DNA of 46,193 nucleotides from the NCBI GenBank assembly GCA_017441205.1, contig JAFRYG010000061.1:1-46193 (forward strand). The letters run 5' to 3'. The notes below the pieces were generated by a model. The model was not told where the DNA came from. It was given only the letters and a program-made list of their open reading frames with translations, and made no database searches. Source of the DNA: Pseudomonadota bacterium (lineage in GTDB: Bacteria > Myxococcota_A > Bradymonadia > UBA4248). Of this stretch, positions 1-46,193 are shown in pieces (the first letter of the stretch is position 1; every line of letters begins with the position of its first letter). Position numbers and translations under genes: made by a program.

Positions 1-230
1 CCTGTTATTGCAATGATTCCGAATAGCCATGATTGGTATTCATCACAATCACTGCGCCGCCATGGACGGCGGCGAGAGGCGAGGGAGGCATGTCCATGGA
101 TGGACATTCGACCCGCAACTACAATTGCCAAAAGAAGCGTGCGGGGGTTGTAGGGGGGGTTCACAATCGAACACCCCCTGCCGCGAAGCGTACAAGAAAA
201 AGCACCCGCGCTGCAAAGCGCGATACAATG
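1..230. other. Gene-free window start with several hairpins
   Basis: I see no gene supported by a ribosome binding site or a recognisable protein here. The stretch holds GC-rich inverted repeats: one at about 55-75 built on CGCCG/CGGCG arms, one at about 90-115 around TCCATGGATGGA, and a longer one at about 148-175 with a G-run arm facing a C-run arm. Short open frames that cross this part run on into the structured repeat at 231 and have biased, low-complexity translations, so I treat them as non-coding. Confidence 0.5.
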
Positions 231-405
231 CGCCTCAGTTCGCAATGGGCCATTCACTTCGTCTCACGCGCCTATCGGCGCTCCGGCTCGTGACTGGCCG
301 TTGCTCACTGGGCTCTGCGATTCGCACCGTTCACCGGACGGTGCAAATCTCGGCCCCCGCAACGCCCCGCTTTACATAATCCAAACAACCCGCCTCAGTT
401 CGCAA
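231..405. repeat. Structured dispersed repeat, copy I
   Basis: This unit starts with CGCCTCAGTTCGCAA at 231-245, and the same 15-mer closes it at 391-405, so the unit period is 160 bp. In order it holds: a long imperfect hairpin (arm GGCCATTCAC near 248, inner stem GCGCC/GGCGC, return arm GTGACTGGCC ending near 299); the spacer TTGCTCACTGGGCTCTGCG; a second hairpin GCACCGT...ACGGTGC at about 325-345; and a tail with GCAACGCCCCGCTTTACATAA. Two further copies lie at 4635-4956. It sits just upstream of a lipoprotein gene, so it could be a leader, a mobile non-autonomous element or a small RNA. Its function is unknown. Confidence 0.8.
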
Positions 406-450
406 GTTGAAGATTGTAATTCTGAGTCCACTCATCCCATCGTGAAAACT

Positions 451-1446
451 ATGAAAAAACTCTTTCCGGTATTATTTGCCCTGCCATTCATCCTGACTTC
501 GTGCCACCTGCTCGAAAAATTCCAGTCCGAAGGAGAAACTCCGACGCCTGCAGAAGCCCCTGCCGCAACAGCGAAAGATGCACCTGCAGATACGAATGCC
601 GAACAGCCGGCCCCAACACCCGAAACCCAGAACCCGAAAGATGCTGCACCAGCCGATGCTCCGGCCCCCGAAGCACCGGATGCGCCGGATGCAGAAAATG
701 CTCCGGCAAATGCAGATCCGGACGCACAGAATGCGGCACCGACCGAGGCGGCACCGATCAAAGAACGAATAGTCGCCATCCACGAAATATTTAATCATGA
801 ATTTGCTAAAGATGGACTTCAGAAGGCTGAAAAACACGCCAAACTGAAGGTCAAACACAAGAAATCCTCCGAATGGCTGGATACCGATAAGTGGCTCGAA
901 GACAATCAGTTTGAGAAACCTGAGCTGAATCGCGTCGAAGACGGCTATGCATTCGAGGGAAAGGCAAGGAGTATGCCGTATGAGTATCAGTACAATATCC
1001 TTATGCTGGGTGCTCCGGACGGTTCCGTGGCCCAATATGATTTTTCGGCCTTTGCCAATGCCGAGAATGACGTAGTTTTTACCCGACCATTCATCCACTA
1101 TGCCGTAGTCAAAGACGATACACTGTACGTTTCGATTGCCCACAGAACCTATTCAAAAATGAATCCCAATACGGCATTCATCATCGCTATGGATCTCGAG
1201 GGAAATGTTCTGTGGCGAAGCAAGACGCTCGTATGCAATGCCCAAAACTTCCTGATTATCGACGACACCATTATCTGCGGTTATGGCTTTACAGATGAAC
1301 CGGATTTCGTCTATACTCTCGATCGTAACACAGGCGCAGTTATCGATAAGATTCCCCTCCGAAGCGGACCGGATTACTTTATTCTCTCCGATGGTGTCAT
1401 ACGTCTTTCCACCTACAACACGGATTATACCCTGAGTTACAAATAA
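451..1446 (+). CDS. Lipoprotein with beta-propeller-like domain
   Basis: Predicted outer-surface or periplasmic lipoprotein of 331 residues. The N-terminus is a basic, hydrophobic signal with lipobox LTSC near residue 18. An Ala/Pro-rich linker follows (about residues 28-105), which probably spaces the domain from the membrane. The C-terminal half has strands resembling a PQQ/WD-type beta-propeller, for example AMDLEGNVLWRSK followed by TLDRNTGAVIDK, but no complete set of blades is obvious. I chose the ATG at 451 because it gives the signal peptide directly; the upstream in-frame extension runs through the dispersed repeat and makes no sense as protein. The ribosome binding site is weak. The next gene starts about 75 bp downstream and is also a lipoprotein. 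Binding partner and role are unknown. Confidence 0.8.
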   Translation: MKKLFPVLFALPFILTSCHLLEKFQSEGETPTPAEAPAATAKDAPADTNAEQPAPTPETQNPKDAAPADAPAPEAPDAPDAENAPANADPDAQNAAPTEAAPIKERIVAIHEIFNHEFAKDGLQKAEKHAKLKVKHKKSSEWLDTDKWLEDNQFEKPELNRVEDGYAFEGKARSMPYEYQYNILMLGAPDGSVAQYDFSAFANAENDVVFTRPFIHYAVVKDDTLYVSIAHRTYSKMNPNTAFIIAMDLEGNVLWRSKTLVCNAQNFLIIDDTIICGYGFTDEPDFVYTLDRNTGAVIDKIPLRSGPDYFILSDGVIRLSTYNTDYTLSYK

Positions 1447-1520
1447 GCAGGCATAATACCTCCGGGTGACAATGGCATACAACACCACCGGCATTGCATG
1501 CACATCACCAGGAGGATGCC

Positions 1521-3782
1521 ATGACATTACATCACAAAAATCTGATTACAATTGCACTCGCCGCAGTTATGTCCCTGCCGTTTTTCGGATGTGACAATAA
1601 GCAAAATGACGAGCAGTCCCCTGCTCCATCCCAGACAGAATCTCCGATTCCTGAATCCGCAGACGAAGCAGTAAATGCGGGAAACGGTGCGCAGAATCCG
1701 GTAAATCAGGTTCAGGGCAGCGAAGCAAGGAATGCGGGAAACGGTGCGCAGAATCCGACAAATCAGGTTCAGAATTCAGACGCGAACAGTGCTGATGATG
1801 CAGCCCCGAAATCTCAGGAAGCAAACAATTATAAGCCCGATTTCACCAATTATTACATTGGAGAACCGGGTTTGGAGAAACCGGAGTTTAGAAATGTTCT
1901 CAGCTCACCGATTTCTGTTTTGGATGTAAATCCTGACACCGAAGCTTACAGTATTTTCCGTTACTATATCCAAAAAAAGCGAGCGATGCCCAATCGGCAG
2001 CTTCTGCGCACCGAAATGCTGATCAATTACTTCAGGTATAACTATCCTGAGCCAGAGGACAATGCGCCGTTTGCTTTTACGACCGAACTCGTTACTACGC
2101 CATGGAACAGCAATACTCAGCTGCTGCTCATCGGTATGCAGACAGCCAAATCACCTAAAGTTCCTCGTTCCAATATTGTTTATTTAGTCGACATTTCGGG
2201 TTCGATGAGTGATCGGGACAAGCTGTCGCTTCTTAGACGTTCCATTCAGGAATCTCTTTCAACGCTGACTCAAGCTGATACGGTCTCGATTGTCACATAC
2301 GCAGGCGGTGAAAGTGTCATTCTAAGCGGAGCAAATCCCGTTCTGAATAAGACTAAAATTGAGGATGCTCTGATTTCGATCAATCCCTATGGCTATGTGA
2401 ATGGTAAGAGTGGCCTGAAGATGGCTTATCAGGAAGCCGCCAGACATTTTGTAAAAGGCGGAAACAATCGCATCATTCTGGTAACGGATGGCGACCTCAA
2501 TGTCGGTATTTCGGACGAAAAAGAACTCAATGCATTCGTCAGCAAAAAATGCAGTAATGGCGTTTCTCTGTCGATCTGGGAATTCGGATTCACGCATCTC
2601 AGAGACAGGCGGCTGAAAGAACTGGCCGACAGTGGAAACGGCAGTTACCATTATATTGATTCGCCGGAAGACGCCGTGCGCTCCTTCATCAATGACCGCG
2701 ATTCAGTACAATTGCTGACGGCAAAGGATGCTGCATTTCAGATTGAGTTTAACCCCAAAAAAGCCAAGGAATATCGACTTATCGGTTATGAAAGCCACAA
2801 AACAGACAAAGATGTTCCTGATGAACCCAACGCGCCCCGAAAGGACAGCGGCGAACTCAGTTCCAATCATCAGATGACCGTGCTTTATGAAATTGTTCCC
2901 GCCGGAACCGAAATCAATGTGGCTGAGACAGACAGCCCGAATCCAGGAACCGAATCCATTCCAAATGATGCGCTTGCAGTCCTTACAGCCCGTTATAAAT
3001 TGCCAAATAAAGCCAGCGCTCAGGAAATAAAAATCCCGGTTTCCGATCAAGTCAGTTCCCAGATGTCCGAAAACATACAATTTGCCGGTGCTGTTGCCGA
3101 AGTCGGAATGCTGCTCAATGACTCTGAATTTAAGGGCACATCCTCTTACGAAAGCGCATATCAGATACTGAGTAACCTCAAAAGCGTTCAGTCAGATCCC
3201 GACCGTACAGACTTCCTGGGTATGGTTCAATTGCTCTCCTCTTTTTCTGTGAATCAGAAAGGTTTTGGAAACCAGCAATTGCATTATGAGGAACAGCAGA
3301 GACAATATGAAAAACAATCGCAGAAACAACTTGAGGAAGATCAGAATCGAATTGTGGAGGAACAAAGATACGAAGAAGAAAGGTTAAGATTTTATGAAGA
3401 ACAGATGCGAACGACAAATGCACTGAGAACCAGGGGCATAGTTCCCAGATTCAAAATGCTTCCCCCAAAAGTCAACGGCAGTTTGGATAAACGCATTATT
3501 CAAAAGGTGGTTCGCCAACACAGTGGTGAACTTCGTGCCTGCTATGAAAAAGAACTCCTTAAAACTAAAAATCTTGCTGGCCGTATCACCGTAATGTGGA
3601 TCATCACGCCTCAGGGGGACGTTACAAAAGCTTTCATCAAGGAATCCGCCATCAAGAATAAAAACATGGAAAAATGTATCACCAATTCCATCAAGTATTG
3701 GAGATTCCCGTCTCCAAAAGGCGGAGACGTTGTTCAGGTGGAGTTCCCATTTGAATTTGTGAAAGAACGTATACAATGGTAG
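1521..3782 (+). CDS. VWA (YfbK-like) lipoprotein with AgmX/PglI C-terminal domain
   Basis: A 753-residue lipoprotein. Start 1521 is set by AGGAGG at 1511-1516, about five bases upstream; an ATG at 1494 lacks such a site. The signal ends in lipobox FFGC. A low-complexity linker contains two copies of a 19-residue unit (NAGNGAQNP...NQVQ). The middle is a von Willebrand factor A domain of the YfbK type, preceded by the typical block LRTEMLINYF and carrying a MIDAS motif DISGSMS. A Gln/Glu-rich coiled-coil-like stretch follows near residues 590-640. The last 90 residues (from about SLDKRIIQKVV, with LRACYEKEL and GRITVMWIITPQG) match the TonB-like AgmX/PglI C-terminal domain known from myxobacterial gliding and adventurous-motility proteins. 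Together this suggests a metal-dependent adhesion or scaffolding protein of the envelope. The exact partner is unknown. Confidence 0.88.
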   Translation: MTLHHKNLITIALAAVMSLPFFGCDNKQNDEQSPAPSQTESPIPESADEAVNAGNGAQNPVNQVQGSEARNAGNGAQNPTNQVQNSDANSADDAAPKSQEANNYKPDFTNYYIGEPGLEKPEFRNVLSSPISVLDVNPDTEAYSIFRYYIQKKRAMPNRQLLRTEMLINYFRYNYPEPEDNAPFAFTTELVTTPWNSNTQLLLIGMQTAKSPKVPRSNIVYLVDISGSMSDRDKLSLLRRSIQESLSTLTQADTVSIVTYAGGESVILSGANPVLNKTKIEDALISINPYGYVNGKSGLKMAYQEAARHFVKGGNNRIILVTDGDLNVGISDEKELNAFVSKKCSNGVSLSIWEFGFTHLRDRRLKELADSGNGSYHYIDSPEDAVRSFINDRDSVQLLTAKDAAFQIEFNPKKAKEYRLIGYESHKTDKDVPDEPNAPRKDSGELSSNHQMTVLYEIVPAGTEINVAETDSPNPGTESIPNDALAVLTARYKLPNKASAQEIKIPVSDQVSSQMSENIQFAGAVAEVGMLLNDSEFKGTSSYESAYQILSNLKSVQSDPDRTDFLGMVQLLSSFSVNQKGFGNQQLHYEEQQRQYEKQSQKQLEEDQNRIVEEQRYEEERLRFYEEQMRTTNALRTRGIVPRFKMLPPKVNGSLDKRIIQKVVRQHSGELRACYEKELLKTKNLAGRITVMWIITPQGDVTKAFIKESAIKNKNMEKCITNSIKYWRFPSPKGGDVVQVEFPFEFVKERIQW
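1674..1787 (+). repeat. Two 57-bp tandem repeats inside the VWA gene
   Basis: Two head-to-tail 57-bp units (1674-1730 and 1731-1787) each encode 19 residues beginning NAGNGAQNP. The first half of the unit is identical at DNA level and the second half has diverged. They keep the reading frame and lengthen the linker between the lipid anchor and the VWA domain. Confidence 0.9.
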
Positions 3783-3872
3783 GCTCACATGAGTATATAC
3801 TGAAATCAGATCCATTGTCGAAAAGACAACGGATTTAACCTTACCCCATCAGAAATATGAGGACTTTAACGA

Positions 3873-4490
3873 ATGATTAAGCGTGAATTGAGCATAGTAT
3901 TTATTGTGGTTCTGATGACCATGACGGGATGCAAATGCGAAGAGCCTCAATGCCCCGCCTGTGACTGCCCGGCTGCAGCATGTGCCGAAGCTCCGGCTCC
4001 CGAAGCCGCTGTTCCCGAAGCACCTGCTCCCGAAAAAGCCGAAGTCCCAGCCCCTGCTGTTGCAGAAACACCGGAAGCAGAACGCGATCTCGAAGGCCAG
4101 AAAGAAGTTTTTGATTTCATCAAAAAACAAAAAACCTATTACCTCGCTACCGTCGAAAAAGATCAGCCTCGCGTACGTCCCTTCGGGACTATCGAATTAT
4201 TCGAAGGCAATCTGTATATTCAAACCGGCCGCAAAAAGAACGTCTCCCATCAAATGGACGAAAACGGAAAAATCGAATTATGTACTTTTGATGGTGAACG
4301 CTGGCTTAGACTGTCTGCAACTGCTGTTGCCGATGACAGAATCGAAGCCCAGACGCACATGCTCGATGCCTACCCCGATCTCAAAAAGATGTATCAGCCC
4401 GGCGATGGCAATACTGTCGTTTATAAACTCATCAACGTCACAGCAACATTCGATACCTTCGGCGCCGAACAGCGCGTGATCCATTTTTAG
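3873..4490 (+). CDS. Lipoprotein with PNPOx-like split-barrel domain
   Basis: A 205-residue protein. The N-terminus is a signal with lipobox MTGC (acyl Cys at residue 20). Five more cysteines follow within 17 residues (22, 27, 30, 32, 37), then an Ala/Pro/Glu linker to about residue 70. The C-terminal 130 residues, from EVFDFIKKQKTYYLATV to TFDTFGAEQR, look like the pyridoxamine 5'-phosphate oxidase-like FMN/F420-binding split barrel (strand motif YYLATVEKDQPRVRPFG, then NVSHQM). Proteins of this type are usually cytoplasmic flavoproteins with no signal, so export and lipidation are unusual. The substrate is unknown; a role in redox or cofactor binding at the envelope is inference. The stop codon TAG overlaps a 14-bp direct repeat. 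Confidence 0.85.
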   Translation: MIKRELSIVFIVVLMTMTGCKCEEPQCPACDCPAAACAEAPAPEAAVPEAPAPEKAEVPAPAVAETPEAERDLEGQKEVFDFIKKQKTYYLATVEKDQPRVRPFGTIELFEGNLYIQTGRKKNVSHQMDENGKIELCTFDGERWLRLSATAVADDRIEAQTHMLDAYPDLKKMYQPGDGNTVVYKLINVTATFDTFGAEQRVIHF

Positions 4491-4573
4491 GGAATCTCTG
4501 AACTATTGGGATTAATTCTTGGCTATGTACAGCTACTGTGTTGCTCATAGCTTAGAGCCAGGGAATCTCTGAA
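4489..4573. repeat. 14-bp direct repeat pair after the PNPOx-like gene
   Basis: AGGGAATCTCTGAA occurs at 4489-4502, overlapping the stop codon of the upstream gene, and again at 4560-4573, 71 bp later. After each copy the bases stay similar (CTATTG and TAATTG). The sequence between them has no gene. The pair may be scars of an inserted element, because GGGAATCTCTGAA-like ends are reminiscent of some insertion sequence termini. That reading is weak. Confidence 0.6.
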
Positions 4574-4579
4574 TAATTG

Positions 4580-4635
4580 TTTTTTTGTATGGGGGGCAAC
4601 TCCCCCCACGGCGCTATTTGCAAGCAAATACGCGC
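4580..4635. repeat. Bulged-hairpin element, locus A
   Basis: A run of seven T (4580-4586) followed by GTATGGGGGG forms a G/C-run hairpin up to about 4607. It is followed by the bulged palindrome GCGCTATTTGC / GCAAATACGCGC at 4611-4635, in which the C after ATA is unpaired. The layout (T-run, GT, hairpin with unpaired base next to TAT/ATA) recurs at six other intergenic loci in this window. It abuts the structured repeat copy II. Confidence 0.75.
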
Positions 4636-4813
4636 TTCCTCAATTCGCAATATAAAACCTGCTTCGTTTCCATGCGCCTGTCGGCGCATCAACTCGCAGG
4701 TTTTATTTGCTCATTGGGCTCTGCGATTCGCACCGTTCACAGGACGGTGCTCATCTCGGCCCCCCCTATGCGGGAGTGCCCGCAACGCCCCGCTTTACAT
4801 AATCCAAACAACC
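4635..4813. repeat. Structured dispersed repeat, copy II (variant stem)
   Basis: This copy has the same order of parts as the copy at 231: a start resembling CCTCAATTCGCAA, a long hairpin, the spacer TTGCTCATTGGGCTCTGCG, a second hairpin GCACCGT...ACGGTGC, and the tail GCAACGCCCCGCTTTACATAA. In the long hairpin both arms differ from the other copies (AAAACCTGC facing GCAGGTTTT instead of GGCCATTCAC facing GTGACTGGCC), yet pairing is kept. The inner stem is also extended by an A-T and a T-A pair (ATGCGCC/GGCGCAT). A 14-base insertion lies before the tail. Confidence 0.8.
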
Positions 4814-4956
4814 CGCCTCAGTTCGCAAAGGGCCATTCACTTCGTCTCCCGCGCCTGTCGGCGCTCCGGCTCGTGACTGGCCGTTGCTCACTGGGCTCTG
4901 CGATTCGCACCGTCCACTGGACGGTACGAGTCTCGGGCCCCCCGCAACGCCCCGTG
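4814..4956. repeat. Structured dispersed repeat, copy III
   Basis: This copy is head to tail with copy II and begins with the exact 15-mer CGCCTCAGTTCGCAA at 4814-4828. The long hairpin (GGCCATTCAC...GTGACTGGCC) is nearly identical to copy I, and the second hairpin reads GCACCGTCCACTGGACGGTAC. The copy breaks off after GCAACGCCCCG, so it is slightly shorter. It lies about 110 bp upstream of the lipoprotein gene that starts at 5065. Confidence 0.8.
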
Positions 4957-5064
4957 ATAGTTTTACTCAAACCTTTCCAGCACGAAACCAGACAGTTTTT
5001 TCGTCTTGTTGAATGTATTGCAACAAAGAAAGAGCGCGCTTTCTGCCTTTTTAAAGGATATAAG

Positions 5065-5943
5065 ATGAAGCATATTCACAGCTGCAGCATATTCATTGTT
5101 TTCATGCTTCTTGCCGGATGTGATCAAATGGCCGTACACGCTGTCCAGATCAACGAGAGTCACGACCCTGTTGTCGAACCTCCGATTGTTGAACCTCCGG
5201 TTGTTGAACCTCCGAACATTAAGCCTCCTGTCGAAGATCCGGATGATCCCATCGTCGAAGATCCGGATGATCCCATCGTCGAAGATCCGGATGATCCCAT
5301 CGTCGAAGATCCGGATGACCCCATCGTCGAAGATCCGGATGACCCCATCGTCGAAGACCCCGAAATTCCGGATTATGTCGAAATAACAGATACACCCTGC
5401 GATTCAAAAACATTCGACGAATATTGCGAAGGCAATACGATGGTCTACTGTGGCGGAACAGGTATTGAACATCTGATATACGTGGATTGTGATAAATATT
5501 ATTCCCGTTCTATTGAAGAGGGAACATGGAATGATCCCGACAACCGCTTCAAATGTGTCATTTTTAATGATGATGCCAGAATCGTTGCAGGATGTGATGA
5601 TGCGTTGGGCGTTCGGCACCACTGTGATATATCTGCGGGCGATACGTCATACGATGAGTGTACCTATCTTGATTTTGATTATAAAGGCACTGACCTCTAT
5701 TATGCCCATGCGACCACTGTCTGTTCCATGGCTGATGACGGGATTTATCGCTGGCATTTTGCGAATTACGATTTGTGCTCAGACAGTTGTGACACCGATA
5801 CCGGCTGCGGTCTGGCCCCCTGCTCGATCCCCGGAACAACATTGTGCGGCGATAAACACCGTATTCTCATTTGCACAAAATTTAAGGATGGCAATTACTA
5901 TGTCCAAAAGGATGAATCGTGTGATGCCACCGGTGATAATTAA
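5065..5943 (+). CDS. Cys-rich lipoprotein with acidic octapeptide repeats
   Basis: A 292-residue predicted lipoprotein. ATG 5065 follows AAAGGATATAAG and starts a signal with lipobox LAGC. Upstream in-frame sequence is dispersed repeat and not coding. After the anchor come Val-Glu-Pro-Pro units (VVEPPIVEPP...), then five copies of VEDPDDPI, giving an extended, strongly acidic stalk. The C-terminal 190 residues are rich in cysteine (spacing such as C-x11-C near DYCEGNTMVYC), which suggests a disulfide-stabilised extracellular domain resembling the Cys modules of the lipoproteins at 27936 and 31508. I do not recognise the domain. It is transcribed toward the convergent transglutaminase-like gene. 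Confidence 0.8.
   Translation: MKHIHSCSIFIVFMLLAGCDQMAVHAVQINESHDPVVEPPIVEPPVVEPPNIKPPVEDPDDPIVEDPDDPIVEDPDDPIVEDPDDPIVEDPDDPIVEDPEIPDYVEITDTPCDSKTFDEYCEGNTMVYCGGTGIEHLIYVDCDKYYSRSIEEGTWNDPDNRFKCVIFNDDARIVAGCDDALGVRHHCDISAGDTSYDECTYLDFDYKGTDLYYAHATTVCSMADDGIYRWHFANYDLCSDSCDTDTGCGLAPCSIPGTTLCGDKHRILICTKFKDGNYYVQKDESCDATGDN
5230..5349 (+). repeat. Five 24-bp tandem repeats (VEDPDDPI)
   Basis: Five 24-bp units at 5230, 5254, 5278, 5302 and 5326 are identical except for one third-position change (GAT to GAC) shared by the last two. A sixth unit diverges after six codon-matching bases. The near identity points to recent expansion by slippage. It changes only the stalk length of the lipoprotein. 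Confidence 0.95.
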
Positions 5944-5946
5944 ATA

Positions 5947-6050
5947 AGGCTGCATTTAACCACAGTGTGTTCTGTGTTCCCCCAAATATGTCTTTCATTA
6001 CCCTGAGCTTTGAGCTCTGAGCTTTGAGAATGCTTTCAATGCTCCAAGCT
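5947..6050. repeat. Dispersed repeat with GAGCTTTGAGC core, copy 1
   Basis: After the stop of the Cys-rich lipoprotein, the sequence from AAGGCT..TTTAACCA through AATATGTCTTT to CTGAGCTTTGAGCT, then CTCCAAGCTCCA, matches a second copy at about 27641-27770. The two copies differ by substitutions and small gaps. This one fills the convergent gap between two genes. It does not encode an obvious protein. Confidence 0.65.
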
Positions 6051-6152
6051 CCAAGCCAGGAATTGCAAATAGTGGCGAACAAAGTATCCACTCTCGTATA
6101 ACATAGCCCAAAACAATACCAATCAACAGGACGTCCCCCTTCCCCATTGGAA

Positions 6153-7655
6153 TTACCTGACCCTGGGCAGTCGATCATTGGGAAATTTATCCCATTTGGG
6201 AGTTTCGGAATACTCCCTGCTGGTCACGTTAAAACGATCAAATATATTGCCATTCTTTACGGCATTATCCCTGCCCTTTCGAGTCCCATAAGCCGCGGCA
6301 TCCGCATAATACCATTGGCCATTGATCTGTACGATATTCCATGCATGATCATCTGACGAAACGACAAAACTGGGAATGCCAACCTGATTCAATAGATATT
6401 TTAATGCCATGGCACTGCCTGTGCACACGCTCATACGCCATACCAATGCGGCATATGCCGTCTGATCATAATCACTATGGACGTAATCTGTATTGGTCTT
6501 AAGCTGCTCAAACAAGTATCTTTCCATGGCTTCCGGCGTTTTGTATTTTCGGGCCTCAGATATCAGGACAGCTGCAGCATCCTCCATTTCTTTTTTGTAT
6601 TTTGCCGGATCTGATGCAAAAGCATTATATTCCAATTCGATTTTCGTCATGTTCCGATTTTCATAATGCGTATATGTATAACTGCCATCGATCCACATAA
6701 ACTCAGGATGATCCTGCATCAATGCATAAACGGCATTTCTAATCACCTGTCTCTCAAACAGGCCAGACATCATTATTTCTTTTTTTGCTTCACTGGCACC
6801 AGGGTATATAGCATCATAAACGCTCTTTTCATCTGCGGTAAGCAATGAGTAAATGCTTGGTAGCGAATAATTAACGGAATTATGGTTATAGCTGGTATTA
6901 TCGTCATTATCGTTTGCAATTTGTCTTGCCGGCTCATTTGCTGATTCATCATATTCTGCAGCAGTATTTTCGTCATCATCCGAACCGGTGTTGATGCTTT
7001 CGGCAATATTCAATACATTCTCAAGGTTCTGAAAATAATTCTCATCAACAGCAACAGGTTTACTGTCATTATTTTCATAACTATCCACATTGAATTTTGA
7101 CAATGTTCCGGAACGACTGCGAAAAGACTGATGCTCTGTTCTGATGACATGACGATTGCGTACCTGACGTACAGATCTGCGTTCGGCTCGTTCCGTCGCT
7201 CTATCCATTTCGGCAGCTGCCTGTTCTTCATTACCGGAAACAGACTGATCATTCTCAATAAACGTCATCAGTTCTTCAAGATACTGATAATACTCTCCGC
7301 TTATGCTTTCACCGTTATCTTCCCAATGATTGCCGTCAACATTATCGTAAAAGTCCACATTGTATTTCGACACCCTTCGTGAACTGTCATTCAATCCATT
7401 TTCTCTGTCAGTCCGGGCAGAAACATCATCCAGATGTGCAACGACAGCTCTGTTTCTTTGATTTATGACTCTGCCCCGATTACCGGCATCATCGTTGTGC
7501 CGCGAAGGATAATATAAGTAAGGATCATATCCGGGAGGTGCGCCCGGCGCAGCATGATAGCCTTCCCAGGGCTCCTGAGCAAAACCTGTAGCGGCATAGC
7601 CCATGCATCCCATAACCAGAGTAACAATAATAAAGAATGATGATGCTTTTTTCAT
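6153..7655 (-). CDS. Exported transglutaminase-like cysteine peptidase family protein
   Basis: A 500-residue protein with an N-terminal signal peptide (MKKASSFFIIVTLVMG..., probable cleavage near GFAQEP). The start has AGGG four bases upstream. The N-terminal half has low-complexity Asn/Asp-rich sequence and two divergent copies of a unit built around SKYNVDFYDN/SKFNVDSYEN, each followed by a YxQxLE block. The C-terminal part carries the transglutaminase-like triad: Cys411 in SVCTGSAMAL, His437 in SDDHAWNIV and Asp452 in GQWYYADAA. Members hydrolyse or crosslink peptides; periplasmic action is inferred from the signal. It stands alone, convergent with the gene at 5065 and divergent from the SurA-like gene. 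Confidence 0.85.
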   Translation of the reverse strand: MKKASSFFIIVTLVMGCMGYAATGFAQEPWEGYHAAPGAPPGYDPYLYYPSRHNDDAGNRGRVINQRNRAVVAHLDDVSARTDRENGLNDSSRRVSKYNVDFYDNVDGNHWEDNGESISGEYYQYLEELMTFIENDQSVSGNEEQAAAEMDRATERAERRSVRQVRNRHVIRTEHQSFRSRSGTLSKFNVDSYENNDSKPVAVDENYFQNLENVLNIAESINTGSDDDENTAAEYDESANEPARQIANDNDDNTSYNHNSVNYSLPSIYSLLTADEKSVYDAIYPGASEAKKEIMMSGLFERQVIRNAVYALMQDHPEFMWIDGSYTYTHYENRNMTKIELEYNAFASDPAKYKKEMEDAAAVLISEARKYKTPEAMERYLFEQLKTNTDYVHSDYDQTAYAALVWRMSVCTGSAMALKYLLNQVGIPSFVVSSDDHAWNIVQINGQWYYADAAAYGTRKGRDNAVKNGNIFDRFNVTSREYSETPKWDKFPNDRLPRVR

Positions 7656-7922
7656 ATCCCTGTCTCCATATCATATAATCCTTTGTTGCCGGCTTCAGAC
7701 AACCGGAATGCACCACCGCAAATACCATGCCAGCTTAATTCTCACATTTGGGTCCATAGAAAAGAACAGCTTCCCAACCACAAACGACAGAAAATGCGTT
7801 GTTCTTCAAGATGGAACAGAGACTTCCTCAGGTAGCGCAATAAAACCTTGATTAAATCAGCGTGCTTGGATAGTAAGAGAGTTTTTGGAGAGTTTTTCTC
7901 CGGAATTTCTTCAGGGAATGAG
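7656..7922. other. Divergent intergenic region, no gene seen
   Basis: About 270 bp separate the transglutaminase-like gene (- strand) from the SurA-like gene (+ strand), so both promoters should lie here. I could not single out a convincing -35/-10 pair. The in-frame extension of the SurA-like gene to 7848 lacks a ribosome binding site and would put residues in front of a good signal peptide. Confidence 0.5.
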
Positions 7923-8972
7923 ATGAAACGTTTCTTTAATCCATTATGTCTGTCTGGTTTGTTCCTGGCAATTGCACTGCCCTCTCTGGCACAAGCCGAA
8001 ACCATAGAACGCATTGCCGCCGTCGCCGGCGATGAAATCATTACACTCAATGACATCCGGCACGAAGGCGTGCTGCGTTACGCAGTCAAAGGCAAGGATA
8101 TCCGCGATATTGACGACTCTGCCACGCACGAGCAGGATATGGAGGAACTCGTCAAAGAACTCGTGCAGACGCGATTGATCAACCGCCAGGCAAAAAAGAA
8201 TAATATCAACGTCGGTGATCGCGAAGTCGATATGCAGCTCCAGGAAATGTACAGCAAATCCGGCCAGGGCGAAGAGGCATATAAAGCCATGATGGCTTCG
8301 GAAGGTATTGAATGGAGCGCCTACCGTGCCTATATCCGCAATGAAATCGAGGCTCAGTTCGTTATCAGAAGTGAACTGGCAGGTCAGGTATCGCCATCCG
8401 AAGCCGATGTCATCGCATGCGCCCAGGAAAAAGCTCCCGATGCCGAAAACAGCATTACCGTTACGCTGAGGCAAATCATCATTCCGGAACTCGCCGAAGA
8501 CAGCTCCGCCGGACTCTCTGCGCCCGCTGCAAAAGTCCTCAATGAAGTATGGTGGAACAGCCTCGATAATGCCATGAATCAATACGCTTCAGGCATACAG
8601 AAACTCGCAGCAGCTCATCCCGACAATTTCATCGAATACGTCAAAAAGTATTCAACCGGTCGAAGCGCCGAAAGAGACGGCGTTTTGGGATCGTTCTCAC
8701 CGGGCGATCTCTCCAAGGATTTTGCGCCCGTGTTTGCCCTCCAAAAGGGAGAAATTTCACCGCTCATTACCACGAGCGCCGGCTACCATATCCTCCGTGC
8801 AGATGAAATTACGATGGGAGAATCCGAAACCTGGAAGAAAACCCTCGAACAGTGCAGGGAACAAATCGCCATGACCGAAAGCCAGCATCTGATTGAATCC
8901 TGGCTGGGCGATCTCATGATTAAGAATTATGTTTCCATCATGGTCAATAATGACATTTCAGATACACAATAA
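7923..8972 (+). CDS. SurA/PpiC-type periplasmic peptidyl-prolyl isomerase
   Basis: A 349-residue chaperone-like protein. ATG 7923 starts a clear signal peptide (MKRFFNPLCLSGLFLAIALP, cleaved after SLAQA). The mature N-terminus IERIAAVAGDEIITLNDI is the SurA N-terminal signature. A helical segment with LVKELVQTRLINRQAKK follows. The parvulin rotamase domain lies at about residues 175-300 and ends with the typical GEISPLITTSAGYHILRADE. SurA proteins escort outer-membrane proteins across the periplasm and isomerise X-Pro bonds. Only one PpiC domain is visible, whereas E. coli SurA has two. The gene is followed by nadA about 130 bp downstream; the two are not obviously one operon. Confidence 0.9.
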   Translation: MKRFFNPLCLSGLFLAIALPSLAQAETIERIAAVAGDEIITLNDIRHEGVLRYAVKGKDIRDIDDSATHEQDMEELVKELVQTRLINRQAKKNNINVGDREVDMQLQEMYSKSGQGEEAYKAMMASEGIEWSAYRAYIRNEIEAQFVIRSELAGQVSPSEADVIACAQEKAPDAENSITVTLRQIIIPELAEDSSAGLSAPAAKVLNEVWWNSLDNAMNQYASGIQKLAAAHPDNFIEYVKKYSTGRSAERDGVLGSFSPGDLSKDFAPVFALQKGEISPLITTSAGYHILRADEITMGESETWKKTLEQCREQIAMTESQHLIESWLGDLMIKNYVSIMVNNDISDTQ

Positions 8973-9102
8973 TTCGGATACACAATAATCATTGACACTG
9001 CACTGCCAATGTTGTTGGTAGGCTCCGAACCCTGAGCAGGAATTTTTCATTCTCTCTGCTCAAGGCTCAAAGCCTGACAAATACCATTCAGTGGAGGCGT
9101 AG
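8973..9102. other. Short tandem duplication and imperfect hairpin before nadA
   Basis: GATACACAATAAT occurs twice in tandem around the stop of the SurA-like gene (about 8961-8973 and 8977-8989). Further on, 9016-9085 holds an imperfect inverted repeat: AGGCT...CCCTGAGCAG facing CTGCTCAAGG...AGCCT around an AT-rich loop. It could be a terminator or attenuator for the flanking genes, but no T-run follows. Confidence 0.45.
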
Positions 9103-10002
9103 ATGCTCAAAGACGACATTCTCAGGCTCAAAAAAGAGACCAAAACCATTATTCTGGCTCATAATTATGTCGAATCAGACGTTCAGGATATCGCGGACTT
9201 CTGCGGTGATTCCCTCGAACTGAGTCGAAAAGCAAAAGACTGCGATGCCTCAAATATTGTTTTCTGTGGTGTGCGTTTTATGGGTGAAACGGCAAAATTG
9301 CTCTCCCCAAAAGCCAGAGTCATCATGCCGGCTGCCAATGCCGGCTGCCCCATGGCCGAAATGTGCCAGGCTGATGCGCTGCGTGCCTGGAAAGCCGACA
9401 ACCCGGATGCTTATATTGTAGCTTATGTCAATACGACTGCAGCCACGAAAGCCCTCGTCGATATTTGCGTAACTTCGGGCAATGCTGAAAGAATCGTCAC
9501 AAAACTCGATACGAATCGTCCCATCATGTTCCTGCCCGATCAGAATCTCGGCGCCAATCTCAACCGAAAACTCGGCATCCACATGATGCTTTGGAATGGC
9601 TATTGTCATACCCACAATCATATTTCGACGAACGATATCCAACAGGCAAAGGTCCTGCATCCCGATTCCCCGGTAATCGTTCATCTCGAATGCAAACCCG
9701 AGGTCGTCGAAATCGCCGATGCAGCACTTTCGACGGCAGGCATGATCACGTATGTCCGAAACAGCAGCGCCAAATCATTTATTATCGGCACCGAAGAAGG
9801 CATGATATATCGCCTCAAAACGCTGTTCCCCGATCGCAGCTTCTATGGTTTGCCACATCCCATTCTGTGCCCCAATATGAAGCGGATTACATTGCCTCTC
9901 GTCTACGATGCTTTGCTCGGAAAGGGCCTGGAAATACAGCTCCCGGAAGAAATCATGCAGCGCGCAGTGCTCCCCATCGAGCGCATGCTTGAGATGTCGT
10001 AG
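9103..10002 (+). CDS. nadA: Quinolinate synthase
   Basis: A 299-residue enzyme that condenses iminoaspartate with dihydroxyacetone phosphate to quinolinate in de novo NAD synthesis, in the cytoplasm. The length matches the short archaeal/Thermotoga-type form. The start is supported by GGAGG five to eight bases upstream. The ILAHNYVESDVQDIADFCGDS block is diagnostic. The three expected 4Fe-4S ligands are present and correctly spaced: Cys82 (AGCPMAEMC), Cys168 (GYCHTH) and Cys256 (LCPNMK). The partner nadB (aspartate oxidase or dehydrogenase) and nadC are not in the window. pdxY follows after 83 bp and could be cotranscribed. Confidence 0.96.
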   Translation: MLKDDILRLKKETKTIILAHNYVESDVQDIADFCGDSLELSRKAKDCDASNIVFCGVRFMGETAKLLSPKARVIMPAANAGCPMAEMCQADALRAWKADNPDAYIVAYVNTTAATKALVDICVTSGNAERIVTKLDTNRPIMFLPDQNLGANLNRKLGIHMMLWNGYCHTHNHISTNDIQQAKVLHPDSPVIVHLECKPEVVEIADAALSTAGMITYVRNSSAKSFIIGTEEGMIYRLKTLFPDRSFYGLPHPILCPNMKRITLPLVYDALLGKGLEIQLPEEIMQRAVLPIERMLEMS

Positions 10003-10085
10003 CTTTTATCGTTTTGCCGGAAAATCCGGCAGTCAATCATATCCCCCTGCAGGGGATTAATACTATTTGATTCAGGAGATTACAA

Positions 10086-10916
10086 ATGTCCTATAAAAGG
10101 ATATTGACCATTCAGGATATTTCATGTGTAGGTCAGTGCTCATTAACCGTCGCACTGCCGATATTATCGGCCTGTGGTCTCGAAACGGCCATCATTCCTT
10201 CTGCAGTACTCTCGACACATACGGCAGGATTTTCCGGCTTTACCGTTCGCGATCTGACCGATGATATTCCGGGAATTGAGGCCCACTGGCAAAAAGAAAA
10301 TATACTTTTTGACGGGATATATACCGGATATCTTGGCAGTACAAAACAAATAGAATACGTCAAACACATCATCAAGACCCTCGTAAAACCCGGTTGTCCC
10401 AGCATTATCGATCCGGCCATGGCAGATAATGGAAAACTCTACCCGGCTTTCGATGCTCAATATGTTGAAGCAATGAAAACACTGGCTTTTTCGGCAGACA
10501 TGATCCTCCCGAATATTACTGAAGCCTGTTTCCTGACGGATATGGAATACCGCGAAACCTACGATCATCAATATATTGAATCGCTCGTTGCAAAACTGGC
10601 TCAGGCCGGTTCCAAAACCATCATATTGACGGGCGTAGGCTATTCTCCGGATAAAACCGGTGTCGTCGTCTGGCAGAATGACAAACTGTCCTATTACGAA
10701 CATCGAAAGATCGAAAAAGGATGCCACGGAACAGGTGATGTCTATGCATCCGCTTTCGTCGGTGCGCTGATGAGCGGAAAATCCGTATTTGATTCTGCCA
10801 GAATTGCTGCGGATTACACCGTAAGATGTATCGAATTTACCCAGGGCGATGCAAAACACTGGTATGGTGTTAAATTCGAACCGCTGCTCGGTGAACTCAT
10901 TAAAGCTATTCAATAA
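10086..10916 (+). CDS. pdxY: Pyridoxal/pyridoxamine kinase
   Basis: A 276-residue ribokinase-fold kinase that phosphorylates pyridoxal, pyridoxamine or pyridoxine with ATP in vitamin B6 salvage. The N-terminal ILTIQDISCVGQCSLTVALP and the substrate loop STHTAGFSG are typical of PdxY/PdxK. The ATP-site motif GCHGTGDVYASAF carries the catalytic Asp. A good ribosome binding site, AGGAG, lies eight bases before the ATG. The gene ends at a bulged-hairpin element that also ends groL from the other side. It may form a cofactor pair with nadA. Confidence 0.93.
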   Translation: MSYKRILTIQDISCVGQCSLTVALPILSACGLETAIIPSAVLSTHTAGFSGFTVRDLTDDIPGIEAHWQKENILFDGIYTGYLGSTKQIEYVKHIIKTLVKPGCPSIIDPAMADNGKLYPAFDAQYVEAMKTLAFSADMILPNITEACFLTDMEYRETYDHQYIESLVAKLAQAGSKTIILTGVGYSPDKTGVVVWQNDKLSYYEHRKIEKGCHGTGDVYASAFVGALMSGKSVFDSARIAADYTVRCIEFTQGDAKHWYGVKFEPLLGELIKAIQ

Positions 10917-10921
10917 TATAT

Positions 10922-10994
10922 AAAAAAACGCCGCGTATGGCGAGCCATAGCGGCGTTCATGTTGGGCGTATTGGCCTTCGGCCAAAAGCCCAAC
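10922..10994. repeat. Bulged-hairpin element, locus B (also groL terminator)
   Basis: Two adjacent hairpins lie between convergent pdxY and groL. The first (10927-10957) pairs AACGCCGC-G-TATGGC with GCCATA-GCGGCGTT, leaving one G unpaired before TAT. The second (10961-10994) pairs GTTGGGC-G-TATTGGCC with GGCCAAAAGCCCAAC, again with an unpaired G. Read on the - strand, the first hairpin is followed by seven T, so it should work as a Rho-independent terminator for groL. On the + strand there is no T-run. Confidence 0.85.
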
Positions 10995-11013
10995 CCCATA
11001 TCAATACAAATGA

Positions 11014-12651
<1,638 letters not shown>

Positions 12652-12686
12652 TTATTATTCAATATGTTAAGACATAAAATGTCGGT

Positions 12687-12974
12687 TTATTCCTCAACAA
12701 TGGCGAGCACATCATCTTCGCGCAGAATCATGTACTCCTCCCCGTTCAGTTTCACTTCCGAACCGGAATATTTGCCAAACAAAACGATATCGCCTGCTTT
12801 GACCTCAGGACTCAGTCTGGTTCCATCCTTTGCCCGCTTCCCGGCACCAACCGCCATCACGACACCCTTGGCTGGTTTTTCTTTCGCAGTATCGGGAATA
12901 ATAATTCCGCCCTTGCTGACGGATTCCTGTTCAAGGCGTTTTACGACGATATGATCGTTCAATGGTTTCAACAT
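12687..12974 (-). CDS. groS: Co-chaperonin GroES
   Basis: A 95-residue Hsp10 that caps the GroEL ring. The start at 12974 is set by AAGGAG nine bases upstream and by the family N-terminus MLKPLNDHIVVKRLE; upstream in-frame sequence is not GroES-like. The mobile loop (ESVSKGGIIIPDTAKEKP) and the ending DDVLAIVEE are typical. It is the first gene of a groS-groL operon. I looked for a CIRCE inverted repeat (TTAGCACTC-N9-GAGTGCTAA) in the upstream 110 bp and found none, so HrcA control is not supported. A possible but weak promoter reads TTGCCA...TACTCT on the - strand near 13036-13063. Confidence 0.97.
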   Translation of the reverse strand: MLKPLNDHIVVKRLEQESVSKGGIIIPDTAKEKPAKGVVMAVGAGKRAKDGTRLSPEVKAGDIVLFGKYSGSEVKLNGEEYMILREDDVLAIVEE

Positions 12975-13111
12975 GATGATTAGCTCCTTAATGCCATGAA
13001 AAAACGGAGAGTTTTTCATCTCCGGCAAACAACGCAACAGAGTAAGCACGCATCTCCCCATGGCAAGTCAGAAAAATCATTTTTATGATGCTTCTCTGCA
13101 TTGCTGCAAAA

Positions 13112-13142
13112 ACAAAAAAAGCCCCGGAAAACCGGGGCTTTA
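13112..13142 (-). terminator. Rho-independent terminator of the DUF1266-like gene
   Basis: The stem AAAGCCCCGG/CCGGGGCTTT with loop AAAA on the + strand lies just past the stop of the DUF1266-like gene. Read on the - strand it is followed by a run of seven T. It separates that gene from groS, so the groSL operon needs its own promoter between about 12975 and 13110. Confidence 0.9.
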
Positions 13143-13156
13143 AATGCTCATTCAAA

Positions 13157-14323
13157 TCAACCGTATGCGATCGGATCATCCGGCCCGTTATCGCCGCCAT
13201 CACCATCGCCGCCGTCTTCCGACCCGTTAACGCCCGGAATCCTCGTCACAACCAGATTGCCGTCATCATTGCGGACGATCAGTGTCCCGACAGGCATATC
13301 GAGGAAATCCACTGTATCCGGAGAATAATTACAAATGAGGTTCAGATCGAGCGATCCGAAATTGCGGTGATTTTCGAGATAATCCTGATCTTCATCGCCG
13401 GCAAAGAAACGCCATCCGGAATCATCCGGACCAATAGGTTCCTCGCGAAGCATGACACAGATTCTATAACCATCGCAAAGGATGCGATCAGCCGCAATAC
13501 CGGTCAGGTTGCGATGTTCATCGTCGAGCAGATCCTGAATTTGTTCATCGCGTATGGCGAGTTGCTTGTAGTTCTTTTCACACCAGGCATTGAGCGACCA
13601 GATATCGTCTTCAAAAAGCTTCGAGACGATCTTCATGTTGATATCGAGAAATCCCGAAAGACCTTCTTCTTCCGTTCTTCCCATCGAAACGAACATGAAA
13701 TAGACGCATCCGCACAGTGCGCTCGTCGCATAATCAATGAAATTATCGAACATTTCATTGGCGACCTTGGCTTCCTCAATGACGAGCCGAATGCAGGTGC
13801 GATCATCGATAATGCCGCATGCGCATGCCGCACGGATCAACATAATGCGCTCGCCGATATCCCAGGCAAGGAATCCATGCTGTCCAACGATATCGCGAAG
13901 ATTCATCGCAAAATCGCGGCTTACTGTATAGGCTTGCCTGCCCTCTTCACTCAAATCATCGAGCGAAAAATTCGGGTGTCCGTCCCATTCGCAGGCAAAA
14001 TCAAAATACTCATTAAAGATATGGAAAAACTCATTCTTCTGCTGAACCAGAGTTTCTTCATCCTTAATGCCGAACACATTATCGAGATAGTTCTTTAATT
14101 CCTCGCTGTTTTCCGGTGTATCGCAATGATGAACCGTTTCAAACCCCATATGTTCGGGCACGCCGGGTAATCTGCGAAATGACGGCAATCCCGACAAGAC
14201 AGCGCAAAACGTGTCTTCATCGAGGATTTCCATGGGCTCATCCGCAACTTCCTGATGCTTGGCAATCAATGCTTCCTTAAAAGCAACAATATTCTGGATA
14301 ATGGATTCCATCTGCGGCGTCAT
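13157..14323 (-). CDS. DUF1266-like protein
   Basis: A 388-residue protein with no signal peptide or membrane segment. I chose ATG 14323 because GGAG lies eight bases before it; a TTG six bases upstream is less likely. The central block FLAWDIGERIMLIRAACACGIID, followed by a helical stretch ending CGCVYFMFVSMGRTEEEGLSGF, resembles the DUF1266 family (conserved W-D-x-G-R and G-R motifs), seen mostly as uncharacterised cytoplasmic proteins. The last 25 residues are Gly/Asp-rich. Function is unknown. It is followed by its own terminator and preceded by the GT5-like gene 51 bp away, so those two may be cotranscribed. Confidence 0.75.
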   Translation of the reverse strand: MTPQMESIIQNIVAFKEALIAKHQEVADEPMEILDEDTFCAVLSGLPSFRRLPGVPEHMGFETVHHCDTPENSEELKNYLDNVFGIKDEETLVQQKNEFFHIFNEYFDFACEWDGHPNFSLDDLSEEGRQAYTVSRDFAMNLRDIVGQHGFLAWDIGERIMLIRAACACGIIDDRTCIRLVIEEAKVANEMFDNFIDYATSALCGCVYFMFVSMGRTEEEGLSGFLDINMKIVSKLFEDDIWSLNAWCEKNYKQLAIRDEQIQDLLDDEHRNLTGIAADRILCDGYRICVMLREEPIGPDDSGWRFFAGDEDQDYLENHRNFGSLDLNLICNYSPDTVDFLDMPVGTLIVRNDDGNLVVTRIPGVNGSEDGGDGDGGDNGPDDPIAYG

Positions 14324-14374
14324 GAGCAAATCTCCATAGTGTGTGTCAAGAAACCAAACTCAGTGTCTGAAACA

Positions 14375-15835
14375 TCAGCCTTTTAGTGCTTCATAAATTT
14401 TCATGCAATCATTTGCCGTCTGTTCAAACGAAAAACTCTGTCTCATCGCATGTGAACGGACTTCATTCCACCCTGCAGATTCATAAACATCGAGGGCGTC
14501 CATCGCTGAATTAAAGAATTCATCACAATCATAGCGTTCAAAAATAAAGCCGTTATCATCCGGTCCGATTTTAATGTAACCGCCGCTGTCTTCATGACGA
14601 CCGAGGATTTCGAGGAAATGAACGCCCTGTACGTCATGGGCCACACAACCGAGTCTGCGTGCAACGACGACGCAGCCGTACATCATGGCAATCTGATGCA
14701 GCCGGGAAATATTGTCGTGCTTTGCCGGAAGCAGAAGAATATCGGATCCACTCAGTACGCGGCGCACAGATTCACACGAAGGTTTTTCATTAATCCAGGC
14801 CACCGAACCGCGGAACTCATTCTGCCAGCCCTCAACCGCAGAACGATAGGCATCATTGCCCTGTCCGAGAATCACGAGATTCGCCTGACGATCCATCAGA
14901 TCATCCAGAATGTCATTGACCATATCGAACCCGGATTCGGAATCCAGTTCCCCGATGAACGTAATCATCGGACGGTTCTTTTTCAGTCTCAGACGCTGCG
15001 CAAGCTCTGTCTTACAACGAGCTTTGCCGTTCATATCCTCGGCGCTGAATGCAGCCGCAATCGCCTTGTCGCGGGCAGGTCCGGGAACTTTGGAACATGC
15101 GCCCATGGAGAGCGTATGAATGCGATCGGTGCGATCAAACAGAACACCTTCCATACCAATGTCTCTGCCGCGATTCTTTTCAATGGCAGTCCGGATGTAA
15201 TCGCTCGGGAACGCCAGCGCATCCGCATACAGATAGGCACCCTTCAGAATGCTGATCCTGCCGTAAAATTCCATTCCTTCGCTGCTGCCCATCTCTTCGG
15301 GAAGCCTCATGCGCGAAATCCAGGACATGTCCGCAATCGCCTTGTTTTCAACACCAGGCAGAAAAACGAGGGCCTTCGTGTTGCGAATGCGCTTGCTGTC
15401 CGCATGCAGACAACGCATAAAAGTGGGAATAAGGGCTGTCAGAAGACCATCACAGTGAACGATGTCATACGCTTGCGGAGATTGTTCAAGCCACGCACAA
15501 ACCGCATGCGCAAACACTGCACACGCACGAATGCCATCATCATTCGAAAGATCCAAACCATCGCGAAGACAGTCATTATCCATATAAAATGCACGGACAT
15601 GACCTTCCAGACGACCCTCCAGAACCTTGACCTGATAGTCCTGACCATCAACGCGTGCATTGCACTCCACAAGGCGTTCTGCCAGTCTGCCTGCTCCTTC
15701 ATCGATATTCTGACTATGGGGAACGGCAACATCGATCGTAATGTCCGAACGATGATTAAGGAGGTATTCCGGCAATTCACCGGCAAGACCTTTCGCTGAA
15801 CAAAAACCACTTCCCACGTACAAAACTCGAATCAT
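14375..15835 (-). CDS. Degenerate glycogen-synthase-like (GT5/GT4) glycosyltransferase
   Basis: A 486-residue two-domain glycosyltransferase-like protein. ATG 15835 gives the expected MIRVLYVGSGF first strand; a GTG 24 bases upstream is an alternative. The N-terminal domain follows the glycogen-synthase plan (first strand, then AKGLAGELPEYL, later YDIVHCDGLLTALIPTFM). The C-terminal Rossmann domain begins around RPMITFIGELDSESGFD and contains LVILGQGNDAYRSAVEGW, as in GlgA. Key sites have changed: the KTGGLADV nucleotide-sugar loop is reduced, and the acceptor/UDP-binding E-x7-E region is replaced by AKHDNISRLHQIAMMYG. It may use another donor or be a non-catalytic partner. No other glycogen genes adjoin it. 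Confidence 0.7.
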   Translation of the reverse strand: MIRVLYVGSGFCSAKGLAGELPEYLLNHRSDITIDVAVPHSQNIDEGAGRLAERLVECNARVDGQDYQVKVLEGRLEGHVRAFYMDNDCLRDGLDLSNDDGIRACAVFAHAVCAWLEQSPQAYDIVHCDGLLTALIPTFMRCLHADSKRIRNTKALVFLPGVENKAIADMSWISRMRLPEEMGSSEGMEFYGRISILKGAYLYADALAFPSDYIRTAIEKNRGRDIGMEGVLFDRTDRIHTLSMGACSKVPGPARDKAIAAAFSAEDMNGKARCKTELAQRLRLKKNRPMITFIGELDSESGFDMVNDILDDLMDRQANLVILGQGNDAYRSAVEGWQNEFRGSVAWINEKPSCESVRRVLSGSDILLLPAKHDNISRLHQIAMMYGCVVVARRLGCVAHDVQGVHFLEILGRHEDSGGYIKIGPDDNGFIFERYDCDEFFNSAMDALDVYESAGWNEVRSHAMRQSFSFEQTANDCMKIYEALKG

Positions 15836-16320
15836 TTCCGCTGTTCCATTCCAATTCACGCGAATTTCGGAACTTTATCAGCTCCCGCCTCCGCGCAGTC
15901 AATCCATAAAATGCGCCCAAACACGGGCTACAAAGGCTTTTCATTCTAACGCCTTACGCATCTCAATGTCAACCAGTGCTTGCGCGCTCAACTTGATTCC
16001 AAAAGCACACATTCTCGCACATTTTCACACACAAACCCAATCCTCTTTCACTGACTCCGCTATGGCCGTTCGTCTCGTTTTTTAAACCGAGCCTATGCGC
16101 TGCGCGCATACGGCTTCGGCGTGCGGCTATTTGCCGGCATAAATGAACGACAGATGCCTGCCATTGCCCAGAAAAAATACAAAATGCAAATACGCCGCAC
16201 GTTTATCTTCGACGCTTATCCCCCAAAACACTGAACATAATGCATTCTCAAGCCCACCGATGCCCCATTATGCCGCAGGTTCATGATATCCAATGATTCA
16301 GAAATCCCCCAAAAACTTCA
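15836..16320. other. Gene-free stretch with bulged hairpin
   Basis: About 480 bp between the GT5-like gene and the last gene of the Bat operon. I see no coding sequence with support. The only clear structure is the bulged hairpin at 16090-16115. The promoter of the GT5-like gene should lie at its left side, but no clean -35/-10 pair stands out. Confidence 0.5.
16078..16140. repeat. Bulged-hairpin element, locus C
   Basis: A T-run (16078-16083) precedes the palindrome AGCC-TATGCGC / GCGCATA-C-GGCT at 16090-16115, with the C after ATA unpaired. A second, degraded palindrome (GGCTATTTGCC...GGCATAAATG) follows at 16125-16145. The order T-run, hairpin, hairpin is the same as at the other loci. 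Confidence 0.7.
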
Positions 16321-17181
16321 TTATTCCAGTTCTGCCGAATGCTGCTCACCCCATCCACGAAGCAGATAGAAATCGTGTACATCCACCCAGACCAGTGCCC
16401 CATCTGAACGTTCCACTCTCACCCATCCGGGCACATGCGAAATGACCTTGACCGTCATGCCGGGAATAAACGAACCATCCAGATTCCCGGTTTCATCACT
16501 GCCCAATTCCGTTCGCAAAGAGCTGACTTCTGTCAGCACGCCAAACTTCATATCTTCAGTTCTCTTCTGCGCAATCAGAAGTGCCCCGGCGATAAGCAAA
16601 AACAGCCCGCTCATAACCAGCAAATCGATAAAAATCGCCCGAAACCGGCTGCTGCGTCCCCACACCATATACCCGGTCAAAATCAGAAATATACAACACC
16701 AGATAATGAAAAATGCCAGATGAAGTTCCGCTCGCGAAAATCTATGAGCAGTCTCCCAATAGGTGTAATCTGATGAATTTCCCCGAATAAACTTCGTGGC
16801 TGGATTCTTTTGATATACGCGGCTTTCAATGAGCATCTGAAGTTCATCAATATATTTGTTGACGTTCACTCCCCTGAATATCGAAAGCTGCTTGACATAC
16901 CCCATGGCTTCGCCAAGCCGCTCCGAACGATAACTCGCGGTGGCAAGGTTCACGAGAACATCAAATTGAAGTGCGTCCCAGCCCTCCTCTATCATCTGCT
17001 TTTCGTAGCGGCGATAAAGTTCGAGCGCAGCTTCGGGCTTGCCTTCATCAAACTGCCTTCGCGCAAGGTTTTCCAGGTTTTCCAGACTCTCGGGTTCTTC
17101 CGGCTCGGTCTTATCCTGAGCCCATATATCCAGGGGAAACAATACAAATATGATTAAAAATATAAAACAATTCCATCTCAT
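16321..17181 (-). CDS. batE: BatE-like TPR/SH3 membrane protein
   Basis: A 286-residue protein with a signal peptide (cut near IWAQDK), a TPR-like segment at about 30-110 (FDEGKPEAALELYRRYE), two transmembrane helices around residues 155-205 and a C-terminal bacterial SH3-like domain (GMTVKVISHVPGWVRVERSDG). This is the BatE layout from Bacteroides and Leptospira aerotolerance operons. Its start overlaps the stop of BatD by four bases (ATGA), so translation is coupled. It is the last gene of the Bat operon. The role of Bat proteins in oxygen tolerance is known from genetics in other species; the mechanism is unclear. Confidence 0.8.
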   Translation of the reverse strand: MRWNCFIFLIIFVLFPLDIWAQDKTEPEEPESLENLENLARRQFDEGKPEAALELYRRYEKQMIEEGWDALQFDVLVNLATASYRSERLGEAMGYVKQLSIFRGVNVNKYIDELQMLIESRVYQKNPATKFIRGNSSDYTYWETAHRFSRAELHLAFFIIWCCIFLILTGYMVWGRSSRFRAIFIDLLVMSGLFLLIAGALLIAQKRTEDMKFGVLTEVSSLRTELGSDETGNLDGSFIPGMTVKVISHVPGWVRVERSDGALVWVDVHDFYLLRGWGEQHSAELE

Positions 17182-18566
17182 ATTCGTTTCTCCGCATTCA
17201 GTCTGGTGATGAGTATTTCAATCATCGGAGCTATCTGTTCAGAACTGATCGGTTTCTGTGTGCTGTACGTCGTCATTCTCAGCTCACGAATGATATCCCA
17301 GATGACTTTCGTTTCCGACTCCGAAAAAACCGACCTCAGACGCTCGCTCATTTCCTGCTCTGAATTGGTATAATCAATCTGAAATCCCAGTTTCAGCAAT
17401 TCGCGCAATGTCTGGAGCTGAGCATCCGAAGAATTCGCTGCCTTAAGACTTTGCAAAAGAATACCGCATTCCTCCCTGACCGCTTTTCGCTGGCTGAATG
17501 CCTGCTGTCTCTTCTTAATATATATTATCAGATAGATAAATATTGCCAGACCTGGCGGAAGAATGAGCCACAAAAATGATATCGGCTTTCTCACAATACC
17601 ATTGCTCAAAGCAATATCGCGAAGCTGAACACTATCCAGTGTTACGGTCTTTGCCCTGGGATTCTCTATCGATATTTCCCTGCCGGATTCCTCGACATCG
17701 ATCGTGAACGATTCACTCTGGTACGTGCGGTACTGATGAATTTTGGGATCAAAAGATACCACTTCACACGGCGGTATGAACCATTCTCCGGGGGTTAATG
17801 CAAGCAGCTTGACGCGGTAGGATCGGGTTGAAAGAACATGATCATTTTCAATTCTCTCATCCATGTCATAATTATGAACAGGATACGCCTTAAATCCCTC
17901 CACGCTCCTGGAAAGACTGTGCGGAGCAAGTCCAATCCCAGTTACCGGTGCTGTACCGGATATTTTAACATCAATAACGATGACATCTCCCACATGAACT
18001 GTTTTCGAAGAGATACTCGCCTTGATCTCAAAAGTCCCGACATTGCCATAGTGAAAACCTGCTGGCTGGGGCTCAGGAAGCGGTATGACCTCAACGATAT
18101 GTGTATCGTGCGTTATCCACGGATTATTCGAAAGATAGGGAACCTGAACCTTTAAAGCTGGCAGCGGAAGCTTACCCACGACCATCGGTGTAATATAATA
18201 AACCGCATGAGGCTCTTTTGTATAGGAAATGGAATCAAAAGATGCCAGACTCGCAGGAGGCGCCTTGGCTTCGATGCTGTACCATTTTACAAATTCCGGT
18301 TCCTCGACATCATAATAGACCTGCCCCCTCCGGGATGATACATATACATCATATTCAGCCCGAATCGTCTCCCCAACATAAATCTGATGCACTGGCACAT
18401 TGACATCAATAAACATATCATCAGGAAATGATGCAATGCGAACATTTTTTGCCTGTGACAGTTCTGAATTGTCGTAAGCCGGCTCCTGGCAAAAGGCATT
18501 CGTTGCAAACAGACTGAAACCAGCCATAAGGATCAGGAAACTATATAACGGCATTAATCTTTTCAT
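17178..18566 (-). CDS. batD: BatD-like oxygen-tolerance protein
   Basis: About 462 residues from ATG 18566, chosen because AGGG lies seven to ten bases upstream; an ATG six bases earlier is too near that site. A signal peptide (cut near NAFCQEP) leads into several beta-sandwich domains, with the BatD hallmarks VNVPVHQIYVGETIRAEY and VGDVIVIDVKISGTAPVTG. A single transmembrane helix lies at about residues 335-355 (ISFLWLILPPGLAIFIYLI), followed by a cytoplasmic helical tail. It sits 14 bp after the BatC-like gene and overlaps BatE by four bases. Confidence 0.85.
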   Translation of the reverse strand: MKRLMPLYSFLILMAGFSLFATNAFCQEPAYDNSELSQAKNVRIASFPDDMFIDVNVPVHQIYVGETIRAEYDVYVSSRRGQVYYDVEEPEFVKWYSIEAKAPPASLASFDSISYTKEPHAVYYITPMVVGKLPLPALKVQVPYLSNNPWITHDTHIVEVIPLPEPQPAGFHYGNVGTFEIKASISSKTVHVGDVIVIDVKISGTAPVTGIGLAPHSLSRSVEGFKAYPVHNYDMDERIENDHVLSTRSYRVKLLALTPGEWFIPPCEVVSFDPKIHQYRTYQSESFTIDVEESGREISIENPRAKTVTLDSVQLRDIALSNGIVRKPISFLWLILPPGLAIFIYLIIYIKKRQQAFSQRKAVREECGILLQSLKAANSSDAQLQTLRELLKLGFQIDYTNSEQEMSERLRSVFSESETKVIWDIIRELRMTTYSTQKPISSEQIAPMIEILITRLNAEKRI

Positions 18567-18580
18567 TTCCATTCACCCTA

Positions 18581-20782
18581 TTACCAGTCCTTGTCACTCG
18601 CAGGAGGATCAACATTGCCGGGCAGCGGAACATGATACGCACCGCTTTCGATATCATCAAGCAAGGCATCAATGTAGTCGCGCTCCTGCTGTCTGAGATC
18701 ATACTTTGACGCATGATTGCCCTTGGCACTCTCATCCGGCGTGCTGTCATCCCCCTGAGCTTCTGTTCCCGGACCTTTCGGAGTTGCCGGCGATTCTGAA
18801 GGCTTATCCGGAGACTTGTTGGGAACATTCTGTTTCTGATTATCATCCCTCTGTTGTTTGTTGTCTTCTTTCGAATTTTCCTTGTTGCTGTCGTCTGATG
18901 AATCCTCGGAATTGTCTTCATTTTGCTGCATCTGTACAATCAAAAGCGAAAATCCGGGTTTCTCATCCGATACAGTACTTCTGAAAATAATATCAGAAGT
19001 GACGGGCTTCTTCAGCTGGAACAGCTTTACCAGGGATTCCGGTTTCCAGTGACTATGACCTCCCTGCCCCAATTCAACCAGATAATCCTTGTCATTCTTA
19101 TTCATCAGGTATGAATTAAATGATACATCCTCGGGACGTATCAGTTCATTCGAAAAGAAGTGATAGTCCACCAGCGTACGAAGCAAAGGTGTATTGGGAG
19201 ACAATTCGGGAATATAATTTACCGTTTGCCCGGGACAGTTCCAGACCGGATTCATAAATACAGCTTCTTTCAGTTCCAGATCTTCCAGAGAAATCTTATG
19301 TTCCTGCACCTCGGGCGCACTATCGCAATCCGATGATTTTGCCAGATGCACCTGATACTCCAGCAATGATTGATTCTTTTCGAGGGACAGTTTAATTTCG
19401 TACGTCTGTTCCTGCATTGTACCATTATGAATGAGCACGACCTTCGGAATATGCATCTTTATCTGTGGTACCTGCATCAACTCGGGATAAACCGAGAAGA
19501 CCATATATTTTGATTTCGAAATCGTCGTCATTGCAGTCGATACCCCGCGCATATCGACAAAATTGTTCTTTCCTTCCCGAATGAATATGTTGAAGTTTTC
19601 CAATGTTTCAACATCGTTCGAACGCGTAATAATATTAAAGAATGCGCTCTGTTCCGGCTTAAGACTAAACCGGAAATGATCGGGTCTGGCAGGACACAGA
19701 ATCAAACCTTCCACCTGACTCTCGGATGTCATATCGATAACATTCAGTTTTAGATCGGCGGAATAACTCGTCAAATCGTCTATATATTCGCAATCAACCG
19801 CACGCTTGAGTGCAATCTTCAGCTGAGCTTCACCATTATTTTTTGTATATAAATGAGCATAATAAATACCATCTTTATTCAGTTTGACATCCCTGATTTC
19901 TGCATTGTATTTTTCATAATCTTCTGCGGCAGGAGGAGCCTTGGGAAGCGGTTGTCGAAACACACTGACCGGCATGCCAAAATCAGTACCATTGACCGGC
20001 GCTTCATATAGTTCAAAATGAACCTGTGAAAACGGAAGTCTGGAAGAATCATCGAGCCATACTTTGCGTTCGAGCTGTGTCAACTCTATATTCGCATCAA
20101 ACTTCTCATGAGCCCTGGCTTCAAACTTGACCCATACCCCTTCCGGGCAGACAACCGCATTGAAAACATTGTCCTGTTCAAAAGGAAGTGCATGCTCGTA
20201 GGATGACGCCATTTTCTGTGATTCCGGAATAAACTCCGTACACTCAGAATACCACTCCTTTGTGACGTACAATATAATATCTCTGACATCGATCCCCAGC
20301 GACACTGCAGAATACAGATGAGACAGTACATTTTCATAATCTGCAGTATCCAGCGAAACATAAGTTTTTCCGGGGCAAAGAATGGACATAGCCAAAGCGA
20401 CCCTTATCCGGGCAACGAACAGATTATTTTCTGATGATTTGCTTGCGGAAGTACGGCGAGTAACGGATTCGTTGTAACGATCAAGCAAACTTTCAAGGTT
20501 GACTTTGGCCTCATCGCAATGACCGGATAATATGGAAATAATGGCCTTATTATATTCAAAATACGGCTTTTCAGAATCCCTGGTCTGAACCTGTGCTTTC
20601 TGAAGCAGGTTTTCTGCCGCATCAAAACGGTTCCAGCTGAGTTCGGATTCAATGGCTTCCTTTTGTTTTGCAGCTGATTGGGACTCAAAATCAGTACACG
20701 AAAACAATGTGCATGCACAACACAAACATACCATGCAGGAAGTCCATTTATTCATCTGACATGCAGAGGCTGTTCTGTTCAT
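18581..20782 (-). CDS. Large BatC-like lipoprotein
   Basis: A 733-residue predicted lipoprotein. AAGGAGG lies four bases before ATG 20782, which overlaps the BatB stop by four bases. The signal region is Cys-rich and ends in lipobox LFSC. The N-terminal part is helical and TPR-like (RFDAAENLLQKAQVQTRDSE). A beta-rich middle of about 400 residues matches nothing I recognise. The tail is hydrophilic and highly charged (NSEDSSDDSNKENSKEDN), then RQQERDYIDALLDDIESG, which resembles the end of BatC proteins. BatC is normally 200-300 residues, so this is either an enlarged BatC or a replacement at the same operon position. Confidence 0.7.
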   Translation of the reverse strand: MNRTASACQMNKWTSCMVCLCCACTLFSCTDFESQSAAKQKEAIESELSWNRFDAAENLLQKAQVQTRDSEKPYFEYNKAIISILSGHCDEAKVNLESLLDRYNESVTRRTSASKSSENNLFVARIRVALAMSILCPGKTYVSLDTADYENVLSHLYSAVSLGIDVRDIILYVTKEWYSECTEFIPESQKMASSYEHALPFEQDNVFNAVVCPEGVWVKFEARAHEKFDANIELTQLERKVWLDDSSRLPFSQVHFELYEAPVNGTDFGMPVSVFRQPLPKAPPAAEDYEKYNAEIRDVKLNKDGIYYAHLYTKNNGEAQLKIALKRAVDCEYIDDLTSYSADLKLNVIDMTSESQVEGLILCPARPDHFRFSLKPEQSAFFNIITRSNDVETLENFNIFIREGKNNFVDMRGVSTAMTTISKSKYMVFSVYPELMQVPQIKMHIPKVVLIHNGTMQEQTYEIKLSLEKNQSLLEYQVHLAKSSDCDSAPEVQEHKISLEDLELKEAVFMNPVWNCPGQTVNYIPELSPNTPLLRTLVDYHFFSNELIRPEDVSFNSYLMNKNDKDYLVELGQGGHSHWKPESLVKLFQLKKPVTSDIIFRSTVSDEKPGFSLLIVQMQQNEDNSEDSSDDSNKENSKEDNKQQRDDNQKQNVPNKSPDKPSESPATPKGPGTEAQGDDSTPDESAKGNHASKYDLRQQERDYIDALLDDIESGAYHVPLPGNVDPPASDKDW

Positions 20783-22134
20783 AATGCCTCCTTGTCTGTT
20801 TTATGATGGAGGTCCTGATAGTTCGAATGAATTGTCCGCTGTTCTTTGCGCTGCTCCCGTTTGATCTTTCTCGGTGTCAGGAATCTTGCAATCAATGGCT
20901 GCAACAGCAATATCAGAAGCAATGCATAAGCTGGATACAAAAACAAATAATATAATTGAACACGATATACGGAAGAAGTCAGACCGCGCGGTTTTGTTCC
21001 GATTCGTATGGCATCCCAGTTTGCAATAATCGTCTGCGCCGCCAGTTCCGGAATATCATATTGTACAAATGTCCCATTCGTGGAATGAGCAATCTGTTTC
21101 AGAATGCCAGTCTGAAGTTTGCTGACGACATGTTCATTATTATATATATACGGTCGTCCAAGCTTGTCCGTAATTTCAGCACCGTTTTCTGTTCCAATTG
21201 CGATAACATCAACATGCACAAACCGTTTCCGATACTCTGACAGTATTTCCGAAATATCTCCACTGTGGCTTTCGCCGTCCGTTATGAGCACGACTCTCCG
21301 CGTCAAATATCCGGTATCTTCAAAATAAAGGTCATCCCTCTCATCAAAAGTGCGAAGTGCCTGCTTCAATCCTGCCGAAAGATCAGTGCCATGCGTTGGC
21401 ATACTCGAAATACCAGCATGCTCAAGGTGATTCTGTATCGATGAGATATCGAGCGTCTGAGGCGCCTGAACAATTGCTGTATCCGTAAAATATACCAGTC
21501 CGACTTCATCGCCGCCGCACTGCTTTAAAATCGTCCGAACTTCATCTTTTGCTGCAATCAAACGACTGGGCAGGAGATCCTGAGTTCCCATGGATCGTGA
21601 TAAATCCAGCAAAACTGTTATATTGAGCGGCGTTCGGCGAAGCCGCGTCGTCTTTTCGCCGCCTTCCGGTCCCATCAGAGCCAGAATCAGCAATGCACCG
21701 ATCAGGAAAGCAATTATCGAACGGACGTTCTTGATATGAAATTCCGACTGTCTGGAAAACTTCCTGACATTATTTACCGTTACACTCCGGACCAATCCCA
21801 GCGTTCTCTGTATCGCACGTATATATACAACCACAGCCCAGATTAACCCCAAATCACAAATAAAATAAATCAGAAATGAGATCAACGATGGCTGCTGAGG
21901 AAACACGACAAGACAGACAATCGATAAAGTCAGTGCAACAACTCCGGCACCTGCACTATATATATAAAACTTCCTGATATTTTGTTTGCCATCCTGAATA
22001 TCAAACGTCTGTTCTATTGCGACACTTCTGAATTGTTTCCAGACGAGGCTGTAAACATAGGTCAGCATCGATATCATCAACGGGATGAGCAAATAGATGA
22101 ACTCCGGATGGTTCCACTGCTGAATAAAGTACAT
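20779..22134 (-). CDS. batB: BatB-like VWA membrane protein
   Basis: A 451-residue membrane protein. ATG 22134 has AGGGAGG at the right distance; the ATG at 22140 abuts that site. Two to three N-terminal helices come before the usual helix (SIIAFLIGALLILALMGPEGG), so there is an N-terminal extension compared with standard BatB. The VWA domain has the MIDAS motif DLSRSMG at about residue 177, then HGTDLSAGL with the second MIDAS Thr and VVLITDGESHSGD. A transmembrane helix near the C-terminus (LYYLFLYPAYALLLILLL) is typical. BatA and BatB are thought to form a membrane complex that displays VWA domains in the periplasm. Confidence 0.88.
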   Translation of the reverse strand: MYFIQQWNHPEFIYLLIPLMISMLTYVYSLVWKQFRSVAIEQTFDIQDGKQNIRKFYIYSAGAGVVALTLSIVCLVVFPQQPSLISFLIYFICDLGLIWAVVVYIRAIQRTLGLVRSVTVNNVRKFSRQSEFHIKNVRSIIAFLIGALLILALMGPEGGEKTTRLRRTPLNITVLLDLSRSMGTQDLLPSRLIAAKDEVRTILKQCGGDEVGLVYFTDTAIVQAPQTLDISSIQNHLEHAGISSMPTHGTDLSAGLKQALRTFDERDDLYFEDTGYLTRRVVLITDGESHSGDISEILSEYRKRFVHVDVIAIGTENGAEITDKLGRPYIYNNEHVVSKLQTGILKQIAHSTNGTFVQYDIPELAAQTIIANWDAIRIGTKPRGLTSSVYRVQLYYLFLYPAYALLLILLLQPLIARFLTPRKIKREQRKEQRTIHSNYQDLHHKTDKEAL

Positions 22135-22146
22135 CACCATCCTCCC

Positions 22147-23313
22147 TCATGGATACTGACGAACAGCCGTCATATAAACCAATGATGCTATGAACGCGAA
22201 AATAAATCCAAGCAAAACAAAATGAAGGGATAAATCCACGAGATTATCCTGTTCGACTTCAGATGATATGTTCGGTTCAAGCTGCTCAAGAATATCATTG
22301 AGTTTGCTCATAAATTCAGCATCCGTCGATGCTTTGTAAGCCTGTCCGTTTGTCTTTGCGGCAATCTCATTCAAAAGCTCAAAGTTTACCGGTAACTGTG
22401 CTTCATAAAACGTCGTATATCCCCCCATCTCTGACTGTGCAATAACTGCATTGTCCCCGGACCCAATCATAATCGGATATATCTGAATGCCATAATTCTT
22501 TGCTGCCGCAATTGCCTGCCCAATGCTCACGCGGCCACCTTTGCGATCGCCATCAGAAATCAGAATAATATTCTTCGATTTCGCTGGTGAATGCCTCAGA
22601 CTGGCTACTGCAATCAAAATACCATCTCCTATCGCGGACTGACTGGCATCAATGTCATCGATACGTCGTTTGGCAAGATGCGATGACAGGTTCGCATAAT
22701 CCCTTGTCAATGGTACATCGATAAATGCTCGCTGCCCGAACATTGCCACACCAATACGATCACAGCGAGCAGTGACAGATTCACGATGATTGCAGCGTTT
22801 GGCACGCGTATCCACAAAATCCAGTATCGTCTTGCGGGCTACCTCAAAACGATTGGGCGTAAATACGTCCAGACGATAACGGGCCTGCATCTCATCCAGA
22901 CTATAATCATAGGCTTTCATGGATGCAGACATGTCCAGCGAAAAATAAATGTCAATGCCTTCTGTCAGTGTTTCGTTCGTCGCTCCGCCATACGGATGGG
23001 CCAGCGCAATCGTAAGACAGACATAAAAGGCTGAAAACAATACAATCGAGACGATACCAGCCCAGAAACGACACGAACGAAGCAAAAAACGACGTTTAAA
23101 CGAATGAAGGCTCATGCCGGGATGAAACGACTCAAATCTGCCCGTTTGGTCAATAAAATGCGTAGAAGGCAGTTTGACCCGGTAAAACACATACTTAACG
23201 CCCAAATAGGCTATCAGCATGTACACCGGAAGCGCCAAAAGCAAAAGCAATGCCCAGGGATACTCCAGAGAGCTGATTTGAATCTGTTTGAGTGTGAGCA
23301 GTAATAAATCCAT
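22147..23313 (-). CDS. batA: BatA-like VWA membrane protein
   Basis: A 388-residue protein from ATG 23313 (a TTG six bases upstream is an alternative). It has the N-terminal helix pair LEYPWALLLLLALPVYMLIAYLG and IVSIVLFSAFYVCLTIALA, a VWA domain with MIDAS motif DMSASM, then VASLRHSPAKSKNIILISDGD and a C-terminal helix (LHFVLLGFIFAFIASLVYMT). This is the standard BatA topology. It carries an extra Cys/Arg-rich insertion near TRAKRCNHRESVTARC. It lies between the DUF4381-like gene (19 bp) and BatB (12 bp). Confidence 0.88.
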   Translation of the reverse strand: MDLLLLTLKQIQISSLEYPWALLLLLALPVYMLIAYLGVKYVFYRVKLPSTHFIDQTGRFESFHPGMSLHSFKRRFLLRSCRFWAGIVSIVLFSAFYVCLTIALAHPYGGATNETLTEGIDIYFSLDMSASMKAYDYSLDEMQARYRLDVFTPNRFEVARKTILDFVDTRAKRCNHRESVTARCDRIGVAMFGQRAFIDVPLTRDYANLSSHLAKRRIDDIDASQSAIGDGILIAVASLRHSPAKSKNIILISDGDRKGGRVSIGQAIAAAKNYGIQIYPIMIGSGDNAVIAQSEMGGYTTFYEAQLPVNFELLNEIAAKTNGQAYKASTDAEFMSKLNDILEQLEPNISSEVEQDNLVDLSLHFVLLGFIFAFIASLVYMTAVRQYP

Positions 23314-23332
23314 AAACAACGGCCTTGATGCT

Positions 23333-24364
23333 TCATTCTGCGCTTTCTGATGCCGTATTCGGGGAACTCCCTTCTGACTTCAGCAATTCCTCATTATCAC
23401 GACGCACCATGATGTCTTCAAGACGGGATGCAAGATACCCGGTATCTCGCAGCAACAGCAAATTTGCAGCCTGACTGGGAATCTCCTGAGCAAATTTAAT
23501 GCAGTCCGATTCTCCAAGCAGACGGTGCGCTTCTTCACATAACTCCTCCGATATGTTCAGTGCCTTCAGATGATCACAAAACTGACTCGTCGTACAGTTC
23601 AGACCAGGAAAACCATAACGTTCCGAAACAAATACCCTGAATGCTCCCGAAAGTCGATCATGATAGCTCTTGTACTCTTCCATCGTTGCAGGTGACTCGT
23701 CGACAAGACGGGAAACCTCCGCCAGAAAACGCTCAATCGGTTTCAGCTCAGGCTCAGCCGTTTGTAACGTCTTCGAACGCGACATTCTGGAATGTGCCGC
23801 AAGAACAACAAATAAAACCACTACCCCAAGAAAGAAGAAAATCAGCCACATCCCCCGCTGATTCTTTTTCCACAACTGGAGTTCCAGCAGTTTATTCAGA
23901 TCAATTTCATCTGGTATTTCCTTATATCCGCCAATCTTCACAACATTCATGGAAGGATAAAAACTCATTCGCCCCTGTTCATCACGATTATCCATCACAT
24001 CAAATTCCACCGGCGGCAGATAAAAATACCCTGAATTGCGAAACTGACATGTCACACTCACATTCGCAGTCAGCTGACTCATCAGTTCCGATGGACCAAG
24101 CTCGATCTGGGGCTTCGCACATTCCATCGAACGATAGATAATCCGAACGACATTGAGTCTGCAGCTCTCATCGTATGTCGCCTTGTAACGATATACCACC
24201 GGCATCAGAATATTCGATTCACTGACCTCCGGTTCCGAAGCAGTCAGCTTAAAATGACATGTATTGTCTTCTCCAAAGGCATTACCTCCCCCAAAAAACA
24301 CAAATATATATATAAATAATAATACTAATAAATACCTGTCCCCCAAATGATGAATATTAAACAT
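23333..24364 (-). CDS. Bat-operon membrane protein, DUF4381-like
   Basis: A 343-residue protein from ATG 24364, which has AGGAGGG about ten bases upstream and overlaps the DUF58 gene by eight bases. The order is signal peptide, periplasmic beta-sandwich to about residue 165, one transmembrane helix (GMWLIFFFLGVVVLFVVLAAH) and a cytoplasmic helical domain with MEEYKSYHDRLSGAFRVFVSERYG, as in the DUF4381-type proteins found between DUF58 and BatA in many MoxR-Bat operons. The domain call is by position and pattern; sequence support is moderate. Confidence 0.7.
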   Translation of the reverse strand: MFNIHHLGDRYLLVLLFIYIFVFFGGGNAFGEDNTCHFKLTASEPEVSESNILMPVVYRYKATYDESCRLNVVRIIYRSMECAKPQIELGPSELMSQLTANVSVTCQFRNSGYFYLPPVEFDVMDNRDEQGRMSFYPSMNVVKIGGYKEIPDEIDLNKLLELQLWKKNQRGMWLIFFFLGVVVLFVVLAAHSRMSRSKTLQTAEPELKPIERFLAEVSRLVDESPATMEEYKSYHDRLSGAFRVFVSERYGFPGLNCTTSQFCDHLKALNISEELCEEAHRLLGESDCIKFAQEIPSQAANLLLLRDTGYLASRLEDIMVRRDNEELLKSEGSSPNTASESAE

Positions 24365-25232
24365 GCCAAGCCCTCCTCTCAAAAGCCCTGGCTATAGGTT
24401 TAATGATTTCATCTGTCGTCAATATCCGTACATGCGTCAGACCTGCCCTGTCGAATATCTTTTTTTGCTCCGCCCGGCGCTTCTCAAACTGCTCCCGGTA
24501 ATACTCCCTGAACTCTGCACGCGAAGTATCCACAAGCATATATTCATGCGTCGAAGCATCCTCCAACAGGGTAAAACCCAAATCCGGCATCGTCGATTCC
24601 AGTGGATCAGATACAACAATCGGTATCACCTCATGATGATGCGCAAGATGACGAATACTCAGTTCATAATCAAATTCAATAAAATCGCTGATGACAAATA
24701 CCAAAGCACGGCGCTTCATCAATGCCAGTACTTTGCCCATGACCTCACCAAGCTGATGATTCCCCTGCTCCGGTTCAAAGCGAAGCGCTTCAAGAATTAA
24801 ATAAACAATATTATTCTTCCCCTTCACCGGCGGAATGTACTTCATTCCTTTATCATTAAAAATGAAAAGACTGACCTTATCATTGTTCTGAAGCGCAGAA
24901 AAAGCAACGATCGACATCGCTTCGATAGCCTTCTCTGCCTTGTTCATTCCCACAGAACCAAACTGCATCGTCGTCGATAGATCAAGAACGACACAGACGT
25001 TCAGTTCGCGCTCCTCGACAAACTGCTTAACGAATAATCCGTTATGGCGTGCGCTGGCATTCCAGTCAATATACCGAACATCGTCCCCTTCCTCATACGC
25101 CTTGCACTCGCTGAAAAGCATTCCGCGGCCCTTAAAGGCAGAATGATAGGTTCCGGAAAGACCTTCCTGGGTTTTCATCCGAGTATGGAATTCAATTTTT
25201 TTAAGCTTCTTTAAATAATCTTTCAGTGTCAT
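24357..25232 (-). CDS. DUF58 (VWA-like) protein, first gene of the Bat operon
   Basis: A 291-residue cytoplasmic protein. The DUF58 core is clear: GRGMLFSECKAYEEGDDVRYIDWNASARHNGLFVKQF. It is followed by a VWA-like fold whose metal site reads DLSTTM rather than DxSxS. DUF58 proteins usually work with a MoxR AAA+ ATPase coded just upstream. Here the upstream neighbour is the divergent mscS gene and no moxR is seen in the window. This is the first of seven closely packed - strand genes (24357 to 16321), most joined by overlaps or gaps under 20 bp, so the promoter should be at 25233-25350. Confidence 0.92.
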   Translation of the reverse strand: MTLKDYLKKLKKIEFHTRMKTQEGLSGTYHSAFKGRGMLFSECKAYEEGDDVRYIDWNASARHNGLFVKQFVEERELNVCVVLDLSTTMQFGSVGMNKAEKAIEAMSIVAFSALQNNDKVSLFIFNDKGMKYIPPVKGKNNIVYLILEALRFEPEQGNHQLGEVMGKVLALMKRRALVFVISDFIEFDYELSIRHLAHHHEVIPIVVSDPLESTMPDLGFTLLEDASTHEYMLVDTSRAEFREYYREQFEKRRAEQKKIFDRAGLTHVRILTTDEIIKPIARAFERRAWHV

Positions 25233-25473
25233 AACTCGATTCCGGAACGATTGGACAGCTTTGCCGCGTCATGACACTACCATTTGTGGGCCGATTTATC
25301 AACTCAGCTGGACTGATACTCACCGCTCCACGGTTCAACAAAGTTTCCACAGGTCGGACTATCGAAAGACCATCCCATTTTTATGCACATTTTTTGATCG
25401 TTTTATCGTAACATAGTCCCTCCCCCCTTGTGCGTTCCATGATGGTTCGCAACACATTCAGAGGAGTTGCTTC
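25233..25473. other. Divergent promoter region, Bat operon / mscS
   Basis: This 240-bp gap must hold the promoters of both the Bat operon and mscS. It is AT-rich near 25380-25415, with a long T-rich stretch (CATTTTTTGATCGTTTTATCG). I could not assign a reliable -35/-10 pair on either strand and see no operator palindrome. Confidence 0.45.
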
Positions 25474-26793
25474 ATGACTGGATTATTCACATTTTTATTA
25501 CCATTGCTGGCACAGGCTCCGGATGCCGCCGCTGATGCCGCAGAAAAAGCAGCAGAGGCCGCAGAAAAAGCCGATGCAGTCGTCGAAAAGACGGGCGAAG
25601 CGGCAACCTGGCTGCATAAAATCGCCGAAAAAATCGGCGGAAAGAATGAGATCGTTACCTCCATTCTGAGCTATAGCATGAGCGTTGCCGGTGCTTTGCT
25701 GCTGCTCATCCTTGGTTTTGTTCTCGCTAAAATTATCAAGAGAATCATTACCAAAGCTGTTCAGAAGGGCATGCGCGATGACGGCTCCTCCCCACTGCCA
25801 AAATTTGCAGGCAGTGCTGTTTATTACACCATCATCATTATCGTCGTCCTCGCCTGCCTGAGCATATTTGGTATCGAAACCACTTCGTTTTCCGCAATCA
25901 TCGCCGCCGCAGGCCTGGCCATCGGCCTGGCTTTCCAGGGCACATTGTCAAATCTTGCCGCCGGCGTCATGCTCATCGTTTTCCGACCGTTCAAACTCGG
26001 TGACTACATCACCGGCGGAGGACAAAGCGGCGTCGTCCGGGAAATCAAGCTCTTTACGACGACAATCATGACCCTCGACAATCGGCTCATCACCATTCCC
26101 AACAGCGCCCTGTCCTCCTCGACCATTGACAACTGTTCGCAGGAATTTCGACGTGCTGATGTCGCGATTTCCGTCCCGTACGAAGCAGATCTCGATTCAA
26201 CGCGCGCTGCCCTCGAACGTGCCATGGACGTAGAAGGCGCTCTCGCTGAATGTCCGGCCGGAAAATCTCATGTCTATCTGCTCGATGTCACCCCGGGCGC
26301 CAAAACCAACTATCAGGTCCGCGTCTGGTGTAATGGTGCCGATTATTGGGCCGTTCGCGAGCGAGTTACCGCTCAGTGCAAACGCGAACTAGACCGCAAT
26401 GGCGTAACCATTTCTTCGCAGGGTATCCGACGTGCAGACGTTCTCATCGGCGTCGCATACGAAGCAGATCTCGATGCAACACGCAAAGCGCTCGAAGCTG
26501 CCTGCCAGGTCGACGGAGTCCTTCCCGAACCCGCACCTGCTGTTGTGCTGTGCGATTTTGGACCGTCTTCTGTCAACTACTCCGTCCGATGCTGGTGCAA
26601 AGGATGTGATTTCTGGGCCGTCAAGGAACGCGTTTCAATTCAGGTCAAAAGAGAGCTCGATAAAGCCGATATCGAAATTCCATTTCCACAGGTCACTGTC
26701 AGCCACAAAAAAACTCACGACATGCATCAGCTTCCTGCAAGTCTGGACAATCATATCGAAACATCTGCCCAAACACCTCACCAATCGGCATAA
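25474..26793 (+). CDS. mscS: MscS-family mechanosensitive channel with duplicated C-terminal domain
   Basis: A 439-residue channel of the small MscS type, which opens on osmotic downshock. GAGGAG lies eight bases before the ATG. An N-terminal Ala/Glu-rich segment (15-45) precedes three membrane helices: about 62-90, 113-135, and the pore helix FSAIIAAAGLAIGLAFQGTLSNLAAGVMLIV (139-169). The beta domain follows (RPFKLGDYITGGGQSGVVREI to LITIPNSALSSSTI). The C-terminal alpha/beta domain is present twice: residues 226-313 (RRADVAISVPYEADLDSTR...) and 319-405 (RRADVLIGVAYEADLDATR...), joined by SQGI. Only the second copy ends in the usual IEIPFPQ. Known MscS has one such domain per subunit, so the cytoplasmic cage should differ. 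Confidence 0.93.
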   Translation: MTGLFTFLLPLLAQAPDAAADAAEKAAEAAEKADAVVEKTGEAATWLHKIAEKIGGKNEIVTSILSYSMSVAGALLLLILGFVLAKIIKRIITKAVQKGMRDDGSSPLPKFAGSAVYYTIIIIVVLACLSIFGIETTSFSAIIAAAGLAIGLAFQGTLSNLAAGVMLIVFRPFKLGDYITGGGQSGVVREIKLFTTTIMTLDNRLITIPNSALSSSTIDNCSQEFRRADVAISVPYEADLDSTRAALERAMDVEGALAECPAGKSHVYLLDVTPGAKTNYQVRVWCNGADYWAVRERVTAQCKRELDRNGVTISSQGIRRADVLIGVAYEADLDATRKALEAACQVDGVLPEPAPAVVLCDFGPSSVNYSVRCWCKGCDFWAVKERVSIQVKRELDKADIEIPFPQVTVSHKKTHDMHQLPASLDNHIETSAQTPHQSA

Positions 26794-26840
26794 TCTTTCG
26801 CCAGTCTGCGGATAATTCTCAGTCGCTGATTGTCTTTTCG

Positions 26841-27039
26841 TTTTTTTGTTCGGCGGCTATTGGCACGATGCCATTCTGCATCGCGCCAATACGCCCGCCG
26901 GCGGCCGCCTACTCGCCTTCGTCTCATTACGGCGTCCACACCAAATAAGTGAGGGCGTATTGACTGCGCACAGCGCCAGTCAATAGCCCGAACCCAGCAC
27001 GCCGTATGCGCTGCAGGCGCATAGGCGAGTTAAAAAAAA
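26841..27039. repeat. Bulged-hairpin elements, locus D (inverted pair)
   Basis: Four hairpins sit between a run of seven T (26841-26847) and a run of eight A (27032-27039). They are: 26852-26899 (CTATTGGC/GCCAATA-C-G), 26906-26934 (CGCCTA/TA-C-GGCG), 26953-26989 (GGGC-G-TATTGACTG/CAGTCAATAGCCC) and 27000-27027 (CGCC-G-TATGCGC/GCGCATAGGCG). The first two have the unpaired C in the right arm and the last two the unpaired G in the left arm. So these are two elements facing each other, each starting with its T-run. Confidence 0.85.
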
Positions 27040-27421
27040 TCGTACGGGCAAGTGAAACAAATGCAGCCTGGATGGCATCATATGGATGAAGGAATTGGCC
27101 TTCCTTTCTGGAGGTGAAATATGTATCCATCAGGATTTGTCTGACAGAAAGCATCCCTGCTACATAATGTACGGACAACCGAAGGGCGGTTTACAGCATT
27201 ATTGAATCGGACGCGAAACAAAATGCTGTCGTTCCGTACACGCCAGGCACACTTGAAGCCTATTTTTTACGACTCCTCCTGTCGGAAAGGGTTTAGTGTG
27301 CAAATTCGCTGTTAATCTGGGTTAGGACGGCGAGTCGGCGGGTGGGAATGGGAGCGAGGTAACCCTTGGTTACCTACTATTATGCATAAAACCACATTTA
27401 CCTACATGTAAGCCCGACATT

Positions 27422-27511
27422 CAAAGTTCCAGGAATACATGGGAGCAATGTCATTCATCGAATACAAAGCATTATAACTGTACAAAGTTCCAGGAGTAGA
27501 TGGGAGCAGTA
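27422..27511. repeat. 29-bp direct repeat pair, 61-bp period
   Basis: CAAAGTTCCAGGAATACATG (27422) and CAAAGTTCCAGGAGTAGATG (27483) continue as GGGAGCAATG and GGGAGCAGTA. About 25 of 29 positions agree. With the palindrome 50 bp upstream they could be protein-binding sites or ends of a decayed element. No function is assigned. Confidence 0.7.
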
Positions 27512-27640
27512 CGCCATGAAAACATGCATTTTGAGATTTGAGCGGCGGTCGGCAATGAAATTGTCGGTATATGCTGTTTTCCCGGGATCGCTTCATCCGG
27601 GAAATCGTTCAGAGAACGAGAGCGGATACCCCTATATAAT

Positions 27641-27770
27641 AAGGCTTTGTTTAACCAGCGTGGATATGCAGTGTTCCAAAGAATATGTCTTTTATTGATC
27701 TGAGCTTTGAGCTTTTGCTTTGCGAATACAAAACTAACGCCAGGCTCCAAACTCTAAGCTCCAGGCTTAT
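27641..27770. repeat. Dispersed repeat with GAGCTTTGAGC core, copy 2
   Basis: Matches 5947-6050 in the same orientation: AAGGCT..TTTAACCA, then GTGTTCC, AATATGTCTTT, CTGAGCTTTGAGCT and near the end CTCCAAACTCTAAGCTCCAGGC. The copies are clearly related but diverged, with small gaps. Confidence 0.65.
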
Positions 27771-27935
27771 CAACACTCAGGTAGTACAGAGGCAAAATAA
27801 TTAACCATATCCATATCATAACCCACAATCGTTACACATCTCACAACACTCATAGTCACTACTGGCAAATATCATCTGAATTCATTATAATAATGCAGTT
27901 TTTGTGTTTGCAACCCGCCTTTCGGAGACATTTCA

Positions 27936-30900
27936 ATGAAAATCAAAATCTGGATTCCACTTTTATCCCTGTTGTTAACGACTGCATGTGCCAACGAATC
28001 TTCGGAACAAAGAACGCCACAGAACACCGTTCCCGGAGAAAACAACCAGAATGGTCAGAATAACCAGAATGGTCAGAATAACCAGAATGGCAATCAAAAT
28101 GGCCAGAACAACCAGAATGGCAATCAAAATGGCCAGAACAACCAGAATGGTGAGCAAAATGGCAAATGCGATCCCAATGGCAGGCCATATTGCAAAAGCA
28201 ATGCTCTTATTACCTGCAATGCCAATGGTGAAGCCGTTTCGACGCCATGTCCGGAGAACTGCAGAGATGGAAAATGCGTTTGCAATCCCAATGCAGTCCC
28301 CTATTGCAAGGATAATGCTGCCGTCGTCTGTGGCGTAAAAGGTGATTACGTGACGACACCATGTCCGGAAAACTGCAAAGATGGAAAATGCGTCTGTGAT
28401 CCAAACACGAAGCCGTATTGTAAGGACAATATGGCCGTTGTATGCGGTACAAACGGAGAATCCGTTCAGACACCATGTCCCGAAACGTGCATTGAAGGAA
28501 AGTGCGTATGCGATCCAAACACGAAACCATACTGCAAGGATAATACTGCCATCGTATGCGGTACGGACGGGGAATCCGTTTTAACGCAGTGTCCAGATGT
28601 TTGTATTGATGGCCGATGTGTATGCGATCCCAATGCAAAACCGTACTGCAAGGATAACGCAGTCATCACCTGTGGTTCGGATGGGGAGGCCGTTTCGACG
28701 ACATGTCCTGAGGCTTGCTCGGATGGCCGATGCGTATGCGATTCCAATGCGAAACCGTACTGCAAGGACAATGCAGTCGTTACCTGCGGATCAAACGGGG
28801 AATCTGTTTCGACGCCGTGTCCGGAAACATGCAAGGATGGCCGGTGCGTATGTGATCCCAATGCAAAACCGTACTGCAAGGACAATGCAGTCGTTACCTG
28901 TGGTTCAAACGGGGAATCTGTTTCGACGCCATGTACCGGAGTATGTTCGGATGGAAAATGCGAGAATAATTCCAAAACAGCTGATATCGCCCCGTCACTG
29001 GCATCGTCGGACATGATGTCCATACTCGGACCCAGAATTATCGATGGAGGCGTCAATTTTGCCGTATATTCCGAACACGCAACGCGCATCGAACTGCTGC
29101 TGTTCGACAATGCAAAATCCGATGTTCCTTCGATGCGGCTGCCGCTCAAAAAACAGAATGCCAACGTCTGGACCGGTTTTATTTCGGGAATCGGCGAAGG
29201 ACAGCACTACGGCTACATCGCTTTTGGTCCGAACTGGCCTTATGATTCGACATTTACGCCAGGTTCGACCAAAGGCTATATCACCGACTGTGATGACAAG
29301 GGCAACCGCTACAACCCCAACAAACTGCTCATCGATCCCTATGCCAAACGCTTGAGCGGAGACATGGATATTACAAAGGGAAATCCCACGACGGGCAATA
29401 CCCATCGCGGTACATCGACCTGGGGGGCAGCGCCCAAATCCATCGTCGCAGTCAGCGGATATCAATGGAGTGCCAATGAAACCAGCTGGCGATCAAATCG
29501 CCAAAAAGGCGATGCCTTCGCAAATCACGCCGTCAATGATCTCGTCTATTATGAAGTTCAGCCCAAGGGATTTACAAAATCAGCCTCAGAGATCAAGGAT
29601 TTGAAGCTAAAAATTACCGCTCCGGGGACCTGGCGCGGAATTGGTCAAATGGCACCCTACCTGAAAGATCTCGGCATCAATGCGCTCGAACTCATGCCGG
29701 TTGCCGAAAAACAGGACAGCGATACCTACTGGGGATACAATACAATCAACTATTTCGCTCCCGATATCAATTTGTCATTCGATGCCGCATCATCTTCATC
29801 CACCGGCGCGGTCATGGACGAATTCAAATGGATGGTCGATCAGCTTCATCAGAACGACATTGAGCTCATCATCGATGTCGTCTACGGACAGACCGGTGAG
29901 GGCGGCATTCAGAAAACTCGCTACAAGGAATCGGTTCATCCCATCGATTGTCAGGAAGCCGACTGGGCAGGTTTTGTCTATGAATCCGATCCCTCCGTCG
30001 CTGCACTCTATTCCTTCCGCGGCCTGGACAATATCGCCTATTATCTGATTGAAGACTTTTACAACAAACGCAAACAGGGAGGTGAATGCAAGGAATACAG
30101 CATTCCGTCGGCTTCGTACATCAATCAGACCGGCGTCGGCAATCAGACCCGTGCCAATTATGGTCCATTCACGCGACTCATTTTCGACAGCATGCATTAT
30201 TGGGTCGAAGAAATGCACGTCGATGGCTTCCGCGTCGACCTGGCTTCCGTCCTGGGTGTTCTCGAATCCAATAAATACAGCGATACCGGTGCGTGGTTCA
30301 ATGATGTCAAAAATAGCATCGTCCAGGAAATCATCGATGATCCCGTTCTGCAGAAATACAATACGAGAATCGTTGCCGAACCCTGGGATGGAACGCGGTA
30401 TGCCATTGGCGGATTCCTCAATGCCAAGAATAAGTCCGGATATGCCTGGAGTGAATGGAACGGTAAATTCCGCGACATGATGAAAAAATTCGTCAATTAC
30501 GATGATTTTACGCTCGCTTCTGCCGAAACCGTCCCACCGAACTGGGATAAAGAAATCAACATGGGCAATCTGTTTACCGGTTCAAGTGCACTCTTTGACA
30601 ATGGACGTTCTCCATATAATTCCGTCAATTATTTGACGGCGCACGATGGCTTTACGCTCTATGATGTCGTGACCTATACAGAAAAACTCAATGGATGCGG
30701 TCTGCTCAATCCTGCCTGCTGCCAGAACGAAGATATGTGCGATTTGACCAGCGGCAGCAACGACAACTGCGGACGCAACTGGTGCAATACCGGTTACTTC
30801 GATGATCAGGCGCACCGAAATGATAAGGGCCGCTGCGACAATGATAGCAACGAAGCCCTCAAACGCCAGATGATCCGCAACTTCTTTGCGCTGCTGCTTC

Positions 30901-31454
30901 TGAGCAATGGCACGCCGATGATCTATGGCGGCGATGAGCTGATGCGCACGCTCTATGGCAACAACAATACGTACGGTGCAACATCGGACAACGAATACAA
31001 CTGGCTGCGCTGGAATGACTGGCAGAACAACGATGAAGCCGTCCGCATGCGCGATTTCGTCAAGAATGTCATTCAGATTCGCAAGAATTTCCGATCCGCT
31101 GTCGCCCAAAAAGCATTTAATTACGATAATCTCGTCTGGCGCGGCCCGGATGGCAATCAACCCGACTGGGGATCCAAAACCATCGGCCTGTACTACAAGC
31201 AGACCGGTTCCACGCCGCCGCTCTTTATCATGATTAACATGGAAACCAACGACAAACGAACATTCGTCCTGCCGGAATCCGGCGAATGGAAAGTTCTCAT
31301 CGATACACAGCAATATTTCGACGATGGTCTCTTTGGCAATGAACCGAGTGCAAACCGCCGCAAATCCCACAATGCGGATGCTGGCGGCCTGTCACATAAG
31401 GCCAATGATTCCTACGAGCTGAATCCCAGAACAATCGTCGTGGTTTCTAAATAG
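27936..31454 (+). CDS. Surface lipoprotein: Cys-rich repeats plus isoamylase-type GH13 domain
   Basis: A 1172-residue lipoprotein. The signal ends in lipobox TTAC. It is followed by an Asn/Gln/Gly linker (to residue 76), seven 38-residue repeats with six Cys each (about 78-343), a CBM48-like beta domain (MSILGPRIIDGGVNFAVYSE, about 355-470) and a GH13 catalytic domain of the isoamylase/GlgX debranching type. The catalytic residues are visible: nucleophile Asp768 in DGFRVD, acid/base Glu815 in VAEPWDG, and Asp904 with His903 in TAHDGFTL. Region I reads DVVYGQT, where the family has DVVYNHT. It should cleave alpha-1,6 bonds in glycogen or starch outside the cell; the repeats probably present the enzyme or bind a surface. 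It is not the intracellular glycogen enzyme. Confidence 0.92.
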   Translation: MKIKIWIPLLSLLLTTACANESSEQRTPQNTVPGENNQNGQNNQNGQNNQNGNQNGQNNQNGNQNGQNNQNGEQNGKCDPNGRPYCKSNALITCNANGEAVSTPCPENCRDGKCVCNPNAVPYCKDNAAVVCGVKGDYVTTPCPENCKDGKCVCDPNTKPYCKDNMAVVCGTNGESVQTPCPETCIEGKCVCDPNTKPYCKDNTAIVCGTDGESVLTQCPDVCIDGRCVCDPNAKPYCKDNAVITCGSDGEAVSTTCPEACSDGRCVCDSNAKPYCKDNAVVTCGSNGESVSTPCPETCKDGRCVCDPNAKPYCKDNAVVTCGSNGESVSTPCTGVCSDGKCENNSKTADIAPSLASSDMMSILGPRIIDGGVNFAVYSEHATRIELLLFDNAKSDVPSMRLPLKKQNANVWTGFISGIGEGQHYGYIAFGPNWPYDSTFTPGSTKGYITDCDDKGNRYNPNKLLIDPYAKRLSGDMDITKGNPTTGNTHRGTSTWGAAPKSIVAVSGYQWSANETSWRSNRQKGDAFANHAVNDLVYYEVQPKGFTKSASEIKDLKLKITAPGTWRGIGQMAPYLKDLGINALELMPVAEKQDSDTYWGYNTINYFAPDINLSFDAASSSSTGAVMDEFKWMVDQLHQNDIELIIDVVYGQTGEGGIQKTRYKESVHPIDCQEADWAGFVYESDPSVAALYSFRGLDNIAYYLIEDFYNKRKQGGECKEYSIPSASYINQTGVGNQTRANYGPFTRLIFDSMHYWVEEMHVDGFRVDLASVLGVLESNKYSDTGAWFNDVKNSIVQEIIDDPVLQKYNTRIVAEPWDGTRYAIGGFLNAKNKSGYAWSEWNGKFRDMMKKFVNYDDFTLASAETVPPNWDKEINMGNLFTGSSALFDNGRSPYNSVNYLTAHDGFTLYDVVTYTEKLNGCGLLNPACCQNEDMCDLTSGSNDNCGRNWCNTGYFDDQAHRNDKGRCDNDSNEALKRQMIRNFFALLLLSNGTPMIYGGDELMRTLYGNNNTYGATSDNEYNWLRWNDWQNNDEAVRMRDFVKNVIQIRKNFRSAVAQKAFNYDNLVWRGPDGNQPDWGSKTIGLYYKQTGSTPPLFIMINMETNDKRTFVLPESGEWKVLIDTQQYFDDGLFGNEPSANRRKSHNADAGGLSHKANDSYELNPRTIVVVSK
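28167..28964 (+). repeat. Seven 114-bp tandem repeats encoding 38-residue Cys modules
   Basis: Seven units of 114 bp, each starting CD/NPN..PYCK.N and ending DGKCV or DGRCV, with six cysteines at fixed spacing. Units 5-7 are nearly identical at DNA level, while units 1 and 2 have diverged most, which suggests recent expansion at the 3' end. A linker of NQNG repeats (28050-28160) precedes them. Confidence 0.92.
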
Positions 31455-31464
31455 TTTCAGTAAG

Positions 31465-31490
31465 TATGGGGGAGGTGCTGCTCCCCCATA
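31465..31490. terminator. Hairpin between convergent lipoprotein genes
   Basis: The perfect stem TATGGGGGAG / CTCCCCCATA with loop GTGCTG lies between the stops of the isoamylase-type gene and the GLUG-repeat gene. It has no T-run on either side, so it is a hairpin that may stop transcription only weakly or protect 3' ends. A similar GTATGGGGGG hairpin is at 4587. Confidence 0.6.
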
Positions 31491-31507
31491 TCAATCAGCT
31501 CTTCGTT

Positions 31508-34500
31508 CTATTCTGCACAAACCGAAGGCAGATCGAATATCGGCATATTCTTCGTCTCATTGCCAACAGTGACGGACTGAATAGACCATTCTGCGCCGCT
31601 GTCCTTGGGCAGCGTTAAGGCCGTAGCGTCACTGAATGGCTTGAAGTTTTTCATATTATTATCACATTTAGTTACATTTTCACCTTTCTCTGATTTATAA
31701 TAAGGTGTGCTGTTTTCTCCCCGGGTAAAAATATAAAATTCCTGATCTAAAGAAATGTGACAAGCATACGAATACAATGCTGCATGAATTACTGTATCAT
31801 CATCTATCGATTTTAGTCTCGACGCAGAAACAACATAAGAAGAACCATAACCCATTGTCCCTCTGAATTTCCCCAAAAAGCCACCAACACCATTCTTTAT
31901 ATTGACATATTCAAGATTACTCCACGAAAATATATTTTTAAATCTAAGACTATCTTTAAAACTAAGAAAAGACGACTGGATATCAATTATGCCAACAAAA
32001 CCACCTAAACTCGTCGATGACTTCAAAAGGTCAACAGTATTGATAATTGAATCAATTAAACCATTTCCTCCACTAATGGATTTAATGTAAAAAAATCCCA
32101 CGAAACCGCCCGTTCCGCTGCTGTCGGATACTTTATGGTTCGAAATAAGAGAATCGACATGACTCTTAACAGATTTGACCAAAACATCATCTTCTTCAGA
32201 TGCAATAACTGAAGCAAATCCCCCTGAACACCCCCGGCCTAATTCGCTTTTTTCACCACTATCTGTCCCGGGGTTCGCACTGATATCACCGACAGTACTC
32301 TCAATGGACTCTATCACTAATTTTTTACTGCCTACGCCAATAAATCCACCAATTCCGTTTGTTCCAGAAATGGCATTGACTTTATGATGAATGCTATTGA
32401 GCGATGCCGAATCCATGTATCCCAAAAATCCACCAACGACGTTTTTTCCAGATACGGTATCGACAGAACTATGAACATTCAAAACGCTGCTGTTGGTAGT
32501 GAGTACACCTGCTATACCACCGACATTTTGCAGACCATCAATATTGTCAATCGTTATCTGTTTTTTGCATAGATTATTGAACTGGCTATTGGTCAAATAA
32601 CCGGCAACACCCCCAACATTCCAACGGTGTGAGGCAAGGATCGAAAGCTTGTCTGTCGAAACATCCTTCAGGAATCCGTTATCAATGGTTCCGACAATAC
32701 CACCAATGCCATAATTATCTTTATTTCTGTCACTCTTGTCCGAAACTTCTATCGTCCCTCTAAAATTAACGCCATTCATTTCAGATCCATTATTCAAACC
32801 TGAAATCCCGCCCAAATTGAATGCAGTATTGATATTGACTATTATTTTCCCATCGTAGGATACATTTCCGATATAACAGTCTTTGTCTGTTTTGCCAAAC
32901 AAGCCGCCGATATTTCTGGGGAGAATCCCCTCTCCAAGAACGCTCAGATTACCTTTGAATGATACATCTGAAACGTTACACCCACTGCATGCGCCCACAA
33001 TTCCGCCTGAATTCGTTGCGTATTTCGAATTATTATCGAAATCGCCCTGATAATGAACATTGGTGAGGTTCGCTTTATTCAGACTGGCAGCAAGAACCCC
33101 ATTCACATCTCCTTTGATGGAGTAGGATAATTTGATATTTTTAATCTCAACTTCCGGCTTGAAAGTTTCAAAAAGAGAGGATGTAACTTTACATAGTGTG
33201 TTGTCTGAATGATTCTTCGATTCATATATGATTTCCGGTTCAATTCCATTCAGGGATTCACCTTCAAAAATCATAGGACTGCACTCGCCATCACTGGATA
33301 TATCCAAAAAATCACTGCAGCTGACATTGCTGTCATTATTATCGTCACCTGTTTTATCAATATCATAGTCAATAAGATTTATCTGACCATGCAGCACGAC
33401 ATGGGGATACTCATCACACTTGGTACTGGAAAATGCCTTATATTTCTTTAGATCATTGGCCTGATAAATATGGAACGTATTGCCGCAGCCGCCGCTTTCA
33501 TCCGGAAAGTCTTTATTGCAGCCACAGACATCCTCTTTCGTCTTTTCTGGATTGTATGGGCAAAAGTCATCTTTGTCAGGTACACCATCATCGTCGCTGT
33601 CTGAAATGCATTTTCCGCTATTTTCATCGCATTTCATTCCACTACCGCACTCCTGCACGGGTTCCCAGGATCCATTGCTGCAATGCTTCAGTGCCTTTCC
33701 GTCACAAGTATAGATGTCCGCATCACATGCCAGACAAAGCCCTTTTTCGGCATTGCAAAGTTCCGTCGACTCACATGACTTCGCAGGTGCCCAGTCATCA
33801 TTCTGACATCGAGATAGTTTTCCACCCATTCCACCACTGCACTGATAGGTATCCTCGATACAGTTCCTGCATTTGCCGTTGTCCGCATCACACAGTTCTT
33901 CCGATGCACAAGTCAGCTTCGACTCCCATATGCCATCGCGACAGACCCTCAGCTCCGTACCTTCGCATTGATGTGAACCTTCATTGCATTTACACCTGTT
34001 GTTTTCAGCATCGCATTGATCTGCAGATCCACAGGTTTCCTGCAATTTCCACGATCCCTGCTCACATTTTTGCAATTCTGCACCATCACAATGATACGTG
34101 TTGGGCTTACAGACGATGCATTTCCCGACATCGCTATCGCATATCATTCCAGAACTGCATGTCTCTTTCGGGCTCCAGTCGCCATTGTTGCATACCATGA
34201 GCTGACTGTCGTCGCATTTAAATGTTCCCGAAACACAGTTGTTAGGCGGAGTACATCGGTAATTCTCACACTTTTGATTGATGCCGCACTCATCATTGCA
34301 CCCCCCGCAATGCTCTTCATCGCTCGGAACACACTCATTATCGCAGTAAATCGTTCCCTCTTCGCACCGATAACACAAATAATAGTTGGAATCAGATGAT
34401 TCATAGTTCTCGGGAGTGGGAACGGATTCACAGGTGTATTCCTTATTACACAGTCTTTCGGAATTGAAATCCGTCTCCGAAACGACTGCCGTATGATCGT

Positions 34501-34600
34501 TCAGGCACTGAAAAAAACCGGTGATGCCATCATCCATATTGCATCCCGACACGACCGAAGCAGCGACCATATATACAAACAATACACTGAATTTTTTCAT
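31508..34600 (-). CDS. Large Cys-rich lipoprotein with TSP3-like site and GLUG repeats
   Basis: A 1030-residue predicted lipoprotein with lipobox VSGC. The N-terminal third has about five Cys modules of 40-45 residues with the pattern C-D/E..L..C..G.W...E/K.C.S...CD...GKC. A thrombospondin type 3-like calcium site follows (DSDDDGVPDKDDFCP). After a domain starting FHIYQANDLKKYKAF, the C-terminal half holds many GLUG-type beta-helix repeats (GGIVGACSGCNVSDVSFKG, GGIVGTIDNGFLKDVS, GGVAGYLTNSQFNN, GGFLGYMD). GLUG repeats occur in adhesins and other surface proteins of diderm bacteria. An adhesive or structural surface role is inferred. It is convergent with the isoamylase-type gene. Confidence 0.85.
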   Translation of the reverse strand: MKKFSVLFVYMVAASVVSGCNMDDGITGFFQCLNDHTAVVSETDFNSERLCNKEYTCESVPTPENYESSDSNYYLCYRCEEGTIYCDNECVPSDEEHCGGCNDECGINQKCENYRCTPPNNCVSGTFKCDDSQLMVCNNGDWSPKETCSSGMICDSDVGKCIVCKPNTYHCDGAELQKCEQGSWKLQETCGSADQCDAENNRCKCNEGSHQCEGTELRVCRDGIWESKLTCASEELCDADNGKCRNCIEDTYQCSGGMGGKLSRCQNDDWAPAKSCESTELCNAEKGLCLACDADIYTCDGKALKHCSNGSWEPVQECGSGMKCDENSGKCISDSDDDGVPDKDDFCPYNPEKTKEDVCGCNKDFPDESGGCGNTFHIYQANDLKKYKAFSSTKCDEYPHVVLHGQINLIDYDIDKTGDDNNDSNVSCSDFLDISSDGECSPMIFEGESLNGIEPEIIYESKNHSDNTLCKVTSSLFETFKPEVEIKNIKLSYSIKGDVNGVLAASLNKANLTNVHYQGDFDNNSKYATNSGGIVGACSGCNVSDVSFKGNLSVLGEGILPRNIGGLFGKTDKDCYIGNVSYDGKIIVNINTAFNLGGISGLNNGSEMNGVNFRGTIEVSDKSDRNKDNYGIGGIVGTIDNGFLKDVSTDKLSILASHRWNVGGVAGYLTNSQFNNLCKKQITIDNIDGLQNVGGIAGVLTTNSSVLNVHSSVDTVSGKNVVGGFLGYMDSASLNSIHHKVNAISGTNGIGGFIGVGSKKLVIESIESTVGDISANPGTDSGEKSELGRGCSGGFASVIASEEDDVLVKSVKSHVDSLISNHKVSDSSGTGGFVGFFYIKSISGGNGLIDSIINTVDLLKSSTSLGGFVGIIDIQSSFLSFKDSLRFKNIFSWSNLEYVNIKNGVGGFLGKFRGTMGYGSSYVVSASRLKSIDDDTVIHAALYSYACHISLDQEFYIFTRGENSTPYYKSEKGENVTKCDNNMKNFKPFSDATALTLPKDSGAEWSIQSVTVGNETKNMPIFDLPSVCAE

Positions 34601-34923
34601 TGGCTTGCCCCCCTCTATTTGTTCAATTGAATCTATGAATATATCTCACCAGGATACACTCCAACGTGCGCAAGTTTATACGATGACAGCTCTTTTTTCA
34701 AGAATCAGGCGGAAAAGCGGCGCGTATGGCGAAGCCATAGCGGCGCAGCCGAACCGTATTGGCCGCAGGCCAATAGGTCGGCGTTCCCCCAAAAGCACAA
34801 CACTTTAATGAATTGCACAGAAAGCGGGCGAATGACAAACAATGCGTGTCTTATCCTTCAATTTGTCCTATAAGTATCGCCGCGCAAAGCGCAACCACAC
34901 CTTATCAGACAGGAGAAATTCAA
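34601..34923. other. Divergent region upstream of pepD
   Basis: A 320-bp gap with the promoters of the GLUG-repeat gene and pepD. It contains a pair of bulged hairpins (34717-34783). An in-frame extension of pepD back to 34813 has no ribosome binding site and is not counted. I see no other structure. Confidence 0.5.
34717..34783. repeat. Bulged-hairpin element, locus E
   Basis: Hairpin 1 (34717-34746) pairs GCGC-G-TATGGC with GCCATAGCGGCGC around loop GAA. Hairpin 2 (34753-34778) pairs ACC-G-TATTGGCC with GGCCAATAGGT around a short GC-rich loop; the pairing extends outward through AGCCGA and TCGGCG. Both have the unpaired G before TAT. A T-run (34692-34698) lies to the left, which is the opposite side from the other loci. 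Confidence 0.85.
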
Positions 34924-36363
34924 ATGCAGATGAGCGATCGCGTTATTGAAATTTTTAAGCAAATGTCACAGGTTCCACGTCAGTCCAAGCATGAGGAAAA
35001 GATTTCTGCATGGCTTTATGAACGTGCAAAATCCAATGGTTTTGATGTCGAACGCGATGACGCCAACAATATTATTATTCGCGTTCCGGCGACTCCGGGC
35101 TACGAAAATGGCCCCATCGTCGTTCTGCAGGGACACATGGATATGGTCTGTGAAAAAACGCCTGCTTCCCATCACGATTTCAGCAAGGATCCGATCGAAG
35201 TCATCATCGAAGACGGCTGGATGCACGCCAATCAGACATCCCTGGGCGCAGATGATGGTCTCGGCGTAGCCATGGCGCTCGCAATGGCCGAAGACAAATC
35301 CGTCGAACACCCCGCCCTCGAAATTCTCGTGACGAGCGACGAAGAAACCGGAATGACCGGCGCCAATGCCCTCAAAGCCGAACAGATTAAGGGCCGCATC
35401 CTGCTCAATCTCGACAGCGAAGATGAGGGCATCTTTACAGTGGGATGTGCCGGCGGCCGCGAAACGCGCTCCACGCTGCCCCTGACCAAATCCCCCATTC
35501 CTGCGGGATTCCGTGCTGTCACGATTCATGTGGCCGGCCTCAAAGGCGGACACTCCGGATGTGAAATCAATGTCGGCCGCGCCAGCGCCATCAAACTCGC
35601 CACGCGCCTCATGCATTGCGTTCTCGCCATCTCATCCGATGCACGCCTCGTCGATATCAAAGCCGGTTCCGCACACAATGCCATTCCTCGCGATGCCATC
35701 GTCACACTCGCGGTCCCCGCAGGAGATGCCCATCAAATCACAGCCAAAATAGACGAGATGTCCAAAGTATTTGCCGCTGAATATGCAAAATCTGATGCTG
35801 GTGTCACGGTGACATCCAAAATCGAAGACATCGCAGGTGATGCATTCGACAACGCATCCCTGCGCAAAGTCGCCGATCTGCTGATTTGCTTCCCGCACGG
35901 CGTCGCTGCAATGAGTCAGGATATTCAGGGACTCGTCGAAACATCAGCCAACCTCGCATCCATCAAAATCGCCGACAATACGCTCCATATTCTGTCAAGC
36001 CAGCGTTCCAGCGTCGCATCCAAACTCAATGCAATAACTTCACGCATTGAGGCCTGTCTGCGCCTCGCCGGCGGCGAAGCCAAATCCAATGAAGGCTATC
36101 CCAGCTGGAAACCCGAAATGGACTCCGATGTCCTCAAACGCTGCGTCGATCTTTATGAAAAACGATTCGGCAAAAAGCCCATCGTCGACATCATCCATGC
36201 CGGTCTCGAATGCGGCATCATCGGGTCAAAGATTCCTGGAATGCAGATGGTTTCTTTCGGACCTACCGTCGTTTCCCCGCACTCACCGCAGGAACGCGCC
36301 GATGTCACGACCATTCCCATGGTCGCGGATTTTCTCGTCGATCTGCTGAAAAGCTATAAATAA
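34924..36363 (+). CDS. pepD: Aminoacyl-histidine dipeptidase (M20C)
   Basis: A 479-residue zinc dipeptidase (cytosol non-specific or Xaa-His dipeptidase). AGGAG lies eight bases before ATG 34924. The M20C landmarks are present: FKQMSQVPRQSKHEEK at the N-terminus, the first metal motif LQGHMDMV, then GADDGLGVAMALAMAED with the bridging Asp, EILVTSDEETGMTGA with the catalytic Glu pair, and HAGLECGIIGSK near the end. It cleaves dipeptides in the cytoplasm for amino acid supply. The HIT gene follows after 12 bp, so the two are an operon ended by the terminator at 36758. Confidence 0.95.
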   Translation: MQMSDRVIEIFKQMSQVPRQSKHEEKISAWLYERAKSNGFDVERDDANNIIIRVPATPGYENGPIVVLQGHMDMVCEKTPASHHDFSKDPIEVIIEDGWMHANQTSLGADDGLGVAMALAMAEDKSVEHPALEILVTSDEETGMTGANALKAEQIKGRILLNLDSEDEGIFTVGCAGGRETRSTLPLTKSPIPAGFRAVTIHVAGLKGGHSGCEINVGRASAIKLATRLMHCVLAISSDARLVDIKAGSAHNAIPRDAIVTLAVPAGDAHQITAKIDEMSKVFAAEYAKSDAGVTVTSKIEDIAGDAFDNASLRKVADLLICFPHGVAAMSQDIQGLVETSANLASIKIADNTLHILSSQRSSVASKLNAITSRIEACLRLAGGEAKSNEGYPSWKPEMDSDVLKRCVDLYEKRFGKKPIVDIIHAGLECGIIGSKIPGMQMVSFGPTVVSPHSPQERADVTTIPMVADFLVDLLKSYK

Positions 36364-36375
36364 AAGGTAACCGAC

Positions 36376-36726
36376 ATGAGCCAGAACGACAATTTATTCA
36401 AAAAAATCATGCGGGGAGAAATCCCCTCCTCCAAAGTTTACGAAGACGATTACGTCTATGCTTTTAATGACATATCGCCGACTGCACCGACGCATATCCT
36501 CATTATCCCCAAAGCCCCCCTCGACAGTCTGAATGAGCTGACCGAAGATGATGCGGTCACTGCCGGACGACTCCTGGTGACCGCTGCAAAACTGGCCAAA
36601 CAACTCGGTTTTGCACAAGACGGTTATCGATGCGTCATCAATACCGGCGCAAATGCCGGACAAACGGTTCCCCATCTGCATCTGCATCTGCTTGCAGGAC
36701 GCGAATTCGGTTGGCCAGCCGGTTAA
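36376..36726 (+). CDS. HIT-family (HINT-like) nucleotide hydrolase
   Basis: A 116-residue protein with the HIT signature VPHLHLHLLAG near the C-terminus (His-x-His-x-His) and the N-terminal FKKIMRGEIPSSKVYEDDYVYAFNDISP typical of HINT. It hydrolyses AMP-linked phosphoramidates or lysyl-adenylate in characterised relatives. The ribosome binding site is AAAGGTAACCGAC. It is cotranscribed with pepD. Confidence 0.96.
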   Translation: MSQNDNLFKKIMRGEIPSSKVYEDDYVYAFNDISPTAPTHILIIPKAPLDSLNELTEDDAVTAGRLLVTAAKLAKQLGFAQDGYRCVINTGANAGQTVPHLHLHLLAGREFGWPAG

Positions 36727-36757
36727 TCCCGTACATCGGATGAATGAGCCCTAAAAC

Positions 36758-36795
36758 AAAAGCCGGCAAATCATTTGGATTTGCCGGCTTTTTTA
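36758..36795. terminator. Bidirectional Rho-independent terminator
   Basis: The stem AAAGCCGGCAAATC / GATTTGCCGGCTTT with a short loop TTT-like centre is followed by TTTT on the + strand, and by TTTTG on the - strand. It lies between the convergent HIT gene and the Ig-like lipoprotein gene and should stop both. Confidence 0.92.
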
Positions 36796-36831
36796 TTGTC
36801 TGTGCTCTTTGGGAGGGCGCGAACTCATGAT

Positions 36832-39057
36832 CTATTCTTTGTTTCTGAAAGCATAGAACTTGCCATCGATGGTCTTGCCTTCGCTTTCTTCGTTTGCCTG
36901 GATGGAAACTTTCCATTTGCAGCGTTTGTCAACTTTGGAACCCCAGTCATAGGAATCCATGCCGAAGCTCGAAATGCTGGCGGGATATTCCCCAACCATC
37001 ACGAGATTCAGGTTGCAATCGTCCGAAGAGAACGCCACTTTGTCCGAGCTCACCGAAAGCTTGTCGAGCTGGCTGTTCACAAAGTTGTTCAGAGCACTGG
37101 TTCCTGCCGTGCATGCAAGAGAAACGATGGACGGCTGCAGAATGATCGACAGGCTCGAAAGGATCTTCTTGATGAAATCGGGCAGTTTGTCACTGTTGAG
37201 GAGGTTATCCTTAACCAGGCTGACCGTCACTTCGCCGACTGCATCACAGCCATATTTCTTCTCGATCGGGCTGTCTTCGTGATTCTTGTTGTAGATCGAA
37301 ACCAATCCCATACCGATGTAATAGGCGAGGACATCGCCAATCGTATTGAGCTTGACGCCTTCGGCCGGCTGAGCGACCAGAGGCAGAATCTGCATGAGTG
37401 CCGCATAGATGAGCTTGCCATAGGCGAGTGTGAGGTTGTGCTTGGCAATATCGACGGTTGCTTTGCCATCGACGATTTCGGAGAACGTTGCATCGAAGTC
37501 ACCTTTAATCGCGCCGCTGTCGAGAGAATCGAGACCGATTTCGCAGATGAGCTTCTTGTCGACGTCAGCGGCAAACTTATTGCCGATCAGACATTTATCA
37601 AAGTTGCCGTTGTGATAGAGCAGCGAGTTGTAGCTGTGCTTGTTGCGAAGGAGCATCGACTGTTCGTTGAGTTCCTTGCCGGCCATCACAAAGCTGCCGT
37701 GCATCGTGAAGTTGGTCGCGATTTCGTTGGCAATCTTGACGCTGCCGGTTGCAGTATCCCACCAGACGAGTTGACCGGTTATCTGTTCAAGATAGTCCGA
37801 AATGATCTTCTTGATACCAAATGTTTCCATCAACTGATCGATATCCAGTGCGCCGCTGTCCAAAAGGGCAACGATGGCGCTGGCGCCCATCTTTTCGAGG
37901 AGCGACTTGAACCAGTCTGCATCGAGCAGCAAAGGAATCAGCTGCTGAGTCAAAACATTGGTAATTTCTTTTTCGGGGTCACTCAGGAAGTTCAGAACGA
38001 ATTCGATCCAGTCACCGGCCAGCATATCCTTGAACAGCGGGGCCTTGCCATCTTCGACGACGGCATGCGGCAGCAGCGACAGAGCATTGAACGAGCTGGT
38101 CAGCGTGAAATTACCGCTGTAATCCATCACCGGCGGTTCGACGGGATCGGGCGGGAGAGGTTCAGGCTTCTCAGGCTTCTGGGGAGGATCTGGTTTGACA
38201 ATGACTTCGGGTACATAAGTGTCGACCAGATTGACGACGACATTGCGATTGTCGCGATTCAGGCCATCCGTACATCCATAGGCTGCATAGCCTTCATCTC
38301 CCTGAACGCGGCCAACGACGGCGTACGTCGTTTTTTCTTCTTCGGTCAGCTTATAATCAAACGCTGCCTTGTCGATTGTAATGCCGGAAAGCGGAATCAA
38401 ATTGACATACTTGTCACCCGCCGCTTCAATGTCGGCCACGTCATCGCTTTCCATGTTCTCCCTGACGATATCAGCACATGTCTGCCCCGGGAACAGCATG
38501 GACTCCGCGAGAACGAGGGCTTTTTCACCCTGATAGGTCATCGTGACGTGATATTCAAAATCCTTGTCCTCGGGAACGACGACGGGAACTGGCGCCGCTT
38601 TCTTTACGGTAATCGTAAAGGTTGCAGGATCGGCGGTCTGTCCTTCTTCGGCTGTCGTAAAGATAATCGAACCCGTTCCGGCTTCAGCTCCCGTATGAAT
38701 TCTGACTGTCGCCACACCATTGTCATCGCTCAGAACGCTGACGGTGGAATCTTCGACATTTTCCATCGTAAACACGGTTCCTGTTCTGGATGCGTTCAGA
38801 ACCGCATTCGAAACCATACTGGCATTGAAGGATTGTTCGTCAATCGAAGTATACAGAACTGACACGATTGCATCCTGCTCTGTTTCGAGATCGAGTCTGC
38901 AATCAGCCGGCGAATTGCACGAAATAAAATACGAAAGCGTCGACGGCGGTGGAAGCGGTAATTCCTCCTGCTTATTCTTTCCTGCGTCATCACTGCAAGC
39001 TGCCGAAAACACTGCAGCACTGAGCAACATAGAAAATAACCATGCTTTTTTCTTCAT
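36832..39057 (-). CDS. Large lipoprotein with Ig-like domain
   Basis: A 741-residue predicted lipoprotein from ATG 39057, set by AAGAGGT and by the signal peptide that follows (MKKKAWLFSMLLSAAVFSAAC, lipobox SAAC). The N-terminal mature part includes a bacterial Ig-like (Big_1-type) domain at about 70-165 (GVATVRIHTGAEAGTGSIIFTT...ATFTITVKK). A Pro/Glu/Lys linker (PPQKPEKPEPLPPDP) lies near residue 290. The C-terminal 430 residues are mostly helical with no family I recognise. I can offer only a general envelope role. It stands between two repeat-containing gaps. Confidence 0.85.
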   Translation of the reverse strand: MKKKAWLFSMLLSAAVFSAACSDDAGKNKQEELPLPPPSTLSYFISCNSPADCRLDLETEQDAIVSVLYTSIDEQSFNASMVSNAVLNASRTGTVFTMENVEDSTVSVLSDDNGVATVRIHTGAEAGTGSIIFTTAEEGQTADPATFTITVKKAAPVPVVVPEDKDFEYHVTMTYQGEKALVLAESMLFPGQTCADIVRENMESDDVADIEAAGDKYVNLIPLSGITIDKAAFDYKLTEEEKTTYAVVGRVQGDEGYAAYGCTDGLNRDNRNVVVNLVDTYVPEVIVKPDPPQKPEKPEPLPPDPVEPPVMDYSGNFTLTSSFNALSLLPHAVVEDGKAPLFKDMLAGDWIEFVLNFLSDPEKEITNVLTQQLIPLLLDADWFKSLLEKMGASAIVALLDSGALDIDQLMETFGIKKIISDYLEQITGQLVWWDTATGSVKIANEIATNFTMHGSFVMAGKELNEQSMLLRNKHSYNSLLYHNGNFDKCLIGNKFAADVDKKLICEIGLDSLDSGAIKGDFDATFSEIVDGKATVDIAKHNLTLAYGKLIYAALMQILPLVAQPAEGVKLNTIGDVLAYYIGMGLVSIYNKNHEDSPIEKKYGCDAVGEVTVSLVKDNLLNSDKLPDFIKKILSSLSIILQPSIVSLACTAGTSALNNFVNSQLDKLSVSSDKVAFSSDDCNLNLVMVGEYPASISSFGMDSYDWGSKVDKRCKWKVSIQANEESEGKTIDGKFYAFRNKE

Positions 39058-39235
39058 CTTGTACCTCTTTATCAGGCATGCTCCGCGAATTCTGAGACCC
39101 ACATCGCATGACATAAACGTCTATGAAACGTCTTAACGTGAATTTATTCACGAATCAGCCTCGAATATTTTAGATAATTTATTCAAAAAGTCCAATAATT
39201 ATGCATACAATTCTTATTTCTTTGTAACTTTGGGC

Positions 39236-39308
39236 TTTTTTGTCAGCCGGCCTATTGCTGCGCAATACGGCCCGGCAGCTCACCTATGCAGCATTCGCTG
39301 CATACGGT
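39236..39308. repeat. Bulged-hairpin element, locus F
   Basis: Six T (39236-39241) and GTCA lead into hairpin 1 (39246-39276: GGCC-TATTG / CAATA-C-GGCC inside an outer GCCGG/CCGGC stem). Hairpin 2 follows (39282-39308: ACC-TATGCAG / CTGCATA-C-GGT). In both, the C after ATA is unpaired. Confidence 0.85.
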
Positions 39309-39371
39309 TTCGCTTTTCTTTTTGATTGCTCCCCCACAGTCAAATGCACTCGGAATCATCCGGGCATACAT

Positions 39372-39396
39372 AAAAAAAGCCCGGCACAGCCGGGCT
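39372..39396 (-). terminator. metK Rho-independent terminator
   Basis: The stem AGCCCGGC / GCCGGGCT with an ACA-type loop lies 18 bp past the metK stop. On the - strand it is followed by seven T. Confidence 0.92.
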
Positions 39397-39413
39397 CTCG
39401 AAAAAACGGAATC

Positions 39414-40574
39414 TTAGGCTTTCAACGCATCGATCTTATCTGTGCGTTCCCAGGAAAAGAAGCCATTTTCTGCCTTGCGGCCGAAATGACCGAAGCTGGC
39501 CGTCGGCGAATAAATCGGGCGAAGCAGATCGAGCGAACGAATGATGCCGGCCGGTTTAAGTTCGAAGCAACGGCGAACCCTGCGTTCAATTTCATCTTCC
39601 GGAATCGTCGAAGTTCCAAAGGTATTGACCAGAACCGAAACGGGCTCTGCAACGCCGATGGCGTAGGCCAGCTGAACTTCGCAGCGGCGAGCCAGGCCTG
39701 CGGCCACGACGTTTTTGGCCACATAGCGAGCCATATAGCAGGCAGAACGATCGACCTTGGAAGGATCTTTGCCCGAGAATGCACCGCCGCCGTGACGTCC
39801 CATGCCGCCGTAAGTATCGACGATGATCTTGCGCCCGGTCAGTCCGCAGTCACCCTGCGGGCCGCCAATGACGAAACGTCCCGTCGGATTGATGTGGTAC
39901 TTGGTGTCTTTGGTCAGCAGATTCGCCGGAAGGGCTTTCTTGATGATCAGTTCCATGACGGCTTCATGCAGATCTTTTTCGGAAACATCAGGACTGTGCT
40001 GTGTCGAAACGACGACAGCATCGATGGACTGAACTTTTCCGCCGCCATAGCGCACGGTCACCTGGCTTTTGCCATCGGGACGCAGGAAATCGAGTTCATT
40101 GCGGTTGCGGGCTTCCGAGAGACGGCGCGTCAGCGCGTGTGCATACATAATGGGAGCAGGCATCAGCTCGGGCGTTTCGTCACAGGCAAATCCAAACATC
40201 AGTCCCTGATCGCCTGCGCCCTGTTCACTCACGACACCCTTGCTCGGATCGACGCCCTGGCAGATATCCGGACTCTGGGCTTCGACATCCACCATCACGC
40301 CGCACGTTTCGTAATCAAATCCTTTAAGTGAGCTGTTGTAACCAATTTTTTTAATCGTATTGCGGGCAATGCTTTGAATATCGACATAAGCGGATGTCGT
40401 GACTTCACCGGCAACAATCACGATGCCGGTTTTGAGAAGTGTTTCGCATGCCACATGGCAGTGTTTATCCTGTGCGAGGATGGCATCCAGAATCGCATCG
40501 CTGACCTGATCGGCCATTTTATCGGGATGTCCTTCTGTTACGGATTCACTAGTAAAAAGAAATTCTCTATCCAT
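39414..40574 (-). CDS. metK: S-adenosylmethionine synthetase
   Basis: A 386-residue enzyme that makes SAM from methionine and ATP in the cytoplasm. All family signatures are present: [35 protein letters not shown] and [17 protein letters not shown]. The ribosome binding site AAGGAAAAAATA precedes the ATG. It has its own promoter about 250 bp upstream, a SAM-II-type aptamer in the leader and its own terminator, so it is a single-gene unit likely under feedback control by its product. Confidence 0.98.
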
Positions 40575-40679
40575 TATTTTTTCCTTATAAGGCGTTCAGC
40601 CCATCATGGGCCTCCACCCCGCATAAACTCCAGCGAGGCGTTGCGGCTCCTGTTCCACACAAACCAATACACTCGAGGT

Positions 40680-40730
40680 TCAGTCAAACCTCACGATAAA
40701 ACGACACTTCAGGGTGTTCATTCAAGACAT
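40680..40730 (-). other. Two overlapping small ORFs in the metK leader
   Basis: Downstream of the aptamer, AAGGAGAG lies five bases before ATG-TCT-TGA (40730-40722). A second ATG, overlapping that stop at 40721, opens a 13-codon frame (MNTLKCRFIVRFD, stop at 40680-40682). The spacing is right for translation. Their presence means the Shine-Dalgarno site next to the SAM-II core belongs to these small frames and not directly to metK, whose ATG is about 150 bases on. Coding status is unproven. Confidence 0.5.
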
Positions 40731-40735
40731 GCAAT

Positions 40736-40788
40736 CTCTCCTTTTTAGCGATGTTTACAGGTTCGCAATATGGACAAATCAACCTGTC
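40736..40788 (-). promoter_or_regulatory. SAM-II riboswitch (aptamer) in the metK leader
   Basis: Read on the - strand, the leader contains ACAGG-TTGATTTGTCC-ATATTGCGA-ACCTGT-AAACATC-GCTAAAAAGGAG. This matches the SAM-II core as I remember it: a first helix (here ACAGG/CCTGT), the loop TGATTT, the internal TATTGC, and the 3' GCTAAAAAGG that pairs back to form the pseudoknot. SAM-II binds S-adenosylmethionine and hides the downstream ribosome binding site. Its place ahead of metK supports the call. It lies about 160 bases before the metK ATG, with small frames between. Confidence 0.85.
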
Positions 40789-40820
40789 GCCGGAAATTCC
40801 GGCTCACACAAAGTGGGAGT

Positions 40821-40849
40821 ATCCTAGATTTATGTTCATGTCATGTCAA
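40821..40849 (-). promoter_or_regulatory. metK promoter
   Basis: On the - strand, TTGACA (40849-40844) and TAGGAT (40826-40821) are separated by 17 bases, a near-consensus sigma-70 promoter. Transcription would start near 40814 and run through the SAM-II aptamer into metK. Confidence 0.75.
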
Positions 40850-40883
40850 GAATTAATCCTCATTTTGTCATGAATAAAGAAAA

Positions 40884-40913
40884 CTGACAAAAGAATGCAG
40901 AATGCATTATTAT
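40884..40913 (+). promoter_or_regulatory. Possible promoter of the 5'-nucleotidase gene
   Basis: CTGACA (40884-40889) and TATTAT (40908-40913), 18 bases apart, lie 58 bases before the ATG at 40972. It is divergent from the metK promoter. The -35 box is one base off consensus. Confidence 0.5.
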
Positions 40914-40971
40914 GGATATTTGCTTTAGTGTCTCGAACAGACATTCTTCCCTGAGTATAGGATATTTAACC

Positions 40972-42741
40972 ATGAAGATTACTGCCATTCGTCCTTTATT
41001 TGCCCTCGCTGCCCTTGCTTTTGCCGGATGCGCCGGCACCCAGCAGCCGGAAGTTGCCTCCCCCGCAAGCGAACCCCAGTACCCCTCCGTTCAGCTCATA
41101 TCGTGGAGCGATTTTCATTCCAGCATCTACGAAGCACCGCAGGATGACGGTTCTGCACTCGGCGGATTGCCGGTATTCATGGCCGCTGTCGAAAAGGCCA
41201 AAGGCGACGGCCTCTCAATGCTCGTCGATGGCGGCGATATGTTTCAGGGAGCAATGCCCTTTAATGCCGCCAAAGGCATGGGCATGATCGAAGTCATGAA
41301 CAACCTCGGCATCGATGTCGCATCCCTCGGCAACCATGAATTCGACTATGGCCCCAATGACAAGTATCCCAACGATCCAAGAGGTGCCCTCAAGGATGCC
41401 ATCGAATCGAGCAAATTCCCATGGGTGACCTCCAATGTCGTTGCCACATCACCGGATATCGAATGGCCGTATCCCAATCTTAAACCCTATACCTTTATTC
41501 AGAAGGGTCCCTATAAAATTGCCGTCGTCGGCGTCCTTGCCATGGAAACCCCCATCGCGACGACAGCCGCCCACGTCGTGGGACTTGATTTCCAGAATCC
41601 GGCCAAAACACTCGAAAAATATATTCCCGAAATCGTCGCTCAAAAGCCCGATTTCCTCATCGTCAACGCCCATATTACCGGTCTGCCGACGCCCCTGCCC
41701 GAAACCGGTGCCACGGTTACCGACGTCCCGTTCGACGGTGAAATCGCCGAAATTCTGGCATTGCCAGACGACATCAAACAGCACATCGATTTGATCCTTT
41801 CCGGCCATTCCCACAAGAGCTTTATTGCGCACGAAGGCAATCTGACCGTCATTCAGTCACTTTCGGCAGGCCGGGAATTCACCACGATGACCCTTCAGGG
41901 AGACAAGGACGGTCTCCATCTCGTCCGCGATTCCGTCAAAAAACACGTCCTGTCGCACGAACCGCTCGATGTTTCATGCGGTCAGGAAAAAATCGCTCTT
42001 CATCCCGTCAAAGTCGAAGGCGCCGAACTCATGCCCAGCCAGGCCGGTGCCGATATCGTTTCGGCATACGAAGCCAAAATGACAGAGAATCGATGCGATG
42101 TCATCGGGTGCCTGGATACCAGCATTCCGCACGTCTACGAAGGCGAATGCGCCCTCGGCAACCTCGTCACTGATGCCATGCGCGCACATTTCCCCCAAAG
42201 CGATGTCGCCATGATTAATGCCGGCGGCATTCGAATCGATATGCCAAAAGGTTCGATATATCGCGAAAATCTCAATGCCCTCATGCCATTCGACAACTAC
42301 CTCTATCTCGTCGAAATCTCGGGCAGCGATTTGCTCAGAGCCCTCAAGGTTTCCTCCTCGCTCAAACACGGAACCACACAGGTTTCCGGCATAAAATACC
42401 AAATCGAAGCCGGATGCTCGAATCCCGAAGACATCAACGGGGATGGCAATGTCGATAATTGGGAGAATAACTGCCTTTGCGATGGCGTTCTCATCAATGG
42501 TCAGCCGATCGACCCTGCAAAAACCTATAAACTGGCCATCAGCGATTTCATGCTCAATGGCGGCGACGATCACGCCGGATGCTTCAACAGCGCCAAAACG
42601 ATCGAAGAAGGCCCCGTCGTCAAAAAAACCATGCTCGACTACGTCCAGGCTCACGAAGGCTGCTTCAGTATCGATACCCTTAAAAAAGCCGATTCGCCGC
42701 GCCTCACCATGGGTTCATGCGGCGGCAAGTTCGCCAAATAA
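40972..42741 (+). CDS. 5'-nucleotidase / 2',3'-cyclic phosphodiesterase family lipoprotein
   Basis: A 589-residue lipoprotein of the UshA/CpdB family. ATG 40972 starts the signal with lipobox FAGC; upstream in-frame sequence holds the promoter. The N-terminal calcineurin-like domain has the metal motifs DFHS, DGGDMFQG, GNHEFDYG, NAHITG and LSGHSHKS. The C-terminal nucleotidase domain has INAGGIRIDMPKG and LMPFDNYLYLVEISG. It probably dephosphorylates nucleotides outside the inner membrane to release nucleosides and phosphate. A 12-residue EF-hand-like loop (DINGDGNVDNWE, residues 487-498) with flanking Cys is inserted in the C-terminal domain, which is not usual for the family. Confidence 0.93.
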   Translation: MKITAIRPLFALAALAFAGCAGTQQPEVASPASEPQYPSVQLISWSDFHSSIYEAPQDDGSALGGLPVFMAAVEKAKGDGLSMLVDGGDMFQGAMPFNAAKGMGMIEVMNNLGIDVASLGNHEFDYGPNDKYPNDPRGALKDAIESSKFPWVTSNVVATSPDIEWPYPNLKPYTFIQKGPYKIAVVGVLAMETPIATTAAHVVGLDFQNPAKTLEKYIPEIVAQKPDFLIVNAHITGLPTPLPETGATVTDVPFDGEIAEILALPDDIKQHIDLILSGHSHKSFIAHEGNLTVIQSLSAGREFTTMTLQGDKDGLHLVRDSVKKHVLSHEPLDVSCGQEKIALHPVKVEGAELMPSQAGADIVSAYEAKMTENRCDVIGCLDTSIPHVYEGECALGNLVTDAMRAHFPQSDVAMINAGGIRIDMPKGSIYRENLNALMPFDNYLYLVEISGSDLLRALKVSSSLKHGTTQVSGIKYQIEAGCSNPEDINGDGNVDNWENNCLCDGVLINGQPIDPAKTYKLAISDFMLNGGDDHAGCFNSAKTIEEGPVVKKTMLDYVQAHEGCFSIDTLKKADSPRLTMGSCGGKFAK

Positions 42742-42835
42742 AACCTATATCAGACCCGGATGTTTTTCTTATTCACTGCATGTCCTTTAATTTGAATTGT
42801 TGCTGCGGTCTTCGCAGCAAAAAAGAGGTTTCCCC

Positions 42836-43855
42836 ATGAAACACAGTTTTTTATCCATTTCATCAGCAGCCTGTGCAATCATTGGTGCATTGCTGCTCTG
42901 CAGCAATGCATACGCAGACAACAACGAAGAGCTTTTTTCCAAATACATGTACGAAGGCATCGATCATTACAAGGCAGGATCCAATGATCCCAACGAATTC
43001 CTCAAAGCTATCGAAGCCTTCGAAAAAGCCAAGACGATCGATCCCATTCCGGATATCAGCTACAACATTGCTCGATCCTATCAGCAGCTTGGAAACTGTG
43101 AAAAAGCGCTCGAAAATTACAGGGAATATGCCATTACTTCGGCCGAAAATGCCGAGGCAGTCAAAGAACATATCCAGACGCTTTCGAACCAGTGCGGAAA
43201 ATCCAAGGGATCTCTGACCGTCAAATGTGCGCCCGAAAATGCAAAGGTCCGCATCGATGGTGCCGATCCGGTCGCATGCCAGAGCACCTATGAACTCGCA
43301 ACCGGCGAACATACGCTGATGTTCATCGCCGACAATTACAAGACGGAGACGCGAACCATTGAGATCACGACCGACAATCAGAAAATCCCCAAAAACGTCG
43401 TCGTCGAAATGACATCTGCGGTCGACAACACCACTGCCGAGAGAGAGCTTTCGGAAGATATGATTTCCGGCAATGAAGACTTGGAATCGGATGATTCTGA
43501 CTATGAAGAAGCAGCCCCTGCCGGCCCCGTTTCCAAACCCGGCATTCTCTTCTGGTCGGGCGTCGGAACGACAGGCGGCGGCGTGCTCCTCACGATCATC
43601 GGTGCCGCAGTGCTGGGAACCGCACACGATCCCATTACCATCAACCGCTTCGATGCCTACGAAAGGAATACCGGAAAACAGGCGGGCGGCGGCGTGCTCC
43701 TCGGTTTAGGGATTGCTGCAACGCTCGGCGGCGCAACCATGATCATTCTCGATCGACTGCTTCCCCCCAAGGACAATACGCAATCATTCCGCGTTGCACC
43801 GGCCATTTCCGTAACCCCCGAAACGACATCTGCTACCCTTACCATGACGTTCTGA
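42836..43855 (+). CDS. TPR / PEGA-domain secreted membrane protein
   Basis: A 339-residue protein. ATG 42836 follows AGAGG and starts a signal peptide cut after NAYA. A TPR-like region (about 45-115; ISYNIARSYQQLGNCEKALENYREYA) is followed by a PEGA-like domain (SLTVKCAPENAKVRIDG...ATGEHTLMFIADNYKTETRTIEI) that is expected to sit at the cell surface. An acidic linker and two hydrophobic Gly-rich helices follow (SGVGTTGGGVLLTIIGAAVLG and GVLLGLGIAATLGGATMIIL). The layout is frequent in myxobacteria. A hairpin (TGCTGCG/CGCAGCA, 42801-42819) lies just ahead of the ribosome binding site and may end the previous transcript. Confidence 0.85.
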   Translation: MKHSFLSISSAACAIIGALLLCSNAYADNNEELFSKYMYEGIDHYKAGSNDPNEFLKAIEAFEKAKTIDPIPDISYNIARSYQQLGNCEKALENYREYAITSAENAEAVKEHIQTLSNQCGKSKGSLTVKCAPENAKVRIDGADPVACQSTYELATGEHTLMFIADNYKTETRTIEITTDNQKIPKNVVVEMTSAVDNTTAERELSEDMISGNEDLESDDSDYEEAAPAGPVSKPGILFWSGVGTTGGGVLLTIIGAAVLGTAHDPITINRFDAYERNTGKQAGGGVLLGLGIAATLGGATMIILDRLLPPKDNTQSFRVAPAISVTPETTSATLTMTF

Positions 43856-43871
43856 TTTCCCGGGATTTATG

Positions 43872-43945
43872 GTGCGCCGTATGAAATAGGCGCACATGTG
43901 CGGGCGTATTCGCCGTGGCGAATAGCCGCACACCACACAAAAAAA
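43872..43945. repeat. Bulged-hairpin element, locus G
   Basis: Hairpin 1 (43872-43895) pairs GTGCGCC-G-TAT with ATAGGCGCAC, perfect except for the unpaired G. Hairpin 2 (43898-43931) pairs GTGCGGGC-G-TATTCGC with GCGAATAGCCGCAC. Then comes a run of seven A (43939-43945), which is the T-run on the other strand. So the element lies in - orientation, with its start near 43945, just before the next gene. Confidence 0.9.
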
Positions 43946-43952
43946 TGATTCC

Positions 43953-44537
43953 ATGATGAAACGATTACCCAAATTCCTTGCAATCACACTGGCAGTATTG
44001 CCAGCCACAGCCATGGCACAGGCTGAACCACAACCACAGCCAGCCCCCGCAGCAGCGCCGGAAATCGCACAGATCCTCGTGAATCAGCCCTTCGCCTCAA
44101 AATCGCTGGGCGATCTGATGCTGCCTTTCATGTGGGAAGCCAAAGAAGACGAAAAAATCAAGCGCCTCGTCGTCACAGAAACGCGTACCGATGTGCCGGC
44201 AGTCCTCACCATCGATCTTCTGACTACCCCAAAAACGCTGGACAACCAGTCCGTTGCCGCCGAAATCGCCAATGCCATGGCCGAATCCCTGGCGACAAAA
44301 ACAAGTGTCAGCAGCGACACCCAGACACCGGATTGCGGAAAATCCAAATGCCCGTCACTGACCTTTTACAAAGCGGAAATGGAAGGTTCCGAAAATGGAA
44401 TCCCCAGAAAATGTGCCATCGAAATTCTGCCGCTCTCGGGAAAAACGCTCGTCCTGACTCTCTGTGCCGAAGCATCCCGAAAGTATTCGACGCCTTTTCC
44501 GGAAGTCCTGCATCAAATTTTTACCATGATGAAATAA
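43953..44537 (+). CDS. Small secreted protein, unknown
   Basis: A 194-residue protein with a signal peptide (MMKRLPKFLAITLAVLPATAMAQAEP). The first residues after cleavage are Pro/Gln/Ala-rich. The rest is a compact domain with four Cys (DCGKSKC and two later), which may form disulfides. I do not recognise the family. The start could be ATG 43953 or 43956; there is no strong ribosome binding site, and the bulged-hairpin element ends eight bases upstream. The next gene begins 12 bp downstream, so they are probably cotranscribed. Confidence 0.7.
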   Translation: MMKRLPKFLAITLAVLPATAMAQAEPQPQPAPAAAPEIAQILVNQPFASKSLGDLMLPFMWEAKEDEKIKRLVVTETRTDVPAVLTIDLLTTPKTLDNQSVAAEIANAMAESLATKTSVSSDTQTPDCGKSKCPSLTFYKAEMEGSENGIPRKCAIEILPLSGKTLVLTLCAEASRKYSTPFPEVLHQIFTMMK

Positions 44538-44549
44538 ACAGACAGACAC

Positions 44550-45803
44550 ATGCGTACTCTTTTCTTTGCACCAGCACTCGCTATCCTCGTCCTCGAAGGC
44601 TGTTCCGGTCCTCAGGAGACGCAGCCGACAGAGCCACCAAAACCAGCTGAATCCTGGCAGGAAATCAAGGAAGACGCCGTTGCATTCGTGCGGATGCACC
44701 CCGGTGCAGCCCAGAAAAATGCCTATGTGACCTGGAAACATTACGTCAGTGATCTGACCGGCGAAAAAATCTGGCGCCACGGACAGGACAAACTCTCCCC
44801 CGAAGCGATCCAGGCTCTGGAACAGCTCACGGCATCTGCCGACAAGGATCTCATCGCATCCGACGGCCTCTATGCCTGCAGATATCGGGAGAATATGCCC
44901 CAGTATCGCATCAATTTCCGAAAGAATAATAAATCCTACGAGATCATTTCCGTTTCGGACTGCCTCAATGCGGCACCCTATAACATCATTGTCGATGGCC
45001 AGTCTTTCGTTCAGATGAGCGGTGCAACAGGAAAAGCCTTGTCCGATGCCCTTCATGCCATCGGGTCTTCGATCTCCATCGGCGATTCCGAAGGCATGAT
45101 TATGCTCAGTAACCCCGTGACAGTCGAAGGGTATTCCCGTTTTGGAACCTCCAGCCCTACGGCCTGGTATCACCAGAAATTCCGCGAAGACGCATCCTTC
45201 TCTGAACAAGTAACCGGTATGGAGAATGCGGCTGGAACACTGGGACTTCCCGAAATTGCATGCAATCAGTCAAAAAGTCCGGACTGTTCTGATGTTTCGG
45301 GTCGTTACACATTGAAATTAGGGGATAATTTTGAATTCAAGATCCCGCTCAAATACACCTCCGGATCTGTTCAGACTACCCTCCCCCCACAATCCGCCAT
45401 GGAAGACCTCGCCGCAGCCATCAAGCTGCCCGTCGTCCAGGCATGGGAAAAGATGATCGCCGCTCCGGTCGAACTCACATGGAATCCGGAATCCAATTGC
45501 AAAATGATCCAGGGGATTGCAAAGCACTTTGACCTTCCGGACAACATTTCATGCAGTACATGGACTTTGAAATCACAGGACAAACCCACCGCAATCTATT
45601 ACCCCGGACTGAAAGCGCTGTGGATTGAATCGGGGCACGATCTGAAGCCGTATTTCGAGCAGCTTCGAAATCTGCAGCCCAAAAACAAAAGGCTCTCCTA
45701 TACACACTATCAGCAGCCTGCCTCAGAAATGAACCTGTTTATCCGTCTCGACAATCGCCCACTGGCGTTCGTCACCAAAAACGGAAAAACGACAATAGAG
45801 TGA
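44550..45803 (+). CDS. Lipoprotein, unknown
   Basis: A 417-residue predicted lipoprotein with lipobox LEGC (MRTLFFAPALAILVLEGCSG). After a Thr/Pro-rich linker the sequence is a mixed alpha/beta domain containing YACRYRENMPQYRINFRKN, then a Cys-containing region. The C-terminus has LFIRLDNRPLAFVTKNGK. I recognise no family. Its neighbours on both sides are secreted proteins in the same direction, with gaps of 12 and 8 bp, so it belongs to a small operon of envelope proteins. Confidence 0.75.
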   Translation: MRTLFFAPALAILVLEGCSGPQETQPTEPPKPAESWQEIKEDAVAFVRMHPGAAQKNAYVTWKHYVSDLTGEKIWRHGQDKLSPEAIQALEQLTASADKDLIASDGLYACRYRENMPQYRINFRKNNKSYEIISVSDCLNAAPYNIIVDGQSFVQMSGATGKALSDALHAIGSSISIGDSEGMIMLSNPVTVEGYSRFGTSSPTAWYHQKFREDASFSEQVTGMENAAGTLGLPEIACNQSKSPDCSDVSGRYTLKLGDNFEFKIPLKYTSGSVQTTLPPQSAMEDLAAAIKLPVVQAWEKMIAAPVELTWNPESNCKMIQGIAKHFDLPDNISCSTWTLKSQDKPTAIYYPGLKALWIESGHDLKPYFEQLRNLQPKNKRLSYTHYQQPASEMNLFIRLDNRPLAFVTKNGKTTIE

Positions 45804-45811
45804 AGTTTTTC

Positions 45812-46193
45812 ATGATAAAAAAATACCTCTTAGGACTGATTTTATTCCCAATTGCAGCCATTTCAGGTTCCCTGAATGCCTGGGCCCAGACGGTTCCGGA
45901 TTCCCCTGCAGTTCCCGAATCCGCAGTATCCTCGGATACCAGGGAAAAAGCAGCAGTGCCAAAATCCGATCCAGCTCAGCAAAACCAGGCGGCATCCGAT
46001 TCTCAGGCAGCAGCGGATGCCAAACCTGCGGCAAATCCACAGCCTGCGGCAGCTGCACCTGCGGCAGATGCCAAACCTGCGGCAAATCCACAGCCTGCGG
46101 CTGCTGCACCCGCGGCAGATGCAAAACCTGCGGCAAATCCACAGCCTGCGGCTGCTGCACCCGCGGCAGATGCAAAACCTGCGGCAAATCCAC
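45812..46193 (+). CDS. Secreted Pro/Ala-repeat protein (partial, cut at window end)
   Basis: An open frame starts at ATG 45812, eight bases after the previous stop, and runs to the window edge without a stop (127 codons). It begins with a signal peptide (MIKKYLLGLILFPIAAISG, cut near AWAQT). A Gln/Ala/Ser-rich stretch follows, then 17-residue repeats (DAKPAANPQPAAAAPAA). The repeat region probably crosses the cell wall space or links a domain beyond the window. Nothing more can be said of its function. Confidence 0.75.
   Translation, partial: MIKKYLLGLILFPIAAISGSLNAWAQTVPDSPAVPESAVSSDTREKAAVPKSDPAQQNQAASDSQAAADAKPAANPQPAAAAPAADAKPAANPQPAAAAPAADAKPAANPQPAAAAPAADAKPAANP
46016..46193 (+). repeat. 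51-bp tandem repeats, Ala/Pro-rich, cut at window end
   Basis: Units start at 46016, 46067, 46118 and 46169, each 51 bp (17 codons). They are nearly identical at DNA level; the third-position changes are few. The array continues past the window, so its full copy number is unknown. Confidence 0.95.

Follow-up and report, generated by a model that had tools for sequence, protein, structure and literature searches.

An element resembling a SAM-II riboswitch precedes metK, the gene for S-adenosylmethionine synthetase, with its Shine-Dalgarno sequence placed before a frame of two codons and with metK starting 156 nt beyond the first AUG, which raises the question of whether, and by what route, the element controls metK. 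The reading we favour, at a probability of roughly one half, is a translational SAM-II riboswitch in the metK leader that acts on metK indirectly, through the upstream ribosome site. The window, meaning the whole stretch of 46,193 nucleotides analysed, is one complete contig of a draft assembly (G000; 4.36 Mb, 221 contigs). The metK product contains the three SAM synthetase domains recognised by Pfam, its ATG at 40574 agrees with the start in relatives, and it is the sole SAM synthetase match found in G000. A second, divergent SAM synthetase-like gene (∼33% identity to MetK) is present in three relatives (G002:C291, G004:C199 and G006:C277) and was not found in G000. As the earlier note had claimed, the aptamer core (40781-40740) lies between a strong promoter (40849-40821) and metK. 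Transcription would start near 40814, a TTGACA box is also observed upstream of metK in relatives, and promoter prediction gave nothing from the aptamer to metK. Read along the minus strand, the leader thus runs from the promoter through a hairpin, UGAUUUGUCCAUAUUGC-GAACCUGUAAACAUC-GCUAAAAAGGAG, AUG-UCU-UGA and more leader to metK, with the following features:

40821-40849, minus strand: promoter TTGACA-17-TAGGAT, matching 10 of 12 sigma-70 consensus bases
40789-40803, minus strand: small hairpin GCCGGAATTTCCGGC just 5' of the aptamer, seen in the sequence and present in predicted folds
about 40738-40787, minus strand: SAM-II-type aptamer, from Rfam scan, alignment, covariation, shuffles and homology
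40787-40781 with 40763-40757, minus strand: P1, 7 bp
40773-40772 (CC) with 40741-40740 (GG), minus strand: P2a, 2 bp
40766-40765 (GC) with 40749-40748 (GC), minus strand: pseudoknot
40738-40743, minus strand: Shine-Dalgarno AAGGAG, its GG inside P2a; the stretch pairs with the anti-Shine-Dalgarno at -9.9 kcal/mol
40722-40730, minus strand: mini-ORF ATG-TCT-TGA, beginning 9 nt after the GG, the ATG spacing of three intact sister copies
40680-40721, minus strand: 13-codon frame MNTLKCRFIVRFD, beginning at ATG 40721 immediately behind the TGA, in frame with the mini-ORF; open only
40684-40725, minus strand: 13-codon frame LNEHPEVSFYREV from TTG 40725, sharing 4 nt with the mini-ORF; open only
40582-40587, minus strand: metK's own Shine-Dalgarno UAAGGA, 7 nt before the ATG; -6.2 kcal/mol
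39414-40574, minus strand: metK, S-adenosylmethionine synthetase, 386 aa

Shortly before metK, a second mini-ORF, ATG-ATG-GGC-TGA (40607-40596, minus strand), is also observed after GGAGG, lying within a GCCCATGATGGGC hairpin.

The aptamer core, TGATTTGTCCATATTGC...GCTAAAAAGG, occupies 40781-40740 of the minus strand, and the pattern TGATTTNNCCNTATTGCN{6,36}GCTAAA has a single occurrence in the 46 kb and none in 100 dinucleotide shuffles. In the model scan that the earlier note had called for (cmscan of 501 bases against 4227 families), SAM_alpha (RF00521) is the best match, at 23.4 bits and E=0.0039, but remains below its gathering cut-off of 36 bits. SAM-V (RF01826) is second with 23.1 bits against a cut-off of 41, the long-loop SAM-II variant scores lower, and no match anywhere in the window reaches the Rfam gathering scores. 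The metX SAM-II RNA, reportedly crystallised by Gilbert et al. in 2008, is also below the SAM-II cut-off, its locus L106 scoring 34.1 against 36. This RNA, the sequence of which was taken from PMC8494917, is contained in L106. Because the crystallised RNA misses the cut-off too, the latter is treated as too strict to define membership. In the SAM-V crystal structure, SAM is contacted by the U8-U10 strand, A18, U20, U47, A48 and A50, and the binding mode of SAM-II is described as virtually identical (PMC6061858). Alignment to the published consensus indicates that all of these contact bases are present in the window aptamer, in which L3 is short.

Relatives of the element were collected by scanning one genome for each of 84,980 species with TGATTTNNCCNTATTGCN{6,36}GCTAAANAGG. 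The 96 loci recovered are nearly all from Pelagibacteraceae, the remainder being Marinimicrobia, one SAR86 and two Myxococcales MAGs, the latter being the same-genus genomes G001 and G005. Pelagibacteraceae copies mostly precede one gene, read as homoserine O-acetyltransferase of the metX type, and Marinimicrobia copies precede a gene read as metH, both names coming from a reading of the protein starts without a family search. Downstream of the copies in Pelagibacter and Marinimicrobia there is a hairpin and a T-run. The core pattern was also matched by two viral contigs; these carry one identical sequence that has no P1 and is apparently part of a reading frame, and they were dismissed as chance. 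A weak match in G224 (L160), which runs into a reading frame, likewise has the appearance of a chance hit. In another myxobacterial family, locus L182 (G219:C183) contains a SAM-II-like element at 1237-1312 (28.3 bits, below cut-off) followed by a SAM-I/IV riboswitch at 1447-1594 (47.5 bits, above cut-off), and what lies downstream of the tandem, at 1681, is a gene for a MoxR-like AAA ATPase and not a recognised methionine gene.

In an alignment of 13 copies, 24 columns are invariant and the SAM-binding bases in GAUUU, UAUUG and GCUAAA are identical throughout (contacts from PMC6061858). Taken together, the P1 and pseudoknot pairs are formed in 91% of cells, and 23 cells are changed on both sides compared with 8.4 in shuffles, none of 500 shuffles being as good and slid controls being far lower. 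P1, enclosing the UGAUUU..UUGC loop, is therefore kept through compensatory change, as is required of a SAM-II. Combined, the core, the contact bases and the P1 covariation strongly support the assignment to SAM-II made in the earlier note. We are highly confident that the window element is a SAM-II-type aptamer, and it very likely binds SAM. A pseudoknot that only resembles a SAM-II, or an aptamer whose ligand has changed, would fit the scores below all Rfam gathering cut-offs and the sister copies described below, the genes of which have no known methionine link. This explanation is nevertheless very improbable in view of the shuffles, the identical contact bases and covarying P1, the position before metK, and the crystallised SAM-II RNA that itself misses the cut-off.

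The majority of SAM-II RNAs work at the level of transcription, and their P2a tends to be long; a smaller group, among them the crystallised metX RNA, is described as translational, with a 2-bp P2a at the Shine-Dalgarno sequence as in SAM-V (PMC6061858). In the window, P2a is a 2-bp CC/GG helix with its GG inside AAGGAG, and no terminator-like site was found on the minus strand from aptamer to metK. For these two reasons the unit is, judged by its sequence, of the translational SAM-II type. It shares with the translational metX RNA (PMC8494917) the core UGAUUU..CC.UAUUGC..GCUAAAAAGG, the H-type pseudoknot pairs and the 2-bp P2a holding the Shine-Dalgarno, and differs in its shorter L3, P1 sequence and myxobacterial host, in having metK as the next full gene and in the two-codon frame at the riboswitch start site. 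With SAM-V, which has been described in marine alphaproteobacteria and Bacteroidetes and there frequently follows a SAM-II, it shares the SAM contacts and the Shine-Dalgarno directly in the closing helix, but it falls below the SAM-V gathering score and is not in tandem.

The lack of a terminator also bears on how a signal could reach metK. The earlier note had offered transcription polarity as one route. Under such a model the SAM-bound leader would go untranslated, and transcription would be halted ahead of metK by Rho or an intrinsic terminator. Beyond the mini-ORF the leader is indeed long and for the most part untranslated. However, the translated part would amount to at most ∼50 nt, no terminator-like site was found, and the leader contains no C-rich Rho region, as over 78 nt C is at no point more frequent than G (best C minus G = -1). 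Polarity is thus highly improbable, and this part of the earlier proposal finds no support in the sequence.

Downstream of the aptamer, the ribosome binding site, AAGGAG at 40743-40738, precedes ATG-TCT-TGA at 40730-40722, and metK follows with its own site, UAAGGA at 40587-40582, both as described previously, the 156 nt agreeing with the earlier estimate of about 150. The overlapping 13-codon frame proposed there corresponds to the frame from TTG 40725, which does overlap the mini-ORF; there are, however, two such frames, the second, from ATG 40721, lying beyond the mini-ORF without overlap. No comparative support was found for either, openness being the one feature that marks them. Pairing with the anti-Shine-Dalgarno is stronger for the aptamer's stretch than for metK's own (-9.9 versus -6.2 kcal/mol). 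The aptamer Shine-Dalgarno serves the mini-ORF, not metK. The riboswitch has an immediate frame of two codons and could act on metK only indirectly. Since a separate UAAGGA precedes metK, the mechanism is not a direct occlusion of that site.

The origin of this arrangement can be viewed through copies in genomes of the same genus. A covariance model built from the 13 copies, run against 57 genomes of the class, detects the element only in G000 (one copy), G005 (one copy) and G001 (three copies in a row on a 6.5-kb contig):

G001:C221 (L086), 2196-2141, 1521-1464 and 1028-972: sister copies
G005:C9 (L128), 4462-4518: sister copy

In three of the four the core is intact and the ATG lies exactly 9 nt beyond the GG, matching the window. 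In each of the three, the ATG opens a gene of an orphan, Cys-rich family (188-291 aa; MSEEIR..VDLSDRSVDLS) that is zinc-ribbon-like and without a known methionine link, and for which no relatives were found in phage records or viral contigs and no defence-family match was obtained. The aptamer Shine-Dalgarno therefore stands directly before the regulated gene in the intact sister copies and not in the window. The fourth copy, in G001, has a mutated core, CTCTGAAAAAGG; its ATG lies 6 nt beyond the GG, and the 126-aa frame downstream of it is unrelated. Protein coding was rejected as the cause of sister-copy conservation, since a frame open through two copies is broken in a third by a one-base difference. 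Because three intact sister copies open genes at the same 9-nt spacing, the window ATG is probably the natural start site of the module.

The same comparison gives rise to the main rival, in which a unit derived from an orphan-type gene, or one that had served such a gene, ended up in the metK leader while the gene belonging to it degenerated into ATG-TCT-TGA, leaving an aptamer that may bind SAM with little effect on metK. It is the main rival because the sister metK leaders that could be read (G001, G002, G004 and G005) are all without the aptamer; metK was not matched in G003. That a single assembled genome shows the aptamer before metK is the chief weakness of the favoured reading. The window and the sister copies are homologous only within the aptamer (40786-40737), the sister copies precede orphan genes, two of the three intact copies are followed by genes that begin with the same ATGTC as the window, and metK has a ribosome site of its own, all of which agrees with a relic or passenger. 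Conversely, the core is intact and P1, at 7 bp, is the longest among the genus copies, the others having 3-5 bp, whereas one sister copy is visibly decayed, and arrival before metK of all genes would be a coincidence. We consider this history rather unlikely. The metK leaders of G004 and G002 (L002, L003) contain a common hairpin-rich stretch ∼100 bases before metK, GGCATG...ATGCC followed by GGGA...TCCC, which differs from the aptamer and could be another regulatory element.

Base pairing between the aptamer and the metK start offers a further route, an ON switch in which the aptamer 3' strand pairs with the metK start in the absence of SAM and is released upon SAM binding. The minimum-energy fold does pair GCUAAAAAGGAGAGAUU, from the aptamer 3' strand, with metK codons 5-10, and positions +4 to +20 of metK are more open under the SAM-bound constraint (0.42 versus 0.20). 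The pairing energy is, however, at chance level, as 6.4% of synonymous recodings and 4% of random 60-mers are as good, and the metK starts of aptamer-free relatives reach -20.9 and -19.7 kcal/mol compared with -20.5 in the window. Constrained folds gave no clean switch at the metK start, and ON is the wrong sign for metK feedback. This route is hardly credible.

What remains is ribosome loading or leader translation acting on metK initiation or mRNA stability, and control of metK through leader translation, as raised in the earlier note, is possible. In the translational riboswitch that we favour, the RNA would close into the pseudoknot at high SAM and hide the Shine-Dalgarno inside P2a. At low SAM the open Shine-Dalgarno would recruit 30S subunits to ATG-TCT-TGA and the abutting frame. 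metK, 156 nt further on with its own ribosome site, would be affected indirectly, most likely by the upstream site loading ribosomes onto the leader through standby, restart or mRNA protection, such that metK output would fall when SAM is high. The position of the element before a SAM synthetase gene favours control of metK; against it, the Shine-Dalgarno of metK itself is well spaced, and the gene may do without the upstream one. On this balance the aptamer probably influences metK, and the odds are about even that it does so through the distant Shine-Dalgarno and mini-ORF.

The closest precedent, an experimentally tested one, is Sinorhizobium meliloti metA, in which the SAM-II Shine-Dalgarno is required even though initiation takes place 74 nt further on; abundant SAM there reduces translation and also makes the mRNA more stable (Scheuer et al. 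2022, PMC9373788). Output at a distance thus has a precedent for SAM-II. Both leaders have a SAM-II Shine-Dalgarno with a nearby AUG and the real gene far downstream. They differ in that in metA the distance is 74 nt, AUG2 is in frame with AUG1 and inactive alone, and a terminator lies between them (PMC9373788), whereas in the window the distance is 156 nt, a stop follows after two codons, no terminator is present and metK has a good Shine-Dalgarno. The stop codon after two codons excludes a simple in-frame extension. SAM-I, SAM-III, SAM-VI, SAM/SAH and SAM-Chlorobi riboswitches also provide SAM feedback before metK, with unrelated folds, and none of them was matched in the window by the Rfam scan. 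Published accounts assign SAM-II chiefly to alphaproteobacteria and marine groups, with metX, metY/Z and metA as its genes, and no report of SAM-II on metK or in myxobacteria was found in the literature searched.

These observations indicate that the Rfam SAM-II cut-off misses compact members of the family. If the Shine-Dalgarno that serves the mini-ORF still controls metK, this leader would join S. meliloti metA as a second example of a riboswitch governing initiation at a distance. For the genus, a doubtful but broader picture is that the compact translational SAM-II unit is a portable module, with copies before orphan zinc-ribbon-like genes, several of them consecutive, and another positioned ahead of metK. 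There, SAM would be read through a two-codon leader ORF that sets ribosome loading 156 nt downstream.
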